64,000 nt of DNA from the NCBI GenBank assembly GCA_913778905.1, contig CAJYYA010000016.1:62001-126000 (forward strand). The letters are read 5' to 3'. Positions 1 through 64,000 of this stretch are shown here, piece after piece. The notes under the pieces were generated by a model. It was not told the DNA's origin. It ran no database searches and saw only the letters and a list, made by a program, of their open reading frames with translations. A program made the translations under genes and the position numbers. How positions within the stretch are numbered: position 1 is the stretch's first letter; the number at the start of each line of letters is the position of its first letter. This DNA comes from an uncultured Naasia sp. Lineage in GTDB: Bacteria > Actinomycetota > Actinomycetes > Actinomycetales > Microbacteriaceae.

Positions 1-1166
1 ACCGCACGATCGACGCCTGGAAGATCTGGTCGGACGAGTTCACGTGGGATGGTCCGTGGGCAGAAGCCGTGCACCGCAGCGCGTTGGCTCTGAAGACCCT
101 CATCTTTTCACCGACGGGGTCGATCGCGGCCGCCGCCACGACCTCGCTGCCCGAGAACGTGAAGGGCGGGAAGAACTGGGACTACCGCTTCGCCTGGGTC
201 CGCGACCTCGCCTACACGACGCACGCCCTGCTGCGGTTCGGGTTGCGCGAGGAACCCCATGCCGCGGTGTCGTGGATCCTCTCGGCCCTCAAGGCCAACG
301 GCGGCGAGATGCGGATCTTCCTCCGCCTCGACGGAACCCTGCCCGATGGAGTGCACGACATCGAGGCCGAGGGGTGGCGCGGCATCGGCCCCGTCAAAGC
401 CGGCAATCCGGCCGCCGGGCAACTGCAACTGGGCACTTACGCCGACATCCTCGCCATCATCGCGGGATACGCCGCGGACGGGAACATCCTCGACCGCTCC
501 ACCGCCGCGATGCTCTGCGACTTCGCCGACGAGGCGTGCACGCAGTGGCAGAAGAAAGACGCCGGCATGTGGGAGCTGCCGAAGAACCGCCACTACGTGA
601 GCAGCAAGCTCGGCTGCTGGCAGGCTCTCAAATCCGCCATCCGTCTCGCCGACCTCGGAGAGGTCCTGCCGTCGCCGAAACGGCTCGCCTACTGGCACAA
701 GAACGTGCGACTCATCGAGAAGTGGGTCGACAAGCACGGGTGGTCCGAGAAGCTCGGCGCCTACGTCATGTACCCCGGCAGCAAAAGCCTCGACGCGTCC
801 GTCCTCCTGCACGCTCCCAGCGGGTTCGACCGAGGAGAGCGGATGTCGAGCACCATCGACCGCATCCGCGAGCAACTGGGGGCGGGCCCGCACCTCTTCC
901 GCTACTCGGGCGCCGAGAAGGAGGAGGGGACGTTCGTCGCCTGCAGCTTCTGGGCCGTCTCCGCCCTCGCCTGCGTCGGCCGGCACGACGAGGCCACCGA
1001 CCTGATGGACCGTCTTGTCGCGACAGCGAACGACGTGGGACTGTATTCGGAGATGATCTCGGCCGAGGACGGGTCCTTCCTCGGAAATCTGCCCCAGGGT
1101 CTCAGTCACCTGGCCCTCGTCAACGCGGCGGCCGACATCGTCGACACCAGCGAGGGAGGGATGTGA
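1..1166 (+). CDS. Glycoside hydrolase family 15 protein (glucoamylase/trehalase type), 5'-truncated by the window
   Basis: The reading frame is open from base 3, so only the C-terminal (alpha/alpha)6-barrel part is present and the true start lies outside. GH15 hallmarks are visible: NWDYRFAWVRD near the start of the barrel, DAGMWELP around the general-acid glutamate, and GLYSEMI followed by LGNLPQGLSHLALVNAA around the general-base glutamate. The family hydrolyses alpha-glucosidic bonds (starch dextrins, trehalose or similar); the substrate cannot be fixed from this fragment. No signal peptide can be judged. The gene ends in a 4-bp overlap with the CPBP protease gene, so the two are probably co-transcribed and translationally coupled. 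Confidence 0.85.
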   Translation, partial: RTIDAWKIWSDEFTWDGPWAEAVHRSALALKTLIFSPTGSIAAAATTSLPENVKGGKNWDYRFAWVRDLAYTTHALLRFGLREEPHAAVSWILSALKANGGEMRIFLRLDGTLPDGVHDIEAEGWRGIGPVKAGNPAAGQLQLGTYADILAIIAGYAADGNILDRSTAAMLCDFADEACTQWQKKDAGMWELPKNRHYVSSKLGCWQALKSAIRLADLGEVLPSPKRLAYWHKNVRLIEKWVDKHGWSEKLGAYVMYPGSKSLDASVLLHAPSGFDRGERMSSTIDRIREQLGAGPHLFRYSGAEKEEGTFVACSFWAVSALACVGRHDEATDLMDRLVATANDVGLYSEMISAEDGSFLGNLPQGLSHLALVNAAADIVDTSEGGM

Positions 1167-2191
1167 GCGCAGCGACCGAAGGGACCGTGAGGGAGCCCCA
1201 CCCGTTGGCCCCCGGCACGGCCGAGCCTGTACCCCCACCCATCGCGCCGCATTCCGACGCGCTCCGCCCGTGGCCGTATCACCAGGCACTCCGCGCGGAG
1301 AAGCGGGGCTGGTGGCGAGGCGCGGTGGCGATCCTGAGCCTCGTCGTCGGGTTCCTCCTCGTCAACACCCTCTTCTCGATCGTGGGGATCGGCTTCGACC
1401 TCCTGACCGGACGCACCAACCTCGACGCCTTAGCCCGTGGCGAAATCAGCCTCTCCCCCGCGGTCATGCTGGCGAACAACCTCTCGTTGGCCGCGCTCAT
1501 CCCGATCGCGATGCTCCTGCAGTGGGGGCTCTTCGGCCTCCGCCCTCGATTCCTGTCGTCGGTCGCAGGCCGGTTCCGCTGGCGCCTCCTCGGCAGGCAG
1601 GCACTCATCGTGATCCCGGTGTGGGCGCTCTATGTGGGACTGTCGTACGTGCTCTCGCCGGCCGGCGAGTTCCGGCTCACCGCCGACTCCATCGCGCTGC
1701 TCGTCATCGTGCTGCTGACCACTCCGCTGCAGTCCGCCGGCGAGGAGTACGGCGCACGGGGGCTGCTGAACCGGGCTGCGGCATCGTGGACGGCTGATCC
1801 TCGGCTCGCGTTCGTACTCGGTGCCGTCGTCTCATCCGCTCTCTTCGCGCTCGCGCATCTCGCGGGCGACCCGTGGCTCATCGCGTACTACGCCGTATTC
1901 GGGCTCTCGATGTGCCTGGTCACGACGTGGAGCGGCGGCCTCGAAGGCTCGGTGCTGATCCACGCCGTCAACAACGTGCTGCTGCTCACCCCCACGGTTC
2001 TCGCGGGCCAGCAGGACGCGGTCTTCGACCGGCAGGACGGCACCGGAGGGGTGTACATGATCCTTCCCATGGCGATCTGCCTCGGAGTCGCAGCCCTGGT
2101 GGGGTGGTACTCGAAGCGGGCGGGCGCGGTCACACGGACCACCCCGAGCGCGACGTCGGCGCCCACCACACCATCGTCGTCAGCAGTATGA
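1163..2191 (+). CDS. CPBP family intramembrane metalloprotease
   Basis: A 342-residue membrane protein of the CPBP (CAAX protease and bacteriocin-processing) family. The GTG at 1163 was chosen because it overlaps the preceding stop (GTGA) and has GAGGGAGGG just upstream; a longer frame reaching back to 44 would only run antiparallel in frame to the GH15 gene. A hydrophilic proline-rich N-terminus of about 45 residues is followed by several hydrophobic segments. The catalytic motif SAGEEYGARG (EExxxR) is intact, and a later HLAGDP and HAVNN match the second and third CPBP motifs with their histidine and asparagine. Such enzymes act within the membrane; the substrate here is unknown. The C-terminus is Thr/Ser/Pro-rich. 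Confidence 0.85.
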   Translation: MSAATEGTVREPHPLAPGTAEPVPPPIAPHSDALRPWPYHQALRAEKRGWWRGAVAILSLVVGFLLVNTLFSIVGIGFDLLTGRTNLDALARGEISLSPAVMLANNLSLAALIPIAMLLQWGLFGLRPRFLSSVAGRFRWRLLGRQALIVIPVWALYVGLSYVLSPAGEFRLTADSIALLVIVLLTTPLQSAGEEYGARGLLNRAAASWTADPRLAFVLGAVVSSALFALAHLAGDPWLIAYYAVFGLSMCLVTTWSGGLEGSVLIHAVNNVLLLTPTVLAGQQDAVFDRQDGTGGVYMILPMAICLGVAALVGWYSKRAGAVTRTTPSATSAPTTPSSSAV

Positions 2192-2212
2192 GAAGTCGAT
2201 AACAGGCGCTCA

Positions 2213-2239
2213 GGTTCCGATCAGTCGCCGTTCGGGATG
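2213..2239 (+). promoter_or_regulatory. Candidate SigB-like promoter of the CsbD gene
   Basis: GGTTCC at 2213-2218 and GGGATG at 2234-2239 are separated by 15 bp. This resembles the GTTT / GGGTAT pattern of SigB-type general-stress promoters, and CsbD was first described as a SigB-dependent protein in Bacillus. The match is imperfect and the assignment is an inference; it would leave a leader of about 45-50 nt. Confidence 0.25.
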
Positions 2240-2291
2240 TGTGGAGTTTCGATCAATAACGTGAAGGAACACTCACTCGAAGGAGGGTCTC

Positions 2292-2462
2292 ATGGGCCTG
2301 GATGACAAGATCAAGAACGCCGCTCAGGACATCACCGGAAAGGTGAAGGAAGCCATCGGCGACCACAAGGGCGACGAGCGCCTCAAGGCTGAAGGCGAGC
2401 GCGACCAGGCAGCCGCTTCGGCCAAGAAGGCCGGCGAGAACGTCAAGGACGTCTTCAAGTAA
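2292..2462 (+). CDS. CsbD family stress-response protein
   Basis: A 56-residue hydrophilic protein beginning MGLDDKIKNAAQDITGKVKE and ending NVKDVFK, a classic CsbD-like sequence (PF05532). The charged, Ala/Lys/Glu-rich composition predicts an extended helical or partly disordered cytoplasmic protein. AGGAGG at 2281-2286 is a near-perfect ribosome binding site 5 nt before the ATG. It stands alone between the CPBP gene and a strong terminator at 2480-2511. CsbD proteins accumulate in general stress and stationary phase, but their biochemical role is not known. Recognition of the family is confident. Confidence 0.92.
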   Translation: MGLDDKIKNAAQDITGKVKEAIGDHKGDERLKAEGERDQAAASAKKAGENVKDVFK

Positions 2463-2479
2463 AAAGCATTCGAGTCTCA

Positions 2480-2511
2480 CGAAGGCGGTCCCCCTCGGGG
2501 AGCCGCCTTCG
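2480..2511 (+). terminator. Rho-independent-type terminator after csbD-like gene
   Basis: CGAAGGCGG (2480-2488) pairs with CCGCCTTCG (2503-2511), with an inner TCCCC/GGGGA stem, 18 nt after the stop codon. There is no long T-run, as is common in high-GC actinobacteria. Confidence 0.75.
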
Positions 2512-2530
2512 TCGTGTCGGGGCTGTCTCG

Positions 2531-2610
2531 CGCTCAGCAGGAACTCCTACCGCTCAGCAGGAGGGATCGGGCTGATTCCTCCTGCTGAGCCGTCGTCGCT
2601 CCTGCTGAGC
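2531..2610. repeat. GCAGGA phased dyad element, CTCAGCAGGA variant
   Basis: CGCTCAGCAGGA occurs at 2531-2542 and 2551-2562, exactly 20 bp apart. Its inverse (TCCTGCTGAGC) occurs at about 2580-2590 and 2600-2610, again exactly 20 bp apart. The element sits between two convergent genes (CsbD-like on +, metallopeptidase on -). A second copy of this variant is at 38814-38894, and the layout matches the AAATGCAGGA elements elsewhere in the window. Confidence 0.8.
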
Positions 2611-2637
2611 GCGAGCCGGAGGCCGGAGGCCGGACGG

Positions 2638-3522
2638 TCAGGGCGTCGCGACCGCGAATGTGTCGCAGGCGGTCGGGCCGCCCTGATAGCCGGTGGTGAA
2701 CCACTTCTGGCGCTGCTCGCTGGAGCCGTGGGTCCACGATTCGGAATTGGCCGTCGTCCCCTGGATGCGGTCGTCGCCGACGGCCGAGGCCGCGCTGAGC
2801 GCGTCCGCGATCTGCGCATCCGTCACGGGCTCGAGCAGCGGCTCGCCGTAGGTGCCGTCGGTGCGCGAAGCGCCCTGCACCCACGCACCCGCGTAGCAAT
2901 CCGCCTGCAACTCGACGCGGACGCCGTTCGACGTCGGGCCGGTCTGGCCGTCCTGCGAGCGGGACAGCACACCGGTCAGATTCTGGATGTGGTGACCCCA
3001 CTCGTGTGCCACGACGTACATCTCGGCCAGCGGCCCGCCGCTCGCGCCGTACTTGCTGCGGAGGTCGTCGTAGAAGGCTGTGTCGATGTAGATCGCCGTG
3101 TCCGGCGGGCAGTAGAACGGGCCGACGGCGCTCGTCGCGTCACCGCACCCCGTCGAGGTCGCCTGGTCGAAGAGGAAGAACTCCGGATCGCGATAGCTCG
3201 AGATCCCGAGCGAGGCCGCCTCCACGTTCCAGTACCCGGAGAGGGAGTCTGCGGCGCCGGCCATCCGGCAGTCCACGGACGCGTTGGCGTCCGCGCCCGT
3301 CTCGCACCCCGTCAACTGCTCGGACTGGGTGGAGCCGCCCCCGCCCGTCGTGCCCTGGCCGCCCTGAACGAGCCCGGTCAGGTCGACACCCGTCACCTGC
3401 GACAGGATGAACAGGCCGATGAGGAGCAGGCCGCCACCCCCTGCTCCGTACGCAGCGGTTCGGCCGCCGCTGCGCCTGCGCACCTTGCTGGAGTCGATGC
3501 GGGCGTTGTCGTCGAAGGTCAT
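2638..3522 (-). CDS. Neutral zinc metallopeptidase (YpfJ/KPN_02809 family, PF04228)
   Basis: A 294-residue protein. A short cytoplasmic N-terminus (MTFDDNARIDSSKVRRRSG) resembles the family's typical MxFxxxAxxDTSxVxDRRG start. It is followed by one membrane segment (about residues 25-45), a Gly/Thr/Gln linker and the metallopeptidase domain with the zinc motif HEWGHH preceded by MYVV. Further family features are CPPDTAIYID and the downstream ELQADCYAGAW, whose glutamate is the likely third ligand. It is probably a type II membrane protein with an extracytoplasmic catalytic domain; physiological substrates are unknown. It is transcribed towards csbD and ends just before the repeat element at 2531-2610. 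Confidence 0.9.
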   Translation of the reverse strand: MTFDDNARIDSSKVRRRSGGRTAAYGAGGGGLLLIGLFILSQVTGVDLTGLVQGGQGTTGGGGSTQSEQLTGCETGADANASVDCRMAGAADSLSGYWNVEAASLGISSYRDPEFFLFDQATSTGCGDATSAVGPFYCPPDTAIYIDTAFYDDLRSKYGASGGPLAEMYVVAHEWGHHIQNLTGVLSRSQDGQTGPTSNGVRVELQADCYAGAWVQGASRTDGTYGEPLLEPVTDAQIADALSAASAVGDDRIQGTTANSESWTHGSSEQRQKWFTTGYQGGPTACDTFAVATP

Positions 3523-3601
3523 GACCAGAAGCTACCGAGGCGTTCCTCCGGAAAAGCGGCGAATGTTTGAACTCGACCGCCCGGATCGCGCCCGTCTCGA
3601 C

Positions 3602-5446
3602 TCAGGCAGTCAGTACCTCGAGCAGCTTCGCGCCGTACCGTTCGAGCTTCGCTTCCCCGACACCCGTGATCCCCGCGAGGCCCTCCATCGTCGTGGGGCG
3701 GACCGTAGCCAGCTCGCGCAGTGACGCGTCGTTGAAGACAAGGTAGGCGGGCACGCCCTGCTGTTTGGCCTCCGCGGCGCGCCATTCTCGGAGCTCTTCG
3801 AACATGGGCTGCGCATCGGGCGCGAGATCGACGACCGCCCGGCGAGCGCTGCTCGACGAGCGGACGGTGCGAGACGACCGCTCCGGATCCTTCCGCATCT
3901 CCACCTTGCGAGCGCCGGACAGCACGGACGCGCTCCCCTCGGAGAGGATCAACGTCCCGTAGCCGTCGTCCGCGACGGCGATGAGACCCTGCGCGAGCAG
4001 CTGGCGGAGGACGCCTCGCCACTGCTGGTCGGTCAGGTCGGCGCCGATCCCCCACGTCGAGAGCTGGTCGTGATTGTGCTGACTGGTGCGCGCCGTCTGT
4101 TTGCCGCGCAGGATGTCGATGATCTGCCCGCCGCCGAACCGCTGATTGCGTTCGCGCTGCAGTCGGACGACCGTCGACAGGAGCTTCTGCGCGGGCACCG
4201 TGCCATCCCACGTCTGGGGTTTCTCGATGCAGGTGTCACAGTTGCCGCACGGCTCGGTGCGGTTCTCGCCGAAGTAGGCCAGCACCTGGCGACGTCGGCA
4301 GTCGACGGTCTCGCAGAGCGCGAGCATGGCGTCGAGGTTGGCGGACAGGCGGCGCCGGTGGGCGAGGTCGCCATCCGAGCTCTCGATCATGCGGCGCTGC
4401 TGGACCACGTCGTTGAGACCGTAGGCCAGCCACGCGGTCGACGGGAGTCCGTCGCGGCCCGCACGCCCGGTCTCCTGGTAGTAGCCCTCGACGGACTTGG
4501 GCAGATCGATGTGGGCGACGAAGCGCACATCCGGCTTGTCGATACCCATGCCGAACGCGATCGTCGCCACCATGACGATGCCGTCCTCGCGCAGGAAACG
4601 GCTCTGATTGCGTGCGCGGACCCGGGCGTCGAGACCCGCGTGATACGGAAGCGCCTTGATGCCCTGCCCCGCGAGGAACTCGGCCGTCTGCTCGACGCTG
4701 TTGCGCGACAGCGCGTAGACGATGCCCGTGTCGCCGTCGTGCTCACTGCGGATGAAGGACAGCAGCTGACGCCGCGGTTCGTCCTTCGGCACGATCCGGT
4801 ACTGGATGTTGGGGCGATCGAAGCTCGAGACGAAGTGACGCGCATTCTCGAGGTGCAGTCGCGAGGTCAGCTCGCGGTGCGTGGCCTCGGTGGCCGTGGC
4901 GGTGAGTGCCATGCGGGGCACGTCCGGCCACCGCTCCCCCAGGTCGCCGAGGGTCAGGTAGTCGGGACGGAAGTCGTGACCCCACTGGGCCACGCAGTGC
5001 GCCTCGTCGATGGCGACGACCGAGAGGCCGCGCGCGCGGTGCACGTTGTCGAGCAGTCGGCGCGTGCTCTCGAGGGCGAGGCGCTCGGGCGCGACGTAGA
5101 GGAGATCCACCTGGCCGGACAGCAGCGCCTGCTCGACGCGCGCTCGTTCGGCGGGATCCTGGGTCGAGTTGAGGAACTCTGCGCGGGCGCCCACTGCTCG
5201 TAGGGCTTCGACCTGATCGTGCATCAGCGCGATGAGGGGCGAGACCACCACGCCTGTGCCCGGGCGGGTGAGCGCGGGGATCTGGTAGCAGAGCGACTTG
5301 CCGCCGCCCGTCGGCATGAGAACGATGGCGTCGCCACCCTCGAGCACGTGCCCGACGATGTCGCCCTGATCCCCCCGGAAGGAGTCGTAGCCGAAAGTGG
5401 TGCGCAGGGTCTCGAGTCCGGCGTCGGGAGAGAGCTGCGTGGTCAC
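3602..5446 (-). CDS. recQ: ATP-dependent DNA helicase RecQ
   Basis: A 614-residue RecQ helicase. The start chosen is the GTG at 5446 (MTTQLSPDAG); the longer open frame upstream runs through a repeat element and is not protein-like. Domains in order are helicase core 1 with Walker A MPTGGGKS (about residues 44-51) and DEAH (147-150) followed by CVAQWGHDFRPDY, helicase core 2 with YYQETGRAGRDG, the RecQ-C zinc region (CRRRQVLAYF and CGNCDTC, four cysteines), and a C-terminal HRDC domain (about 535-614). The set is complete for a bacterial RecQ. It unwinds DNA 3' to 5' in recombination repair and at stalled replication forks. It is transcribed alone. Confidence 0.95.
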   Translation of the reverse strand: MTTQLSPDAGLETLRTTFGYDSFRGDQGDIVGHVLEGGDAIVLMPTGGGKSLCYQIPALTRPGTGVVVSPLIALMHDQVEALRAVGARAEFLNSTQDPAERARVEQALLSGQVDLLYVAPERLALESTRRLLDNVHRARGLSVVAIDEAHCVAQWGHDFRPDYLTLGDLGERWPDVPRMALTATATEATHRELTSRLHLENARHFVSSFDRPNIQYRIVPKDEPRRQLLSFIRSEHDGDTGIVYALSRNSVEQTAEFLAGQGIKALPYHAGLDARVRARNQSRFLREDGIVMVATIAFGMGIDKPDVRFVAHIDLPKSVEGYYQETGRAGRDGLPSTAWLAYGLNDVVQQRRMIESSDGDLAHRRRLSANLDAMLALCETVDCRRRQVLAYFGENRTEPCGNCDTCIEKPQTWDGTVPAQKLLSTVVRLQRERNQRFGGGQIIDILRGKQTARTSQHNHDQLSTWGIGADLTDQQWRGVLRQLLAQGLIAVADDGYGTLILSEGSASVLSGARKVEMRKDPERSSRTVRSSSSARRAVVDLAPDAQPMFEELREWRAAEAKQQGVPAYLVFNDASLRELATVRPTTMEGLAGITGVGEAKLERYGAKLLEVLTA

Positions 5447-5560
5447 CCGTCGATGGTAGGCCGGGCCGCCGACAAGACGGGGCTGCCTGCGCGTCGACGG
5501 GGAGGGATTCGTCCGCGCGCGCTGCTGTGGATGAGACGGGACTTCCGCATCCGCCTGCCC

Positions 5561-5707
5561 CGGCTCAACAAATGCAGGAGATCTGTGCGGAATGCAGGGG
5601 TCGGCGATCCGAATGCAGGAGGCGACGACCAACAGGCCCGGAATTCCGGGAGACACCGTTTCAGGCTCAGACGGGAATCCTGCATTCGTTGAGCCGCCTC
5701 CTGCATT
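5561..5707. repeat. GCAGGA phased dyad element, AAATGCAGGA variant (copy 1)
   Basis: The direct core AATGCAGG begins at 5571, 5591 and 5612 (spacings 20 and 21), and the inverse CCTGCATT begins at 5679 and 5700 (spacing 21). The outer arms CGGCTCAACAAATGCAGGA (5561-5579) and TCCTGCATTCGTTGAGCCG (5678-5696) are an inverted repeat with one mismatch. A perfect 14-bp palindrome, CCCGGAATTCCGGG, lies near the centre at 5637-5650. This fills most of the 394-bp gap between recQ and the Old Yellow Enzyme gene; apart from the hairpin at 5773-5817 nothing else is seen there. Confidence 0.85.
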
Positions 5708-5772
5708 TGTTATGGGTTGGCCGACCGACCGGATGATCAGGGGGGCGACGCCGGTGCGGGGGTGAACGACGA

Positions 5773-5817
5773 AGACCGCACGTTCCGGCGGAATGTACTC
5801 GCCGGAACGTGCGGTCT
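5773..5817 (-). terminator. Perfect 18-bp hairpin, terminator of the Old Yellow Enzyme gene
   Basis: AGACCGCACGTTCCGGCG (5773-5790) is perfectly complementary to 5800-5817, with a 9-nt loop. It lies 24 bp beyond the stop codon of the minus-strand oxidoreductase gene and is followed on that strand by a T-containing stretch (TCGTCGTT). Confidence 0.7.
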
Positions 5818-5840
5818 ATGCCGAAATATCCGATCCAGGG

Positions 5841-6914
5841 CTAGGCGGAGAGGCGGGGGTAGTCGGTGTAGCCCTCGGCGCCGCCCGCGTAGAAGGTGGC
5901 CGGGTTCGGCTCGTTCTCCGGGTGGCCGCCGCGCCAGCGGTCGACCAGATCGGGGTTGGCGATAGCGGGGCGGCCGACCGCGACGGCATCCGCCTTGTCG
6001 CTCGACACCATCTCGGCCGCCTCGTCGCGCGTGGTGATCTTGCCGAAACCGCTGTTGACGATGAACGGGCCACCGAACCGGGATCGCAGATTCTGGACGA
6101 GATCACCCTCCGGGTCCTGGTGGAGGACGCTGAGGTACGAGAGTCCCAGCGGCGCGATGCCGTCGACGAGAGCGTCGTAGGTGGCGCGCACATCGGCCTC
6201 GTCGGTCTCGACGACGTCCTGGATGTTGTGGGCAGGCGACAGACGGATGCCGACGCGGCCCGCGCCGACCTCGGCTGCCACAGCCGTGGTCACCTCGATG
6301 ACGAAGCGGGCGCGGGCCTCGGGCGATCCGCCGTACTCGTCGGTCCTGACGTTCGAGACCGGCGACAGGAACTCGTGAAGGAGGTACCCGTTGGCCGAGT
6401 GCACCTCGACGCCGTCGAAGCCCGCATCGATCGCGCGGCGTGCGGCCGCGACGAACTCGTCTCGGACTGTCGCGAGTTCCTCGGTGGTCAACGCGTGGGG
6501 CACCGGGAACGTGGTCTTGCCGTTCGGGGTGTGCACCTCCCCGTCGATGGCGACGGCGCTGGGGGCGACGATCCGGTCGGTGCCCGTGATGTCGGTGTGC
6601 GAGACGCGACCCGCGTTCATGAGCTGCATGACGATGCGACCACCCTCGGCGTGCACCTTGTCAACGACCTTCTTCCAGCCCGCGGCCTGCTCGTCGGTGA
6701 CGATGCCGGGCTGACCCGGGTAGCCCTTCGATTCGTGGCTGGGATAGGTGCCCTCGGTGATGATCAGGCCGAGACCGGCGCGCTGGGCGTAATGCTCGGC
6801 GATGAGGTCGCCGGGGACGCCGTCGGCGTCGGCGCGCATGCGCGTGAGCGGGGCCATGACGACCCGGTTCGGGATCTCGATGTCGCCGACGTCGAGCGGG
6901 GAGAAGATGTCCAC
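5841..6914 (-). CDS. Alkene reductase, Old Yellow Enzyme family (FMN-dependent NADH:flavin oxidoreductase)
   Basis: A 357-residue TIM-barrel flavoenzyme. It starts with GTG (MDIFSPLDVGDIEIPNRVVM) with GGAAGG upstream. OYE landmarks include PNRVVMAPLTR (FMN binding), ITEGTYPS, MQLMNAGRVSH, GVEVHSANGYLLHEFLSP (the substrate-anion-binding His/Asn pair), RTDEYGG (with the tyrosine region) and AVGRPAIANPDLV (phosphate binding). Family members reduce activated C=C bonds of enones, nitroesters or maleimides using NAD(P)H. The length and motif set match the NemA/XenB-like class. It appears monocistronic, bounded by the 18-bp hairpin downstream. Confidence 0.92.
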   Translation of the reverse strand: MDIFSPLDVGDIEIPNRVVMAPLTRMRADADGVPGDLIAEHYAQRAGLGLIITEGTYPSHESKGYPGQPGIVTDEQAAGWKKVVDKVHAEGGRIVMQLMNAGRVSHTDITGTDRIVAPSAVAIDGEVHTPNGKTTFPVPHALTTEELATVRDEFVAAARRAIDAGFDGVEVHSANGYLLHEFLSPVSNVRTDEYGGSPEARARFVIEVTTAVAAEVGAGRVGIRLSPAHNIQDVVETDEADVRATYDALVDGIAPLGLSYLSVLHQDPEGDLVQNLRSRFGGPFIVNSGFGKITTRDEAAEMVSSDKADAVAVGRPAIANPDLVDRWRGGHPENEPNPATFYAGGAEGYTDYPRLSA

Positions 6915-7101
6915 GGGATGAGTGCCTTCCGATGGGCGGCATGTGACGCCGCGCGGGTAGAGGGGACATCGGTTCTACCGACGCCGACTCGGAAGTATTC
7001 CTCAGCCGCCTGCCCGGACCTGGGAGGGTCGTGCGGGATCCCTGGACGTCACCGCTCCCTGGGGGCAGTGCGGGAGGAACCCGGCACCGCCGAGGAGAAG
7101 C

Positions 7102-8172
7102 TCAGACCTGTGTTCGTCGGACCGCTCCGACCGCCATCAGCGTGCCCGCACCGAGAAGCAGGAGCGATCCTGCAGCGAATCCGCCGAACAGGACGTTCTG
7201 CGTATCGACGCCGGTCTCGGCGAGTTGCGGCGCGGCCGTCGGGACGACCACCGAGGGTTCGACCGGCGCCGCCGTCGTGCTGATCCACAGCGACCGCGAG
7301 TCGAAGGGCGCCCCACCGGAGGTGAGTGTGGCGACGTAGGTCGGATCGATCTCCGCGCCGGCATCGGCTTGCAAATCGGCGAGTCGGACGCGACCGAGCT
7401 GAACCGCCTCGGGAGTCACGTCCTTGATCCGCCGCAGGAACCACAGGGAGCCATCCGAGCTGAGGGCGGCAGCCGGGATGACTTGGTCGTCGTCGAGGCG
7501 GATGCCTCCGAGCCGGGTGATCGAACCGGTGGCGGGATCGATCGTGCCGACGAGACCGTGGCTGGTCACGGCGTAGAGGACGCCGGTCGCGCGATCGATC
7601 GTCAGGGTCGCCGAGGTGGTGGGGCCCAGGTCGAGCTGAGAGATCCGGCGGAGTTCGCCCGTACGGAGGTCGATCGAGTCGAAGGTCATGACGAACGACC
7701 CCTCGATCGATCGACCGGTCAGGGAATACGCCTGTCCGTCCCCATCGATAACGAGTCCCAGCGGGACCGTGTCGTCGGCGAATTCAGCGACCTGCGAGCT
7801 GACCCCGGTGGCTGTGTCGACGGAACGGAGTGTCCATCGCCCTTCGGGAACCGAAGACGTGGATTCGAGGAGCGGATAGTACGAGAGACCGGTCGCGGGG
7901 TCGAAGGCGCCCTGCCAGCCACAGGAGTAGGACGGCTTCTCCGAGTCCCCTTGAGACGGGGAGGGCACGCCCACCTGGCTGAGGTCCCCGGACCGCTCGT
8001 CGACGGAGAAGAGCCGTGCCGCGCCGCTGTTTCCGCAGGACAGTGTGTTCAGGCGCTCACTCTCGGCGAGCGCGGCCGCCTCGACGGCGGATGCGGGAAC
8101 CGCGCCTGTGAGGGCGAACGCGGTCAGCAGCGTGACGGAAGCGAGAGCGCGAAGCGTCGATCGCAGAAACAT
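7102..8172 (-). CDS. Secreted surface protein with LAETG sortase signal and beta-propeller-like body
   Basis: A 356-residue protein. A signal peptide (basic MFLRSTLR, hydrophobic core, cleavage probably after ASA at residue 29) is followed by an extracellular body with repeated DxxTG-type turns (DPATGLSYYP, DTATGVSSQ, DRATGVLYAV, DPATGSITRL). These suggest a propeller-like fold such as that of DUF6923 or LVIVD-type proteins. The C-terminus has LAETG (317-321), a hydrophobic helix and a short RRTQV tail, the layout of a class E (LAxTG) sortase substrate of actinobacteria. No enzymatic motif is recognised, so the function is unknown. It is divergent from the polysaccharide deacetylase gene, with 86 bp between the starts. 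Confidence 0.75.
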   Translation of the reverse strand: MFLRSTLRALASVTLLTAFALTGAVPASAVEAAALAESERLNTLSCGNSGAARLFSVDERSGDLSQVGVPSPSQGDSEKPSYSCGWQGAFDPATGLSYYPLLESTSSVPEGRWTLRSVDTATGVSSQVAEFADDTVPLGLVIDGDGQAYSLTGRSIEGSFVMTFDSIDLRTGELRRISQLDLGPTTSATLTIDRATGVLYAVTSHGLVGTIDPATGSITRLGGIRLDDDQVIPAAALSSDGSLWFLRRIKDVTPEAVQLGRVRLADLQADAGAEIDPTYVATLTSGGAPFDSRSLWISTTAAPVEPSVVVPTAAPQLAETGVDTQNVLFGGFAAGSLLLLGAGTLMAVGAVRRTQV

Positions 8173-8258
8173 GGTCCCCCTCGTCGAATCCTCATGAAGT
8201 TAGCAAGGAGGCGCTCCCTGCTCGGCCCGACGCGTCGTCGCCGTGGGAAAATCCCCAC

Positions 8259-9716
8259 GTGAAGCGCCTGGCACCCGACCGACTCGCGGTCGGCGCCGTC
8301 ATCTCCGTTCTGGCCGTTCTGACGAGCGGCTGCGCTGCTGATCCGCTCACCCCGGGGCCTGCCGCAGAGGCACCCGGAGCACCCGTCCCGAGCGCGACCT
8401 TCTCCATCGATCCGACGACCGTTCCCGGCCTCGAAGCGCGCAGGCTGGTCCGTTCCGGCACGAACCCGTTGACGGTCGAGACGCTGCACCTCGACGGCGC
8501 GACAGAGCTCGATCAGGCCCTCGACACCCTGACGCTCGCGACCATCGACCGTTTTCTGGCCGGTCGCTCGGCGGCCCGATACGAGCCGCACCTGGCTCCA
8601 TGGGGCCTCGCGGTCGACGCGGACGGCACACTGCCGACCGACTCGAGCGGCCTCGTCACGTCGACCGACCTGGTGGCCGCGGCGGGGAGCATCCTGGGGT
8701 TCCGTGTCACCGCCACGGAAGACGGCGCGATCGTGTCCGACACCGTCGTCTATTGGGACGAAACGACCCGGACCCTGACCCCGGCAGCGGATCTGGTGCC
8801 CGAAGCCGAGCGCGCCGAGCTGACCTCCGCTTTCGGTGAGGACGGGGGCGTCTCGCTCGACTCCCTCGCGTTCGCCGCCGACGGATCCGCGAGCGTCCGC
8901 GTCCCCGGCGATACGACCGAGACCTCGCTGACCCTCCCGGCCGAGCGCATAGCCCCCTTCCTCACCGACGCGGGACGCGCCGTTCAGTCCGCCGTCGGGT
9001 CATCGGCCGCGTTCGAGCCGTCCTCGAACGCCTCGACTGCGCAGCCGTACGTGCCGTGCGCGCTCATCGCCTGCGTCGCCCTGACCTTCGACGACGGCCC
9101 CTCGCCCGACACGACGCCGGGGCTCCTCGACCTGCTGAAGGACGAGGGCGTGCACGCCACCTTCTTCGTGGAGGGCCGGTGGGCTCAGGCGTACCCCGAC
9201 CTCGTCCGACGCGAGGTCGCCGAGGGACACTCGGTCGAGAACCACACGTGGGATCACCCGGATCTCGCGACCCTCCCCGCCGACCAGGTGGCCGCGCAGA
9301 TCCAGAGCACCGACCAGGCGATCGAAGCGGCGGGCGTCCCTGCTCCGACGTTCATCCGCGCGCCCTACGGCAGCGCAGGCGGCGCGGTCGCGCAGACGGT
9401 CGACAAGCCACTCGTCTTCTGGAGCATCGACGCATTCGACTGGCGGGACCAGCAGCCGGGCGTTTTCGTCCCCCGGCTGCTCGACGGCCTCGAACCGGGC
9501 GGCATCGCGCTCATGCACGACATCTACCCCTCGACCGTCGAAGGACAGCGCCTGCTCATCGGGACGTTGAGAGACCGCGGGTACACATTCGTCACCGTCC
9601 CCCAGCTCTTCGCCGGAGTGCCGACGCAAGCGGGCACGACCTACGGCTGCCTCGGCGACGGTCTCGCAGCGACCGGGCCGGCCTGCACGGTGTCGCCCGT
9701 CAGCCGCACGCAGTGA
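8259..9716 (+). CDS. Polysaccharide deacetylase (NodB domain) lipoprotein
   Basis: 485 residues, starting with GTG at 8259. The N-terminus carries a lipoprotein signal with lipobox LTSGC (Cys about residue 27), so the protein is tethered to the outer face of the membrane. A region of about 230 residues resembling the RsiV/DUF3298-like N-terminal part of actinobacterial deacetylases precedes the NodB domain (about 265-460). NodB motifs are TFDDGPS (motif 1, catalytic and metal Asp), HTWDHPDL (metal His), RAPYG (motif 3), IDAFDWR (motif 4) and LMHDIYPST (motif 5 His). All catalytic residues appear present. The likely substrate is N-acetylated peptidoglycan or another wall glycan. The 3' end overlaps the convergent membrane-protein gene by 17 bp. 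Confidence 0.88.
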   Translation: MKRLAPDRLAVGAVISVLAVLTSGCAADPLTPGPAAEAPGAPVPSATFSIDPTTVPGLEARRLVRSGTNPLTVETLHLDGATELDQALDTLTLATIDRFLAGRSAARYEPHLAPWGLAVDADGTLPTDSSGLVTSTDLVAAAGSILGFRVTATEDGAIVSDTVVYWDETTRTLTPAADLVPEAERAELTSAFGEDGGVSLDSLAFAADGSASVRVPGDTTETSLTLPAERIAPFLTDAGRAVQSAVGSSAAFEPSSNASTAQPYVPCALIACVALTFDDGPSPDTTPGLLDLLKDEGVHATFFVEGRWAQAYPDLVRREVAEGHSVENHTWDHPDLATLPADQVAAQIQSTDQAIEAAGVPAPTFIRAPYGSAGGAVAQTVDKPLVFWSIDAFDWRDQQPGVFVPRLLDGLEPGGIALMHDIYPSTVEGQRLLIGTLRDRGYTFVTVPQLFAGVPTQAGTTYGCLGDGLAATGPACTVSPVSRTQ

Positions 9717-11682
9717 TCCGGTAGAGCGCCGCGTCGCCTTCGCGATCCACCTCGGTCACCGCCGACGACGAATCGAGCCCGTCGAGTCCCGGGTAGTTCT
9801 CGGTGCCCGGATTGACCTCGAGGTAGGGGCCGAAGTCGAGCACCCAGCGGACGCCCGTCCGCTGCAATGCCGAGCAGACGTCGGGGTCCGACGCTGCGTC
9901 GCGGAGATGCTCGTCGATGATGCGCTGGTCGACCGACGGACTGTAGAGCAGGTGCTGTGTCAGCACGCGGCGTCCGGTGAACGCGTAGGCGAGTGCCGAT
10001 CCGTCCCACGGGTTGTCGGCGATGACGTCGCCGGACGGTACCTCCTCGGCGAGACGCCCCAGCAGAGTGAGCTCGTTCGGGGTGATCAGGACGGACTCGT
10101 CGTCGAGTCGGTACCCCCTCTGCGTGAGCGAGACGTCGCGCGTGACGATGGCCTGCGACGAGGGGATCAGCGCGGCGAGCAGGATCGCGGCCGCGATGAG
10201 CCGGGCCCTGTCAGCCGGGAACGCCGGGCCACGCCGCCGGTGCAGGATCAGCACGAGACGACGGATGAGGAGATCCGCGCCCACCGCGGCGGCGACCGTG
10301 GCGACGATCACGAGGAGAGGGGCGACCCGGAACGGGTCCTCGTACCAGGGCCCCACGAGCACCGTGCGGAACGTCGAGCGCGGAACGCCCGAGACCGTGA
10401 TGAACAGCAGAGCGGCGACGGCATACGACGCGACGAACCATCGCAGCTGTCGTCGGAGGAGGCAGCCGAGCAGTCCGATCAGCAGCAGGACGACGATGAC
10501 GACGGGCGGGAATCCGCCGATGGGGATGTTCGCCGCCGTGGTGAGCACCGCCTGGAGGAATGTGCGAGGCGTATCCCATCCTCCGAAGCCGTTCTTCGGC
10601 CGGAGGACGTACCAGATCACGCCCACGAAGCAGACGACGCCGAGCATCGTGAGCGTCGGAGCGAGGGTGCTCAGCCCGGCCGCCCGCCGGTGACGCCGCC
10701 AGTCCAGGAGGCCGGCGAACGCGGCGGGTACTGCGAGTGCGACGACGAAGACGATGACGCTCGCATGCGCGAGCGCCAGCCCGACACAGGCCCCGAGCAC
10801 CAGGATCGCGTTGCGCAGGCGGTCGCGCTGAGCCTCCCGCGTCGTGCGACAGACGAGAACGACCACGGCCAGCACGCCTGGCGCCAAGGCGGTGCCGTAG
10901 AAGAAGGGGAAGACGACGCCCCAGTCGAGCAGACGCAGGGGGAAGGTTCCGGACCCGGCCGCCAGGGCGCCGGCGGCGAGGAGAGCGTAGGGACGCGGAC
11001 CGGCGACCGCTCTGACGAGCGCCACGCAGCCCAGGGGCCAGACGACCGACGCGACGACCAGATCGACGGCGCTGACCGCGAAGGGGATCTGCTCGAGACC
11101 GGAACGGCTCACGATCTGGGCGACGGCGCCCGCGAGGTCGTGCCAGGCCGCCGGATAGAAGGAGAGGATCCCGCTCTCGCCCATGAACGACCCCATGGTC
11201 AGCGAAGATCCGGACCCGTCGAACGCCCGGCGGACGGCGTTGAGGTGGAAGACGACGTCGAAGTTCTGCGAGAAGTTCGCGGGCCCGATGAGGCCTTGAG
11301 AGACGCGCCAGGCCAGCAGCACCGTCCCGATACCGAGACCGCCCCAGAAAGCGGCGGCCACTCGCCGATTCCGTCGCTGGCGGAGAACCGCACGAGGCTC
11401 GGGGCGGAGGGCCGGGACAAGACGTCGGGCCAGCAATCCCAGTGCGGCGAGCAAGGCTGTGAGAGCAGCGGCGACCAAGGCGATGGAATGCACGGCGAGC
11501 GCCTCGCCGGCGATCGCCGCCACACCGACCACGGCAGCCGACACAGCGGGCACCAGTCCCAGCATCACCAGGCCGCGACCGCCGAGCGATCGGACGATCA
11601 GGAGGCCCGGGATGAAGATGAGCGCGAACGCCGTGAGAATCTCCGGTATCGCCAGCCACCAAGGGTAGTCGGCGACATTCAC
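9700..11682 (-). CDS. Large polytopic membrane protein, DUF6541-like
   Basis: About 660 residues, mostly hydrophobic, with more than ten predicted membrane segments. GTG at 11682 (MNVADYPWWLAIP) is preferred over the upstream frame extension, which lacks a plausible ribosome site. The N-terminal half is membrane-embedded, with FSQNFDVVFHLNAVRRAFD in a loop and GILSFYPAAWHDLA after it. This resembles the acidic first-loop arrangement of GT-C type glycosyltransferases and DUF6541 proteins of actinobacteria. The C-terminal about 150 residues form an extracytoplasmic domain. It is likely involved in transfer of lipid-linked sugars to wall polymers; this is inference from fold type and from the neighbouring GtrA and deacetylase genes. 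It is divergent from gtrA. Confidence 0.7.
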   Translation of the reverse strand: MNVADYPWWLAIPEILTAFALIFIPGLLIVRSLGGRGLVMLGLVPAVSAAVVGVAAIAGEALAVHSIALVAAALTALLAALGLLARRLVPALRPEPRAVLRQRRNRRVAAAFWGGLGIGTVLLAWRVSQGLIGPANFSQNFDVVFHLNAVRRAFDGSGSSLTMGSFMGESGILSFYPAAWHDLAGAVAQIVSRSGLEQIPFAVSAVDLVVASVVWPLGCVALVRAVAGPRPYALLAAGALAAGSGTFPLRLLDWGVVFPFFYGTALAPGVLAVVVLVCRTTREAQRDRLRNAILVLGACVGLALAHASVIVFVVALAVPAAFAGLLDWRRHRRAAGLSTLAPTLTMLGVVCFVGVIWYVLRPKNGFGGWDTPRTFLQAVLTTAANIPIGGFPPVVIVVLLLIGLLGCLLRRQLRWFVASYAVAALLFITVSGVPRSTFRTVLVGPWYEDPFRVAPLLVIVATVAAAVGADLLIRRLVLILHRRRGPAFPADRARLIAAAILLAALIPSSQAIVTRDVSLTQRGYRLDDESVLITPNELTLLGRLAEEVPSGDVIADNPWDGSALAYAFTGRRVLTQHLLYSPSVDQRIIDEHLRDAASDPDVCSALQRTGVRWVLDFGPYLEVNPGTENYPGLDGLDSSSAVTEVDREGDAALYRITACG

Positions 11683-11732
11683 ATGCTGATCTTGGCATGC
11701 CGGTGTGGTGGCGGGATGCTGCGAGTGCAACG

Positions 11733-12191
11733 ATGTCGACCGTGACGATCCGTCAGAACCGGTTGCCGAAGAGCCTGCTCGCGCCGGCCGTGATCCCGAC
11801 GGCCTTCCGCTACTTGCTCGTCGGCGGGGTCGCCTTCTCCTTCGACGTCGCCCTGCTCGCGCTCTTCCACGACATCATCGGCTGGCCTCTCGAGCCCAGC
11901 ACGGCGACGGCGTTCGTGATCAGCTTCTTCGCGACGTTCGCGTTGCAGCGCACGCTCACATTCAGGACGACGGCGAACCCCTTGATCAGCCTGATCAAAT
12001 ACGGGTCTCTCGTCGGGTTCAACACCGTTGCCGTGACCACCATCGTCAGCTTCATCGCCTCGACGGGCGCTCCGTGGCTGGTGGGCAAGATCATCGCCGT
12101 CACGGTGACGACGACGTGGAACTTCTTCGCCTACCGCTACTGGATCTTCTCGCGCCGCAGCGCGGGTGCTGCTCCCGCGGCGGACGACTAG
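11733..12191 (+). CDS. GtrA family membrane protein
   Basis: About 152 residues from ATG 11733 (MSTVTIRQNR); an in-frame ATG at 11697 would add 12 residues. It has four hydrophobic helices typical of GtrA/DPMS domain proteins (FRYLLVGGVAFSFDVALLAL, TAFVISFFATFALQRTLTF, a central FNTVAV helix and TTTWNFFAYRYWIF). The family's FxxxR and WNFxxxRxWxF signatures are present. GtrA proteins help move polyprenyl-phosphate-linked sugars across the membrane for wall glycan modification. This fits the divergent DUF6541-like gene, which shares the short intergenic region. It converges on the acyl-CoA dehydrogenase gene, 8 bp away. Confidence 0.85.
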   Translation: MSTVTIRQNRLPKSLLAPAVIPTAFRYLLVGGVAFSFDVALLALFHDIIGWPLEPSTATAFVISFFATFALQRTLTFRTTANPLISLIKYGSLVGFNTVAVTTIVSFIASTGAPWLVGKIIAVTVTTTWNFFAYRYWIFSRRSAGAAPAADD

Positions 12192-12199
12192 GACGCCGC

Positions 12200-13390
12200 T
12201 CAGGAGAAGGCGGCGATGCCCGTCAGGGCGCGGCCCAGGATGAGGGCGTGGATGTCGTCCGTGCCTTCATAGGTGCGGACGGCCTCGAGGTTGGCCATGT
12301 GGCGCATGACGGGGAACTCGTTCGTCACGCCGTCACCGCCGAGCATCGCCCGCGTGGTGCCCGCGATACGAATGGCCTCGCGCACGTTGTTGAGCTTGCC
12401 CACGCTGATCTGAGTGGGTGTGAGCGCCCCGGCATCCTTCTGTCGGCCGAGGTGCAGCGCGAGCAGCGCGCCCTTCTCGTACTCGAGGAGCATGTCAGCC
12501 AGCTTCTGCTGCGTGATCTGGAAGCGGCCGATCGCGCCACCGAAGACCTCCCGGCTGAGCGAGCGGCCGATCGCGACCTGCAGGCAGGTGCGCGCCGCCC
12601 CCATGACGCCCCAGACGATCCCGTAGCGGGCCTCGTTGAGGCAGGAGAACGGTCCGCGGAGCCCCACGACCGACGCGAGACGCGCCGACTCGGGCACGCG
12701 CACCGCGTCGAGCACGATGTCGCACTGGATGGAGGCGCGCATCGCGAGCTTGCCCTGGATGGGCGTCGCCTCGAAGCCGGGGGTATCGGTGGGGACGATG
12801 AACCCCATGACGCCCTCATCGGTGTTCGCCCAGATGACGGCGACACCGGCGATGCTGGCGAGTCCGATCCAGCGCTTCGACCCGGTGATGACCCAGTCGG
12901 AGCCGTCCCGCACCGCGCGGGTACGCATCGACGCGGGGTCGCTACCGCCGTCGGGTTCGGTGAGACCGAAGCACCCGATGACCTCGCCGCTCGCCATGCG
13001 GGGCAGCCACTCGTTCTTCTGCTCCTCCGAGCCGAACTTCGAGATCGCGCTCATCGCGAGCGACCCCTGCACGGAGACGAAGGTGCGCCATCCGCTGTCG
13101 GCGGCCTCGAGCTCGAGGCAGACCGCGCCGTAGGCGGTCGCACTGGCGCCCGCGCAGCCGTATCCCTGGATGTGCATGCCGAGCAGGCCCTCGGCTGCGA
13201 TCAGCGGAATGAGCTCCTCGCGGAAGTGACGGGCTTCGAAGTCGTCCTCGATGACGGGCATGATCTGCTCGCGCGCGACGCGACGGGCGCGCTGCTGCCA
13301 GCCGCGCTCCTCCTCGGTGAGAAGGGCGTCGAAGTCGAAGGCCGAGGCGAGGGCGGTTTCGCCGGTGGCGAGGAGGTCGAGAGTGGACAT
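12200..13390 (-). CDS. gcdH: Acyl-CoA dehydrogenase, glutaryl-CoA dehydrogenase type
   Basis: 396 residues from ATG 13390 (MSTLDLLATGE). Several blocks are those of glutaryl-CoA dehydrogenase: GYGCAGASATAYG, CFGLTEPDGGSDP, GPFSCLNEARYGIVWGVMGAA, QKLADMLLE and NLEAVRTYEGTDDIHALILGRALTG. The last contains the catalytic-base glutamate of the family. GcdH oxidises and decarboxylates glutaryl-CoA to crotonyl-CoA using FAD and an electron-transfer flavoprotein. It is the last gene of the catabolic island, 40 bp after a CoA-transferase that could supply its acyl-CoA. A related dicarboxyl-CoA substrate cannot be excluded. It lies in the same orientation and probably the same transcript as the genes upstream. 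Confidence 0.85.
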   Translation of the reverse strand: MSTLDLLATGETALASAFDFDALLTEEERGWQQRARRVAREQIMPVIEDDFEARHFREELIPLIAAEGLLGMHIQGYGCAGASATAYGAVCLELEAADSGWRTFVSVQGSLAMSAISKFGSEEQKNEWLPRMASGEVIGCFGLTEPDGGSDPASMRTRAVRDGSDWVITGSKRWIGLASIAGVAVIWANTDEGVMGFIVPTDTPGFEATPIQGKLAMRASIQCDIVLDAVRVPESARLASVVGLRGPFSCLNEARYGIVWGVMGAARTCLQVAIGRSLSREVFGGAIGRFQITQQKLADMLLEYEKGALLALHLGRQKDAGALTPTQISVGKLNNVREAIRIAGTTRAMLGGDGVTNEFPVMRHMANLEAVRTYEGTDDIHALILGRALTGIAAFS

Positions 13391-13430
13391 GCTCTGCTTT
13401 CTACGGTTCTGCGAGGGGAGAAGGGGCGCG

Positions 13431-14540
13431 TCAGGCGCGCGGTTCGGCGAGCGACGGAGGCGCGGATCGATAGACCGCAGGGGTCGCGCTGAGCGAGATG
13501 GGGTTGCTGACCGAGCGGTGGCCGTCGATCTCGACAACCGGGTTCAGGCCGAGCCGCTCGGCGAGTGCGAATGCGCCGTCGAGGGAGTTGATCGGCCCGA
13601 CGGGCACGCGGCGGGCACCGAGACGCTCGACCCACTCGTCGGCGGATGCGGTCGCGAGCCGAGCGGTGAGGATCTCGGTGAGAGCGGGCCGGTTCGCGAC
13701 GCGCGCGTGGTTGGTCGCGAAGCGCTCGTCGGAGCCGAGCTCGGGGACGCCCAGCTCGGCGGCGAGCTCGCGGAACTGCACATCGGTGCCGACCGCGAGG
13801 GCCAGCGGCCGATCGGCGGTGGGCAGCACCTCGTAGGGCGCGATGGAGGGGTGAGCGTTGCCCATGGCGCGCGGCACGACGCCGGCGCCGAGGTACGCGC
13901 CCGCCTGATTGACGAGTCCCGACAGGAGGCTCGAGAGCAGGTTGACTTCGACGTGCTGTCCCTCCCCCGTCTCGCTGCGCGCGATGACGGCGGCGAGGAT
14001 CCCGGTGAGTGCGTGGAGCCCGGTGATGACGTCGACGAGGGCCACACCCGTCTTGGTCGGCTGGTCGGGCGACGGTCCGGTCACGCTCATGAGGCCGCCC
14101 ACCGCCTGGATGAGCAGGTCGAAGCCCGGCAGGTGCGCGCCCGCCCCGGCACCGAATCCGGTGATCGAGCAGTAGACGAGACGCGGGTTGAGCTCGCGCA
14201 CCGCGTCGTAGCCGAGCCCGATCCCGTCGAGGTAGCCGGCGCGGAAGTTCTCGACCAGGACGTCGGCGCCGCGGATGAGCTCGCGCACCTCCTCGACTCC
14301 GGCGGGCGTGCCGAGGTCGATGGAGCGGGCGCGCTTGTTGCGGTTGACCGATCCGAAGTACGTCGACGTGCCGGCCGCGTCGACGGGCGGCGCCCATTCG
14401 CGCGTCTCGTCGCCGATGCCCGGGCGCTCGATCTTGATGACCTCGGCGCCGAGGTCGCCGAGCAGCATCGTGGCGTAAGGTCCCGCGAGCACGCGGGAGA
14501 GATCGACGACGACGAGGCCGTCGAGTGCGGATCGGGTCAT
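13431..14540 (-). CDS. CaiB/BaiF family (class III) CoA-transferase
   Basis: 369 residues. Family features include LVVVDLSRVLAGPYATMLLGDLGA with downstream VIKIERP (N-terminal Rossmann part), NKRARSIDL, DVLVENFRAG (catalytic Asp region), YCSITGFG, PGFDLLIQAVGGLMSVTG and GEGQHVEVNLLSSLLS. Such enzymes move CoA from a donor such as succinyl-CoA to a carboxylic acid. Being placed directly before a glutaryl-CoA-dehydrogenase-like gene, it most plausibly activates glutarate or a similar dicarboxylate, as SUGCT does. Its start overlaps the end of the upstream aldehyde dehydrogenase by 4 bp (ATGA), indicating translational coupling. Confidence 0.88.
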   Translation of the reverse strand: MTRSALDGLVVVDLSRVLAGPYATMLLGDLGAEVIKIERPGIGDETREWAPPVDAAGTSTYFGSVNRNKRARSIDLGTPAGVEEVRELIRGADVLVENFRAGYLDGIGLGYDAVRELNPRLVYCSITGFGAGAGAHLPGFDLLIQAVGGLMSVTGPSPDQPTKTGVALVDVITGLHALTGILAAVIARSETGEGQHVEVNLLSSLLSGLVNQAGAYLGAGVVPRAMGNAHPSIAPYEVLPTADRPLALAVGTDVQFRELAAELGVPELGSDERFATNHARVANRPALTEILTARLATASADEWVERLGARRVPVGPINSLDGAFALAERLGLNPVVEIDGHRSVSNPISLSATPAVYRSAPPSLAEPRA

Positions 14541-16009
14541 GCCGTCCCTCTGAGGTAGACCGTGGTGGTGGACGTGTAGAAGTCACGCGCCGCCTGGCCC
14601 TGCTCGCGGGGTCCGAAGGCGCTGCCCTTCGATCCTCCGAAGGGTACGTGGGGATCGGCCCCCGCGGTCTCCGAGTTGACGTGCAGCATGCCGACGTCGA
14701 GTCGGTCGATCGACTCGAGCGCCGTGCCGAGGTCGGTCGTGAAGACGGCCGCGGACAATCCGAACGGACCGGCGTCGGCGAGATCGAACGCCTCGTCGGC
14801 GCTCCCCACGCGGTGGGCGGCGAGCACGGGGCCGAACAGCTCCTCGCGCCACAGGAAGTCGTCGGCGCCCTGCACCTCGAGGATCGCGGGCCGCACGAAG
14901 TGGCCGTCCCCGTCGGCGTCGTCGATGAGCGGACGTGAGGTCAGCACGCGGGCGCCCTCGGCGAGCGCGGTGTCGACGCCTGAGGCGATGGCGCCGCGCG
15001 CGTAGCCCGAGACGACGGGCCCGAGGCGGGTGCCCTCGGCGAGTGGGTCGCCCACGACGAGTTCGTCGGCACGAGCGGTGAGCAGGGCGAGCAGGTCGTC
15101 GGCGACCGCGTCGACCACGACGAGCCGTGAGGTGGCGGTGCACTTCTGGCCCGAGGAGTTGAAGGCGCCGGCGAGGATCTGACCGGTCGCGAGCTCGAGA
15201 TCGGCATCGGCCAGGACGACGGCGGCGTTCTTGCCGCCGAGCTCGGCCTGAACCGGCACGCCGCGTCCCGCGCACGACGTCGCGATGGCGCGCCCGACGC
15301 GGGTGGATCCGGTGAAGCTCACTCCATCGATCCCGGCGTGCTCGACCAGCGCCTGGCCGATCTCTCCTTCGCCGAGGACGAGCGACAGCACGCCCGCGGG
15401 CAGGCCGGCCTCGTCCAGCGCCTGCGCGAGACGCATCGCGAGCAGAGGCACGGGATGGGCGGGCTTCCAGACGACCGTGTTGCCGTAGGCGAGCGCGGGC
15501 GCGATCTTCCAGGCCGGGATGGCGATCGGGAAGTTGAACGGCGTGATGAGCGCGACGGTCCCGAGTGGGCGGCGGGTCACCATGATCCGCTCGCCGCGGC
15601 GGGGCGACGAGTAGAGGGATCCCGATTCACGATCGGCGTCGGCGCCGTAGTAGTCGAGGATCTGCGCCGCACGGCGTACCTCTCCGATGCCCTCGGGGAG
15701 CGTCTTGCCCTCTTCGCGGGCGAGCTCGGCGCCCCACTCCTCGGCCCGATCGGCGACCAGACGCGAGGCGCGACGCAGCACCGCGCCGCGTTCGTGCGCA
15801 GGCATGGCCGACCAGTCGCGACCCGCCCGGCGCGCGGCCGCGACCGCCGTGTCGACATCCGCGACCGACGCGGCCCTGCCCCGGGCGACGGTCTCGCTCG
15901 GGCGCGCCGGGTTCTCGCTGACGATGTCGTGGCCGGTGCCCTCGCGCCACTCGCCCGCGATGAAGCTGGCGAGATCGACCGCGGACGAGGAGATCATGGA
16001 AGCGGTCAC
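14537..16009 (-). CDS. NAD(P)-dependent aldehyde dehydrogenase (semialdehyde type)
   Basis: 490 residues. ALDH superfamily signatures are ITPFNFPIAIPAWKIAPALAYG (cofactor site), GVSFTGSTRVG, QAELGGKNAAVVL (general-base Glu) and NSSGQKCTATSR (catalytic Cys). The overall pattern is close to 2,5-dioxovalerate/alpha-ketoglutarate-semialdehyde dehydrogenases, with FGGSKGSAFGPREQG near the C-terminus. It would oxidise an omega-semialdehyde to the dicarboxylic acid used by the following CoA-transferase. It overlaps the CoA-transferase start and the preceding aldehyde dehydrogenase stop by 4 bp each, so the three genes form a tightly coupled unit. Confidence 0.88.
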   Translation of the reverse strand: MTASMISSSAVDLASFIAGEWREGTGHDIVSENPARPSETVARGRAASVADVDTAVAAARRAGRDWSAMPAHERGAVLRRASRLVADRAEEWGAELAREEGKTLPEGIGEVRRAAQILDYYGADADRESGSLYSSPRRGERIMVTRRPLGTVALITPFNFPIAIPAWKIAPALAYGNTVVWKPAHPVPLLAMRLAQALDEAGLPAGVLSLVLGEGEIGQALVEHAGIDGVSFTGSTRVGRAIATSCAGRGVPVQAELGGKNAAVVLADADLELATGQILAGAFNSSGQKCTATSRLVVVDAVADDLLALLTARADELVVGDPLAEGTRLGPVVSGYARGAIASGVDTALAEGARVLTSRPLIDDADGDGHFVRPAILEVQGADDFLWREELFGPVLAAHRVGSADEAFDLADAGPFGLSAAVFTTDLGTALESIDRLDVGMLHVNSETAGADPHVPFGGSKGSAFGPREQGQAARDFYTSTTTVYLRGTA

Positions 16010-17460
16010 GGGTGACGCCTCCGCATCCGGATGTGGCGCTGCTGCATGAAGCCGTGCAGGCCCTCGGGGCCGAGTTCGCGGCCGAAGCCCGACATCTTCC
16101 AGCCGCCGAACGGCGCCTGGAGTTCGGTGATGTCGTTGATGTTGACGCCGACACCGCCGGCCTCGATGCGCTCGGCCACCGCCCAGGCACGATCGAGGTC
16201 GCCGCCGAACACGTAGGCCGCGAGGCCCGCGCTGGAGTCGTTGGCGAGGGCTGCGACACCCTCGACACCGATCGCGGCGTCGTAGCGGTGGACCGCGACC
16301 ACGGGCCCGAAGGTCTCCTCGGTCATCACCCGCGTGTGGCGCGGCACCCCGTCGAGGACGGTGGGCTCGAAGAAGCGTCCCGCGTCGTAGGCGCCCCCGG
16401 TGAGGCGCTTGCCGCCCGTGACGAGGCGGGCGCCGTGCGCGAGCGCGTCGGAGATGTGTGCCCCGGCGACCTCCATGACGGCATCCGTCGTGGTCGGGCC
16501 GCCCGTGACACCCGCGTCGACACCGTGGCCGAGGCGAATGCCCTTCGCCTCCGCGGCGACGGCCTCGACGAAGGCGTCGGCGATGCTGTCGGCGACGAGG
16601 ATCCGATTGACCGCGATGCAGATCTGACCCGCGTTGGAGAACGAGCGGCGTGCGGCGGCCGCGGCGGCCTCCGCGATGTCGGCGTCGTCGAGCACGACGA
16701 ACGGGCTGTGCCCGCCGAGTTCGAGCGAGACGCGCTTCATGGTGTCGGCGGCCGATCGCATGATCGCCTGGCCGGTCCGGGTGGACGCGGTGGCCGTGAT
16801 CATCCCGATCCCGGGGTGCGACGACAGGGCTTCACCGGCCTCGAGACCGCCGGGCAGGTCGGCGAGCACCCCGGCGGGCACGCCCGCGTCGTGCAGGCAC
16901 TCGACGACGAGTCCGATCGCGAGGGGCGACTCGAGCGGCGGCTTGACGATGACGGCGTTGCCGCCGGCGAGCGCCGGACCGATCTTCCACGCGTAGAGGT
17001 CGACGGGGTAGTTCCAGGGCACGATGCCCGCGATGACGCCGATGGGAGCCCACTCGACGATCGAGCGGATGTCGGCGCGCAGGCTGGGGCGCATGGTCCC
17101 GCCGACGCGCAGACCCTCCTCCGCGTAGTAGTCGATGACATCGGCGCCGAAGGCGATCTCCTTGACGCTGTCGGGCACGGGCTTGCCCTGCTCGCGGGTC
17201 AGCAGGTCGGCGATCCGGTCGATCCTTTCGCGGATGAGGCTCGCACCGCGGTGCATGATCGCCGCGCGCCGGTCGGCGCCGAGAGCCGCCCACTCGCGCT
17301 GGGCCTTCACGGCGATCTGGACGGCGGTGTCGACGTCCTTGGCCGAGGCGACCGCGGTGGTGCCGACGAGCTCGCCGGTCGCGGGATCGCGGACCTCGAG
17401 GGTCGCGCCGGACTCGGACGCCTGCCAGCGCCCGTCGAGGTAGAGCAGCCGGTCGGTCAC
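16006..17460 (-). CDS. NAD(P)-dependent aldehyde dehydrogenase (second copy in the island)
   Basis: 484 residues, clearly different from the neighbouring ALDH. Signatures are GIVPWNYPVDLYAWKIGPALAGG, ASTRTGQAIM, LELGGHSPFVVLDDADI (general-base Glu) and SNAGQICIAVNRILV (catalytic Cys). The C-terminal PFGGWKMSGFGRELGPEGL is typical of betaine-aldehyde/succinate-semialdehyde/lactaldehyde dehydrogenase branches. Its substrate is unknown; two ALDHs in one operon suggest two successive aldehyde intermediates or a dialdehyde. The start overlaps the SIS gene stop by 4 bp, and the stop overlaps the next ALDH start by 4 bp. Confidence 0.87.
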   Translation of the reverse strand: MTDRLLYLDGRWQASESGATLEVRDPATGELVGTTAVASAKDVDTAVQIAVKAQREWAALGADRRAAIMHRGASLIRERIDRIADLLTREQGKPVPDSVKEIAFGADVIDYYAEEGLRVGGTMRPSLRADIRSIVEWAPIGVIAGIVPWNYPVDLYAWKIGPALAGGNAVIVKPPLESPLAIGLVVECLHDAGVPAGVLADLPGGLEAGEALSSHPGIGMITATASTRTGQAIMRSAADTMKRVSLELGGHSPFVVLDDADIAEAAAAAARRSFSNAGQICIAVNRILVADSIADAFVEAVAAEAKGIRLGHGVDAGVTGGPTTTDAVMEVAGAHISDALAHGARLVTGGKRLTGGAYDAGRFFEPTVLDGVPRHTRVMTEETFGPVVAVHRYDAAIGVEGVAALANDSSAGLAAYVFGGDLDRAWAVAERIEAGGVGVNINDITELQAPFGGWKMSGFGRELGPEGLHGFMQQRHIRMRRRHP

Positions 17461-18245
17461 TTGACCACCGGTGCCGAGAAGTCGCGGTTCCGGAGGCGAC
17501 GCCAGAGCTCTTCGTAGTTGCGGTCGTTCTGCTGGTGGGCCTGCTTGGTGCGGTTCGAGTTGGTGTTGATCATGATCATCGGCTGCACCCCGCGCTTCAC
17601 GAGCGCCTCGGCGGTGGAGGCGTTGATGGCGTGCGAGACGGCGACCGCGATGGACGTCGAGGTGGGGCCGACCGGATCCTCGAGGCCCTCGATGCGCTGA
17701 TGGGCGTCCTCCAGCGGGATGCCCGTGTCGATCGTGACGTCGGCGATCTCGAAGAGGCGCTGTCCGCTCGAGTGGCGGCTCGCGACCTGCGACGAGTGCG
17801 GCACGCTCGTGACGCCGATGACCTTGAGGCCGCGCTCCTGGAACTCCACGGCCATGTCGAGGATGACCGGGTTGATGCCCGAGTGGCTGAACAGGATGAT
17901 CGAGTCGCCGTCCTTCAGCTGGTGCGAGCGGAGGATGGCCTTGCCGTAGCCCTCCTGCGTGTGGAGGAAGCGGTACTGCGCGGTGCCCTGGTCGCCGAGC
18001 ACGTGGTGCATGAGGGCGATCGACGACTCGACGATCGGGCGGAAGCCCGTCACGCCGCCTGTGCGAGGGAAGCTCTCGAGGGCGGCGAATCCGCCGTGGC
18101 CGGTGCCGAAGGTGAAGACGAGGCCGTCACCCGCGATCGAGTCGGCGCAGATCTGCGCGGCGGCGGCGATGTTCTCGCTCTGGGTGTCGCGCACCCAGGC
18201 GACCTTGGCGATGACGTCGTCGAGGTAGGTCTGTGCGATGGTCAT
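17457..18245 (-). CDS. SIS (sugar isomerase) domain protein
   Basis: 262 residues with a single SIS fold. FTFGTGHGGFAALESFPRTGG and SIILFSHSGINPVILDMAVEFQERGLKVIGVTS contain the phosphosugar-binding serine and glycine loops seen in SIS proteins. Family members are often annotated as UPF0309 or sugar isomerase domain proteins. The C-terminus has TNSNRTKQAHQQNDRNYEELWRR. The usual substrate would be a phosphorylated ketose/aldose or amino sugar. In this operon it may act on the sugar phosphate released by the nucleoside phosphorylase or made by the PfkB kinase; that is inference. Confidence 0.8.
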   Translation of the reverse strand: MTIAQTYLDDVIAKVAWVRDTQSENIAAAAQICADSIAGDGLVFTFGTGHGGFAALESFPRTGGVTGFRPIVESSIALMHHVLGDQGTAQYRFLHTQEGYGKAILRSHQLKDGDSIILFSHSGINPVILDMAVEFQERGLKVIGVTSVPHSSQVASRHSSGQRLFEIADVTIDTGIPLEDAHQRIEGLEDPVGPTSTSIAVAVSHAINASTAEALVKRGVQPMIMINTNSNRTKQAHQQNDRNYEELWRRLRNRDFSAPVVK

Positions 18246-18287
18246 GATCTTCTCCTTCGTGTCAGGTGGTCGTGTGGGTGGCGTCGC

Positions 18288-19049
18288 TCAGACGCCGACG
18301 GGCGTCGCGCGGGACGCGGCCGCGGCGAGCGCGGTGAAGCCGACGCGGAGCAGCTGCCCCTCGGCCTCGACGCGCTCGGGGAGCGGCATCTTCTCGTTGG
18401 TCGCGCCGGCGACGCTCGCGAGGCAGAGCGAGCCGGCCTGCACGCCGAGGGCGCGGGCGGCGACGAGCAGAGCGCTGGTCTCCATATCGGTGGCGACGAC
18501 GCCGACACGGGCGAGGTCGGCGTAACGGTCCGCGACGGGGCGGGCGCCGAAACCGGTGTCGAACATGTCGGTGTAGAAGCCGTCGTAGGTGGCGTAAAGG
18601 CCCGAGACGGCGGGCAGCTCGGCCTCGGCGAGCGCCGACTCGATCTCGCGGGTCAGCGCGAAGTCGGGCACGGCCGGGAACTCGACGGGCAGATAGCTGG
18701 CCGATGTCGACTCGCCGCGAACCGCGCCGTGGGCGACGACGAAGGAGCCGAGCTTCGTGTCGCCGACGGTCATGACGGTGCCGAGGCGCAGGAAGCGGGT
18801 CACGCCGAGCTGCGACAGTTCGTGCATGACGACCGCGGCGATCGGGGCGCCCATGCCGAAGGCGCTGACCGTGATGCGCTGCCCGGCGTACCAGCCGGTC
18901 GCGGTCGTCAGGCCGCGGTCCTCGTTGAGGAGGACGGCATCGTCCATGATCTCGGCGGCGAGGTGGACGCGGCCGCGGTCGCCGACGAGGACGGCCGACT
19001 CCCCCACATCCTCCGAGCTGCAGCGGAGGTACCAGGCGGTGGTGGACAT
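18288..19049 (-). CDS. Nucleoside phosphorylase (uridine phosphorylase / PNP-UDP superfamily)
   Basis: 253 residues from ATG 19049 (MSTTAWYLRCSSEDVGES); the open frame upstream is unrelated in sequence. It shows the PNP_UDP_1 pattern: an N-terminal VGDRGRVHLAA segment, the TVSAFGMGAPIAAVVMHEL phosphate loop, RLGTVMTVGD, and VATDMETSALLVAARALG, the MEMxA-like ribose-binding motif (here DMETSA). The enzyme class splits nucleosides with phosphate into base plus pentose-1-phosphate. It follows the PfkB gene by 1 bp and is followed 42 bp later by the SIS gene. Coupled to the BMP-type importer, it points to a nucleoside or nucleoside analogue as the island's substrate. Confidence 0.85.
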   Translation of the reverse strand: MSTTAWYLRCSSEDVGESAVLVGDRGRVHLAAEIMDDAVLLNEDRGLTTATGWYAGQRITVSAFGMGAPIAAVVMHELSQLGVTRFLRLGTVMTVGDTKLGSFVVAHGAVRGESTSASYLPVEFPAVPDFALTREIESALAEAELPAVSGLYATYDGFYTDMFDTGFGARPVADRYADLARVGVVATDMETSALLVAARALGVQAGSLCLASVAGATNEKMPLPERVEAEGQLLRVGFTALAAAASRATPVGV

Positions 19050-19050
19050 G

Positions 19051-20004
19051 TCAGTGGCCTTCTTTCGTCGAGGTTGCGACCGGAGTGCGGTCGGCAGTGG
19101 AACGGGCACGGAGCAGATCGCCCGCCGCCCGGGTAGCCGAGGTGATGAGGGCGGCGATGTCGCCGCGGGGGTCGAGCCCTCCTGCGCGCGCGATGAGCGC
19201 CGCCAGGGTGCCGACGAAGGTGTCGCCCGCACCGGTGGTGTCGTCGGCGCGCACCGGGTCGACCGCCAGGACGCCGGGCGAGGCGGGGCCGTCTGTGGAT
19301 CCCCACGCCCACGCCACACCCCCGGCGCCGCGTGTCTCGACGACGAGTGCTCCCGGGCGGACGGCGGCCTCGGGCGACACCCCGTCCTGCGTGACGTAGT
19401 CGCGTTCGCCGGCGCTGAAGCTCACGACGTCGGCGCGGCCGAGCAGTCGGGTGATGAGCTCCGGCGTGTAGGCATCGTCGTCGTGCTTGACGGCCCAGAC
19501 CAGGGTGGCCGCGTCGGGCACGAGGTCGAGGATCTCGGCCGCGAGGTGGCGGGGGGCGACGGTCAGGACGACGCAATCGCTGGAGCCGACGGCCTCGCGC
19601 TGCGCGTCGGTGAGGGCGGCGGGGTGGCAGTCGGCGGGATCGAACAGGCAGATGGTGCCGCCCGTGCCGACCTCGATCATGGTCGCGCTCGGCGAGCGGG
19701 TGCCCTCGTGCGAGACGCCCCGGGTGCCGACGTCCGCGGCCGCGAGACCCGCGGTCCAGGTGTCGCCCTGGCCGTCGGCGCCGACCCAGCTGATCGCCTC
19801 CGCGGTCGCGCCCGCGACGGCGGTCGCGCGGGCGATGTGCGCGATTCCGCCGATCCCGGGCGCGCAGGAGGCGATCCCGCGCTCCAGGATGCTCGTCGCG
19901 TCGATACCGCGGAAGCTCTTCGTCGAGGTCGCGTAGTCGAGGCTGCAGTAGCCCGCGATCGCGACCGTCGGCGGAGAGCCGGCGGGGGCCGAAATGCCCG
20001 TCAC
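19051..20004 (-). CDS. PfkB family carbohydrate/nucleoside kinase
   Basis: 317 residues from the GTG at 20004, which overlaps the hydrolase stop (GTGA). The N-terminal half has CAPGIGGIAHIARATAVAG and WVGADGQGDTW. The C-terminal signature ADDTTGAGDTFVGTLAAL contains the catalytic Asp and anion-hole GAGD of the ribokinase family. PfkB enzymes phosphorylate sugars or nucleosides. The N-terminal GYCSLDY start is unusual and the substrate cannot be named. It lies between the isochorismatase-like hydrolase and the nucleoside phosphorylase, in a run with essentially no intergenic DNA. Confidence 0.85.
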   Translation of the reverse strand: MTGISAPAGSPPTVAIAGYCSLDYATSTKSFRGIDATSILERGIASCAPGIGGIAHIARATAVAGATAEAISWVGADGQGDTWTAGLAAADVGTRGVSHEGTRSPSATMIEVGTGGTICLFDPADCHPAALTDAQREAVGSSDCVVLTVAPRHLAAEILDLVPDAATLVWAVKHDDDAYTPELITRLLGRADVVSFSAGERDYVTQDGVSPEAAVRPGALVVETRGAGGVAWAWGSTDGPASPGVLAVDPVRADDTTGAGDTFVGTLAALIARAGGLDPRGDIAALITSATRAAGDLLRARSTADRTPVATSTKEGH

Positions 20005-20624
20005 AGGCTGGCCCGTGCCTCGTCGAGGGTGGGGACGCGGCCCATGTAGCGCTCGATGTCCTCGAGGCTGGCCTCGGCCAGATGCGGACGGTTCGAGTTG
20101 GTGGTCTCGCGCGGGACCCACACCTCGAAGCCGCCGGCGAAGGCGTCCTGCGACGTCGCGCGGATGCAGACGTTGGTCTTGACGCCGACGACGATGACGC
20201 GGCGGATGCCCTGCTCGCGGAGCAGCAGGTCGAGGTCGGTGGCGTAGAACGCCGAGAAGCGGCGCTTGCCCACCTCGACCTCGCGGCCGGACGGGATGGG
20301 TTCGAAGCCGGGCACGTACTCGGCGTCGCTGGCCCCGATCTCATGGTGACGCGGCAGCTTGGCGAACTCGAAGTCCTCGAGGCCCGGGTAGTGGCGCTCG
20401 ACCGCGTGGACCACGAGTGTGCCGCGCTCGCGGGCGGTCTCGAGCAGGTCGCGGATCGGGTCCAGCACCTCGGTGACGGCCGGGTAGAAGTTGGCCTCGG
20501 CGGGATCGAAGAACGATGCGATCACGTCGACGAGGATCAGCGCGGTCGGTACCGGGGCCGGCGGCGGGGTCGCCGTCGACTCGTCCGTGGTTCCGGGATC
20601 GACGGATGCGGTGTCGGTGCTCAT
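20001..20624 (-). CDS. Cysteine hydrolase, isochorismatase-like family
   Basis: 207 residues. The isochorismatase-like triad is visible: D33 in LILVDVIASFF, K120 in VGKRRFSAFYATDL, and C153 in VGVKTNVCIRATSQDAF. The first 25 residues are Thr/Pro-rich and probably disordered. This fold includes nicotinamidase, N-carbamoylsarcosine amidase, ureidoacrylate hydrolase (RutB) and maleamate amidohydrolase (NicF), all of which hydrolyse amide or ureide bonds. In an operon with a nucleoside phosphorylase it may open or deamidate a base-derived product. It begins 13 bp after the second permease gene. Confidence 0.85.
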   Translation of the reverse strand: MSTDTASVDPGTTDESTATPPPAPVPTALILVDVIASFFDPAEANFYPAVTEVLDPIRDLLETARERGTLVVHAVERHYPGLEDFEFAKLPRHHEIGASDAEYVPGFEPIPSGREVEVGKRRFSAFYATDLDLLLREQGIRRVIVVGVKTNVCIRATSQDAFAGGFEVWVPRETTNSNRPHLAEASLEDIERYMGRVPTLDEARASL

Positions 20625-20637
20625 GCGGGCGGGTCTC

Positions 20638-21543
20638 TCAGCTCAGGGCGCGTGCGCCGCGACGGCTCTGCCGGATACCGGTGAAGGCCAGGACCACGAC
20701 GACGGCGATGTAGGGAAGGGTCGAGATGATGTCGGGCGAGAAGCCGCCGACCGTCTGCAGACGGATCTGGAGGGCGTCGAAGAAGCCGAAGAGGAGGCAG
20801 GCGAGCGCGGTGGGCAGCGGGCGCGAACGACCGAAGTAGAACGCGGCGAGCGCCACGAACCCGCGTCCGGCGGTCATGTTCTCGTTGAAGAGCCCGACCG
20901 TGCCGAGGCTCAGCGCCACACCGCCGAGGGCGGCGAGCGCCCCCGCCACGATGCCGGCGCCGTCGCGGATGCCGAGGGTGCGCAGACCCAGCGAGGCGCT
21001 CGCGGCCTCGGAGGCGCCGGTGGCTCGGAGCCGCACGCCCCACGTGGTGGCCTTCAGCGCCCAGGCGAGGAACGGCACGAGGACGATGCAGAGCCAGAAC
21101 AGCGGGTCCTTGCCCGAGACGAGAGCTCCGAGCACGGGGATGTCGGCGATCACGGGGATGTCGATCTTCGGCATCCGCTGCAGGCCTTCGAACTGGAGCG
21201 TTCCCGAGACGCCGAACGCGGCGCGGAGCACGTAGCCGATCACCCCGAACATGACGATGTTGTAGCCGAGGCCGACGATGATCTCGTTGCCCTTGAGGCG
21301 GGTGATGATCACGTTCATCAGCAGGCCGGAGAAGCCGCCCGCGATGAAGCCGGCGAGTGCGCCGAGTGCCCAGTTGCCGCTGATCCCGCTGACCACGGCG
21401 CCGATGAGGGCGCCGAGGATCATGTGACCCTCGAGGCCGATGTTCACGATGCCGGCGCGGCGGTGGATCGCTCCGCCGAGGGCGGCGAGCACCAGCGGCA
21501 CCGAGAGGGTGATCGCCGAGGCGAGGAGGAGGTCGAAGTTCAC
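20638..21543 (-). CDS. ABC transporter permease, BMP/nucleoside type (second permease)
   Basis: 301 residues of BPD_transp_2 type with about eight hydrophobic helices. Characteristic sequences are LAALGGAIHRRAGIVNIGLEGHMILGALIGA, GNEIIVGLGYNIVMFGVIGYVLR and TAGRGFVALAAFYFGRSRPL. The last matches the GRGF(I/V)ALA block of NupQ/YufQ-like permeases in nucleoside importers. Its start overlaps the stop of the first permease by 4 bp. It forms the membrane channel with the gene product of 21540-22664. Confidence 0.9.
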   Translation of the reverse strand: MNFDLLLASAITLSVPLVLAALGGAIHRRAGIVNIGLEGHMILGALIGAVVSGISGNWALGALAGFIAGGFSGLLMNVIITRLKGNEIIVGLGYNIVMFGVIGYVLRAAFGVSGTLQFEGLQRMPKIDIPVIADIPVLGALVSGKDPLFWLCIVLVPFLAWALKATTWGVRLRATGASEAASASLGLRTLGIRDGAGIVAGALAALGGVALSLGTVGLFNENMTAGRGFVALAAFYFGRSRPLPTALACLLFGFFDALQIRLQTVGGFSPDIISTLPYIAVVVVLAFTGIRQSRRGARALS

Positions 21544-22664
21544 TTGTTCGCTCCGTCTCGTCGGGCCGCACGGAGGCGGCGGAGCTGGGGGATCGCGATG
21601 GTCGCGACGGCGAAGATCATGACCGTGCCCTGCAGCACGTCGATGATCTGGACGGGCAGGTTGATGAAGAGCTGCACCGTGGCTCCGGCGGCGTTGAGGG
21701 CCCCGAAGAGGATGGCGCCGATCAGGATGCCGATGGGGTTGAAGCGGGCGAGCAGCGCGATGGCGATGCCCGTGAACCCGAAGCTCGCGGAGAAGCCCTC
21801 GGAATAGCGGTGCACGAGGCCGAGCGCGTGAGCCCCACCGCCGATCCCGCCGATGAGGCCGGCGCCGAGGAGCGCGACGAGGAGGACGGTCCGCACTCGC
21901 AAGCCTTGGGCGATCGAGAAGCGTGGGGCGCTGCCGATGGCGCGGAACTCGAAGCCGAGTGTCGTGTGCTTCATGAAGAGCCAGTAGGCGACGAGCAGGG
22001 CGAGGGCGATGACGAGGCCGACGCTGGCCTGCCCGGGCGGGGCGAGGGCCGGCAGTTCGGCGTTCTCGGCCACGTACTCGGTGCTCGAGTTGGCCTGCCC
22101 TTTCGCGAGGAAGAAGGACTGCACGAGCCAGCCGGCGAGGCCGGTCGCGATGAAGTTGAACATCAGCGTGGTGACGACCTCGTCGACGCCCCAGAACGCG
22201 CGGAGCACGGCCGGCACGATGGCCACCAGTCCCCCGGCGAGGATCGCTCCGCCCATCGGGATGAGGACCGACAGCGGTGCCGGGACATCCCCCATCTGAC
22301 TGCCCAGCACCGCCGCGGTCAGGCCGCCGAGCACGAAGCTGCCCTCGACGCCGACCGTGAAGACCCCCGCCCGGTAGGCGAAGGCGGCCGCGATCGCGGT
22401 GAAGAGGATCGGGGTCGTCGCGGCGAGGGTCGCGTTGATGCGGCTCGGGGTGCCGAAGGCCTCGGAGACGAGGCGTCCGTAGACCTGGACAGGGTCGTTA
22501 CCCGTCACGAGCAGCACGATCGCGCCGACCGCGAGCGCGATGAGGACGGGCAGACCGGCGAGGCGGGCCGTGCGTCCGGCCTGAACGGCGAGGCGGCGGA
22601 CGAGCGCGGAGCGCGGCTCGGACGGGTTCGGCGCGAGAGGCGCCTCGGGGGTGGGCGTGGTCAT
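21540..22664 (-). CDS. ABC transporter permease, BMP/nucleoside type (first permease)
   Basis: 374 residues; a proline-rich cytoplasmic N-terminus precedes about eight to ten helices. LFTAIAAAFAYRAGVFTVGVEGSFVLGGLTAAVLG and FGFTGIAIALLARFNPIGILIGAILFGALNAAG are typical of NupP/YufP-like permeases, and DEVVTTLMFNFIATGL is the usual conserved coupling region. Starts and stops overlap those of the ATPase gene (upstream) and the second permease (downstream) by 4 bp each, a tightly coupled importer operon. Confidence 0.9.
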   Translation of the reverse strand: MTTPTPEAPLAPNPSEPRSALVRRLAVQAGRTARLAGLPVLIALAVGAIVLLVTGNDPVQVYGRLVSEAFGTPSRINATLAATTPILFTAIAAAFAYRAGVFTVGVEGSFVLGGLTAAVLGSQMGDVPAPLSVLIPMGGAILAGGLVAIVPAVLRAFWGVDEVVTTLMFNFIATGLAGWLVQSFFLAKGQANSSTEYVAENAELPALAPPGQASVGLVIALALLVAYWLFMKHTTLGFEFRAIGSAPRFSIAQGLRVRTVLLVALLGAGLIGGIGGGAHALGLVHRYSEGFSASFGFTGIAIALLARFNPIGILIGAILFGALNAAGATVQLFINLPVQIIDVLQGTVMIFAVATIAIPQLRRLRAARRDGANK

Positions 22665-24229
22665 GAGGCGGCGTCTCCGTGGTGCTCGCCGAGCATGAGC
22701 GCGCCGATCTCGGCGCGGCTGCTCGATCCGTCGACCTCGCCGGAGATGCGACCCCGGTGCAGGACGACGATGCGGTCGGACAGCTCTCGCAGCTCGTCGA
22801 GCTCTTCGCTGAAGAGGATGATGGCGGCGCCCTCGTCGCGGGCGCGGCGCAGCAGGTCGTGGATGTAGCCGATGCCCTTGACGTCGACGCCGCGGGTGGG
22901 CTGGCTGGCGATCAGCACACGGGTGTCCCCCGAGGTCTCGCGTCCGAGGACGACGCGCTGCTGGTTGCCGCCCGACAGCGACGAGGCCGGGTCCGACGCG
23001 GATCCGAATCGCACCGCGGCCCGACCGAGCACGCTGGAAACCCGCTCCGCGACGGCGCCACGGCGCAGCCAGCCGGCCCGGGCCAGCGACGTGAGCCCGG
23101 GGGTCGCGATCGAGTTGTCAGTCAGCGAGAGCGTGAGCGCGAGACCCTCGTGCTTGCGGTCGGCCGAGACGTAGCGCATCCCGGCCCGGCGGCGGGCGCG
23201 CACGCTCCGGGAGCTGATGTCGTCGTCGCCGAGGCGGATGGTGCCGCCCGACACCGCACGGATCCCGATGAGGGACTCGGCGAGCTCCTCCTGTCCGTTG
23301 CCGGCGACGGCGGCGACGCCGACGATCTCACCGGACCGCAGCTCGAGGCTGACGCCGTCGACACGCGGGATCCCGCGATCGTCGTCGGCGCTGACCCCCT
23401 CGATGCGGAGGACGACCTCGCCCGGGGTGCCACGCGTGATCTCGCTGTGCGGCACCTCCGAGTCGCCGACGATGTAGGCGGCGAGACCGGCGCGGTCGAC
23501 CTCGCCGCGCTCGATCTCGGCGATGGTGCGGCCCGACCGCAGGATGGTGATGCGGTCGGCGATGTGAAGCACCTCGTCGAGCTTGTGGCTGATGAAGATG
23601 ACCGTGCGGCCCGCTTCACGCAGGGAGGAGAGGAGCCGAAGCAGCTCGTCGGCCTGCGCGGGGGCCAACACGGCGGTCGGCTCGTCGAGGATCAGCACGT
23701 CCGCGCCGCGGTAGACGAGACGCAGGATCTCGACCTGCTGCTGGATCGCGATCGACGTGCGAGCCGCGTCCGCGTTCCAGTCGATCTCGATGCCCACCGA
23801 CGCGGCCAGCTCGTCGGCCCGGGTGCGGGCAGCCTTCCAGTCGACGCGCCCGAGATGGGCGGGCTCGTCGCCGAGGACGAGGTTCTCGAGCAGCGACAGC
23901 TCGGGAATGATCGCGAGCTCCTGCTGCACGAGACCGATCCGGCGCTCGATGGCGGCGCGGGGGCCGCTCAGCACGACCTCCTCGTCATCGATGACGACGG
24001 TGCCGCTGTCGGGGTGGTCGAGTCCGTAGAGCATCCGCATGAGCGTGCTCTTGCCCGCCCCGTTCTCCCCGACGATGGCATGCACTGTCGCGGGCCTCAC
24101 CGTGAGCATCACGTCGACGTTGGCCTGCACGGGACCGAACGACCGGCTGATGCCCCGGGCCCCGATCCGGCAGCTCGCGGCTGCCGGATCGGGCGAGGCG
24201 AGCGGTGCGGGGGTACTCGATGTACTCAT
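22661..24229 (-). CDS. ABC transporter ATP-binding protein with two ATPase domains (nucleoside/sugar type)
   Basis: 522 residues, two fused ABC domains as in NupO, RbsA and MglA. Domain 1 has Walker A GENGAGKSTLMR, the Q-loop region VQQELAIIPELSLLENLVLG and Walker B VLILDEPTAVLAP. Domain 2 has a degenerate Walker A (GVAAVAGNGQEELAESL, lacking GKS), the signature LSGGNQQRVVLGRE and a changed Walker B (VLIASQPTRGVDV). A catalytically weak second site is normal for this subfamily. It powers import by the two adjacent permeases. It starts 56 bp after the binding-protein gene. Confidence 0.92.
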   Translation of the reverse strand: MSTSSTPAPLASPDPAAASCRIGARGISRSFGPVQANVDVMLTVRPATVHAIVGENGAGKSTLMRMLYGLDHPDSGTVVIDDEEVVLSGPRAAIERRIGLVQQELAIIPELSLLENLVLGDEPAHLGRVDWKAARTRADELAASVGIEIDWNADAARTSIAIQQQVEILRLVYRGADVLILDEPTAVLAPAQADELLRLLSSLREAGRTVIFISHKLDEVLHIADRITILRSGRTIAEIERGEVDRAGLAAYIVGDSEVPHSEITRGTPGEVVLRIEGVSADDDRGIPRVDGVSLELRSGEIVGVAAVAGNGQEELAESLIGIRAVSGGTIRLGDDDISSRSVRARRRAGMRYVSADRKHEGLALTLSLTDNSIATPGLTSLARAGWLRRGAVAERVSSVLGRAAVRFGSASDPASSLSGGNQQRVVLGRETSGDTRVLIASQPTRGVDVKGIGYIHDLLRRARDEGAAIILFSEELDELRELSDRIVVLHRGRISGEVDGSSSRAEIGALMLGEHHGDAAS

Positions 24230-24285
24230 GCGCCTCTCGATTTCAGGATGTGGTGGGAAGGGTGGAAACGAACCGACCGGGCGGG

Positions 24286-25365
24286 TCAGCTGCCGGGGTA
24301 GTAGTCCGGGTAGCCGTCGGTGACGACGTTCCAGACCTTGATGTCGCCGTCGATGATCTTCTGCTTGAGCGCGTCGACCTTGTCGATGGTCGACTGGCCG
24401 ATCGCGTCCTTCGTGTTCTTGAAGTCGCTGAGCCCGACGCCGTTCTCCTTGAGGCCGAGGTTGAGCGTCTGGCCGCCGGGGAACTTGCCGTCCTTGTAGT
24501 CCTTGAGCAGGGTCTCCATGGCGACGTCGGTGCGCTTGAGCATCGTGGTGAGCACGTAGCCGGGGGCGACGTCGTCCTGGTCGGCGTCCACTCCGATGGC
24601 GTAGTGGTTCGCGTCCTTCGCGGCCTGGATGACGCCCGCCCCAGTTCCGCCGGCGACCGCGTAGACGATGTCGGCGCCCTGGTCGAACATCGACTGCGTG
24701 AGCTGCTGACCCTTGGTCGGGTCGGCGAAGTCGTTCGAGTAGGCGGTGAGCACCTTCACGCTGGGGTCGGTGTCACGGGCGCCCTGGATGAAGCCCACGA
24801 GGAACTTGTCGATGCCGGCGCTCTGCACGCCGCCGATGACGCCGATGACCTTGTCGGAGTTGATCTTCGGGTCGCTCGTGTTGCTGGTCTGCAGCGCGGC
24901 CAGCGCACCGGCGAGGTACGAGCCCTCCTGCTCCTGGAAAAGGACCGAGGCGACGTTGTCGCCCTTGGCCTCCGCGTTCAGCAGGGCGAAGTAGGTGTCG
25001 GGATAGTCCGCGGCGACCTTGGGAAGGATCTCGGCGTGCGAGTACTCGAGGTCGATCACGAGGCCGAGGCCTTCGTCGCCGGCTCGGCGGAGGACCTGCT
25101 CGCCCTGGCCGACGATGTCGTCGGACTCGATGGGCGTGCCCTCGAGACCGTTGTCGGCGAGGCCCTTCTTGAAGCCGGAGTAGGCGAGGTCGTTGTACGA
25201 CTCGTCGCCGAGACCGCCCTGGGCGACGACGAGCGCCGTGCCCTTGACCGCCGCGTCGCCGGATCCGCCGGATGCCGCCGGATCAGTCGTCCCGCCCGAG
25301 CAGGCGGTCAGAAGCAGCAGCGAGGCCACCGCCGGAACGATGACCAGCGCGTGAGTTCTCTTCAA
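24286..25365 (-). CDS. BMP family ABC transporter substrate-binding lipoprotein
   Basis: 359 residues, starting at TTG 25365 with GGAGGAAACC directly upstream. The lipoprotein signal MKRTHALVIVPAV ... LLTACSGG has its lipobox Cys at about residue 22, which supports this unusual start codon. The mature protein is of the BMP (basic membrane protein, PnrA/Med) family: LVVAQGGLGDESYNDLAYSG, GLVIDLEYSHAEILPKVA, YFALLNAEAKGDNVASVLFQEQEGSYLAG, GGTGAGVIQAAK and YAIGVDADQDD. BMP proteins mostly bind purine or pyrimidine nucleosides. Its first 83 bp overlap the 3' end of the GntR gene in another frame. Confidence 0.9.
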   Translation of the reverse strand: MKRTHALVIVPAVASLLLLTACSGGTTDPAASGGSGDAAVKGTALVVAQGGLGDESYNDLAYSGFKKGLADNGLEGTPIESDDIVGQGEQVLRRAGDEGLGLVIDLEYSHAEILPKVAADYPDTYFALLNAEAKGDNVASVLFQEQEGSYLAGALAALQTSNTSDPKINSDKVIGVIGGVQSAGIDKFLVGFIQGARDTDPSVKVLTAYSNDFADPTKGQQLTQSMFDQGADIVYAVAGGTGAGVIQAAKDANHYAIGVDADQDDVAPGYVLTTMLKRTDVAMETLLKDYKDGKFPGGQTLNLGLKENGVGLSDFKNTKDAIGQSTIDKVDALKQKIIDGDIKVWNVVTDGYPDYYPGS

Positions 25366-26149
25366 GGTTTCCTCCGTGGGATTGGGGTGCGAATGTGATG
25401 TGGTACAGGTACTGGGTGCCCAGGTATCGGGCCCGGACGACCTCGATGAGGCGGCCGTCGGCGTCGCGCGAGGCGCGGACGATCTCGATGAGCGCGACAC
25501 CCTCGTCGACTCCGAGGAGCTCGGCGTCGTGGGCGTCGGCGTTGATGGCTCGGAGCGACTCCTCGCCCGAGGTCAGGTAGACCCCGCCCTGACGCATCGA
25601 CTCGTAGAGCGAGTAGCCCGAGGCGGATGCCGCATGCTCGGTGAGTTCGATGCTCTCGGCGATGTCGGCGGGAATGAGGGCCCGTTGGATACCGACGGTC
25701 TCGCGGCCGACGGTGCGGAGACGCTCGATGCGGACGAGGTCCTGTCCGCGGTGGGTCGTCTCGTCATCGAAGGCGGAGGCCGGACGGTCGACCTCCGAAC
25801 CCGAGATGGTCTCGAACGACAGCAGCGTGCTGCCGGGGGCCAGGCCGAGGCCGTAGACGTGCTCCGAGAAGCCGGTGAGGTCGGGGAGCTGGCGCTCCAT
25901 GGGACGGGCGTTGACGAAGGTGCCGCGGCCCTGGCGGCGAGTGACCACGCCCTTGTCGACGAGGGTGTCGAACGCCTTGATGACGGTGGCACGGCTGAGG
26001 CGATTCTCTCCGGCCAGGACGGTCTCGCTCGGAAGCAGCGTTCCTGGCTCGAGCTTCTCGCGGGCGATGTAGGCCTCGATGGCGAGGGCGAGCTGCACGT
26101 AGAGCGGCTGTCCGCCGCGTGCGTGGTCGAGTTCAACTCGCATCGTCAT
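25283..26149 (-). CDS. GntR family transcriptional regulator, HutC/UTRA type
   Basis: 288 residues from ATG 26149 (GGAG just upstream; an ATG 6 bp later is an alternative). The N-terminal winged helix has QLALAIEAYIAREKLEPGTLLPSE, RATVIKAFDTLVDKGVV and RRQGRGTFV. The effector-binding UTRA domain follows from about residue 95 and normally ends near YLYHITF. Here about 35 further residues (FAPQSHGGNLEEN ...) run on over the start of the binding-protein gene. As first gene of the island it is the likely effector-responsive repressor of the whole cluster and of itself. A palindrome 24 bp upstream of the start is its probable operator. Confidence 0.87.
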   Translation of the reverse strand: MTMRVELDHARGGQPLYVQLALAIEAYIAREKLEPGTLLPSETVLAGENRLSRATVIKAFDTLVDKGVVTRRQGRGTFVNARPMERQLPDLTGFSEHVYGLGLAPGSTLLSFETISGSEVDRPASAFDDETTHRGQDLVRIERLRTVGRETVGIQRALIPADIAESIELTEHAASASGYSLYESMRQGGVYLTSGEESLRAINADAHDAELLGVDEGVALIEIVRASRDADGRLIEVVRARYLGTQYLYHITFAPQSHGGNLEENSRAGHRSGGGLAAASDRLLGRDD

Positions 26150-26172
26150 CGTCTCCGTTGTCCACATGACCG

Positions 26173-26186
26173 CTTGTCCGGTCAAG
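26173..26186. promoter_or_regulatory. Candidate GntR operator of the catabolic island
   Basis: CTTGTCCGGTCAAG is a 14-bp near-perfect palindrome (form CTTGnCCGGnCAAG), embedded in a wider TGACCG/CGGTCA inverted repeat at 26167-26184, 24 bp before the GntR start. HutC-type GntR proteins bind short palindromes of this size at their own promoters. The rest of the 396-bp gap up to the GH43 gene (26187-26463) holds no recognised gene; divergent promoters are presumably there. Confidence 0.55.
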
Positions 26187-26463
26187 TAGACGATAGAGCC
26201 CGTCGAGCTGTCAAGGGCGGGTTTTCACACGACCGTTACGCGCGAAACACGATGTTCACGAATCGCATTTCGCACACGTTTCCGGGCGGTCGTTCCGACA
26301 CTCGATGGCGGACGTGCGCGCGAGGGGTCCCGGTGCTCGGAGAGCGTGCCCGCGAGCGATAGCCGGGCAGACCGATCTCTCTCGCCGCCGTTCGTACCCC
26401 TCGAGGCGATGTCGAGGCTGGAGATCCGCCATATTTCTCGCGATCTGTACCCCATTTCGCCCG

Positions 26464-26479
26464 TTGTTACCGCTCACAA
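26464..26479. promoter_or_regulatory. Candidate LacI-type operator upstream of the first GH43 gene
   Basis: TTGTTACCGCTCACAA is an imperfect palindrome with a central CG, 66 bp before the GH43 start. Its half-site TTGTTACCG resembles the site TTTGTTCCCGGTAACAAA ahead of the second GH43 gene (33422-33439), suggesting a common LacI-family regulator encoded elsewhere. Confidence 0.45.
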
Positions 26480-26545
26480 TGTATGGTGAGGATCCCTTAC
26501 CGATCGTTCGAGATCGGAAGCGAAGAGTCGTCGAAGGAGACGCGA

Positions 26546-28021
26546 ATGAGACACGAAACCCCATCTGTCCCACGTGGCGCGAAGCGCTCCCGATTCCGAC
26601 GCGTCGCAGCGGGGCTCGTGGCTTTCGCTCTCGCCCTCGGAGGTCTCAGCGTCGCCGGTACGCAGTCGGCCACTGCCGCCGACGCCTACTCGGCCTATCT
26701 GCTCGTCCACTTCACCGGCGAATCCTCGAACGGCGAACAGATCTACTTCTCGGCCAGCACGGACGGCAAGTACTGGAACGACCTCAACAATGGTCAACCC
26801 ACTCTGCTCTCCACAGTCGGCACCCAGGGTGTCCGCGACCCGTCCATCGTCCGATCCCCCGACGGATCGAAGTTCTGGATAGTCGCCACCGACCTCCGGA
26901 TCGCCAGCGGCAGCGGTTGGGGCAATGCCATCGACAACGGCAGCCGCAACATCGTGGTGTGGGAGTCGAGCGACCTCGTCAACTGGTCCGCGCCGTGGCT
27001 TCTCAACGTGGCAGGCCCCATCCCCGACGGCCGCAACGCGTGGGCCCCCGAGGCCATCTGGAACCCGGCCACCAACTCGTACTTCCTGTACTGGGCGACC
27101 AACTCCAACCGCAACGGGGTCACCACCCACCGGATCTGGGGCGCATCGACTACGGACTTCCGCAGCATCAGCACCCCGCAGCTCTACATCGACCGCGGCA
27201 GCCAGAGCATCATCGACACCCAGATCGTCGAGCGCGACAACTCCGGCGGCGGATTCAAGTACTACCGCGCCTCCGGTGACGGTCAGATCACCATCGAGGG
27301 CAGCAACTCCATCCTCGGCTCGTGGTCCTACGTCGGCGATCTCCGAGGTGTGGGGCTGACCGGCTCCGACGTCGAAGGCCCGATTCTGTTCCGTTACAAC
27401 GGCACGACGCAGACCTTCGGAATGTTCGTCGACCAGTACGCCACCGGTCGCGGCTACCTCCCTCTCATCACCGAGGACATCACCTCGGCGTCGAACTGGA
27501 AGATCCGCGAGCAGGGCACCTACAGCATGGGTGCGACGACGAAGCGTCACGGCTCGGTCCTGCAGATCACCGCGACCGAATTGAACCGCCTGCAGTCCAA
27601 GTGGCCTTCCGCGGCTAAGCGGATCCAGTCCTACAACTTCGAGAACCGTTTCGTGCGCCACTCCAACCTCGTCGGGCGAATCGACCAGGGCGTCGCACCC
27701 TATGCGGACTCGCAATGGATCCTCCGCACCGGTCTCGCGAGCGGCCAGTCAGGCACGGTGTCATTCGAATCGGTGAACTTCCCGGGCTACTATCTCCGCC
27801 ACTACGGCTTCGAGATCCGCCTGGAGAAGAACGACGGCAGCGCGGCGTTCGCGGGAGATGCCACCTTCCGGCAGGTCGCCGGGTTGAAGGACTCCTCGGC
27901 GACGTCGTTCCAGTCCGTCAACTTCCCCGACCGCTACCTCCGCCACTCCGGGTTCGTCCTCCGTGTCGACCCCGTCTCGACCGATACCGAACGACAGGAC
28001 GCCACCTTCCGAATCGGGTAG
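26546..28021 (+). CDS. Secreted glycoside hydrolase, GH43-like catalytic domain plus AbfB arabinose-binding domain
   Basis: 491 residues from ATG 26546 (AAGGAGA 6 nt upstream). The signal peptide is cleaved near ATA/AD (residue 44). The five-bladed propeller domain (about 47-340) has GVRDPSIVRSPDGSKFWIVATD, in which RDP holds the likely catalytic-base Asp, and VWESSDLVNWS, AWAPEAIWNPATNSYFLYWA and RHGSVLQIT. From about 358 the protein has a beta-trefoil AbfB domain with repeated FENRFVRHSN, FPGYYLRHYGFEIRL and FPDRYLRHSGFVLRVD segments. AbfB binds arabinofuranose side chains, so the enzyme probably acts on arabinan or arabinoxylan outside the cell. A strong hairpin terminator follows. Confidence 0.87.
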   Translation: MRHETPSVPRGAKRSRFRRVAAGLVAFALALGGLSVAGTQSATAADAYSAYLLVHFTGESSNGEQIYFSASTDGKYWNDLNNGQPTLLSTVGTQGVRDPSIVRSPDGSKFWIVATDLRIASGSGWGNAIDNGSRNIVVWESSDLVNWSAPWLLNVAGPIPDGRNAWAPEAIWNPATNSYFLYWATNSNRNGVTTHRIWGASTTDFRSISTPQLYIDRGSQSIIDTQIVERDNSGGGFKYYRASGDGQITIEGSNSILGSWSYVGDLRGVGLTGSDVEGPILFRYNGTTQTFGMFVDQYATGRGYLPLITEDITSASNWKIREQGTYSMGATTKRHGSVLQITATELNRLQSKWPSAAKRIQSYNFENRFVRHSNLVGRIDQGVAPYADSQWILRTGLASGQSGTVSFESVNFPGYYLRHYGFEIRLEKNDGSAAFAGDATFRQVAGLKDSSATSFQSVNFPDRYLRHSGFVLRVDPVSTDTERQDATFRIG

Positions 28022-28037
28022 ACCCCGACAGGAGCAG

Positions 28038-28081
28038 CAGAACGGGGCCGGCCATCGCGATCGATGGCCGGCCCCGTTCTG
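28038..28081. terminator. Strong hairpin terminator after GH43-AbfB gene
   Basis: CAGAACGGGGCCGGCCAT (28038-28055) is perfectly complementary to 28064-28081, with two further C-G pairs and a 4-nt loop inside. It lies between the convergent GH43 gene and the lactate permease gene and may serve both. Confidence 0.8.
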
Positions 28082-28168
28082 CAATCGCTGCCCGAGACCT
28101 TCCACCCAGGAAGCCCTGGTGGAGCCGGGCCTCGGCTACCTCGTCGAGCCCCTCCGCCCGATGCCGTC

Positions 28169-29914
28169 TCAGGGCAGCATCCACGACAGCACGGACGACT
28201 GAAGACCCACGAGCAGGCACATGACGACCAGCATGCCGAGGCTCCACCAGATGACTTTGCGGAGGATGAGCGCTTCCTGACCCACGAGTCCGACCGCCGT
28301 CGCCGCGATGGCCAGGTTCTGGGGGCTGATCATCTTGCCGATCACGCCACCCGACGTGTTCGCAGCGACGAGCAGGGTCGGATCGATGCCCGCCTGGACG
28401 GCCGCGCTCTGCTGGAGGGTGGCAAACAGTGCGTTCGCGCTGGTGTCGGATCCCGTGACGGCTGTGCCGAACCAGCCCAGGATCGGCGAGAGGAAGGCGA
28501 AGAGAGCCCCCGTCCCCGCGATCCAGGCACCGATCGACAGCGTCATTCCCGACATGTTCATCACGTAGGCCAGGGCGAGCACGGACCCGACCGTCAGCAG
28601 CGAGAAGCGCAGCTTGACCAGAGTCGCCCACCAGACCTGCGCCGCTTCGCGGAGCGGCAGTCGGTAGACGAGTGCAACGACGACGCCGCAGATGATCAGG
28701 AGACTGCCCGCTGACGAGAGCCAGCCGAACGTGTAGACCGTGGAGGTGGCGGCGGTGCCGTCTGCGGTGAGGATGTTGCCGTCGAGACCCGGCCACGGAA
28801 CCTTGATGTCGGTGCCGGCGAGGAACGTCTTCACAGGCGACACCAGCTTGGCGAGAGAGAACACCGCGATCACGAGGAGGTAGGGGAAGAGCGCGAGGAA
28901 CACGCTGCGCGGCGTGAGGCCCGGACGGGGAGAGCTCGATCGGCTCGCGGCGGAATCCGAGCCGGAGGTGGCATCGAGTCCGTTTCGAGAACCCGAGGCG
29001 GGACCCTGCGCGCGCGCACCGCCCGTACCGACGGTCGCCCCGGCGCCGACCAGGCTCTCGGCTCGATCCTTCACGAGACGAGCGCGGGCCTCCATCGTGC
29101 CGCGAGGCTGCCAGAAGCGAAGCAGGATGACGGCCGCGGCGATACCGGCGAGGGACGCCACGATGTCGGTGAGCTCGACGGAGACCCAGGTGGCACTCAC
29201 CCACTGCGCGACCGCGAAGACGACACCGAAAGTCAGCGCGGCGGGCCAGGTCTCCTTCAGGCCGCGCCAGCCATCCGCGATGACCACCAGGATGAACGGC
29301 ACGAACAGAGCCACGATGGGCGTCTGGTGGCCGACGACGGCGCCGATCTCGCGATAGTCGATCCCCGTGAGGCTGCCCGCAGTGACGATGGGGGTCCCAA
29401 CGGCACCGAAGGCGACCGGCGCGGTGTTGGCGAGAAGCACGATGACCGCCGCACGCATCGGCGCGAATCCGACGGCCATGAGCATGACGCCCGTGATGGC
29501 GACCGGAGCTCCGAATCCTGCGAGCGCTTCGAGGAGACCGCCGAAGCCGAACGCGATGATGATCGCCTGGATGCGGGGATCGTCGCTCAACGCGTTGATG
29601 ACGAGTCGAAGATCTTCGAACCGACCGCTGCGCACGGTGAGCTCGTACAGCCAGATGGCGTTCAGCACGATCCACATGATCGGGAAGAGGCCGAAGACGA
29701 AACCCTGCGTCGCAGAGAGGCCGGCGAGGTCGACCGGCATCCGGAACCCGAGTACGGCTACCAGTAGCGCCACGGCCAGGCCGCTCAGACCCGCCCAATG
29801 CGCCTTCCACCGCAAGATCCCCAGGGTGATGAAGACCGTGACGAACGGCAGGCTCGCGACGAGGGCGGAGAGCATCACGCTGGCACCGATCGGCGCGAGT
29901 TCCGGGGTGTACAT
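28169..29914 (-). CDS. lldP: L-lactate permease (LldP/LctP family)
   Basis: 581 residues with at least twelve hydrophobic helices. Family landmarks are LFPIMWIVLNAIWLYELTVRSGRFE, AFGFGGLLEALAGFGAPVAI, LANTAPVAFGAVGTPIVTAG and, near the C-terminus, GWFGTAVTGSDTSANALFATLQ and AANTSGGVIGKMISPQNLAIA. The central loop (about residues 290-340) is Ser/Gly-rich. LldP imports lactate or glycolate with protons. No lactate dehydrogenase gene is adjacent. The gene is divergent from a FadR-type regulator, with an inverted repeat between them. Confidence 0.92.
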   Translation of the reverse strand: MYTPELAPIGASVMLSALVASLPFVTVFITLGILRWKAHWAGLSGLAVALLVAVLGFRMPVDLAGLSATQGFVFGLFPIMWIVLNAIWLYELTVRSGRFEDLRLVINALSDDPRIQAIIIAFGFGGLLEALAGFGAPVAITGVMLMAVGFAPMRAAVIVLLANTAPVAFGAVGTPIVTAGSLTGIDYREIGAVVGHQTPIVALFVPFILVVIADGWRGLKETWPAALTFGVVFAVAQWVSATWVSVELTDIVASLAGIAAAVILLRFWQPRGTMEARARLVKDRAESLVGAGATVGTGGARAQGPASGSRNGLDATSGSDSAASRSSSPRPGLTPRSVFLALFPYLLVIAVFSLAKLVSPVKTFLAGTDIKVPWPGLDGNILTADGTAATSTVYTFGWLSSAGSLLIICGVVVALVYRLPLREAAQVWWATLVKLRFSLLTVGSVLALAYVMNMSGMTLSIGAWIAGTGALFAFLSPILGWFGTAVTGSDTSANALFATLQQSAAVQAGIDPTLLVAANTSGGVIGKMISPQNLAIAATAVGLVGQEALILRKVIWWSLGMLVVMCLLVGLQSSVLSWMLP

Positions 29915-29951
29915 GGGTGGTCCTCCGAACGTCGTTGTTATGAAGGTTTCA

Positions 29952-29964
29952 ACCTCTTAGAGGT
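29952..29964. promoter_or_regulatory. Candidate LldR-type operator between lldP and its regulator
   Basis: ACCTCTTAGAGGT is a perfect 6+1+6 inverted repeat in the 119-bp divergent region, 38 bp upstream of lldP. FadR-subfamily GntR proteins bind short palindromes of this kind and usually control the adjacent transporter. Confidence 0.6.
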
Positions 29965-30033
29965 CAGACCGCTACGGCAACGTATCGGGTGGACCGCTAG
30001 ACTGTCAACTTCTCTCCTCCGAAGGCGGCGGTC

Positions 30034-30786
30034 ATGGCTTCACTCTCCTCTTCCGACGAGGCGGCCGTCGGGCTGTGGCTCCCGGTGAAGCGGGCCCGTG
30101 CACACGAACTGGTCATCGAAGCGATCGAGGACCGCATCCTCGCCGGATCGCTTCAGGTCGGGGATGCCCTTCCCCCCGAGCGGGAACTGGCGGCGAATCT
30201 CGAAGTGAGTCGAGCGGGTGTGCGCGAAGCCGTGCGGGTGCTGGAGAGCCAGGGCGTGCTGAGGTCGCAGCCCGGAGCGGGCGCCACTGCAGGCACCTTC
30301 GTCGCAGCCCTCCCCCGCGAGGCGCTCAGCCGCTTCCTCCGACTGCACGTCGCCCTGTCCAACTTCACCATCGAGGACGTGACCGAAGCGCGCATCGTCC
30401 TCGAACGGGCGAGCGCCGCCTCCGCCGCACGCGGGCTCGACGAGGCAGGGCGGGCGCGTATCACCGAGGCCCTCGCGGCCGGGGATGCGGCCATCGGGGA
30501 TCGCCAGGCCTTCAACGAAGCGGACACCCGCTTTCATCTCGCGGTCGCGGATGCCTCTGGAAGCAGCCTGTCCGCCGCCCTCACCGGCGCTATACGAGAG
30601 GCCATGCGGATGCCGATCCTTCACGCCATCGAACGAAGCGCCGATTGGGTCGACCAGTCGACGCTTCTGCAGAAGGAGCACTACGCGATCTCCGAGGCCA
30701 TCATGGCGGGTGATGCGGGGGGCGCGGCAGAGGCAGCCGAAACCCACATCCGCCGGGCTTCGGCGGTCCTGTTCGCCGCTCCCTGA
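30034..30786 (+). CDS. GntR/FadR family transcriptional regulator, probable lactate-responsive LldR-type
   Basis: 250 residues. The N-terminal winged helix (AHELVIEAIEDRILAGSLQVGDALPPERELAANLEVSR, RAGVREAVRVLESQGVL) is followed by an FCD all-helical effector domain. TEARIVLERASAASAA, FNEADTRFHLAVADASG and the final HYAISEAIMAGDAGGAAEAAETHI carry the Asp/His residues that form the FCD metal/carboxylate site. The ATG at 30034 lies just after TCTCCTCCGAAGGCGGCG. Divergent to lldP, it is the obvious candidate to control lactate uptake. Confidence 0.85.
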   Translation: MASLSSSDEAAVGLWLPVKRARAHELVIEAIEDRILAGSLQVGDALPPERELAANLEVSRAGVREAVRVLESQGVLRSQPGAGATAGTFVAALPREALSRFLRLHVALSNFTIEDVTEARIVLERASAASAARGLDEAGRARITEALAAGDAAIGDRQAFNEADTRFHLAVADASGSSLSAALTGAIREAMRMPILHAIERSADWVDQSTLLQKEHYAISEAIMAGDAGGAAEAAETHIRRASAVLFAAP

Positions 30787-30999
30787 CTCTCGCGTGGCGT
30801 CTGCTCGGAGTCGCGCGAGGCGGGCCCGGGCGGACGCCGGTCACTCGGCCCGACGGGGAGGAGGCCGGGCGACGATCGAAAGCTCACCGGCACCGGCATC
30901 GGCTGCTCACCGTCGGTGTGTTCGAATAGAGCCCAGGCATGTTCGTGGTCGATCGCCGACACGCGCTCTCGCTGCTCGATCCCACGACCGGAAACACGG

Positions 31000-32217
31000 A
31001 TGACCACGACCTCCCCCGCGCGCCCCGCGCAGCCCGTTCCGATCGCCGTCCGCCGCGCGCGTATCGCCGTCGGCGTCCTCTTCTTCACCAACGGCGCACT
31101 GTTCGCGAACCTGCTCCCCCGTTATCCGCTGATCAAGTCCGATCTCGACCTCAACGACGCGGCGTTCGGCGCCGCGGTGGCTGCCTTCCCGCTCGGAGCA
31201 CTCATCGCGGGACTCAGCGCAGGGCTCCTGATCCGTCGGTTCCGGTCGTCGCGCGTCGCCGTCGCCGCGACCGTCGTGACCGCCGGGGGCCTGCTCCTCG
31301 CCGGGGTAGCTCCGACCTGGATCGTCCTGGCCTCTGCCCTGTTCCTCGCCGGGGCGATGGACTCGATCAGCGACGTCGCGCAGAACTCGCACGGTCTCCG
31401 CGTGCAACGACTGTACGGACGTTCGATCATCAACAACTTCCATGCCATCTGGTCGATCGGAGCCGTGATCGGCGGAGTCATGGGAGCGGCCGCTGCGCAG
31501 TTCGAGGTCCCACTCCTCACCCACCTCGCGGTGTCGGCGGTCGTCTTCGGGCTCGCTGCACTGCTGGCCTATCGATGGCTCCTCGCCGGGCCCGAGATGG
31601 AACCGCTCGGCGAGACCGAAGGCGCCGCGCCGACGCCCTCGGCCAAGACGCTCGGCCTGGTCGCGCGTTACGGCATCCTGCTCGCGCTCGTCGTCATCGC
31701 CTCTGCCGGCGCGATCGTCGAGGACTCCGGCAGCTCGTGGTCGGCCATCTATCTCTCGCGCGACCTCGGAGCATCCGCTTTCGTCGCCGGCCTCGGCTTC
31801 ATCTCCCTGCAGGGCATGCAGTTCATCGGCCGACTGCTCGGCGATCGCATGACGGATCGCTTCGGGCAGCGAGCCATGGCCCGGATGGGCGGACTGCTCG
31901 TGCTCGTCGGCATGGGCGGGGCGCTCGCTTTCCCCAGCATCGTCGGCACCATCGTCGGCTTCGGTGTCGCCGGGTTCGGCGTCGCCACCCTCATCCCCGC
32001 GGCCATGCAGAACGCCGACGAGATCCCGGGCTTCCGCCCCGGCACCGGGCTGACGATCATCGGCTGGCTGCTCCGCGTCGGGTTCCTCGTCTCACCGCCC
32101 CTGGTGGGGGCGATCGCCGACGCGTCGGCGCTGCGGTTCGGCCTCCTCGTCGTGCCGGTCGCAGGACTGCTCGTCCTGATCTTCGCGCGCGTCCTGCACA
32201 GCCGGCAGGCTCGCTAG
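31000..32217 (+). CDS. MFS transporter
   Basis: About 405 residues from ATG 31000 (MTTTSPARPAQPVPIAVRRARI). It has twelve predicted helices. The loop between helices 2 and 3 (GLLIRRFRSSRVA) fits the MFS motif A position in degenerate form, and the second-half equivalent is GDRMTDRFGQRAMARMGG. The NNFHAIWSIGAVIGG helix and the general pattern resemble FucP/YbjJ-like MFS proteins of unknown substrate. No neighbour gives a clear substrate. The 213-bp gap before it holds no recognised feature. Confidence 0.85.
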   Translation: MTTTSPARPAQPVPIAVRRARIAVGVLFFTNGALFANLLPRYPLIKSDLDLNDAAFGAAVAAFPLGALIAGLSAGLLIRRFRSSRVAVAATVVTAGGLLLAGVAPTWIVLASALFLAGAMDSISDVAQNSHGLRVQRLYGRSIINNFHAIWSIGAVIGGVMGAAAAQFEVPLLTHLAVSAVVFGLAALLAYRWLLAGPEMEPLGETEGAAPTPSAKTLGLVARYGILLALVVIASAGAIVEDSGSSWSAIYLSRDLGASAFVAGLGFISLQGMQFIGRLLGDRMTDRFGQRAMARMGGLLVLVGMGGALAFPSIVGTIVGFGVAGFGVATLIPAAMQNADEIPGFRPGTGLTIIGWLLRVGFLVSPPLVGAIADASALRFGLLVVPVAGLLVLIFARVLHSRQAR

Positions 32218-32323
32218 CCACTGGCGGTTCGGTTGCTCCTCCGGGGCTGACTCGCCGCACCCCAGCCCAGGCCGATCAGCGACTCCACAGAGGATCGACC
32301 GAAGCAGCGTTGTCACAGGCTCG

Positions 32324-33319
32324 ATGATGTTGAGTTCTCCCATGGCCGGCATCGACGCACCCCACCCCGACTCGAGCCGCGAAGATCGCGACGACGCGGC
32401 GGTGATCGACGAGCTGCGGGTGGTCATCGAGTGCGAGGACTGGGATCTCGCCGTCGACTTCTATCGACGGGCGCTCGGTCTCGAGATCGTCGCGGGCTAC
32501 GCCTCCCCCAGCGAGGGCCAGTTGCTGCTCGAGGTCGGGGCGGCCTTCATCGAGCTCGTCCACCCGGAGCTCCCCAATCCGGAGACATCGACCCCCGGCG
32601 CCACCGCTATCAGCGATCCCGCTGCTCCCAAGATCCGGCTGTCGTTCCGTTCCCACGACCCGGCGACCACCGTCGCGCGCATGGAGGAAGCCGGTGCAGA
32701 GCGCATCGCCGGACCGGAGCTGACGACGTCGCACTCGGTCACCGCGCGCTTGATCGCACCCGACAACCTCCCCGTCTCGGTATTCAAGTCCTACGACAAC
32801 GCGGGGTTCTCCGAACCAGCCATCCCGCCGTCGCATCTGCCGCCGGAAGCCGAGGCGGGCACCGGACGCTTCGATGGCAAGTCGGGCATCCATTCGCTCA
32901 TCTATTCGAGCCGGGTCGCGGTCGATCTCGACGACGACGATCTGGTCGAACTGCTCTCGACGAGCCGCCGCAACAACGACGCACTGAACCTCACAGGCGT
33001 CCTGCTCTACCGCGAGGGTCGCTTCCTGCAGTACTTGGAAGGCCCGCGTGAAGCCCTGCTGGACCGGGTGCGCATCATCGCCGCCGATGAGCGACACACC
33101 TCGTTCGTCACCCTCCTCCAGGAGGACATCCCGCAGCGTCTGTTCCCGGCGTGGTCGATGGGATTCGAACGACTCAGCGCAAGGGCTGCAGCCGACATGC
33201 CCGGCTATCGGAACTCGTTCGCCGACCTCGCCGACTGCAGCGAAGAGCCGGGGACTCGCGGAGTGTTGAACGAGCTCAGCCAGTGGTTCGCCGCCCGGTC
33301 GGGAGCCGCCCAGCTCTGA
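32324..33319 (+). CDS. VOC (glyoxalase-like) domain fused to a BLUF blue-light sensor domain
   Basis: 331 residues. Residues about 28-160 form a VOC domain (ELRVVIECEDWDLAVDFYRRALGLEIV, LLLEVGAAFIELVHPE, LIAPDNLPVSVF). Residues about 188-282 form a BLUF domain. The flavin photocycle residues are all present with the same spacing as in AppA (Y21, N45, Q63, W104, M106): Y194 in LIYSS, N218 in SRRNN, Q236 in FLQYLEG, W277 and M279 in WSMGF. So the sensor should bind FAD and respond to blue light. The VOC part lacks an obvious first-strand metal histidine, so it may bind a ligand rather than catalyse. A helical tail of about 45 residues follows BLUF. No gene partner is evident. Confidence 0.88.
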   Translation: MMLSSPMAGIDAPHPDSSREDRDDAAVIDELRVVIECEDWDLAVDFYRRALGLEIVAGYASPSEGQLLLEVGAAFIELVHPELPNPETSTPGATAISDPAAPKIRLSFRSHDPATTVARMEEAGAERIAGPELTTSHSVTARLIAPDNLPVSVFKSYDNAGFSEPAIPPSHLPPEAEAGTGRFDGKSGIHSLIYSSRVAVDLDDDDLVELLSTSRRNNDALNLTGVLLYREGRFLQYLEGPREALLDRVRIIAADERHTSFVTLLQEDIPQRLFPAWSMGFERLSARAAADMPGYRNSFADLADCSEEPGTRGVLNELSQWFAARSGAAQL

Positions 33320-33421
33320 GACCGACGGCCGCGGCTCCCTGGCACCACGGCCCGATCCTAGCTGCGCGGCAGCTGGACGAGTGCATCTGAGCAGCCGCCG
33401 TTGTGTTGAGGATGATTTTTC

Positions 33422-33439
33422 TTTGTTCCCGGTAACAAA
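33422..33439. promoter_or_regulatory. Candidate LacI-family operator upstream of the second GH43 gene
   Basis: TTTGTTCCCGGTAACAAA is an 18-bp palindrome with only one mismatched pair, centred on CCGG, 95 bp before the ATG. CCGG-centred AACAAA palindromes are typical of LacI-type sugar regulators. It is similar to the site at 26464-26479. Confidence 0.6.
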
Positions 33440-33534
33440 TTGCTTAGGGTGTCCCTACAACGTTGTGCCGTGACGCACCAGAGGCGTCGCCCGCTCTCGG
33501 ATCGTCACCCGAAGAGAGCGAGGAAGCCTCCGCG

Positions 33535-36468
33535 ATGAGAACGACCCGATCCGGCCCTCGAACGGCGCTCGCCGTGCTCGCGGCTACGACCACGGCCCTG
33601 CTGGGGGCCACTCTCGCGTCGCCTGCTTCCGCGGCGAGCGACGCCCCGATCATCCATTACACGTTCGACCAGGCGGGTGCGGACGGAACCGTTCCCGACG
33701 TCTCCGGCAACGGGAACACCGCATTCATCAAACGCAACGGCGCGCAGGTGCGCGACGGCCTCATCGATCTCCCGGGGGGCTCGTCCTCCTCGGCCCCCTA
33801 CGTCGACATCCCCACGACCAACCTCGTCGGCAAGAAGGACCTGACGTTCTCCACCTGGCTGTCGCCTCGCAGCGGACCGGCCGATGTCGCCGCCGCTTTC
33901 GTCGGAGCCCCCGTCGCCTCCGGAGCCTCCTACTCGTCCGGTTACTGGCTGCTCGACCCGACCAACCGGTCCGGTTACGTCAAATCGGTCGTCACGAACT
34001 CGGTCTCCGGGCAGCCCTGGGGAACGGAAGTCGGCCCCGGTGCGACCAACGCAGCGACCAGTGGCGTCAAGACCCCCTCGGGCCTGTCGCTCTACACGAC
34101 CGTGATCGACGGGACCAACGGCACCATGACGGTCTACGTCAACGGCGCGCGCGTTCAACAGACGAGCATCGCGCGCAACGTCTCGTCGTTCGGCAACTCG
34201 CTCGTCGCCTACATCGCGCGATCGACCTACCCCGACGCGGGCTGGAGCGGACAGGTGGACGACTACGCCGTCTACGACCGGGCACTCTCCGGCGATCAGG
34301 TCAGCGCGCTCTATTCGGGCGAGGCGATCGACCGGGCGGTGGCTTCGGTGAAGATCCAGACCTCCGCCATCGACGACTTCGCCCTCCCGGCGAGCGCCTC
34401 GGGTGTGTCGATCACGTGGGCGTCGAACAACCCCGCCATCGTCGTGACCAACGGGACCGCGGACGTGGTCCGCCCGTCCGCCGGATCCGGTGACGCCTCG
34501 GTGCTCCTCACCGGCACCTACACGGTCGGCTCGCAGACCCGCGCGGTCGACTACCCCGTCACGGTCACCGCCGAGGTGAGCGACGCCGACAAGGTGACGC
34601 GCGATCTGGCCGCCGTCTCGATCGCTCAGGCATCGGATGTGCGCACCAACGTGTCCGTGCCGACCACCGGCGCTCTCGGCTCGGCCTTCACCTGGAGTGT
34701 CGTCAGCGCCGGCGGCGCCACGATCCGCGACGGCGCCGCCTCGACGAGTCGCACCGTCGTGGTCGACCGGCCGGCCGCCGGTTCCCCGGCGAAGGAGGTC
34801 GTCGTCCGCGTGACGGCGAAGAGCGCTTCCGTCACCCAGACGCGCGACATCACGCTCGCACTGCAGCCGCTGCCGACCGGAACGGATGACACCGAGGCTT
34901 ACGTGTGGGCGTTCTTCACGGGTGAGGGCGACGGCGCCGAGCGCGTCAGCCTCGGCGCCTCGAAGGGCAACGACGCTCTCGCGTGGAACACGCTGAACGA
35001 CGGTAGGCCCGTGTTCACCTCCACGCAGGGCACGCAAGGCCTGCGCGACCCGTTCATCGTGCGCTCCCCCGAGGGCGACCGCTTCTTCATGCTCGCGACC
35101 GACCTCAAGATCGCCGGCCTGGCGGGCGGCTTCGACACGGCGCAGCGTTCCGGCTCGAAGTACATCGAGGTGTGGGAGTCCAACGACCTCGTCAACTGGT
35201 CCGAGCAGCGCCATGTGAAGGTCTCGACCGACTTCGCCGGCAACACGTGGGCGCCCGAGGCGTACTGGGATGCCGAGCTCGACACCTATGTCGTGTTCTG
35301 GGCGTCGAACATGTACCCGACGGCCTACGTCGCCGACCGTACGGCCGTCACCTACAACCAGATGATGTACGCGACGACCGACGATTTCGTCACCTTCTCG
35401 CCGGCCAAGCCGTGGATCGACGTCAAGCGCGGCACGGGTCGGGGAACCATCGACTCGACGGTCGCGAAGGACGGCGACACCTACTACCGGTTCACGAAGG
35501 ACGAGGCGTCGATGACTCTCCGCGAGGAGCGCAGCACGAACCTCCTCGCCACCGTCAGCGGGTCGTCGCTCCCCGGCACCTCGGGTCCGGCGGACCAGTG
35601 GACGCTCATCAAGGAGCGGGTGGCATCGGGTCTGCCCAACGGCGAGCCGAACGGTGTCTATTCGAGCGGCGAGGGCCCCAACATCTTCCGCGCAAACGAG
35701 GGAGATGTGAACGGCAAGGACTGGTTCCTGTTCATCGACCAGCCCGACTACCACGGCGGCCCGAACCACTACGTTCCGTTCGGATCGGACGACCTCGCCA
35801 ACGGCGACTCGTGGCAGCCCTTCGGCGCGAAGCTCCGTCAGGGGCTCCCGCAGAACGCCGATGGCGGCAAGCCGCGTCACGGCACCGTCATCCCGGTGAC
35901 GCGCGCCGAGTACCAGAAGGTGCTGGAGTCGTACGCTCCCGCGATCGCGGTGAAGTCGGTCGCTCCCGTCGCCGTTTCGACGGTCGAGGGTGCGGCGCCG
36001 ACTCTGCCGGGGACGGCCTCGCTCACCACGGCCGCCGGTGCCACCAGCTCCGTCGCCGTGACGTGGGACGCCGTTGCGAAGGAGTCGTACGCGAAGCCCG
36101 GCACCTTCACCGTGAAGGGCATCGCGCAGGACGCGTCCCGTCAGCCGGTCGAGGCGAAGGTGACGGTCACGTCGAAGACGCTGAACTTCACCACCACGGT
36201 GGCGAACCGGTGCGTGTCCGGCAAGGTCGTCACGAACGTGACCGTCCGCAACGGCGAGACCTTCCCCGTGACCGTCTCGATCGTGACTCCGTCGGGCACC
36301 AAGTCGGATGTCGTCGTCGCAGCGGGCAAGTCGACCGCGGCCGCCTTCTCCACGCGTCTCGCCTCCATCGGCGCCGCCTCGGTCTCCGCGACCGCGAAGG
36401 CGACGGTCGACGGGACGGAGCGGGTGACCACTCAGACGGTGGCCTACGCGGCGGCCGGCTGCCAGTAA
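33535..36468 (+). CDS. Large secreted multidomain GH43-type glycosidase
   Basis: 977 residues from ATG 33535. Signal peptide to about residue 33 (SPASA). A LamG/concanavalin-like domain follows (about 38-262: IIHYTFDQAG ... GQVDDYAVYDRALSGDQV), then two atrophied bacterial Ig-like domains (about 265-450). The GH43-type propeller (about 453-798) has GLRDPFIVRSPEGDRFFMLATD, VWESNDLVNWS, TWAPEAYWDAELDTYVVFWAS and KPRHGTVIPV. A bacterial Ig domain (VTWDAVAKESYAKPGTFTVKG) and a final beta-sandwich of about 95 residues complete it. The catalytic blocks closely match those of the GH43 at 26546-28021 but the accessory domains differ. No sortase motif is present, so it is probably released. Arabinan or xylan debranching is likely. 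Confidence 0.87.
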   Translation: MRTTRSGPRTALAVLAATTTALLGATLASPASAASDAPIIHYTFDQAGADGTVPDVSGNGNTAFIKRNGAQVRDGLIDLPGGSSSSAPYVDIPTTNLVGKKDLTFSTWLSPRSGPADVAAAFVGAPVASGASYSSGYWLLDPTNRSGYVKSVVTNSVSGQPWGTEVGPGATNAATSGVKTPSGLSLYTTVIDGTNGTMTVYVNGARVQQTSIARNVSSFGNSLVAYIARSTYPDAGWSGQVDDYAVYDRALSGDQVSALYSGEAIDRAVASVKIQTSAIDDFALPASASGVSITWASNNPAIVVTNGTADVVRPSAGSGDASVLLTGTYTVGSQTRAVDYPVTVTAEVSDADKVTRDLAAVSIAQASDVRTNVSVPTTGALGSAFTWSVVSAGGATIRDGAASTSRTVVVDRPAAGSPAKEVVVRVTAKSASVTQTRDITLALQPLPTGTDDTEAYVWAFFTGEGDGAERVSLGASKGNDALAWNTLNDGRPVFTSTQGTQGLRDPFIVRSPEGDRFFMLATDLKIAGLAGGFDTAQRSGSKYIEVWESNDLVNWSEQRHVKVSTDFAGNTWAPEAYWDAELDTYVVFWASNMYPTAYVADRTAVTYNQMMYATTDDFVTFSPAKPWIDVKRGTGRGTIDSTVAKDGDTYYRFTKDEASMTLREERSTNLLATVSGSSLPGTSGPADQWTLIKERVASGLPNGEPNGVYSSGEGPNIFRANEGDVNGKDWFLFIDQPDYHGGPNHYVPFGSDDLANGDSWQPFGAKLRQGLPQNADGGKPRHGTVIPVTRAEYQKVLESYAPAIAVKSVAPVAVSTVEGAAPTLPGTASLTTAAGATSSVAVTWDAVAKESYAKPGTFTVKGIAQDASRQPVEAKVTVTSKTLNFTTTVANRCVSGKVVTNVTVRNGETFPVTVSIVTPSGTKSDVVVAAGKSTAAAFSTRLASIGAASVSATAKATVDGTERVTTQTVAYAAAGCQ

Positions 36469-36485
36469 TCCGAATCGATCCACCT

Positions 36486-36530
36486 GGGCCCGCGGGCTCG
36501 TGCCTCACAGCACGGGCCCGCGGGCCCTTT
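36486..36530 (+). terminator. Terminator after the large GH43 gene
   Basis: An 18-nt arm at 36486-36503 (GGGCCCGCGGGCTCGTGC) pairs with 36510-36527 with one G-T pair and a 6-nt loop, followed by TTT. It begins 18 bp after the stop codon. Confidence 0.85.
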
Positions 36531-36576
36531 CCATCACCCGCCCGGCCTTGCCCGTCGCAGGTGGGCCGAGCAGACT

Positions 36577-37089
36577 GTGGAGATGGGGCCCGACCACTGG
36601 CACGACTTCGAGACCCGGATCGTCCTCGTGGGTCCCGACTACGGGTGTTCGGTCATCTGGTTCAGCGACCCGGTGCCCTATGAAGAGACGCGACTGTCGT
36701 CAGACCTCGTCCGGCGTCTCACGGCGTGGGAGGAGCTCTACTACCGGGGCCTCGACGACGAGATGAAGTGGAGGTCCGGTCAGCTACGCGAGCGCTTCGG
36801 GCTCGACGGTATCGAGCTCAGCGATGCGGTATCGAAGGAGATCGGCCCCGAGTTCGAGGTGCGGTTGCGCTCGAACGGCGCGATTCAAGATCCCCCTCCC
36901 TTCGTGAGCGACACTCCCGCAACCAATTCGGCGGCTCGCGAAGCTTTCGCGTTCCGCGCTCGGCGAGCTCGCGACGACTGGGCGCGACTTCGGAGAATCC
37001 AGGCGGAGAACGAGACCGGGTCGCCGATCTGGTCGGCCCACTCCGCATCAGGTGCGATCTTCCGGCCGAACGACGTCGATCGGCTGTGA
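36577..37089 (+). CDS. Hypothetical protein
   Basis: About 170 residues from GTG 36577 (or ATG 36583, which would remove two). No family recognised. The protein is soluble, rich in charged residues and Trp/Tyr, with EETRLSSDLVRRLTAWEELYYRG and a C-terminal RARRARDDWARLRRIQAENETG that looks helical. No signal peptide or membrane segment. Codon use is G/C-rich at third positions like its neighbours, which supports it being a real gene. It is preceded by a strong terminator and followed by nhaA, so it has its own promoter. Confidence 0.6.
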   Translation: MEMGPDHWHDFETRIVLVGPDYGCSVIWFSDPVPYEETRLSSDLVRRLTAWEELYYRGLDDEMKWRSGQLRERFGLDGIELSDAVSKEIGPEFEVRLRSNGAIQDPPPFVSDTPATNSAAREAFAFRARRARDDWARLRRIQAENETGSPIWSAHSASGAIFRPNDVDRL

Positions 37090-37208
37090 GCGACTCGTCA
37101 GCGGCGGTCCGCTAGCGTGTCATGCGGTGCGTCGCCGCGCCGCATGGTGAGCCGGGAAGTCTGGTCGGCACGGAGTCATCCGTCGCCCCCTCAGAGACCC
37201 AGGAATCC

Positions 37209-38450
37209 ATGACCGCCAGTCACGCTCCCCTCACGCGCCGCGCGCGGATCGCACGCTACCTCGCCCTCGACACCACGGGCGGGTTGCTGCTGCTCGGCGC
37301 CACCGTCCTCGCCCTCGTCGCGGCCAACTCGCCGCTCAGCGGCACGTACTCCGCGGTGCGGGACTTCACCTTCGGCCCCGAGTCCCTCCACCTCGATCTG
37401 TCCGTCGGAGCGTGGGCGGCCGACGGTCTGCTCGCGATCTTCTTCTTCGTGGTCGGCCTCGAGCTCAAGCACGAGTTCGTGGCCGGCAGCCTCCGCGATC
37501 TCCGGGTGGCCGCTCTGCCCATCGCGGCGGCGATCGGAGGCGTGGCCGTCCCCGCGCTCATCTTCACCGTCATCAACCTGAACACCGGCGGCGATGCCCT
37601 CCGCGGATGGGCGATCCCTGCGGCGACGGACATCGCGTTCGCGGTCGCCGTCATTGCCGTCGTCGGGCGGAAGCTGCCGCCGGCGCTGCGCACCTTCCTG
37701 CTCACGCTCGCGGTCGTCGACGATCTGCTCGCCATCTCGATCATCGCCGTCTTCTACAGCGACGGGATCTCGCTCCTCCCCCTCGGTATCGCGCTCGTGC
37801 CGCTCGCCCTCTTCACCCTGCTGGTGCGTCGAGGAGTTCGCGCCTGGTACCTGCTCATCCCCCTCGGCGTCATCGTGTGGGCCCTGGTGCACGCCTCGGG
37901 CATCCACGCCACGATCGCCGGTGTCGCCCTCGGACTCGTCGTGCCCGCTATCGCGACCAGGAGGAACGGCGTCAGCCACGGCGGCGAGCTGGTTCCCCTG
38001 ACCGAGCATTTCGCGGCGAAGTGGAGTCCGGTCTCATCCGGATTCGCTGTGCCGGTCTTCGCGTTCTTCGCCGCCGGGGTCGCGATCGGGGGCGTCGACG
38101 GTCTCATCGCCTCATTGACGGACCCCGTGGCGCTCGGGATCATCGTCGCCCTCGTCCTCGGCAAGCCGCTGGGCATCACGGGCACCTCGTTCCTCATGAC
38201 GCGCCTGTCGGGCATCCGGATCGCTCCCGACCTCCGATGGGGTGACATGATCGGCATGTCGTTCGTGGCCGGCATCGGCTTCACGGTGTCGCTCCTGATC
38301 GGCGAACTCGCGTTCGGAGCGGAGTCCCTCAGCGGTGAGCACGTCAAGATCGGCGTGCTCCTCGGGTCGCTCATCGCCGCGGCGATCGGAGCGGCGATCC
38401 TGATCACGCGGAGCCGTCGGCTGCCGCAGCCGGATCAGCGCGCGACGTAG
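37209..38450 (+). CDS. nhaA: Na+/H+ antiporter NhaA
   Basis: 413 residues from ATG 37209 (MTASHAPLTRR), preceded by AGGA. NhaA features: FFFVVGLELKHEF, ATDIAFAVAVIAVVG with the conserved TDIAF unwound-helix motif, LLTLAVVDDLLAI carrying the adjacent aspartates that bind Na+/H+, GIHATIAGVALG, and the GKPLGITG and FVAGIGFTVSLLI blocks near the end. It exchanges internal Na+ for protons at alkaline pH. The usual twelve helices are predicted. Single gene, no visible operon partner. Confidence 0.95.
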   Translation: MTASHAPLTRRARIARYLALDTTGGLLLLGATVLALVAANSPLSGTYSAVRDFTFGPESLHLDLSVGAWAADGLLAIFFFVVGLELKHEFVAGSLRDLRVAALPIAAAIGGVAVPALIFTVINLNTGGDALRGWAIPAATDIAFAVAVIAVVGRKLPPALRTFLLTLAVVDDLLAISIIAVFYSDGISLLPLGIALVPLALFTLLVRRGVRAWYLLIPLGVIVWALVHASGIHATIAGVALGLVVPAIATRRNGVSHGGELVPLTEHFAAKWSPVSSGFAVPVFAFFAAGVAIGGVDGLIASLTDPVALGIIVALVLGKPLGITGTSFLMTRLSGIRIAPDLRWGDMIGMSFVAGIGFTVSLLIGELAFGAESLSGEHVKIGVLLGSLIAAAIGAAILITRSRRLPQPDQRAT

Positions 38451-38560
38451 ATCGACACCCGGCCGTCGAACGAGGTCGGCCTGGACGCGGCCCGCCTACT
38501 TCGCGTGGCCCTGCCTTGCCCGTGTACGGACCGGGGCTGGGGTGCCCGCGTTCGGTAGCA

Positions 38561-38580
38561 ACAACAACGTCTCAGCAGTG
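38561..38580. repeat. Isolated half of a CTCAGCAGGA-type element at the broken end of the GNAT remnant
   Basis: ACAACAACGTCTCAGCAGTG closely matches ACAACAACGCTTCAGCAGGA at 38826-38845 in the full element on the other side of the remnant gene. The stop codon of the truncated gene (38572-38574) falls inside this repeat. Confidence 0.55.
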
Positions 38581-38781
38581 AACCACCACTGCGTTCCGGA
38601 CGAGGCCGCGGACGGTCTCCGAGTCCGCCTCGTCGAAATGCGGATAGGTGATGAAGCCGCGGCCCCCGGTGAACCGCACGAGCCGCAACGGCCCGAGTCG
38701 TTCCGAGGCGATGGCGCTCGGCGTCTCCGCCTCGGTGCGGAGTTGCGAGTCGTAAGCCTGCAAATAGTCGACGGTAGTCAT
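38572..38781 (-). pseudogene. Truncated N-terminus of a GNAT-type N-acetyltransferase
   Basis: 69 residues from ATG 38781, which has a good GGAGGA site. MTTVDYLQAYDSQLRTEAETP ... GPLRLVRFTGGRGFITYPHFDEAD resembles, from memory, the N-terminal non-catalytic segment of actinobacterial GNAT proteins (AYDxQLR ... GPLxRxxF...GG.GFxTY). The frame then ends VRNAVVVHC at a TGA that is part of a GCAGGA-type repeat. The acetyl-CoA-binding domain is absent. Repeat copies flank it on both sides (38561-38580 and 38814-38894), suggesting that repeat insertion or recombination deleted the rest. It could also be an expressed small protein; family assignment is moderate. Confidence 0.5.
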
Positions 38782-38813
38782 CTCCTCCGAGCGTAGGGGG
38801 GCGAACGCCCCTG

Positions 38814-38894
38814 CGCTCAGCAGGAACAACAACGCTTCAGCAGGACCAAATCGGCGATTAGCTTCTGCTGAGGCGTCGAAGTTACTGCTGGGCG
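38814..38894. repeat. GCAGGA phased dyad element, CTCAGCAGGA variant (second copy)
   Basis: The direct motif TCAGCAGGA occurs at 38817-38825 and 38837-38845 (20 bp apart). The inverse core CTGCTG begins at 38865 and 38885 (20 bp apart; TTCTGCTGAGGC and TTACTGCTGGGC). The architecture is the same as at 2531-2610. The direct copies abut the 5' end of the GNAT remnant. Confidence 0.7.
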
Positions 38895-39002
38895 CGAGGG
38901 GAGCGCGAGAGAAGTCCGGTCAGGGGTGGTCAGACGTTCAGCGGCGATTGCGGTGGCCCAGCCCGGTCCTCGCTCGCGCCCGACCCAAGGCCGGCATAGG
39001 CC

Positions 39003-42000
39003 TCAGGCCCGACGCCGGCGACTCACCAGGACCACCGCCACCACCGATCCGACAGCGAGCAGGAGCGCGCCCGTGATCCACACCCACTGCCACGCGGAGG
39101 CCTGCATCGAGATCTGCGCTTCCGAAGACGCGATGAGATCCCCGTCGGCGGTGACGAAGACCGCACGATAGGCGTCGCCATCATCCTCTCCGCTCATCGC
39201 GTCCACCGTCAGGGACGCTGTCACCGAGTGCTGTCCGAGCGCCCGCGGGCCGGAGACGCCGTCGGAGACCGTCACGGCCGACGGCAGATCGAGGGGCGTC
39301 CACTCCGATGATCCGGCCTCGCGCTTCTCCCAACGCACGACGGCGGATCCGGCCCGGATCGGCTCCGTCGCAGACGCCAACACCACGTCGCCCGGAAGGG
39401 TCCCTGAGCCGAGCGCTGCCGGAGCCGAGGTCGGACTCGGGGTCGGATCCGGAGTGGGGGTCGGGGACGGGGTCGGAGACGGAGCATCCGTCGGGTCCGG
39501 TGCAGGGGCCGGAGAATCAGTCGGCGCTGGATCCGGGTCGGACGGCGCCCCGGAGTCCGTCGAGTCGGAGCCCGGTGCGGTCGCTGCCGCGGCCGCCGTA
39601 GCCGGATCCACTGCCGCCGTCGCCGTGAGCGTGACGCTTCCGCCCATCGGAGCCGTCGTGGCATCCGGGCTGTCGGTCACGGTGGCCTTCGGTGACGCGC
39701 CGACCTGCCACGATCCGTCGATGAGAGCGACCGGCACGGCGGAGCTCGTGAGATCGAGCGACCCCATGTCTCCACTGACCGTCGCCGACACACTGCAGGC
39801 GAGCGCGAACCCCGTGGTGCCCGCGGGCCACGACGAAGCCGGCGCGATGTCGTTCGTGACCGAGACGGCGGTGCCCCACGGCTTGTCCACTGCCAGCGTC
39901 CGACCGGACGCATCAGCGGCCGTCCACGTCACGTCCCCGTAGGAGACGGTCTGACCGCCCGCGAGGGTTCCGTCGGCCCAGCTCGGTGCGTTGCAGACCG
40001 CGGTGTCGGGGGTATCGCCGACCGCGACAGCCGGATCCGTACTCGCCTCGGGCACCTCGGCATCCGGGTCGGCGATGTTGGCGGCGATCCACGCGTCCAT
40101 AGCCGCTCCACAGCGGGTCGGAACGCCCCAGACCGTCGTGCAGCCGGGGTCTGTCGGCAGATCGAGCACCGGCCAGACCCGCTGCGTGTAGGTGTCGGCG
40201 GCGTCCACGGCGGGGTCATGCACGGTGCCACTGGCATCGAGGAAGGCCAGTACCCACGGCGGCATCGACCCCACGCCTTCGTTGACCGGGATCATGCACA
40301 CCAACCGATCATTGCAGCCGCTGTTTTGCCCGGAGACCTGCAGAGCCGGGACCTGATCGCTGCTCGGTGCCACCGACCAGGTCGCGGCCCCCGTGTAGTT
40401 GTGGGTGAACCAGTTGGCCGACACCAGGGTGTAGTCGCTCTCCTGACGGCCTGCCCACCACCTCGAGACAATGTCGTCGCCACAGAGAACGCCGTCGATC
40501 GGGATGACCATGCATGCGACGGGGAGGTCAGGCCCGGCGTACCAACTATTCATGGGGTGCTTCACCACGTCAGGCATATCGGGCATGTCATAGGAATTGG
40601 CAAACAACGGCGCGCTCGGAAAATAAAGATTTCGGTGCGCCGACGTCGCCGTCTCCTGCGGGAGCCAGTAGATGGATCCTGCGACGGAGAACTGGCCGCT
40701 GCCGTTGGCTCTCTGATTCGCGGCCATGGCGCTGAGCACGTCGACCGGCGCGAACGGCTGCACCCCGAAAGCGTCGTAGGTGTCCGCGTCGTCGTCGATC
40801 TCCTGACGCGCAGACATCTTCTGTCCTGCGGTTCCCTGGTGCGACGCAGTGAGGCCCGCAGCAAGCTGGTTCCACTCAGTGGACCCGGCGGAGCTCCACC
40901 CGGACCATCCGGCGAAGGTCGTGTCGAACGCACCCGCGGGCCCCTGGGGCGTCGCCTGGGCGGCGCCGTCTCCGAAGGCATCGGGGTTTCGAGCCCACAG
41001 CCGCGACGGGATCGCGGTGGAGCTGGCGATCCCGGTGACGTCCGACCCCAGCGCGAGCACCACATCGTCGTCCGAGTAGGGGACGCCGGCCTGCTCCCAC
41101 TGCGTGACGATGTCGGCGCGGAAGTTCTGCGTGAAGGTGAGGGTCGAGGCGCAGAGCGCGTAGGCGTCGGATCCTTTCTGCACGCTCGAACACGCGTGCG
41201 CGGCCTCCTCGGTCGTGAGAGGGGCCACCTCGGTGGCGTACCCCTGCACGGCTTGCAGGTAGGCCGCCTGCTGAAGGAGGTACACCGCTTGCGCCTGAAC
41301 CGTCTGCCAGTACATGACCAGGTCCTGAAGAGACGAGTAGTACTCCTCGTCCCCCACCCAGGCCCCCGCGGCGGTCGTCGACGCCGCTGCGATGGCCGAC
41401 GGCGATGCCGTTCGGTTGCGCCAGTCGTCGAGGTAGGCCTTCCCGCACGCCTCGATGACGCCGTGGCTCCCGCCGGTGGACACGAGTCGGTTGTGGGCAG
41501 CCAGGATCGCGGCCCCCAGATCGGTACCGTCGATGAAGGTCTGCGAGGTCTTGCCCGCACCGAACACGGTCTGCACGAAGCCGTCGGTCTGCTTCTTGAG
41601 ATTCTCGACGTCCGACATGTCGTCGATGGTCTTCATCTGCGAGATCATCTGGTTGTACTCGTTCTGAGCCGACTCGACGTCGGTGAGGAGGTCGGTGAGC
41701 TCGGACGTCTCGACGTCGCAGGTGCCCATCAGGGCATCGAGATCCGCCTGCCTGACCTCGGAGTCGATGGCGTCGAGGTCCTGCTGGACCGACGCGAGCT
41801 GGTTCTCCACGTCGCCGAGCTTCGACATCACATCGCCGAGGGACGGGCCCGAGTCCGTCAGCAGCATCGAGATGAGAGGGCCGGCGAAGGTGAGGACGCC
41901 GGATCCGGCCAGGAAGCCGATGGATTTCTCGATACCGAAGACCTTGCCGGCAGAGGTGAACGTCTTGCTGAGCGCATTCGCCCAGTTCTCCAGCTTCGAC

Positions 42001-42104
42001 GACGCCGCATAGGCCGGCGGCGTGGAGGCGACCGGAGCGACCGATGCCCCGACCCCGACCAGGGTCGCGACCGTGATAGTGGCTACGGCATGACGAATGC
42101 GCAT
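39003..42104 (-). CDS. Large secreted, membrane-anchored protein with coiled-coil N-terminus and Pro/Thr stalk
   Basis: 1033 residues from ATG 42104 (GGGGGAGG upstream). Signal peptide to about residue 33 (PAYA). A short amphipathic part, then a hydrophobic stretch at about 60-82 (IEKSIGFLAGSGVLTFAGPL), then long heptad-rich helices (about 95-175: VENQLASVQQDLDAIDSEVR and onwards). The middle (about 250-850) is a Trp- and Cys-containing globular region with no recognised family. A proline/threonine/aspartate-rich stalk spans about 855-899. A beta-sandwich and one membrane helix (about 1005-1028) ending in RRRRA close the protein. There is no LPxTG-like motif, so it is membrane-anchored. The helical hairpin is reminiscent of alpha-helical pore-forming proteins, but that is only a suggestion. 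Confidence 0.75.
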   Translation of the reverse strand: MRIRHAVATITVATLVGVGASVAPVASTPPAYAASSKLENWANALSKTFTSAGKVFGIEKSIGFLAGSGVLTFAGPLISMLLTDSGPSLGDVMSKLGDVENQLASVQQDLDAIDSEVRQADLDALMGTCDVETSELTDLLTDVESAQNEYNQMISQMKTIDDMSDVENLKKQTDGFVQTVFGAGKTSQTFIDGTDLGAAILAAHNRLVSTGGSHGVIEACGKAYLDDWRNRTASPSAIAAASTTAAGAWVGDEEYYSSLQDLVMYWQTVQAQAVYLLQQAAYLQAVQGYATEVAPLTTEEAAHACSSVQKGSDAYALCASTLTFTQNFRADIVTQWEQAGVPYSDDDVVLALGSDVTGIASSTAIPSRLWARNPDAFGDGAAQATPQGPAGAFDTTFAGWSGWSSAGSTEWNQLAAGLTASHQGTAGQKMSARQEIDDDADTYDAFGVQPFAPVDVLSAMAANQRANGSGQFSVAGSIYWLPQETATSAHRNLYFPSAPLFANSYDMPDMPDVVKHPMNSWYAGPDLPVACMVIPIDGVLCGDDIVSRWWAGRQESDYTLVSANWFTHNYTGAATWSVAPSSDQVPALQVSGQNSGCNDRLVCMIPVNEGVGSMPPWVLAFLDASGTVHDPAVDAADTYTQRVWPVLDLPTDPGCTTVWGVPTRCGAAMDAWIAANIADPDAEVPEASTDPAVAVGDTPDTAVCNAPSWADGTLAGGQTVSYGDVTWTAADASGRTLAVDKPWGTAVSVTNDIAPASSWPAGTTGFALACSVSATVSGDMGSLDLTSSAVPVALIDGSWQVGASPKATVTDSPDATTAPMGGSVTLTATAAVDPATAAAAATAPGSDSTDSGAPSDPDPAPTDSPAPAPDPTDAPSPTPSPTPTPDPTPSPTSAPAALGSGTLPGDVVLASATEPIRAGSAVVRWEKREAGSSEWTPLDLPSAVTVSDGVSGPRALGQHSVTASLTVDAMSGEDDGDAYRAVFVTADGDLIASSEAQISMQASAWQWVWITGALLLAVGSVVAVVLVSRRRRA

Positions 42105-42204
42105 GAATGCCTCCCCCGGCATCGCCCGGCGCCCCGGGACTCACAGACCATCCCCCCGGATGCCCGAAATCGACACTAGAGAAGCGGGGAAACCGAGGAA
42201 AGTT

Positions 42205-42229
42205 CCCTTTCGAGGGGCCCTCGAAAGGG
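42205..42229. terminator. Perfect short hairpin in the gap before catalase
   Basis: CCCTTTCGAGGG (42205-42216) and CCCTCGAAAGGG (42218-42229) form a 12-bp perfect inverted repeat around a single G. It lies next to the catalase terminator and upstream of the large secreted protein gene. Confidence 0.4.
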
Positions 42230-42264
42230 CGATGCCCCGACAGGATCGACCTGCCGGGGCATCG
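42230..42264 (-). terminator. Catalase terminator
   Basis: CGATGCCCCG (42230-42239) pairs with CGGGGCATCG (42255-42264), with a further CAGG/CCTG inner stem, 39 bp after the catalase stop codon on the minus strand. Confidence 0.7.
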
Positions 42265-42303
42265 TCATGGGCGTCGACCGCGAGGGTCGGCTCGCGCTGA
42301 GGG

Positions 42304-43950
42304 TCAGCGGGCGAGCACCACGTGCTCGTTCGGGACAGAGTGGGTCATCTTGAGCCCGGTGACGTCGCGGGGACCGTTCGATCCGAGGTTCGCCAGGCGG
42401 GCGAGCTCGGCCTCGGTGAGGGTCTGCGTCGCCAGGGGCGGAAGCTGCTTGACCGTCCCGAGGTCGACGCCGAGGCCTTCGGCGACGCGGAGGCCCAGCT
42501 CGTCATCGGCCATGAGGAAGTGCCACACCATGCGCTCCTTGACGGGCTGCGCCGCCTCGGAGATGAGCGTGATGAAGTTGCCGACGAGGTCGTCCTTCTC
42601 CCACTGCTCCATGACCTGGTAGCGCTGACCGGCCTGCGTGTAGTCGTCGGTGCGCTCGAGACGGGCGCGCGTGAGACGACCCTGGATCTCGGGACCCTGC
42701 GAGTCGTGCGCCGGCTTCGACGCCTCGGCGAGAGCACCCTCGGTGATGGAGGGCTCGTAGTTGATGTGCGGATTGGGGCCGCCGTCCACCGAGTAGGTCA
42801 TGTTGCCGTCGCGCTGGTTCGTGGCGACCGGGCGCTTGGGCTGGTTGACCGGGACCTGCAGGTAGTTCGGGCCGACACGGTAGCGCTGGGCGTCGCTGTA
42901 GGAGAAGGTGCGGCCGACGAGCATCTTGTCATCCGAGAAGTCGAGACCGTCGACGAGCACACCGGTGCCGAACGCGAGCTGCTCGTTCTGAGCGAAGTGG
43001 TTCTGCACGTTGCTGGTCAGCGTCATGGTGCCGACGAGCTTCGGCTCGAAGTCGTTCTCCGGCCACACCTTCGTGTCGTCCAGCGGATCCCAGTCGAGCT
43101 CGGGGTGGTCGTGGTCGTCCATCATCTGGACGTACAGGTCCCACTTCGGGTAATCGCCGCGCTCGATGGCCTCGTAGAGGTCCTTCGAGGCGTGACCGAG
43201 GTCCCCGCCCTGGATGACGGCGGCATCCGCGTCGGTCAGGCTCGCGACGCCCTCGCTGGGCATCCAGTGGTACTTGACCAGCTTGGTCTCACCGGCCGCG
43301 TTGACCCACTTGTAGGTGTTGACGCCGAAGCCCTGCTGCTGGCGGTAGTTCGCCGGGATGCCGCGGGGGCTGAAGAGGTTGACCAGCATGTGGGTGGCCT
43401 CCGGCGTCTGCGACATGAAGTCGAAGATGCGCTTGGGCTCCTGGCGGAAGGTCACGGGGTCGGGCTTCAGCGAGTGGATGACATCGGGGAACTTGATCGC
43501 GTCGCGGATGAAGAAGACCGCGAGGTTGTTGCCGACGAGGTCCCAGTTGCCGTCCTCGGTGTAGAACTTCACCGCGAAACCGCGGGGGTCGCGGGCTGCC
43601 TCGGAGGAGTCGCGACCGCCGATGACGGTCGAGAAGCGGATGGCGATGTCGGTCTTCTTGCCGGGCTCCTGGAAGAGCTTCGCGCGGGTGTACTTGGAGA
43701 TGGGCTCGTCGCCCCACTTCCCCGTCGCCTCGAAGTGGCCGAATGCGACGGCACCGCGGGCGTGCACGACACGCTCGGGCACACGCTCGCGGTCGAAGTG
43801 GGAGATCTTCTCGAGGAAGTGGTAGTTCTCCAGCGTCGCCGGGCCGCGCGAGCCGACGGTCCGCTGGTTCTGGTTGTCGTAGACGGGGTGGCCCTGGCGC
43901 GTGGTCAGCGCCTCGGCTCCGGAATCGGTGGGGTAGGTCTCGTCCGTCAT
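42304..43950 (-). CDS. katA: Heme catalase (monofunctional)
   Basis: 548 residues from ATG 43950, preceded by GAGGA at 8 nt. Small/large-subunit type catalase with catalytic His in [15 protein letters not shown], catalytic Asn in [14 protein letters not shown] and the heme-ligand Tyr in [37 protein letters not shown] and [13 protein letters not shown] are also standard. A C-terminal extension of about 60 residues ends in HVVLAR. It breaks down hydrogen peroxide in the cytoplasm. The upstream Fur-family gene is 76 bp away in the same direction, giving a regulator-catalase operon as in furA-kat loci. Confidence 0.95.
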
Positions 43951-44026
43951 GCGGATGTTCCTCATCTCTCGATACAGCCGACCGCGGATGCGGGACGGCT
44001 CGGGTCGCCGTGCGAACACGGCGGGT

Positions 44027-44494
44027 CTAGGTGGCGGCGGGCCTCTCGACGCCTGTCGCGCGGGCCTTCGCCTCGGCGGCGCAGTCGGGGCAGATGCCCC
44101 AGAAGGTGATCTCGGCCTGTTCGATCACGAATCCGCCGGTGGAGGCGGGGTGGACGCAGGGCGCCGCGCCGGTCACGCAGTCGATGTCATCGGTACGGCC
44201 GCACGACCGGCAGACGACGTGATGGTGGTTGTCTCCGACGCGGGATTCGAAATGGGCGGGCATCCCGGCGGGCTGGATACGGCGGACCAGCTCGGCGCGT
44301 TCGAGAGCGTCGAGGCAGTCGTAGACCGCCTGCAGCGATACGGGTCCCGACTGACGTGCAATGCGGGCATGCACATCCAGCGCGGCGAGGTGCTCGTGAG
44401 TGTCGCGGGCGAGGTCGAGCACGTCGAGCACCGCGATGCGCGGCGTCGTGGCGCGGAGATCCGCGGCCCGCAGGCGTTCGGCAGCTGTCGACAT
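44027..44494 (-). CDS. Fur family transcriptional regulator (FurA/CatR-like)
   Basis: 155 residues from ATG 44494 ([20 protein letters not shown]). It has the Fur winged helix ([51 protein letters not shown]) and dimerisation domain. The metal-site residues are [26 protein letters not shown] ([10 protein letters not shown]) and a second CPDC pair near the C-terminus. The adjacent catalase and the perfect palindrome immediately upstream indicate a peroxide-sensing repressor that controls itself and catalase. Confidence 0.9.
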
Positions 44495-44504
44495 GTTCAC
44501 CCCC

Positions 44505-44525
44505 AGTTTGGAATCACTCCAAACT
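44505..44525. promoter_or_regulatory. Fur-box-like operator upstream of the Fur-catalase operon
   Basis: AGTTTGGAATCACTCCAAACT is a perfect 8-bp inverted repeat with a 5-bp spacer, ending 10 bp before the Fur start codon. The sequence agrees with the TTGGAAT...TCCAA type of FurA/CatR boxes known from actinobacteria. The remaining 300 bp to 44829 contain only the hairpin at 44684-44715. Confidence 0.8.
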
Positions 44526-44683
44526 AGCGTGACTTCGAGGGACGCCGCTGACAACAGCTGATGAAGGTCGTGTGAACGGAGGATCGATCGGCGCGACCCA
44601 CCCCTCACTCCTCAGGATCCGCGAGGGCAAGCCAGTGCGGGATCACAGCCGGGCGGCGTAGCTTCGCTTCTCCCAAACCCCCG

Positions 44684-44715
44684 AGCCCCCGGTCGCCCTC
44701 GTGCGAGCGGGGGCT
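44684..44715. terminator. Hairpin in the gap between the Ig-type surface protein and Fur genes
   Basis: AGCCCCCG (44684-44691) pairs with CGGGGGCT (44708-44715), with an inner CTCG/CGAG stem. It lies about 115 bp beyond the stop of the minus-strand surface protein gene and is a plausible terminator for it. Confidence 0.5.
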
Positions 44716-44829
44716 ACCTCATTCCCCGGGCGAGGCACCCGATCCGCGTCGGAGCGCAGCCGGATCCGCCTCTTCGAGGTCGTGGGCACCTCCTCGTCGC
44801 CCCGGTCGCGCTCGTGACGTTCCAGGAGA

Positions 44830-47772
44830 TCACTTCGCGCCCGCTCGCCCGTCCCTTCCCTGCACCTTGCGAGTGCGCAGCACGACGAGCAGCATGCCGC
44901 CCGCGAGCATCGTCGCCGCGAGGATTCCCGGCCAGACCGGCAACCCCTGACCCGTCGACGCCAACGCCCCGGCCGACGTGCGGACGGTCTGCGTCGACGA
45001 GGCGAGCTCGCGGCTGAGCGGCACGAATTCGACTCGGAGCGCGTCGGCGGCGGGAACGGCGATCTCCGCCCGCCCGTCCACCACGAACACTTCGCCGACC
45101 AGGCGCTGCCCGTCGAAGACACGAGCCGTCCCGTCCGCAGCGCCCGTCGTCGCCAGACCATCCGAGGTCGTGTCGTCGAAGAGGGCAGCGATCTCGAGCC
45201 GTCGGTCGGCGTCGACGCCTTGCCGCGTCACCGTGAGTCGGGTGGGGCGCTGGACGACCTCGAGCGGAACCACACGGGATTCACCGTCGCCGAACCCCGG
45301 GTCGCCCGCCACCGTCGCACGGACCGACCGCACGCCCGCAGGCAGGTACGCGAGCGGGATCCGCCAGCTGGTCGTGCGAGCGGTGCGCAGGGCCTCGGAA
45401 TCCGGCAGCACCACGAGGGCCGTGTCGTCGGCCCACAGGGTCAGCTCGCCGTTCGGTGCAGTGTTCACCGATTCCCCGAGCGGGGTGACCGAGACGACGA
45501 GGTCACCCGGCGCACCGGACTCGATGCGCGATTCCCCCACGGCCAGGTCGACGGCGAGCGGGCTCTCGTACAGCGCGTACTCGAGCGCTTCGGAATCGCG
45601 CACGGTGAATCTGTCGGCTCCCCCGCTGAGTCGCGCCGTGAGGCGTCCCGACGGGTTCACGAGGATCACGTCGTCGAGAGTGGCACGGCCGCCGTCGAGA
45701 GGGCTCACCCCGATCAACTCGTCGTCGGCGAAGAAGGCGACCTCGGCGGCGAGGTTCCGGGCCTCAGGTGCGGAGATCTCCGCCACGAGGTCGATCGGAT
45801 CGTCGGGGAGGAGCTCCGGGGTCTCGTTGACGATGGCGAGCTGCAGATCCGCGGTCACCGGGGGAACCACGAGCGTCGCCGCGTCCGACATCCCGCTCCC
45901 GTGCGACGCATCGACCGTGCCGTCCGACGCGTCCGAGTACACGGCGAGGACACTGTGCGAGCCACTGGGCGGTGTCGAAAGCGATACCCGCCACAGGCCG
46001 TCCACGGGAGCGGTCGAGGACGCCGCAGGTGCACCGTCGACGAAGAAGTCGACCCGTCCCTCCACTGCCTCGACACCATCGTGGGACACCTCGACCGCGA
46101 GTTCATGCTCCGCATCCGACGAGGCTTCGAGCGATGACTCCGCCCACTCGACAGCGACCGCCGCATCCCGGCTCGCCGCGGCCCCGGGCATGGCGGGAGC
46201 ACTCGCCCCACCCGCATCGGAGATGTCGACGGTCACGGGGGTGCCGCACGAAGGGGTCGATCGCCCGCTGGCGGGCGCCGTGGCATCGAAGGTCAGCGGG
46301 TCGGAAGCCACCGGCAGCAACCAGGTCGCGCCCCCATAGCTCGCCGAGATCTCGACCGGCCCATCCGCACCGGTGATCCGGACCACTCCGCACGCCCGAT
46401 CGCTCTGAACCGAGGGGTGGTGGCCCAGCTCGACCGGTCCGCGCGAGGTCCAGGCGGTATCGCCCGGGCGCCGGGTGGAGAGCTGAACCGTCACTGCTCC
46501 GCTGTAGACCGAGCTCGGCGCATTGGGGGCGAAGAGGATCTCCAGCTCCCGCGTCCCGTCGGATCGGGTCGTCGGGCGCACGATGAGCGCCGGCTTCGCC
46601 GGGGCCGCGTCGAGGGAGATCGTGCGGGACGCAGGGCGGGTGCCCGTCCCGTCCGGGACGAACCGCACCTGGAGTCCGTCGACATGAGGGGCGGGCAGCA
46701 GGCCGAGGATGTCGAGGGAGAATTCGCCCCGTGTGGTGACGCGGGCGTCCGCGATCCTCCGTCCGTTCAGCCACGCCGAGACGATGCCCGCCGGCACCTG
46801 CCCCGCGAGGGATGAGGAGACGCTGCCGCTCAGACGCTCGCGAAGAACCCGACCGTCGTCGGTGTTGAGCGATATCGACGATGAGAGGGATTCCACGAAG
46901 CGCAGCACGACATAGCCCGTACCGCGATTGCCGTCGATCGCAGGCGTGGCACATCCGTTGCCGCAGACCGCCGTTGAGAGGTAGCTGGTTCCGGCCCGAC
47001 CACCGGTGGCCGCGACGAGGATCTTGGGGCTCCACCAGGCCGATTCCATCTCGTCGGCGCGTCCACCGGCTCCTGCCACCAGACCGCCACCACCGCCGCC
47101 CCCACCCGCGGCGTCGTGATGGAACTTCCGCTCACCCTTGAGTCCGTTCCCGCCCGCGACGCCCGATTGACATGCGCCGCTCAGAGCAGGACCGGCCAGC
47201 TGATCCCAGCGTGTACTGCTCTCACCGGGAGTGCGCGACGCGGACCAGGAACTTTCGATGAGTTTACCGGTGGCGCCCCCGCCCCCGCCCGCGACGGCCA
47301 CGAGGTCCGACGTAGCCGACGCGCACGAGCTCGACGGGGCAACGCGGGTGAGCAACGTGGCATCGCCGCCCCCGCCGCCGGGGAACGACCATCCACGGTT
47401 GCCGACGCCGCCTCCGCCGCCACCGGCCAGAGAGGCGTAACGTCCGTCGGGTTCCGAACCGAAACGCGCCTGGAGAACGGTTCCGGGGTCGGGATCGAAT
47501 GCGAATCGGAAGCGGGCCCCGGAACCGCCCGAGTTGTCAGACGGGGCGCCGACGGCCCCGGCGATCTCGACGGAGATGTCGCCGACGATCCCCTCGGGAA
47601 CCGTCCACGTCCTCGCGGTGTCCGGCGTGAGGCGCACAGTGTGGGCGATACCCGTCTCCGTCACCGAGGGTTCAGCCACAGCTGCACCGCCGGGCATCAC
47701 GACGAGTGCGCCCGACAGGCAGACCGTTGCGGCGATTGCGCCCGTGACAGCTCGAAACAGCGTCGATCTCAT
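44830..47772 (-). CDS. Large glycine-rich, Ig-like surface protein with LASTG sortase signal
   Basis: 980 residues from ATG 47772 (AGGGGGAAC upstream). Signal peptide about 1-35, then a region of about 250 residues with many polyglycine turns (AGGGGGGVGNRG, FPGGGGGDATLL, AAGGGGGGGGLVAGAGG). These resemble the glycine-rich receptor-binding/adhesin domain with paired cysteines. The middle and C-terminal parts are beta-rich with repeated Ig-like units (HSVLAVYSD, RSVRATVAGDPGF and similar). LASTG (937-941), a hydrophobic helix and RTRKVQGRDGRAGAK tail give a class E sortase signal. Likely a wall-anchored adhesin or structural protein; no enzymatic motif is seen. Confidence 0.78.
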   Translation of the reverse strand: MRSTLFRAVTGAIAATVCLSGALVVMPGGAAVAEPSVTETGIAHTVRLTPDTARTWTVPEGIVGDISVEIAGAVGAPSDNSGGSGARFRFAFDPDPGTVLQARFGSEPDGRYASLAGGGGGGVGNRGWSFPGGGGGDATLLTRVAPSSSCASATSDLVAVAGGGGGATGKLIESSWSASRTPGESSTRWDQLAGPALSGACQSGVAGGNGLKGERKFHHDAAGGGGGGGGLVAGAGGRADEMESAWWSPKILVAATGGRAGTSYLSTAVCGNGCATPAIDGNRGTGYVVLRFVESLSSSISLNTDDGRVLRERLSGSVSSSLAGQVPAGIVSAWLNGRRIADARVTTRGEFSLDILGLLPAPHVDGLQVRFVPDGTGTRPASRTISLDAAPAKPALIVRPTTRSDGTRELEILFAPNAPSSVYSGAVTVQLSTRRPGDTAWTSRGPVELGHHPSVQSDRACGVVRITGADGPVEISASYGGATWLLPVASDPLTFDATAPASGRSTPSCGTPVTVDISDAGGASAPAMPGAAASRDAAVAVEWAESSLEASSDAEHELAVEVSHDGVEAVEGRVDFFVDGAPAASSTAPVDGLWRVSLSTPPSGSHSVLAVYSDASDGTVDASHGSGMSDAATLVVPPVTADLQLAIVNETPELLPDDPIDLVAEISAPEARNLAAEVAFFADDELIGVSPLDGGRATLDDVILVNPSGRLTARLSGGADRFTVRDSEALEYALYESPLAVDLAVGESRIESGAPGDLVVSVTPLGESVNTAPNGELTLWADDTALVVLPDSEALRTARTTSWRIPLAYLPAGVRSVRATVAGDPGFGDGESRVVPLEVVQRPTRLTVTRQGVDADRRLEIAALFDDTTSDGLATTGAADGTARVFDGQRLVGEVFVVDGRAEIAVPAADALRVEFVPLSRELASSTQTVRTSAGALASTGQGLPVWPGILAATMLAGGMLLVVLRTRKVQGRDGRAGAK

Positions 47773-47950
47773 CGTTCCCCCTGGTGAGAATTCGAGATGG
47801 GGCCCCCGCCCCACCGCACCTCCAGCGACCTGAGTCGGGAGGGCGGAACCAGGTTACGGAAACTCCACCCCCGCACCCACCCCCACTCCGGGTCGGATGA
47901 ACCTTTCTCACATCGGAATGCCGAGCACTCGGAACGACTTGACCCTCGGT

Positions 47951-48976
47951 ATGAAGGCGATCGCGTACTCCCACACCGGTGACTCATCCGTTCTCAACCC
48001 CGTCGAGCGCGAGCCGGGTGATCCCGGCGCCGGTGAGGTGCGGGTCCGCGTCGTCGTCTCGGGCGTCAACCCGACGGATTGGAAGGCACGGGAGTCGCGA
48101 CCGGGCGGGATGCCCTTCGACGAGATCGTGCCGAATCAGGACGGCGCAGGAGTCGTGGACGCGGTCGGCGAGGGCGTCTCGGACCTCGAGGTCGGCGACC
48201 GGGTGTGGGTGTTCCTCGCGGCGCACGAGCGGCCCACGGGAACGGCCCAGGAGTTCACCGTCCTCCCGGCCAGTCGGGTCGTGCGGCTGCCCGAGCGTGC
48301 CGGCTTCGACCTCGGAGCGAGCCTCGGGGTCCCCGCCATGACCGCCCACCGCGCCCTCACCGTGCACGAGCACGGCCCTTCGCGCCTGTCCCCCGGTGCA
48401 CTCGACGGCCGCGTCGTGCTCGTGCAGGGCGGAGTGGGAGCCGTCGGCCACGCGGCCATCCAGCTCGCCGTCTGGGCCGGCGCGACGGTCATCGCCACTG
48501 TCAGCAGCGACGCGAAGGCCGAACTCGCCCGCGTCGCCGGGGCGCACCACATCGTGCAGTACCCGGCCGACGACCTCGCTCGGCAGATCCTCGCCATCGC
48601 ACCGGACGGCGTCGACCACATCGTGGAAGTCGCGATCGCGACGAACGCCGCGCTCGATGTTGAGGTCGCGGCGAACCATGCGGCCGTCGGATACTTCGCC
48701 GACAACAACGGCGACGAGTTCACTGCGCCGATCCGGATGAGCTTCGCGAAGAACATCCGCTGGCAGGGCCTGCTCCTCTATACGGTCGGGGACGAGCCGA
48801 TGCAAACCGCGGCCGAGGACATCACGGCCGCGCTGACCGACGGCGTCCTCCCCGTCGGCGAGGAGGCGGGTCTCCCGCTCACCTGGTTCTCACTCGATGA
48901 GACCGCCGCCGCCCACGACGCCGTCGAATCCGGTGTCACGGGCAAGGTGCTCATCCGCGTCTCCGACGACGCCTGA
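47951..48976 (+). CDS. Quinone oxidoreductase-like zinc-independent MDR protein
   Basis: 341 residues from ATG 47951 (MKAIAYSHTGDSSVL); the upstream in-frame start at 47897 has no support. Medium-chain dehydrogenase/reductase fold: N-terminal GroES-like part with VVSGVNPTDWKAR, VPNQDGAGVVDAVGEGV and GDRVW, then the Rossmann motif VLVQGGVGAVGHAAIQLAVWAG. The catalytic-zinc ligands and structural Cys cluster of alcohol dehydrogenases are missing, so NADPH:quinone reductase or related enoyl reduction is likely. It ends 15 bp before a GCAGGA repeat element. Confidence 0.85.
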   Translation: MKAIAYSHTGDSSVLNPVEREPGDPGAGEVRVRVVVSGVNPTDWKARESRPGGMPFDEIVPNQDGAGVVDAVGEGVSDLEVGDRVWVFLAAHERPTGTAQEFTVLPASRVVRLPERAGFDLGASLGVPAMTAHRALTVHEHGPSRLSPGALDGRVVLVQGGVGAVGHAAIQLAVWAGATVIATVSSDAKAELARVAGAHHIVQYPADDLARQILAIAPDGVDHIVEVAIATNAALDVEVAANHAAVGYFADNNGDEFTAPIRMSFAKNIRWQGLLLYTVGDEPMQTAAEDITAALTDGVLPVGEEAGLPLTWFSLDETAAAHDAVESGVTGKVLIRVSDDA

Positions 48977-48990
48977 CCCCGCCCTGCTCA

Positions 48991-49130
48991 ACAAATGCAG
49001 GAGTCGAGAAAACAAATGCAGGAAGTGCGGATTTTCGACTGAACGCGTGTCGCGGAAACACGGGCTACTTCTCTACGGAGTCCTGCATTCGGACAACCGG
49101 ATCCTGCATTCGTCACACACTTCCTGCATT
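48991..49130. repeat. GCAGGA phased dyad element, AAATGCAGGA variant (copy 2)
   Basis: The direct core AATGCAGG begins at 48994 and 49015 (21 bp). The inverse CCTGCATT begins at 49082, 49103 and 49123 (21 and 20 bp). It starts 15 bp after the stop of the oxidoreductase gene. With the next copy it fills the 463-bp convergent gap before the helicase gene; no gene is seen there. Confidence 0.85.
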
Positions 49131-49204
49131 CGGTCAGCGAACACGGGTGCCGCAACACCTTCAGGAGACGGATCCTCGGACGGCCGCCCACCCCGAGCAG
49201 CTGA

Positions 49205-49344
49205 ACAAATGCAGGAGCGGGGAGAACAAGTGCAGGAGTCGACGGATGACGGGTCGCCGCCACCCCTGCTATCTCGGGCCTCGCGCGCGTGGACTCCTGC
49301 ATTCAGATAGCCGGATCCTGCATTCGACAGCAGACTCCTGCATT
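49205..49344. repeat. GCAGGA phased dyad element, AAATGCAGGA variant (copy 3)
   Basis: Direct copies begin at 49208 (AATGCAGG) and 49229 (AGTGCAGG, one change), 21 bp apart. Inverse CCTGCATT begins at 49296, 49317 and 49337 (21 and 20 bp). The last copy reads TCCTGCATTTGCTCAGCAG, where the two motif variants meet. The spacing pattern is identical to copy 2. Confidence 0.85.
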
Positions 49345-49439
49345 TGCTCAGCAGCAGAGCCGCAGGGGCGGGCAAGAACGGCGAGAGGCCGGGTCCACGG
49401 TGTGGGCCCGGCCTCTCGCCGTCACTATTCAGGTGAGGA

Positions 49440-51779
49440 TCAGCGACCCACCAGCTCGCGGATCGTGTCATCGCCCGGGCGGACCTCGGTGGCGGTGACC
49501 TCGATCTCGGCACGCGTGAGCAGCTCTTCCATCTTGCGGCGGCGGCTCTTGCCGATGAGGGTCACGACGGTGCCCTGCTTGCCTGCGCGCCCGGTGCGGC
49601 CGGCGCGGTGCAGGTAGGTCTTGTATTCCTCGGGCATGTCGGCCTGGATGACCATGGTGATGTCGTCCACGTGGATGCCGCGGGCGGCGACATCGGTGGC
49701 GACCAGCACGTCGACCTTCCCGCTCGTGAGCCGCTCGAGGCTGCGTGTGCGACGGGCCTGGTTGAGGTCGCCGTGCAGGCTCGTCGCGGGAACGCCGCGG
49801 TCGGCGAGCTCCTCGGCCAGCTGCTCCGCGAACGCACGGGTGCGAGCGAAGATCAGCGTCTTACCCGGAGCGTCGGACAGCTCGGCGATCAGCTCGACCT
49901 TGTCGCGCTGATCGATGAGCAGCAGACGGTGGTCGATGGTGGACGAGGCCTGGTCCTCGCCGGCGACCTCGTGGACGCTCGGGTTCGGCAGGAACTCGTC
50001 GACCAGCTTCGCGACACCCGTGTCGAGGGTCGCCGAGAACAGCAGGCGCTGACCGTCGGGACGCGTCATGCGCATGATGCGCTGCACCGGCTCGAGGAAT
50101 CCGAGGTCGCACATGTGGTCGGCCTCATCGAGCACGACGACCTGGATGCGCGAGAGGTCGAGGTGGCCCTGCGCCTCTAGGTCCTCGATCCGACCGGGCG
50201 TGCCGATGATGATGTCGACACCGCGGTTGAGAGCTCCGACCTGACGCTGCTGGGGAACGCCGCCGTAGATCTGGGTGGTGAACAGGCCGACGCTGCGAGC
50301 GATCGGCTGCACGGTGCGGTCGATCTGCAGGGCGAGCTCCCGAGTCGGGGCGAGAATCAGCGCACGCGGGGCGCGACCCATCTCGCGCTTGGTGCCGCCA
50401 CCGTTCTCCATGAGGCGCTCGACGAGGGGCGAGCCGAACGCGATGGTCTTGCCGGATCCGGTGCGTCCGCGGCCGAGCACGTTGCGTCCGGCGAGCACGT
50501 CCGGGATCGTTGCAGCCTGGATGGGGAACGGATGCTCCGCACCCAGTTCGCCCAGCACGCGGACGATGTTCGTGCCGAGGCCCAGATCGCCGAAGGTCAC
50601 ACCGTCGACCTCATCGGCGGTCGTGGCGGTCGCCTCGAGGCGCTCGAGGACGACGTCCTCGATCTGGCCGGCCGTTCGGCTCTCACCGTAGAAGTTCGAC
50701 CGTTGCGCGCTGCGGTCGACGTCGCCCATGCGGTCGATGCGCGCCGGGCGGGTGTCCCGCGCCGCACGGACCTCGCGAGAGTACTCGTCGGTGCGCTCAC
50801 GGCTGCGGTCACGAGCCTGACGGTCCTCGCGGAACGCGCCGTCGGTGCGCGTGCTGCGCTCGACGGGACGGTCGTCGCGGCTGAAGCGCGACTGGCGAGC
50901 AGGACGCTCGTCCGGCTGCCAAGAACGGGCGCCGCGGTCGTCGCGAGCGGTGTCGCGGCCACCGAAGCCGCGCGCGGCCCGGTCGTCTCGCTGGGCGTCG
51001 CGGCCGTTGAAGTCGCGTCCGCCGCGGTCATCGCGCTTGAAGCCGCCACGCTCATCACGAGGGGCACGGTCGTCGCGACTGCGGAAACCACCACGGTCAT
51101 CGCGACCCTGGTAGCCACCGCGGGTGTCACGACCCTGACCGGCGAAGCGGTCGTCACGCGAGCCGAAGCCGCGACCACCACGGTCGTCACGCTGGTATCC
51201 GCCGCGCTCCCCACGAGGAGCACGGTCGTCGCTGCCACGGAAACCACCACGGTCATCACGACCCTGATATCCACCACGGGTGTCACGACCCTGCCCTGCA
51301 CCGCGCCCATCACGCGAGTCACCACGACCGTCGAAGTCACGACCGCCACGGTCGTCGCGCTTAAAGCCACCGCGGTCATCACGAGGCGCGCGGTCAGGAC
51401 CACGGAAACCACCGCGGTCGTCGCGACCCTGGTAGCCACCACGGTCGTCACGACGCTGGTACCCGCCGCGGTCGTCACGGGAGAAGCCACGGTCGTCGCG
51501 GCCGCCCTGGCTGCGGAAGTTCTGCTCCTGACGGGCGCGGCGCTCGGCACCGGCCGCCTTACCGGGACGCTGGGGCCGGTTCTCCGGCGGCGTCCAGTCG
51601 GGGCGACGGTTGTCGCGCTCGCCCCCGGCGTCGCCTCGGCGTGACGCGCGCTCGTCCGCGTTCCAGCGGTTCTTGGTGGGCGCCTCGTCGGGACGGTACC
51701 CGCGGTGCTTGGGGCTGACGCTGCCCGCCTTAGGGCCCTTGGGGGCTCGGCGCGGGTTGGTGTTGGGACGGAATGGCAT
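49440..51779 (-). CDS. DEAD-box RNA helicase with long RGG-rich N-terminal extension
   Basis: 779 residues. Residues 1-370 are low-complexity and strongly Arg/Asp/Gly-rich (see 50925-51497). The helicase core occupies about 395-760: Q-motif region with HPFPIQAATIP, Walker A GRGRTGSGKT (436-445), PTRELALQ, TPGRIEDLE, DEAD followed by HMCDLGF, SAT, ATDVAARGIHVDD and HRAGRTGRAG. Most bacterial DEAD-box proteins (DeaD, RhlE, CsdA) carry disordered tails at the C-terminus; here it is at the N-terminus. It is expected to remodel structured RNA in ribosome assembly, cold response or mRNA decay. A leader of about 250 bp without genes precedes it. Confidence 0.92.
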   Translation of the reverse strand: MPFRPNTNPRRAPKGPKAGSVSPKHRGYRPDEAPTKNRWNADERASRRGDAGGERDNRRPDWTPPENRPQRPGKAAGAERRARQEQNFRSQGGRDDRGFSRDDRGGYQRRDDRGGYQGRDDRGGFRGPDRAPRDDRGGFKRDDRGGRDFDGRGDSRDGRGAGQGRDTRGGYQGRDDRGGFRGSDDRAPRGERGGYQRDDRGGRGFGSRDDRFAGQGRDTRGGYQGRDDRGGFRSRDDRAPRDERGGFKRDDRGGRDFNGRDAQRDDRAARGFGGRDTARDDRGARSWQPDERPARQSRFSRDDRPVERSTRTDGAFREDRQARDRSRERTDEYSREVRAARDTRPARIDRMGDVDRSAQRSNFYGESRTAGQIEDVVLERLEATATTADEVDGVTFGDLGLGTNIVRVLGELGAEHPFPIQAATIPDVLAGRNVLGRGRTGSGKTIAFGSPLVERLMENGGGTKREMGRAPRALILAPTRELALQIDRTVQPIARSVGLFTTQIYGGVPQQRQVGALNRGVDIIIGTPGRIEDLEAQGHLDLSRIQVVVLDEADHMCDLGFLEPVQRIMRMTRPDGQRLLFSATLDTGVAKLVDEFLPNPSVHEVAGEDQASSTIDHRLLLIDQRDKVELIAELSDAPGKTLIFARTRAFAEQLAEELADRGVPATSLHGDLNQARRTRSLERLTSGKVDVLVATDVAARGIHVDDITMVIQADMPEEYKTYLHRAGRTGRAGKQGTVVTLIGKSRRRKMEELLTRAEIEVTATEVRPGDDTIRELVGR
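50925..51497. repeat. Repeats coding for the RGG domain of the DEAD-box helicase
   Basis: Helicase residues about 95-285 consist of DDRGGYQGR / DDRGGFR / DDRAPR units. A larger period of 52-55 residues is visible: GGYQGRDDRGGF recurs at residues 114, 169 and 221, each followed by DRAPR and ERGG or DRGG. The repetition makes the complementary strand look open over 370 codons, which is an artefact. Confidence 0.8.
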
Positions 51780-52035
51780 GACGAAACGCTCCTGGAGAAG
51801 GCCGCGCGATCACATGTCGCAGGCGGCGAAGAATGCCCCGGGCACATCGATGGCCGGGCCGGTATCGGTGGATGGATGTCCAGCGGATCCGCTGGCGGAA
51901 CCGGCCCTGCGTGATCACAGTGCCCCGAGCCAATATCTCTGGGGCCAGCACCGGCGTCACCGATGCACTCGTCACGAGCCGACCTGCCTACACTACGCGA
52001 CCGAGCGTTCCCTGTCACGGGGTCGCGGGCGGCCC
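51780..52035. other. Non-coding leader of the DEAD-box helicase gene
   Basis: No gene recognised. It contains a perfect 16-bp palindrome CCAGCGGATCCGCTGG (51880-51895) and a GCCCC/GGGGC hairpin near 51922-51945. A structured 5' leader would fit the cold-responsive regulation seen for DEAD-box helicase mRNAs in other bacteria, but this is inference. Confidence 0.3.
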
Positions 52036-52620
52036 TTCATTTCGCTTCGCTCAATGGGCGGGCGGGTGATTCCACCCCGCCCGTTGAGCGAAGCGAAACG
52101 AAGGAGGTATCGCGGCCCTCGAGGGCGCCTCAACGATCAGGCGAGAGACACCCGGTCGTTGAGGAGGCAGCGCAGCGACCCGCGAAACGACCACCGGGAA
52201 CACCGAGCAACCTGCCGGCCCCTTCATTTCGCTTCGCTCAATGGGCGGGCGGATGATCCCTCCACCCCGCCCGTTGAGCGCAGCGAAACGAAGGACGTAT
52301 CGCGGCCCTCGAGGGCGCCTCAACGATCAGGCGAGAGACACCCGGTCGTTGAGGAGGCAGCGCAGCAACCCGCGAAACGACCACCGGGAACACCGAGCAA
52401 CCTGCCGGGCCCTTCATTTCGCTGCGCTCAATGGGCGGGCGGGTGATCCCTCCACCCCGCCCGTTGAGCGAAGCGAAACGAAGGAGGTATCGCGGCCCTC
52501 GAGAGCTCCTCAACGACCAGGTGCTCGACACCCGGTCGTTGAGGAGGGAGCGCAGCGACCCGCGAAACGACCACCGGGAACACCGAGCAACCTGCCGGGC
52601 CCTTCATTTCGCTTCGCTCA
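52036..52620. repeat. Tandem array of about 190-bp units (three full, one partial)
   Basis: Units begin at 52036, 52223, 52413 and 52603 (periods 187, 190, 190) and are nearly identical. Each unit holds two inverted repeats. In unit 1 these are TTCATTTCGCTTCGCTCAA (52036-52054) with TTGAGCGAAGCGAAACGAA (52084-52102), and CCTCAACGA (52128-52136) with TCGTTGAGG (52156-52164). The fourth, partial unit runs into the stop codon of the RND pump gene. GAGCGAAGCGAAACG motifs are widespread in Microbacteriaceae intergenic DNA (recollection). No credible coding potential. Confidence 0.9.
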
Positions 52621-55600
52621 ATGGGCGGGGGTGGGGGTCTCCGTCGTGCGGCGCTCGCGGCGGCGCTCCAAACCGCCGAAGACGAGGAGGTACAGGACCG
52701 GGAGCACGATCAGCGTCAGCAGGGTCGACGACAGCAGACCGCCGATCACCACGAGAGCGAGCGGCTGCGAGATGAAGCCGCCTCCGCCCGTGAGTCCGCT
52801 CGCCATAGGCAGCAGCGCGAAGATCGTCGCCAGAGCCGTCATCAGGATGGGCCGCAGACGACGCGACGCCCCCTCGACCAGCGCCTCGCGTACACGCAGC
52901 CCCTTCTCCCGGTACTGGTTCACGAGGTCGATGAGCACGATCGCGTTGGTGACCACGATCCCGATCAGCATCAGAACACCGATCAGCGACGGCACGCCCA
53001 GTGGGATCCCGGTGACGACCTGCAGCAGGATCGCGCCCGTCGCCGCGAACGGCACGGACACCAGGAGCAGCACCGGCTGGAGCAGGCTCTTGAAGGTCGC
53101 GACCATGACCACGTAGACGATGAGGATGGCCGCGAGCAGCGCGAGACCGAGCTGTCCGAACGCGTCGCTCTGCTGCGACGTCACGCCGCCGAGTTCGGCG
53201 GTCGATCCGGCGGGCAGGCTGAGCCCGTCCACGGCCTTGCGCACCTCGGCGTTCGCCGTGGTCAGGTCGTCGGACGCGGGCGTGATCGACACGGTCGCTG
53301 TCCGAACCCCGTTCGCGCTCGTGATGGTCGCGGGTCCCTCGACGTCCTGCACCGACGCGAGCGAGTCCAGCCGGACCTGCCCCGTCGCCGTCGGCACCTC
53401 GAGCGCCGCGAGCGCGTCGCGTGTCGTGGGCGCGGACGTCGGCTCGATGTAGATCGTCAGGCGTTGCTCGTCGATCGTGATGTTGCCGATCGTCGAGGCC
53501 TGCATGGCGTTCGAGACGTACCCGGCGAGCGCGACTTCGGTGTATCCGGCGCGGGCGGCTTCGTCGCGGTTGACCGCGACCTGGATGTAGGGCTGGGCCG
53601 CCTGCAGGTTGCTCGCGACCTCGGCGACGGCGTCCAGGCCGGTCACCGCGTCGAGAACGGACGTCGTCGCCGTGTTCAGCTCGTCCGCCGACGGCGCTGA
53701 GATGTCGACGTCGATCGTGCTCGATCCGCCGAATCCGCCCGAAGCGGCGACCTGGAAGGTGCCTTCACCGGTGATCGTGTCGAGCTTGGCGCGAACGTCG
53801 GTCTGCAGCTTCTCCTGATCCGCTCCCTCGTCGGTCGTGATCGAGTAGGTGGCGCTCGCGGAACCGCCTCCTCCGAGGAACGCGTCGCGCAAGGCGCTCC
53901 CGCTCGTGCCGAGCGACACCTGCACGGTCTCGATGCCGCCGACCTGCTCCAGCGCGGACTCGACCTGCTGCGCCGCGGTGTCCTGCACCTCGAGGCTCGT
54001 GCCGGGTTGGAAGCTCTGCGTGACCGACAGCGTGTTCTGTCCGCTGTTGCCGAGGAAGTTCGTCTTCATGAACGGCACCAGCGCACCGGAGATGAGAAGC
54101 ACGAGGAACGCGGCCGTGAGTGTGAGCCACGGGTGCTTGAGCGTGCCGGTCAGGATCGGCAGGTAGCGCTTCTGCAGGCGCGACGGCACCTCGCCGCCGT
54201 CGACGGACGGGGCATGGCGATGCGGCTTCGGCGCGCGGATCAGCCAGTAGGCGAGGACCGGCACGATCGTGAGAGACACGAGCAGCGACGCCAGCAGAGC
54301 GATGGTCACGGTGAGCGCGAAGGGGCGGAAGAGCTCCCCCGTCGTATCCCCCACGAACGCGATCGGAAGGAAGACCGTCACGGTCGTGATGGTCGATGCG
54401 GTGATGGCTCCCGCGACCTCGCGGACGGCTCCGCCGACGATGCCGACGCGGGGCCCCTGATCCGTGGCCAGGTGCCGTTTGATGTTCTCGATGACGACGA
54501 TGGAGTCGTCGACCACGCGGCCGATCGCGATGGTCAGGCCACCCAGGGTCAGGATGTTGAGCGTGTAGTCGGCGGCCTGCATGCCGACGAAGGTGATGAG
54601 CACCGAGACCGGGATCGAGATGGCCGTGACGAGCGTGGCACGCACCGACAGCAGGAAGACGAGGATCACGAGCACCGCGAAGATGAGGCCGAGGAGCCCC
54701 TCGGTGGTCAGCGCCTCGATGGACTTCTCGATGTAGGGCGCCTGGTCGAACACCACGGTCACGGTCGCGCCGTCCAGCTGGTCGGCGATCCCGGGAATCG
54801 CATCGGCCACTGCGTGCGACACCTCGACCGTGTTGGCGGCGGGCAATTTGGTGATGGCCAGCGTCAGCGCCGGCTCGCCGTTGACGCGCGAGAGCGAGGT
54901 GACCGGATCGGTGGTGAGCGCGACGGTGGCGACGTCCGAGATCTTCGCTATGCCGGTCCGGGTCGTGATGGGCAGGGACGCGAGCTCGTCGACGCTGGTC
55001 AGCCTGCCGCCGGACTGCACCGAGAGCGTCTTCCCGTCCTCGGTGATGGTGCCGGCCGGCACGAGCACACCACTCGCGCTGACCGCGTCGCGGATGGCCG
55101 AGGCGCTGATTCCGCGGGCGGTGAGCTCGTCCGTGTTCGGCGTGATGGTGACGCGCGATCCGGGGGCACCCGCGACGGAGACGCCGCGCACCCCGTCGAG
55201 GTCTTCGAGGGCGGGCACGGCCACCTGGTCGAGGCGGGCGGCGAGGGTGGCCGCATCCTGGTCCGACGACGAGACCGCGAGTTGCACGATGGGCAGATCG
55301 CTGATGCTGCCGCTCAGGACCTGCGGATCGAGGTCCGCGGGAAGGGCGGAACGGATCCGGCTGACCGCTGCCGCGATCTTGTTCTCCGACGCGGCGAGGT
55401 CGACCCCGTATCGGAATGTCGCATTGACCACCGACTGGCCGGTGCTCGACGTCGATGAGGTGCTCTCGACGTCGGCCACACCTCTGACCGCTTGCTCGAT
55501 GGGCGTGCTCACCGTCTCGTTGACGACCTCGGGCGATGCGCCCTGGTACTGCGTCACGACGACGATCTGGGGAAACTCGATCGACGGGATCAGCTCTTGT

Positions 55601-55701
55601 TTGAGTGAGGTGAGGGCGAGTCCGCCGAACACCGCCGCCACGATCGTGACGAGGGCGATGAGCGCACGGTTCTTGAGGCTTGCTGTGGCCAGGAGATGCA
55701 C
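52618..55701 (-). CDS. RND-family efflux transporter (AcrB/MMPL-type, HAE1-like)
   Basis: 1027 residues from GTG 55701 (MHLLATASLKNRALIALV). Typical RND layout: helix 1, a periplasm-side porter domain (IPSIEFPQIVVVTQYQGASPEVVNE), helices 2-6 with TLGGLTIAIGRVVDDSIVVIENI (the paired aspartates of the proton relay), helix 7, a second porter domain, and helices 8-12 with IGVLMLIGIVVTNAIVLIDLVNQ. About the standard length for AcrB-like pumps. No membrane-fusion protein or outer-membrane channel gene is adjacent, as is usual for monoderm actinobacteria. Substrate unknown (drugs, lipids or siderophore-like compounds). The stop codon lies inside the repeat array. Confidence 0.92.
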   Translation of the reverse strand: MHLLATASLKNRALIALVTIVAAVFGGLALTSLKQELIPSIEFPQIVVVTQYQGASPEVVNETVSTPIEQAVRGVADVESTSSTSSTGQSVVNATFRYGVDLAASENKIAAAVSRIRSALPADLDPQVLSGSISDLPIVQLAVSSSDQDAATLAARLDQVAVPALEDLDGVRGVSVAGAPGSRVTITPNTDELTARGISASAIRDAVSASGVLVPAGTITEDGKTLSVQSGGRLTSVDELASLPITTRTGIAKISDVATVALTTDPVTSLSRVNGEPALTLAITKLPAANTVEVSHAVADAIPGIADQLDGATVTVVFDQAPYIEKSIEALTTEGLLGLIFAVLVILVFLLSVRATLVTAISIPVSVLITFVGMQAADYTLNILTLGGLTIAIGRVVDDSIVVIENIKRHLATDQGPRVGIVGGAVREVAGAITASTITTVTVFLPIAFVGDTTGELFRPFALTVTIALLASLLVSLTIVPVLAYWLIRAPKPHRHAPSVDGGEVPSRLQKRYLPILTGTLKHPWLTLTAAFLVLLISGALVPFMKTNFLGNSGQNTLSVTQSFQPGTSLEVQDTAAQQVESALEQVGGIETVQVSLGTSGSALRDAFLGGGGSASATYSITTDEGADQEKLQTDVRAKLDTITGEGTFQVAASGGFGGSSTIDVDISAPSADELNTATTSVLDAVTGLDAVAEVASNLQAAQPYIQVAVNRDEAARAGYTEVALAGYVSNAMQASTIGNITIDEQRLTIYIEPTSAPTTRDALAALEVPTATGQVRLDSLASVQDVEGPATITSANGVRTATVSITPASDDLTTANAEVRKAVDGLSLPAGSTAELGGVTSQQSDAFGQLGLALLAAILIVYVVMVATFKSLLQPVLLLVSVPFAATGAILLQVVTGIPLGVPSLIGVLMLIGIVVTNAIVLIDLVNQYREKGLRVREALVEGASRRLRPILMTALATIFALLPMASGLTGGGGFISQPLALVVIGGLLSSTLLTLIVLPVLYLLVFGGLERRRERRTTETPTPAH

Positions 55702-55707
55702 TCGTTC

Positions 55708-55734
55708 AGTATCGCTAACGTTTCCGACAGTCAA
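55708..55734 (-). promoter_or_regulatory. Candidate promoter of the RND gene with leaderless start
   Basis: Reading on the minus strand, TTGACT (55734-55729) and GATACT (55713-55708) are separated by 15 bp. The GTG start codon follows only 6 nt after the -10 box, which would put transcription and translation starts together. No ribosome binding site precedes the GTG, consistent with a leaderless transcript. Spacing is a little short. Confidence 0.4.
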
Positions 55735-55816
55735 CCGTCAGCCTGCTGACGAACCTGATGACTCCTCCGTTCCGGTCGCCCCTATCCCTCGGTAGGGAGC
55801 TCGGCCGACGACAGGC

Positions 55817-57244
55817 TCAGACCACGGCGGGCAGGGGCTGCTCCAGCGAGCGGGGAGCGTCGGCGACCTCGGCCCACGCGTCGGCGATGATCTCGATGGC
55901 CGGCACGACGACCTCGGGGCCGGGACCGAACGGGATCCGGATGAAGCGCTCGAAGGCTCCATCCAGCCCGAACCAGGGGCCGGCAGCGATCCTGAGCCCG
56001 CGCGACCGCGCGGCGATGGCGAGCTGCGACGACACCGGCGCGTCGAACCGGAGCCAGGCCGAGAGACCACCGTTGACCGCGGGCCACTGCCACTCCGGCA
56101 GCAGCCGGGCGACCGCGTCTCGAGCGGCGTCCCGCGAACGGGTGTGCTCCTGCCGCCGGTACTCGAGCACACCCTCGACCTCTTGCAGCAGCTCGACGAC
56201 CACGAGCTGCTCGAAGATCGCGGTTCCGAGATCGGTGACCGGCCGGGCAGCGACGAGGGAGGCGATGATGTCCTCGCTCGCGCGGATCCACCCGACCCGG
56301 AGGCCACCCCACATGGTCTTGCTGGCGGAGCCGACCGTCACGATCCGGTCCCCCCTTCCCGCCAGCGAGGCGAACGGGGGGAAGCGCTCAGGACGGTCGA
56401 TGTCGAGCTCGGCCGGCGTCTCGTCGACAAGGAGGTATCCACCGGTGTCATGCGCGGCAGCGATGGCCACTTCCCGCGTCGCCGTGCTCATCGAGTGGCC
56501 GGTGGGGTTCTGGAAGTCGGGGACGAGGTAGCTCATCGACGGCGACACCCGACGGATGAGGGTGTCGACCTGCTCCTCGTCCCACCCGTGCTCCCAGTCG
56601 ACGGGCAGAGGCACGAGCCGCTCCCCGGCGAGCGCGAACGCCTCCCCCGCGTGCGGGTACCCGGGCGTCTCGACGAGCGCCCGATCCCCGCGCCGCAGCA
56701 GTGTGCGGGCGACGAGGGCGAGCGCGGGCTGCGCCCCCGAAGTGATGAGGATCTGCGACGGCCTGGTCGGCAGTCCGCGAGCCGTGTAGCGATCGGCGAG
56801 CGCCTCGCGCAACTCCGGCAGCCCGACGTAGTCGTAGCCGGTTCCGAGGGCATGTACCGGCAACTTCTCCAGCGCGCGAGCGGCCGCGGCCATCATCTGG
56901 GGCGGCGCGGCGGACGATCCCGTGCTGAGGTCGAGGAGCGCTCCCGTCGCTCCGCGCGAGTCGACGTGACGGCCGGGTAGACGGACGATACTCCCCGATC
57001 CCCGCCGGGTCTCGAGGTGGCCGGTTTCGCGGAGCGACTCCAGGGCCGCCGCGACCGTCGTACGGCTGGCGCCCAGCCGGGCGGCTAGTTCGCGCTCCGC
57101 CGGGAGCCTGGCCCCCGTGGGCAGACGCCCGTCGAGGATCAGCAGACGGATTCGATCGGCGAGCGCCCGATATCCGGCACGGTCGGCCCCCCGCCAATCA
57201 CCGAGGAGTTGGACCAGGTGCGCGGTCGTCGTCACATTCGCCAT
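55817..57244 (-). CDS. MocR-type regulator: GntR winged helix fused to PLP aminotransferase-like domain (YczR-like)
   Basis: 475 residues. The N-terminal GntR helix-turn-helix (about 20-90) has RIRLLILDGRLPTGARLPAERELAARLGASRTTV and ETRRGSGSIV. A linker leads to a fold-type I aminotransferase domain with the Schiff-base lysine K309 in VGSASKTMWGGLRVGW, plus YDYVGLPELREALA, VETPGYPHAG, FQNPTGHSMS and LVDETPAELD. MocR proteins sense PLP or an amino-compound adduct. This one is divergently paired with yczE, the arrangement known for the YczR subgroup, so it most likely controls that gene. Confidence 0.88.
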   Translation of the reverse strand: MANVTTTAHLVQLLGDWRGADRAGYRALADRIRLLILDGRLPTGARLPAERELAARLGASRTTVAAALESLRETGHLETRRGSGSIVRLPGRHVDSRGATGALLDLSTGSSAAPPQMMAAAARALEKLPVHALGTGYDYVGLPELREALADRYTARGLPTRPSQILITSGAQPALALVARTLLRRGDRALVETPGYPHAGEAFALAGERLVPLPVDWEHGWDEEQVDTLIRRVSPSMSYLVPDFQNPTGHSMSTATREVAIAAAHDTGGYLLVDETPAELDIDRPERFPPFASLAGRGDRIVTVGSASKTMWGGLRVGWIRASEDIIASLVAARPVTDLGTAIFEQLVVVELLQEVEGVLEYRRQEHTRSRDAARDAVARLLPEWQWPAVNGGLSAWLRFDAPVSSQLAIAARSRGLRIAAGPWFGLDGAFERFIRIPFGPGPEVVVPAIEIIADAWAEVADAPRSLEQPLPAVV

Positions 57245-57260
57245 CGGTCCAGTTTCTGCT

Positions 57261-57287
57261 AATTGGCACTACTTCACCAGGCCAATT
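57261..57287. promoter_or_regulatory. Candidate MocR/YczR binding site between the divergent genes
   Basis: AATTGGC (57261-57267) and GCCAATT (57281-57287) form a 7-bp inverted repeat with a 13-bp spacer inside the 61-bp divergent intergenic region. GATTGGATTG follows at 57292-57301. This AT-rich block stands out in the GC-rich sequence. Confidence 0.5.
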
Positions 57288-57305
57288 GCTCGATTGGATT
57301 GACGA

Positions 57306-57977
57306 ATGATGAACCGCACCCTTCCCGCCCGTCTGCTCCAGCTCGTCGTCGGCCTCGCCCTCTACGGGATCGCGGTCGGCCTGATGGTGCGCGCAGCAGT
57401 CGGACTCGACCCGTGGGACACCTTCGCGCAGGGCATCGCGACGAAGACCGGACTCTCGTTCGGTCTCGTCACCAACCTGGTGGGGGCTGCCGTCCTCCTC
57501 CTCTGGATCCCGTTGCGCCAACGCCCAGGGCTCGGAACTGTGCTGAACGTGCTCACGGTGGGCACGATGGCCCAGGTCGCCATCGACCTGGTGCCCACTC
57601 CCGACGGGCTCCTCCCCCGCTGGGCGCTTTTCCTCACGGGCGTCGTGCTACTGGCCGTGGCCACCGGCATCTACGTGGGGGCCGGCATGGGCCCCGGCCC
57701 GCGCGACGGCCTGATGACGGGCCTCTCGAAGCGGCTCGGCTGGCCCATCTGGGTGTCGCGCACCCTCATCGAGGGCTCCGTTCTCCTCCTCGGATGGCTC
57801 CTGGGTGGGAACATCGGCTGGGGCACCGTCGTGTTCGCGGCGCTCATCGGTCCGCTGTGCCACGTGACCATTCCGCTGTTCGCCCGAGTCGTCCCCGCCC
57901 GCGCCGTAGCGGTCCGACCCGCCGAGTCGGATGGCTCCGAGACCGCCCCGGCCTCACCCACGAGGACCCGCTCGTGA
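57306..57977 (+). CDS. yczE: YczE/YyaS/YitT family integral membrane protein
   Basis: 223 residues (ATG at 57306, or 57309). Five hydrophobic helices, with LGLYGIAVGLMVRAAVGLDPWDTF-type family signature (here LYGIAVGLMVRAAVGLDPWD), GAGMGPGPRDGLMTGL, and VSRTLIEGSVLLLGWLLGGNIGWGTV. The function of YczE proteins is unknown; Bacillus YczE influences Sfp-dependent bacillomycin production (established for that species). It is divergent from its probable MocR regulator, and its stop overlaps the start of a 40-residue microprotein gene. Confidence 0.88.
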   Translation: MMNRTLPARLLQLVVGLALYGIAVGLMVRAAVGLDPWDTFAQGIATKTGLSFGLVTNLVGAAVLLLWIPLRQRPGLGTVLNVLTVGTMAQVAIDLVPTPDGLLPRWALFLTGVVLLAVATGIYVGAGMGPGPRDGLMTGLSKRLGWPIWVSRTLIEGSVLLLGWLLGGNIGWGTVVFAALIGPLCHVTIPLFARVVPARAVAVRPAESDGSETAPASPTRTRS

Positions 57978-58096
57978 TCGGCCTCATCGTCATCGGCGCG
58001 GTGGCTGTGCTCGGCCTGGCGGCCACCGCACGCGACCTCCGTGACGACGGTCGCGCGACCTGGGCACGTCGCCAGCGAATCCGGGAGCGGGAATAG
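57974..58096 (+). CDS. 40-residue single-pass membrane microprotein
   Basis: The GTG at 57974 overlaps the yczE stop codon (GTGA), so translation would be coupled. The product begins with a hydrophobic helix (MIGLIVIGAVAVLGLAATA) and continues with a highly charged tail (RDLRDDGRATWARRQRIRERE). No family recognised. The clean helix-plus-basic-tail layout and the 4-bp overlap argue for a real gene, possibly a small partner of YczE; this is not proven. Confidence 0.5.
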   Translation: MIGLIVIGAVAVLGLAATARDLRDDGRATWARRQRIRERE

Positions 58097-58146
58097 AGGG
58101 AAGTGACCGCCCGTTGTCCTCTGGCTGAATTCGACTCAGCTCAGGT

Positions 58147-58174
58147 TTGACAGGGGTAGACGGCGGAGTATTCT
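58147..58174 (+). promoter_or_regulatory. Near-consensus housekeeping promoter of the APC permease gene
   Basis: TTGACA (58147-58152) and TATTCT (58169-58174) are separated by 16 bp. The GTG start codon follows 8 nt later at 58183 and has no ribosome binding site, so the transcript is very likely leaderless. Confidence 0.75.
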
Positions 58175-58182
58175 TCTCGCTC

Positions 58183-60330
58183 GTGACTCAGACCCCAGAG
58201 GTCGATGAGGGCGGGGGATCGAGCACGATCAAGCGCTGGCTCATCGGTGAAAAGCTGCCGAACGACCAGCTCGAAGGCCAGCTTCTTCCGAAGCGCTACG
58301 CGCTCCCCATCTTCGCGAGCGACCCGCTGTCATCGGTGGCCTACGCGCCGCAGGAGCTCCTCATGCTCCTCCTGCTCGGCGGTCTCACCTTCCTGAGCTT
58401 CGCCCCGTGGGTGGCCGCGATCGTCGTGATCCTCCTCATCGTGGTCGTCGCGTCCTACCGCCAGCTCATCAAGGCCTACCCGTCGGGCGGCGGCGACTAC
58501 GAGGTGGCGAGCAAGAACCTCGGCGAGAAGGCCGGCATCGTCGTCGCGTCCGCGCTGCTCGTCGACTACGTCATGACCGTCGCCGTGTCGGTCGCGTCCG
58601 GCGTCGACAACATCATCTCCGCGGTCCCCGAGCTCTCACCCCTCCGGGTCGAGCTGGCCGTCTTCTTCGTGGTCGTGCTCGCCGCCGTCAACCTGCGCGG
58701 CGTTCGCGAATCGAGCAAGGCGTTCGCGATCCCCACCTACCTATTCGTGGGCAGCGTCTTCATCATGATCGTGGTCGGACTCGTCCGCACGGTCCTCGGC
58801 GATCCGCCCATCGCGGAGTCGGCGAACTGGACGGTGCAGGCGGAGGAACTCACCCAGGCCGGCATGATCCTCATCCTGCTGCGCGCCTTCGCGAGCGGAT
58901 GTTCGGCTTTGACGGGTGTCGAGGCGATCTCGAACGGGGTCCCGGCCTTCCGCACCCCGAAGATCAAGAACGCGCAGCGCACCCTCGTCCTCATGGGCAG
59001 CATCGCGATCATCCTGTTCGCCGGCCTCACCGCGATCGCCCTCATCTCGAAGGTCCATTACGCGGAAGACCCATGCCACCTCATCGGGTTCACCGGATGT
59101 GAAACGCAGCCGCAGCGAAGCCTGATCGCCCAGATCGCATCCGCCACGTTCGGCGACAACACGTTCTTCTTCTTCCTCATCCAGGCCGCCACCGCAACGG
59201 TTCTGCTGCTGGCCGCCAACACGGCCTTCAACGGATTCCCGCTGCTCGGTTCGGTCATCGCCCGCGACGGCTACGCCCCGAAGGCGCTGTCCACCCGCGG
59301 CGACCGCCTCATCTTCTCGAACGGCGTGCTCATCCTCGCTGCCGCCGCCACCGTGATCCTGCTGGTGTATCAAGCCAGCGTCACCGGCCTGATCCAGCTG
59401 TACATCATCGGCGTGTTCGTGTCGTTCACGCTGGGCCAGATCGGCATGGTCGTGCACTGGATCCGCGAGCTCAAGCAGAAGACCTCCGGCCACGGCCCCA
59501 TCTATCGAGGTCTCGCGATCAACGCTCTCGGCGCGTTCATGACCGGCGTCGTGCTGCTCGTCGTGACCTACACGAAGTTCACGCACGGCGCGTGGATCGT
59601 CTTCGTGGTCATGCCCATCCTCTTCACGCTCATGATCGGCGTGCACCGGTACTACCGAGACGTCGAGAAGGAGGTCGAGGTCGACCCGCAGATCGAGTTC
59701 GGCTCACAGGGCGACCACGCCATCGTGCTGGTCGGCCGCATGCAGAAGCCGACGCTCAAGGCCCTCGACTACGCCATCGCCGCCCGCCACCAGAGCCTCG
59801 AGGCCGTGCACGTCTCGGTCGACGACGAGGCCACCGCGAAGCTCGAACGCGACTGGCAGCAGATGAACATCAAGGTGCCGCTCTGCATTATCAAGTCGCA
59901 GTTCCGCGACATCGGCTGGCCGCTGGTCAAGTACATCCGCAAGCACCAGGAGATCAACGGCGGCGAGGTCGTCACCGTCTATATGCCCGCCTACATCGTG
60001 GGCCACTGGTGGGAGCGGCTGCTGCACAACCACAAGGCGAAGCGGATCCAGCAGAAGCTCATGCTGCAGCACGGCGTCGCGCTCGCGATCGTGCCGTGGC
60101 TGCTCGACTCCTCGGACCTCATCTACGGCCGTCGCTCGCGCCCCATCCCCGGTCAGGAGCGACGGGGCGAGCCCATCCGGCCTCGTTCGCGCATGCCGTT
60201 GCCGCCCGCGAACTCGGAGTCGGCGCGGTCAGCTGCCGCTGCGGCCAACCGTGCGCGCCCGCGCGACCCGGACGTCGAGACCGTGAAGCCGCCGACGCCG
60301 CGCAACAAGCGCCAGCCGCGCAGTCGATAG
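58183..60330 (+). CDS. APC superfamily permease with large cytoplasmic C-terminal domain
   Basis: 715 residues from GTG 58183 (MTQTPEVDEGGG). Twelve hydrophobic helices of the amino acid/polyamine/organocation fold are seen: PIFASDPLSSVAYAPQELLM, YPSGGGDYEVASKNLG, ASGVDNIISAVPEL, AFASGCSALTGVEAISNG and others. From about residue 500 a soluble domain (HAIVLVGRMQKPTLKALDYAI ... VTVYMPAYIVGHWWERLLHN) resembles a UspA/Kup-like C-terminal domain. The last 60 residues are basic and Pro-rich. The SDPLSS motif is also found in KUP-type and related transporters, so K+ or amino acid transport are both possible. A GCAGGA element follows the stop codon. Confidence 0.87.
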   Translation: MTQTPEVDEGGGSSTIKRWLIGEKLPNDQLEGQLLPKRYALPIFASDPLSSVAYAPQELLMLLLLGGLTFLSFAPWVAAIVVILLIVVVASYRQLIKAYPSGGGDYEVASKNLGEKAGIVVASALLVDYVMTVAVSVASGVDNIISAVPELSPLRVELAVFFVVVLAAVNLRGVRESSKAFAIPTYLFVGSVFIMIVVGLVRTVLGDPPIAESANWTVQAEELTQAGMILILLRAFASGCSALTGVEAISNGVPAFRTPKIKNAQRTLVLMGSIAIILFAGLTAIALISKVHYAEDPCHLIGFTGCETQPQRSLIAQIASATFGDNTFFFFLIQAATATVLLLAANTAFNGFPLLGSVIARDGYAPKALSTRGDRLIFSNGVLILAAAATVILLVYQASVTGLIQLYIIGVFVSFTLGQIGMVVHWIRELKQKTSGHGPIYRGLAINALGAFMTGVVLLVVTYTKFTHGAWIVFVVMPILFTLMIGVHRYYRDVEKEVEVDPQIEFGSQGDHAIVLVGRMQKPTLKALDYAIAARHQSLEAVHVSVDDEATAKLERDWQQMNIKVPLCIIKSQFRDIGWPLVKYIRKHQEINGGEVVTVYMPAYIVGHWWERLLHNHKAKRIQQKLMLQHGVALAIVPWLLDSSDLIYGRRSRPIPGQERRGEPIRPRSRMPLPPANSESARSAAAAANRARPRDPDVETVKPPTPRNKRQPRSR

Positions 60331-60350
60331 CCGCAGCGGCCGGGCGCCTG

Positions 60351-60491
60351 CGCAAATGCAGGAGGCGGAAAAACAAATGCAGGAGACGGCGAGACCGGCG
60401 CCGACAGCAGCCCCGGAATGTCGGGCTCGTCCGACCGCGACTCCTGCATTTCGGACGTCGACTCCTGCATTTCGTAGCCGGTTCCTGCATT
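60351..60491. repeat. GCAGGA phased dyad element, AAATGCAGGA variant (copy 4)
   Basis: The direct core AATGCAGG begins at 60355 and 60376 (21 bp). The inverse CCTGCATT begins at 60443, 60464 and 60484 (21 and 20 bp). CCCGGAATGTCGGG at 60412-60425 is an imperfect version of the central palindrome of copy 1. It starts 20 bp after the APC permease gene. The rest of the 313-bp gap to 60643 holds nothing recognised. Confidence 0.85.
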
Positions 60492-60643
60492 TGTTCCGAA
60501 CAGAGCTAGTGGACTCGGTCCATGTGCCTCGCCGACTCCGCCTGGCGGCGCCCCCGCGCGGGAGCTTGGAATCCACCCCCGAATCACCGATGCCTGAATG
60601 GATACGGGGTGTTCGCTGAGCCGGCACGCCTACCGTCGGGGGC

Positions 60644-61534
60644 ATGACCGATCTCTACGAGCCCACGAACGTCGCCACCAAGTACCCGCAGCCCCCCTTC
60701 AAGCCGCAACAGCAGCCCGTCCCCGGCACCATCTTCGAGATGGACCCGCCCGCCGACCACGGCGAGGAGAGCTACAAGGGCTCAGGACGCCTGGCCGGTC
60801 GCAAGGCGCTCATCACGGGCGGCGACTCCGGCATCGGCCGCGCCGTCGCCATCGCGTTCGCGCGTGAGGGTGCGGATGTCGCCCTCAACTACCTCGACGA
60901 GGAGAGCGCCGACGCCGAGGACACGCTCGGCTTCGTTCAGAAGGCCGGCGTGCAGGGCGTCCTCATCCCCGGCGACCTCGCCGACGAAGCGTTCAACTCG
61001 GGACTGGTCGAGAAGGCCGTCGAGCAGCTCGGCGGCCTCGACATCCTGGTGATGGTCGGCGGCCGCATGCCGACCGTCTCGGGCATCGAGGACTTCGACA
61101 CCGAGGTGTTCGACAACCTGCTGCGCGTCAACGTGCACTCGCTCTTCTGGCTCACCAAGGCCGCGAAGAAGCACCTCAAGCCGGGCGCTTCGATCATCAC
61201 GACGTCGTCGATCCAGGGCTTCGTGCCGTCGCCGCAGCTCGCGGAGTACGCCGTCACCAAGGCGGGCATCGCGAACTGGACCCGCGCCATGGCCCAGCAG
61301 CTCGCCGAAGAGGGAATCCGCGTGAACGGCGTCGCGCCGGGACCGTTCTGGACCCCGCTGCAGCCGTCGAGCGTGCCGAACGAGAAGATCGAGAGCTTCG
61401 GCGAGGAGGCCGCCTACGGTCGCCCCGGCCAGCCCGTCGAGCTGTCGAGCACCTACGTCTACCTCGCGTCGCAGGACTCGAGCTACACGAGCGGCGAGAC
61501 CATCGCGGTCACGGGCGGCACCCCCACCCACTGA
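60644..61534 (+). CDS. Short-chain dehydrogenase/reductase (YhdF/YdaD-type)
   Basis: 296 residues. A family-typical 45-residue N-terminal extension (MTDLYEPTNVATKYPQPPF ... PADHGEESYKG) precedes the Rossmann fold. Cofactor motif ITGGDSGIGRAVAIAF, catalytic Ser in IITTSSIQGFV, and YAVTK with the catalytic Tyr and Lys. The active site is complete. Members of this subgroup are general-stress NAD(P)-dependent reductases of unknown substrate (Bacillus YhdF, YdaD). It ends with TSGETIAVTGG and is followed by a hairpin terminator. Confidence 0.92.
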   Translation: MTDLYEPTNVATKYPQPPFKPQQQPVPGTIFEMDPPADHGEESYKGSGRLAGRKALITGGDSGIGRAVAIAFAREGADVALNYLDEESADAEDTLGFVQKAGVQGVLIPGDLADEAFNSGLVEKAVEQLGGLDILVMVGGRMPTVSGIEDFDTEVFDNLLRVNVHSLFWLTKAAKKHLKPGASIITTSSIQGFVPSPQLAEYAVTKAGIANWTRAMAQQLAEEGIRVNGVAPGPFWTPLQPSSVPNEKIESFGEEAAYGRPGQPVELSSTYVYLASQDSSYTSGETIAVTGGTPTH

Positions 61535-61548
61535 CCTCGAGCATTAGG

Positions 61549-61585
61549 AGAACCGCCCGTCGAGCCTCGCTCGGCGGGCGGTTCT
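61549..61585 (+). terminator. Terminator after the SDR gene
   Basis: AGAACCGCCCG (61549-61559) pairs with CGGGCGGTTCT (61575-61585), with an inner CGAG/CTCG stem. It begins 15 bp after the stop codon. Confidence 0.85.
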
Positions 61586-61599
61586 GCGTATGGGGGCGT

Positions 61600-62240
61600 A
61601 GCTCGCTCATCGAGCGACGCGAAACCGGAAGGGTCGAGGACGCTCGCTCGACTAGGGCCTCGATACGCCTCCGGCGACTCGGCCGTGGGCCCCACGTGCG
61701 TTAAGCACGAGGGACTCGGTACGGGACGCTTCGCGGTCCCTACTCGACCTCCGGAACTCCGACACGTCCATCTCGGAGGTGCCGTGTCTCCGGACGTCGA
61801 GTAGGCCGCCAGGCCGTACCGAGAGCACACAGAGCAGCATCGGTGAAGCCGATCCCTAACGTCGAGTCCGAACCAGGGCCTCGATACGCCTGCGGCTACT
61901 CGGCCGGTCTCGATACGCGGCGCTTCTCGGCCGCTACTCGACCTCCGCAACACCGGACGTCGAGTAGGCCGCCAGGCCGTACCGAGACGGCTCGAGTAGG
62001 AGCGAAGCGACGTACCGAGAGCAGACAGAGCAGCATCGGCGCAGCCGATACCGAACGCCAAGCCCGAGCGAGGGCCTCGGTACGCTTCGCTACTCGGCCG
62101 GTCTCGATACGCTCCGCTACTCGACCTCCGGAGTCCCGGACGTCGAGTAGGCCGCCAGGCCGTACCGAGACGCCTCGAGTAGGAGCGAAGCGACGTACCG
62201 AGAGCACACAGAGCACCATCGGTGAAGCCGATCCCTCCCT
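61600..62240. repeat. Array of mixed inverted and direct repeats (165-185-bp units) in the gap before the sugar ABC genes
   Basis: CGTCGAGTAGGCCGCCAGGC begins at 61795, 61958 and 62141 (intervals 163 and 183). Each copy is followed by CGTACCGAGA and, further on, a short CATCGG(T/C)G(A/C)AGCCGAT hairpin. CTCGATACG(C/G) and TACTCGG/TACTCGACC pieces alternate between them. GAGTAGGAGCGAAGCGACG occurs twice. This fills the 715-bp gap between the SDR terminator and the permease gene; it has no credible coding content. Confidence 0.85.
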
Positions 62241-62249
62241 CACTCCGAC

Positions 62250-63179
62250 TCAGCCCTTCTCGGCGCCGCCCGTGGTGTTCATGATCCGCTTCTGGAAGAT
62301 GAAGAAGAGCACCGCGACCGGGATCGACATCAGCACCGCCGCGGCGAGCTGCAGCGGGTACTGGTTTCCGCTCCCCAGCTGCCCGGACACGAGCGAGGCG
62401 ACACCCGTCGTCAGGGTGTTCAGATCGGGCGACTGCCGTGAGATCACGAAGTGCGCGAACTCGTTCCACGATCCCTGGAAGCTGAGGATGAAGAGCGTGA
62501 TCAGGGCGGGCCGCGCCATGGGCAGCACGATCGTCCAGAACGTGCGGAACACGCCGGCCCCATCGATGCGGGCGGCTTCCTCGACGCTGACGGGAATCGA
62601 CTCGAAGAACTGCTTCATGATGAAGATGCCCGCCGCGTCGATGATGAGCGGCACGATCATGCCCGCGTAGGTGTTGTAGAGCCCGAGCTCCTTGAGGATC
62701 AGGAAGCGCGGGATCAGCAGCACGACGTTCGGCACCGCGAGCACCGCGATGAAGAACGCGAAGATCACCGAGCGGCCACGGAAATGCAGTCGCGACAGCG
62801 CGTATCCGGCGAGGGAGTCGAAGAAGACCCGGCCGAAGGTGACGATGACGGCGATGAGGGCCGAGTTCCCCGTCCACTGCAACAACGGCACCTGCGTGAA
62901 GAGCCGCTCGTAGGCCGCGAACGACCACATCTGAGGGATGAGCGACAGCGGGTTGCTCGTCGCATCGGCATCGGTCTTGAAGCTGCTCGCGAGCGAGATG
63001 AGGAACGGGTAGATGTAGATCAGCGCGAGCGCGATCAGCATCAGGTAGCTGGCCAGCGCGGAGGCGCGGATCGCGGCTGACACCGGCTTGCGCTTCGGGG
63101 ACAGGGTGGGAGTTCCGGAGACGGCGTTCTCGCCGACCGCTGCGGTCGCAAGACCGGTTCCGCCGAGTGCGGTGCTCAT
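62250..63179 (-). CDS. Carbohydrate ABC transporter permease (MalG/CUT1 family)
   Basis: 309 residues from ATG 63179 (MSTALGGTGLATAAVG). Six helices, with the CUT1 permease coupling motif EEAARIDGAGVFRTFWTIVLPMARPA. LALIYIYPFLISLASSFKTD is typical of the first helix, and LVSGQLGSGNQYPLQLAAAVLMSIP of the last part. It forms a heterodimeric channel with the upstream permease, whose stop overlaps its start by 4 bp. Substrate unknown, probably an oligosaccharide. Its stop abuts the repeat array. Confidence 0.93.
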   Translation of the reverse strand: MSTALGGTGLATAAVGENAVSGTPTLSPKRKPVSAAIRASALASYLMLIALALIYIYPFLISLASSFKTDADATSNPLSLIPQMWSFAAYERLFTQVPLLQWTGNSALIAVIVTFGRVFFDSLAGYALSRLHFRGRSVIFAFFIAVLAVPNVVLLIPRFLILKELGLYNTYAGMIVPLIIDAAGIFIMKQFFESIPVSVEEAARIDGAGVFRTFWTIVLPMARPALITLFILSFQGSWNEFAHFVISRQSPDLNTLTTGVASLVSGQLGSGNQYPLQLAAAVLMSIPVAVLFFIFQKRIMNTTGGAEKG

Positions 63180-64000
63180 CGCTGGGCCCCCTTTGATCCG
63201 TCGTGACCATTCGAACCGCCGGCTGCACGACCGGATGACCCCCCGGCAGTCCCGGCATCGGATCCGCCCGACGTCGAGCGCTTCGCCGCCCCTGCGGCGG
63301 CGAGTCGCTTGAACCGCGCATCCGCCTTCTGCGCCCGACGAGCGCCCGACCGACCGAGGTCGCGATCCCGGAGCACGTAGCGCTGCAGCAGCGTCAGAGC
63401 GACGATGATGCCGAACAGCACGAAAGCGATGGCCGCACCCTGACCCCACTTGAGGTCGGTGAACGAGCGCTCATAGGCCAGGTACGCGGGGGTGAGCAGC
63501 GTCTTCGCCGGGGCACCGCCACCGGTCAGATAGATCTGGTCGAACACCTGCCACGTGCCGATCAATCCCAGGGTCAGCACGGTGAAGAGCGTCGGCTTGA
63601 GCATGGGCAGCGTGACCGAGAAGAATCGGCGGAAGGCGCCCGCGCCATCGACCATCGCGGCCTCGTCGATCTCGGCACCCACGTTCTGGAGTGCCGCGAG
63701 GAACAGCAGCATGAACGTCCCGGACGTCGTGAAGATGGCCAGGATGATGAGCGTCACCATCGCGACGGACGGCCCCGAGAGCCAGTCCCATGCGGTGAGA
63801 CCCAGCAGGTCGCCGCCGCTGAGCCATGCCGGCGCCTGCGTCACCCCGAAGAGGCCGAAGAACTGGTGCAGCACCCCGGTGGGGTCGTTGAACCAGTTGG
63901 GCCCGGCGACGCCGATGGCCGCGAGAACCGAGTTCACCGCTCCCGACGAGGTGAAGAGGAACAGGAAGATCGTCGTGATGGCGATGGAGCTCGTGACCGA
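63176..64000 (-). CDS. Carbohydrate ABC transporter permease (MalF/CUT1 family), truncated at the window end
   Basis: The frame is open to the last base of the window, so the N-terminus lies outside. The coupling loop EIDEAAMVDGAGAFRRFFSVTLPMLKPT and TWQVFDQIYLTGGGAPAKTL identify a MalF-type permease. The C-terminus carries an unusually long soluble tail of about 65 residues rich in Ala, Gly, Ser and Lys (KRLAAAGAAKRSTSGGSD ... GHDGSKGAQR). The binding protein and the rest of the operon are presumably upstream, beyond 64000. Confidence 0.92.
   Translation of the reverse strand, partial: SVTSSIAITTIFLFLFTSSGAVNSVLAAIGVAGPNWFNDPTGVLHQFFGLFGVTQAPAWLSGGDLLGLTAWDWLSGPSVAMVTLIILAIFTTSGTFMLLFLAALQNVGAEIDEAAMVDGAGAFRRFFSVTLPMLKPTLFTVLTLGLIGTWQVFDQIYLTGGGAPAKTLLTPAYLAYERSFTDLKWGQGAAIAFVLFGIIVALTLLQRYVLRDRDLGRSGARRAQKADARFKRLAAAGAAKRSTSGGSDAGTAGGSSGRAAGGSNGHDGSKGAQR

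Follow-up and report, generated by a model that had tools for sequence, protein, structure and literature searches.

REPINs, which PMC8049555 in the part drawn on here names as the one case known in prokaryotes of an intragenomic sequence population that is stably maintained, are the closest described counterparts of the repeats reported below. As set out in the sections of PMC3116915 and PMC8049555 used here, a REPIN has a pair of conserved ends, inverted relative to each other and a set distance apart (71 bp in the GI doublets of P. fluorescens SBW25), around a variable spacer, lies in extragenic DNA in tens of copies, and is served by an enzyme whose gene has repeats in its flanks. REP repeats tagged with GTAG or CGTC are found preferentially downstream of genes, where the gap is convergent or co-directional (PMC3733652, whose cited part makes no mention of Actinobacteria). 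On the protein side, AbiEi, the antitoxin of the type IV toxin-antitoxin system AbiE, and Rv2827c bind pairs or tandem sets of 23-bp inverted repeats, four of them in the case of Rv2827c, and AbiEi autorepression runs through inverted repeats (portion of PMC7319586 cited here). The DUF559 domain is often found in Vsr-like PD-(D/E)XK endonucleases (PMC12907096, in the excerpt considered). The elements studied here share with REPINs the inverted ends at a fixed distance (63–66 bp), the variable spacer, the extragenic position, the tens of copies and the enzyme gene flanked by repeats. They differ in their tandem 20–21-bp units, in the linked DUF559 nuclease and in the absence of a GTAG or CGTC tag, judged by eye, from the consensus of both families described below. 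RAYT genes, which encode a Y1 tyrosine transposase (PF01797), were found in none of nine genomes of the genus (one of them 68% complete), against five of 14 control genomes, so the elements are not REPINs.

The window spans 64 kb, which is the whole stretch of 64,000 nucleotides. The pattern WRTGCAGGA matches 20 times in it, against 0.77 matches expected from shuffled sequences, and 19 of the 20 lie inside four phased elements. These are the copies reported in the initial annotation, and all of them lie at the positions given there (Table 1). Their arm steps are 20 or 21 bp, and the innermost facing motifs are 66 bp apart. Copy 2 lies 10 bp past the stop codon of a dehydrogenase gene (47897–48976), copy 4 lies 17 bp past that of a permease gene, and copy 3 is 88 bp off the 3′ end of a convergent DEAD-box helicase gene. 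Of the four copies, described earlier as lying for the most part directly behind stop codons, two do so within 20 bp. Ordinary hairpins adjoin the window copies at about 2480–2510 and 49378–49422. The latter, a strong hairpin 3′ of the helicase gene, gave spurious sub-threshold Rfam matches, which were discarded as chance hits of miRNA models on an ordinary terminator hairpin; no Rfam family reached its gathering score in the 64-kb window.

Table 1. Phased elements in the window (positions are those of the window; a semicolon separates the two facing sides)
Feature	Position	Strand	Layout	Motif positions and remarks
Element copy 1	5564..5714	+	>>>; <<	5571, 5591 (1 mismatch), 5612; 5678, 5699
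Element copy 2	48987..49137	-	>>; <<<	48994, 49015; 49081, 49102, 49122
Element copy 3	49201..49351	-	>>; <<<	49208, 49229 (1 mismatch); 49295, 49316, 49336
Element copy 4	60348..60498	-	>>; <<<	60355, 60376; 60442, 60463, 60483
Second-family (CAGCAGG) element	about 2527..2615			2535, 2555; 2581, 2601; steps 20/26/20
Second-family (CAGCAGG) element	about 38810..38898			G000:C16:100818 = window 38818; two motifs with one mismatch

Across the 3.2-Mb, 23-contig assembly, the 151-bp intergenic element was found in 30 copies, including the four of the window. It is built from AATGCAGGA motifs at 20/21-bp steps opposite inverted motifs and keeps to a constant plan: the tips CTGAACA...TGTTCAG are conserved, and one side usually bears three motifs and the other two. 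All 86 steps between adjacent same-strand motifs are 20 or 21 bp. The central step is 65–67 bp in 27 copies and 87 bp in three, each with an inner motif that has more than the one mismatch allowed; the step from first to last motif is 128 bp in 23 copies, 129 bp in four, 127 bp in two and 106 bp in one. The two arms are unequal in step, 20 against 21 bp, in 25 of the 30 copies. In an alignment of the 23 copies that could be set in one orientation (the other seven differ in steps or lengths), the columns of two motifs per end are 86–100% conserved and those of the tips 69–100%. The fifth motif is on the left in 14 copies and on the right in nine, one copy having it in both places and one in neither (three-mismatch cut). 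The spacers of the 14 left-type copies average 44% identity, against 28% in shuffles. The earlier statement that the phasing is kept while the sequence between motifs varies was thus borne out by the genome-wide scan, in which the spacing proved conserved in the other copies. That the design belongs to no named family agrees with Rfam and with the open-licence literature, in which no published description of the element was found.

A second family in this genome is built on CAGCAGG, with steps of 20/26/20 bp, 29 aligned copies and a consensus that is a near-perfect palindrome. Exact matches to it occur in five of nine members of the genus; among 398 genomes of the bacterial family, only one other had a match, and a single one. 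A ATGCAGGA pair with the same spacing was found in five of the 398. Concerning the main family, matches to its facing core, TGCAGGA-N55..63-TCCTGCA, were present in 67 of 219 genomes of the bacterial family, 13 of which have at least nine copies, whereas the reversed control reached at most three per genome; many single matches resemble chance or coding DNA. The 27 cores taken from six genomes of other genera are 69–71 bp long, mostly with the sequence AAATGCAGGAGATT...AATCTCCTGCATTT and with tips that are specific to the genus. Their centres are mostly unrelated, with a mean identity of 40% in G149, yet 63% in G060. In the congener G002 the core has CTGACC tips, and the outer repeats are absent in the six copies seen. 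Also in G002, CTGACCGAATCAAGGAGATTT motifs adjoin AATGCAGGAG elements with CTGACC tips (L283, L273, L267), perhaps a sister family. A further family, that of GGATCAGG, has steps of 19 bp and extra inner motifs (L301, L293, L297, L298 and L303 of G007; L406 of G001), and in G007 also a step of 66 or a total of 85.

The elements are a class and not one family, several relatives having related or differently worded phased dyads with a period of 19–21 bp. The class was surveyed by scanning for 7-mers repeated at one step and also inverted nearby. The sample of this genome gave counts at 20 and 21 bp only. Samples of 11 other genomes of the bacterial family gave 27 counts at 19–21 bp against 10 at the other 26 periods, figures that are not densities, as this genome's sample and several others were chosen for holding elements (those of G002, G003, G005, G001, G004 and G007 were evenly spaced). 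The 27 counts came from G004 and G007 (ten each), G323 (three), G083 (two), G001 and G248 (one each), and none from the samples of G002, G003, G005, G052 and G008. A mirror-image control gave one count at 19–21 bp in the samples of the bacterial family and one in GTDB DNA (603 kb); at these periods neither that GTDB DNA nor 405 kb of viral DNA gave a count in the real scan. A phage or plasmid origin was considered and rejected, since viral contigs contained nothing that matched a 22-base core pattern, and an element-bearing stretch compared with plasmids and one compared with phages likewise had no match. Exact matches to motif pairs in viral contigs and, among the matches listed, in GTDB are scattered over unrelated phyla and look like chance; the GTDB matches listed may lack this genome itself. 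A gyrase or BIME-type site was also dropped, the families having no common sequence.

Endonuclease genes lie between elements in several genomes. In this one, a DUF559 protein gene (L063, C17:10702–11577) stands between two AATGCAGGA elements. An AbiE toxin-antitoxin locus would have an AbiEii (DUF1814) toxin gene alongside; one neighbour of L063 is a dihydrodipicolinate synthase gene. A search with its protein returned a nuclease gene between two AAATGCAGGAG cores in another genus (L461, G129), one between CAGCAGG arrays (L263, G004), a broken one between two CAGCAGG elements on contig C8 of this genome (L346), and a homologue with an in-frame stop and one element, which overlaps its 3′ end (L462, G221). 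A model added a nuclease gene between two palindromes of about 55 bp and other sequence (L407, G323; by eye and scored) and a candidate between CGAGCGCGG arrays (L292, G007), with a weak score of 2.6e-4 and no Pfam match. PF04480 was above its cut-off in L063, L461, L263 and L407.

Most of the DNA searched for nuclease genes was chosen for holding elements, so the fair test of linkage is given by the evenly spaced samples. These contain three nuclease genes. When the left flank of each gene was compared with its right flank, the similarity placed all three within the top 1% of 1192 control genes, of which 9, 4 and 5 scored as high. Of three Tsukamurella homologues, one was above the flank-similarity background; the annotation of DUF559/AbiEi-type proteins in Tsukamurella records is antitoxin-like. 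Four ordinary control genes scored as high as most nuclease loci, and one of the four, L301, is an FAD enzyme gene between two elements of a phased family. From such scores, it is possible that genes merely sit in repeat-rich sites. Other genes found between close element pairs are Fapy-glycosylase-like (L048) and dehydrogenase-like (L464, by eye), and 20 further element stretches of six genomes held no DUF559 gene. The highest-scoring control of all, another of the four, was a DUF222 gene with an HNH-like tail, seen by eye, between GGTCGCTGAGCCGCCGCGCAGCGGC palindromic repeats of G002 (L286:7591–8904); we take it to be 13E12-like, and it may form a parallel nuclease-repeat pair.

The strongest point is that in one case the motif tracks the protein, two paralogues of one genome lying each within its own repeat family. 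The pieces of the broken L346 are 66% and 75% identical to the CAGCAGG-flanked L263 of G004, against 37% and 42% to the AATGCAGGA-flanked L063 of the same genome. L063 and L461, which share a motif, are 39% identical, little more than L461 and L263, with different motifs (37%).

The model of the G129 protein (L461), built from a four-sequence alignment, has a pLDDT of 85, and its top PDB matches are AbiEi (6y8q, E 6e-5) and the Vsr-like homing endonuclease I-Bth0305I (3r3p, E 6e-4). The predicted fold agrees with the 3r3p catalytic domain at a target TM of 0.80; the N-terminal match to 6y8q is modest (target TM 0.49, rmsd 6.2), and the AbiEi_4 scores, 21.8–23.7, are below the Pfam cut-off of 25. 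The proteins differ from I-Bth0305I in the predicted AbiEi-like part attached, in their many dispersed candidate sites and in that no intron or intein was seen. They differ from AbiEi antitoxins in having a C-terminal nuclease domain, and the elements differ from AbiEi operators in being spread genome-wide, mostly downstream of genes.

It seems reasonable to interpret the elements, with a probability of roughly 0.57, as REPIN-like non-coding repeats in which a cognate nuclease of AbiEi-type/DUF559 homing type recognises the phased motifs as its units. The endonuclease would combine an N-terminal AbiEi-type winged-helix part with a C-terminal DUF559 (Vsr/I-Bth0305I-like PD-(D/E)XK) domain. Each unit would be bound by one AbiEi-type domain, which would explain the 20–21-bp step; tandem units would line the proteins up along a single helical face, and the inverted arms would place two groups of nucleases opposite one another, with the variable centre between them. 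If an element or the DNA beside it were nicked or cut and then repaired or copied from another copy, elements would spread, be lost and become homogenised in intergenic DNA. Since motifs and spacing would suffice for this mechanism, centres and spacers would be left to drift. The data suggest an undescribed partnership between a predicted nuclease and a population of tiny repeats.

Which sites are occupied varies from one related species to another. The site 3′ of the helicase gene has a AATGCAGGA element in none of seven congeners; it has CAGCAGG arrays in G004, whereas this genome has the AATGCAGGA family there, and other repeats or palindromes in G003, G002 and G001, among them in G001 a palindromic array with CCTACGT motifs (L223:2700–3000). 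None of the CAGCAGG loci compared (nine of G003 and G005, three of G007, and eight loci or samples of G004) was seen to have the same neighbours as a CAGCAGG element of this genome. In genus g74, one element site of G149 was empty in four of four congeners, and there G149 has roughly 190–200 bp more than G248. At a second G149 site, G248 also has an element of this family, G201 and G081 share another palindrome, and G323 has nothing; the G248 element has near-identical ends, and its centre (19 of 45 positions identical) is no closer than unrelated centres. The palindrome of G201 and G081 at this AAATGCAGGAG site has the sequence GAGAGTACGYAC... (L476, about 1430–1500; L478, about 2170–2240). 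A site possibly shared between this genome and G323 (L049, L377) was set aside, because its two ABC-transporter ATPase genes, recognised by eye, need not be orthologues. Such old centres at young sites would be expected of a long-lived, slowly copying population, because its lineages would coalesce far back with the ends alone kept. As to conservation in related genomes, the core recurs, while individual sites mostly differ between species. The initial annotation had argued against simple inheritance of a mobile sequence, and this was not supported: the differing occupancy, together with copies that flank endonuclease genes, points to a mobile or copied repeat population.

Mobility of another kind, that of classical MITEs, would derive the elements, as non-autonomous forms, from an IS or transposon with a DDE transposase that binds the phased end sites, and the nuclease gene would be a passenger. 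Several phased sites in inverted ends are known for transposases of the IS21, Tn7 and Tn5053 types, which speaks for this explanation, as do the terminal inverted arms, the multi-copy intergenic occurrence and the variable presence. This genome also has a tniR-tniA-tniB-like locus, Tn5053-like, with resolvase, Mu-type transposase and AAA genes, at a contig edge (L068:225–3149, G000:C9). However, that locus is the only rve-type match in the draft genome, and its visible flanks (the left end is at the contig edge) are without motifs; IS21 or another rve transposase was set aside as an improbable mobiliser. In the DNA examined, only two matches to AATGCAGGAG are unpaired (L284, L384). No target duplication offset stands out in 29 of the 30 main elements or in the 29 CAGCAGG elements, and the centres are mostly unrelated between copies, those of G060 less so. 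With neither matching transposase ends nor a target duplication found, the elements differ from MITEs of these types, and we consider this origin unlikely.

Somewhat less probable still is that an AbiEi-DUF559 protein autoregulates at its flanking elements and that the dispersed copies serve in regulation, as targets or decoys, without being mobile. The autorepression of AbiEi through inverted repeats and the elements in the flanks of nuclease genes are in agreement with it. These elements are, however, on both sides of the gene and not upstream alone, and the dispersed copies are mostly placed after genes. According to script-made gene predictions, the 30 main elements occupy 14 convergent, 14 co-directional and two divergent gaps, and the 29 CAGCAGG elements 13 convergent, 13 co-directional, one divergent and two of undetermined type, a distribution like that of the tagged REP repeats.

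The frequent convergent settings, together with the 23 of 29 CAGCAGG elements that have a predicted stop codon no more than 26 bp away, would fit a host transcription-end element. It would act as a bidirectional terminator or roadblock where genes converge and would be maintained because selection acts on a host protein bound to it. The composition of the flanks is also consistent with it: for about 40–60 bp outside the main, CAGCAGG and other-genus elements, the inward-reading strand is C-rich and the outward one G-rich, and element-free gaps have little skew, although only five convergent gaps entered that comparison. The skew is nevertheless alike in convergent and co-directional settings, ordinary hairpins are already present beside the window copies, and the compared sites of other species are mostly without an element, which makes such a role improbable. 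The flanks were also considered as a split terminator hairpin and rejected, left and right flanks not being complementary within elements. Selection for pairing as an RNA or single-strand hairpin, which had been offered beside a protein-DNA array, is the least probable explanation and fits less well than the array: the facing arms can pair, notably in the palindromic CAGCAGG consensus, and CAGCAGG arm pairing is slightly higher within elements (383 of 638 cells) than between them (357±10; 52 of 5000 permutations as high, the weak signal lying near inner motifs and centre), but this excess is small, the unequal steps of most main copies mean that their arms cannot pair in register, the centres of the 27 other-genus cores are no more structured than shuffles (mean z −0.17), and Rfam gave no family in the window.

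Returning to the repeats as sites of a cognate nuclease, a broader proposal can be made tentatively, at slightly less than even odds: that in Microbacteriaceae-like actinobacteria homing-type nucleases of AbiEi-wHTH/DUF559 make-up have radiated and sustain a second, independent stable intragenomic sequence population besides REPINs. Each nuclease would have its own motif, read phased inverted site pairs, and copy or maintain tens of miniature intergenic elements, and new motif families would arise through divergence of the DNA-binding part. A parallel may exist in DUF222-HNH nucleases and the palindromic repeats that go with them. If this is true, a second type of population would be run by another class of enzyme, and such a way of life would have evolved repeatedly. 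DUF559/AbiEi-type proteins would gain a suggested function, and the origin of many unnamed intergenic palindromes of actinobacteria would become testable, since the clade of the nuclease would predict the motif and the motif would predict the nuclease.
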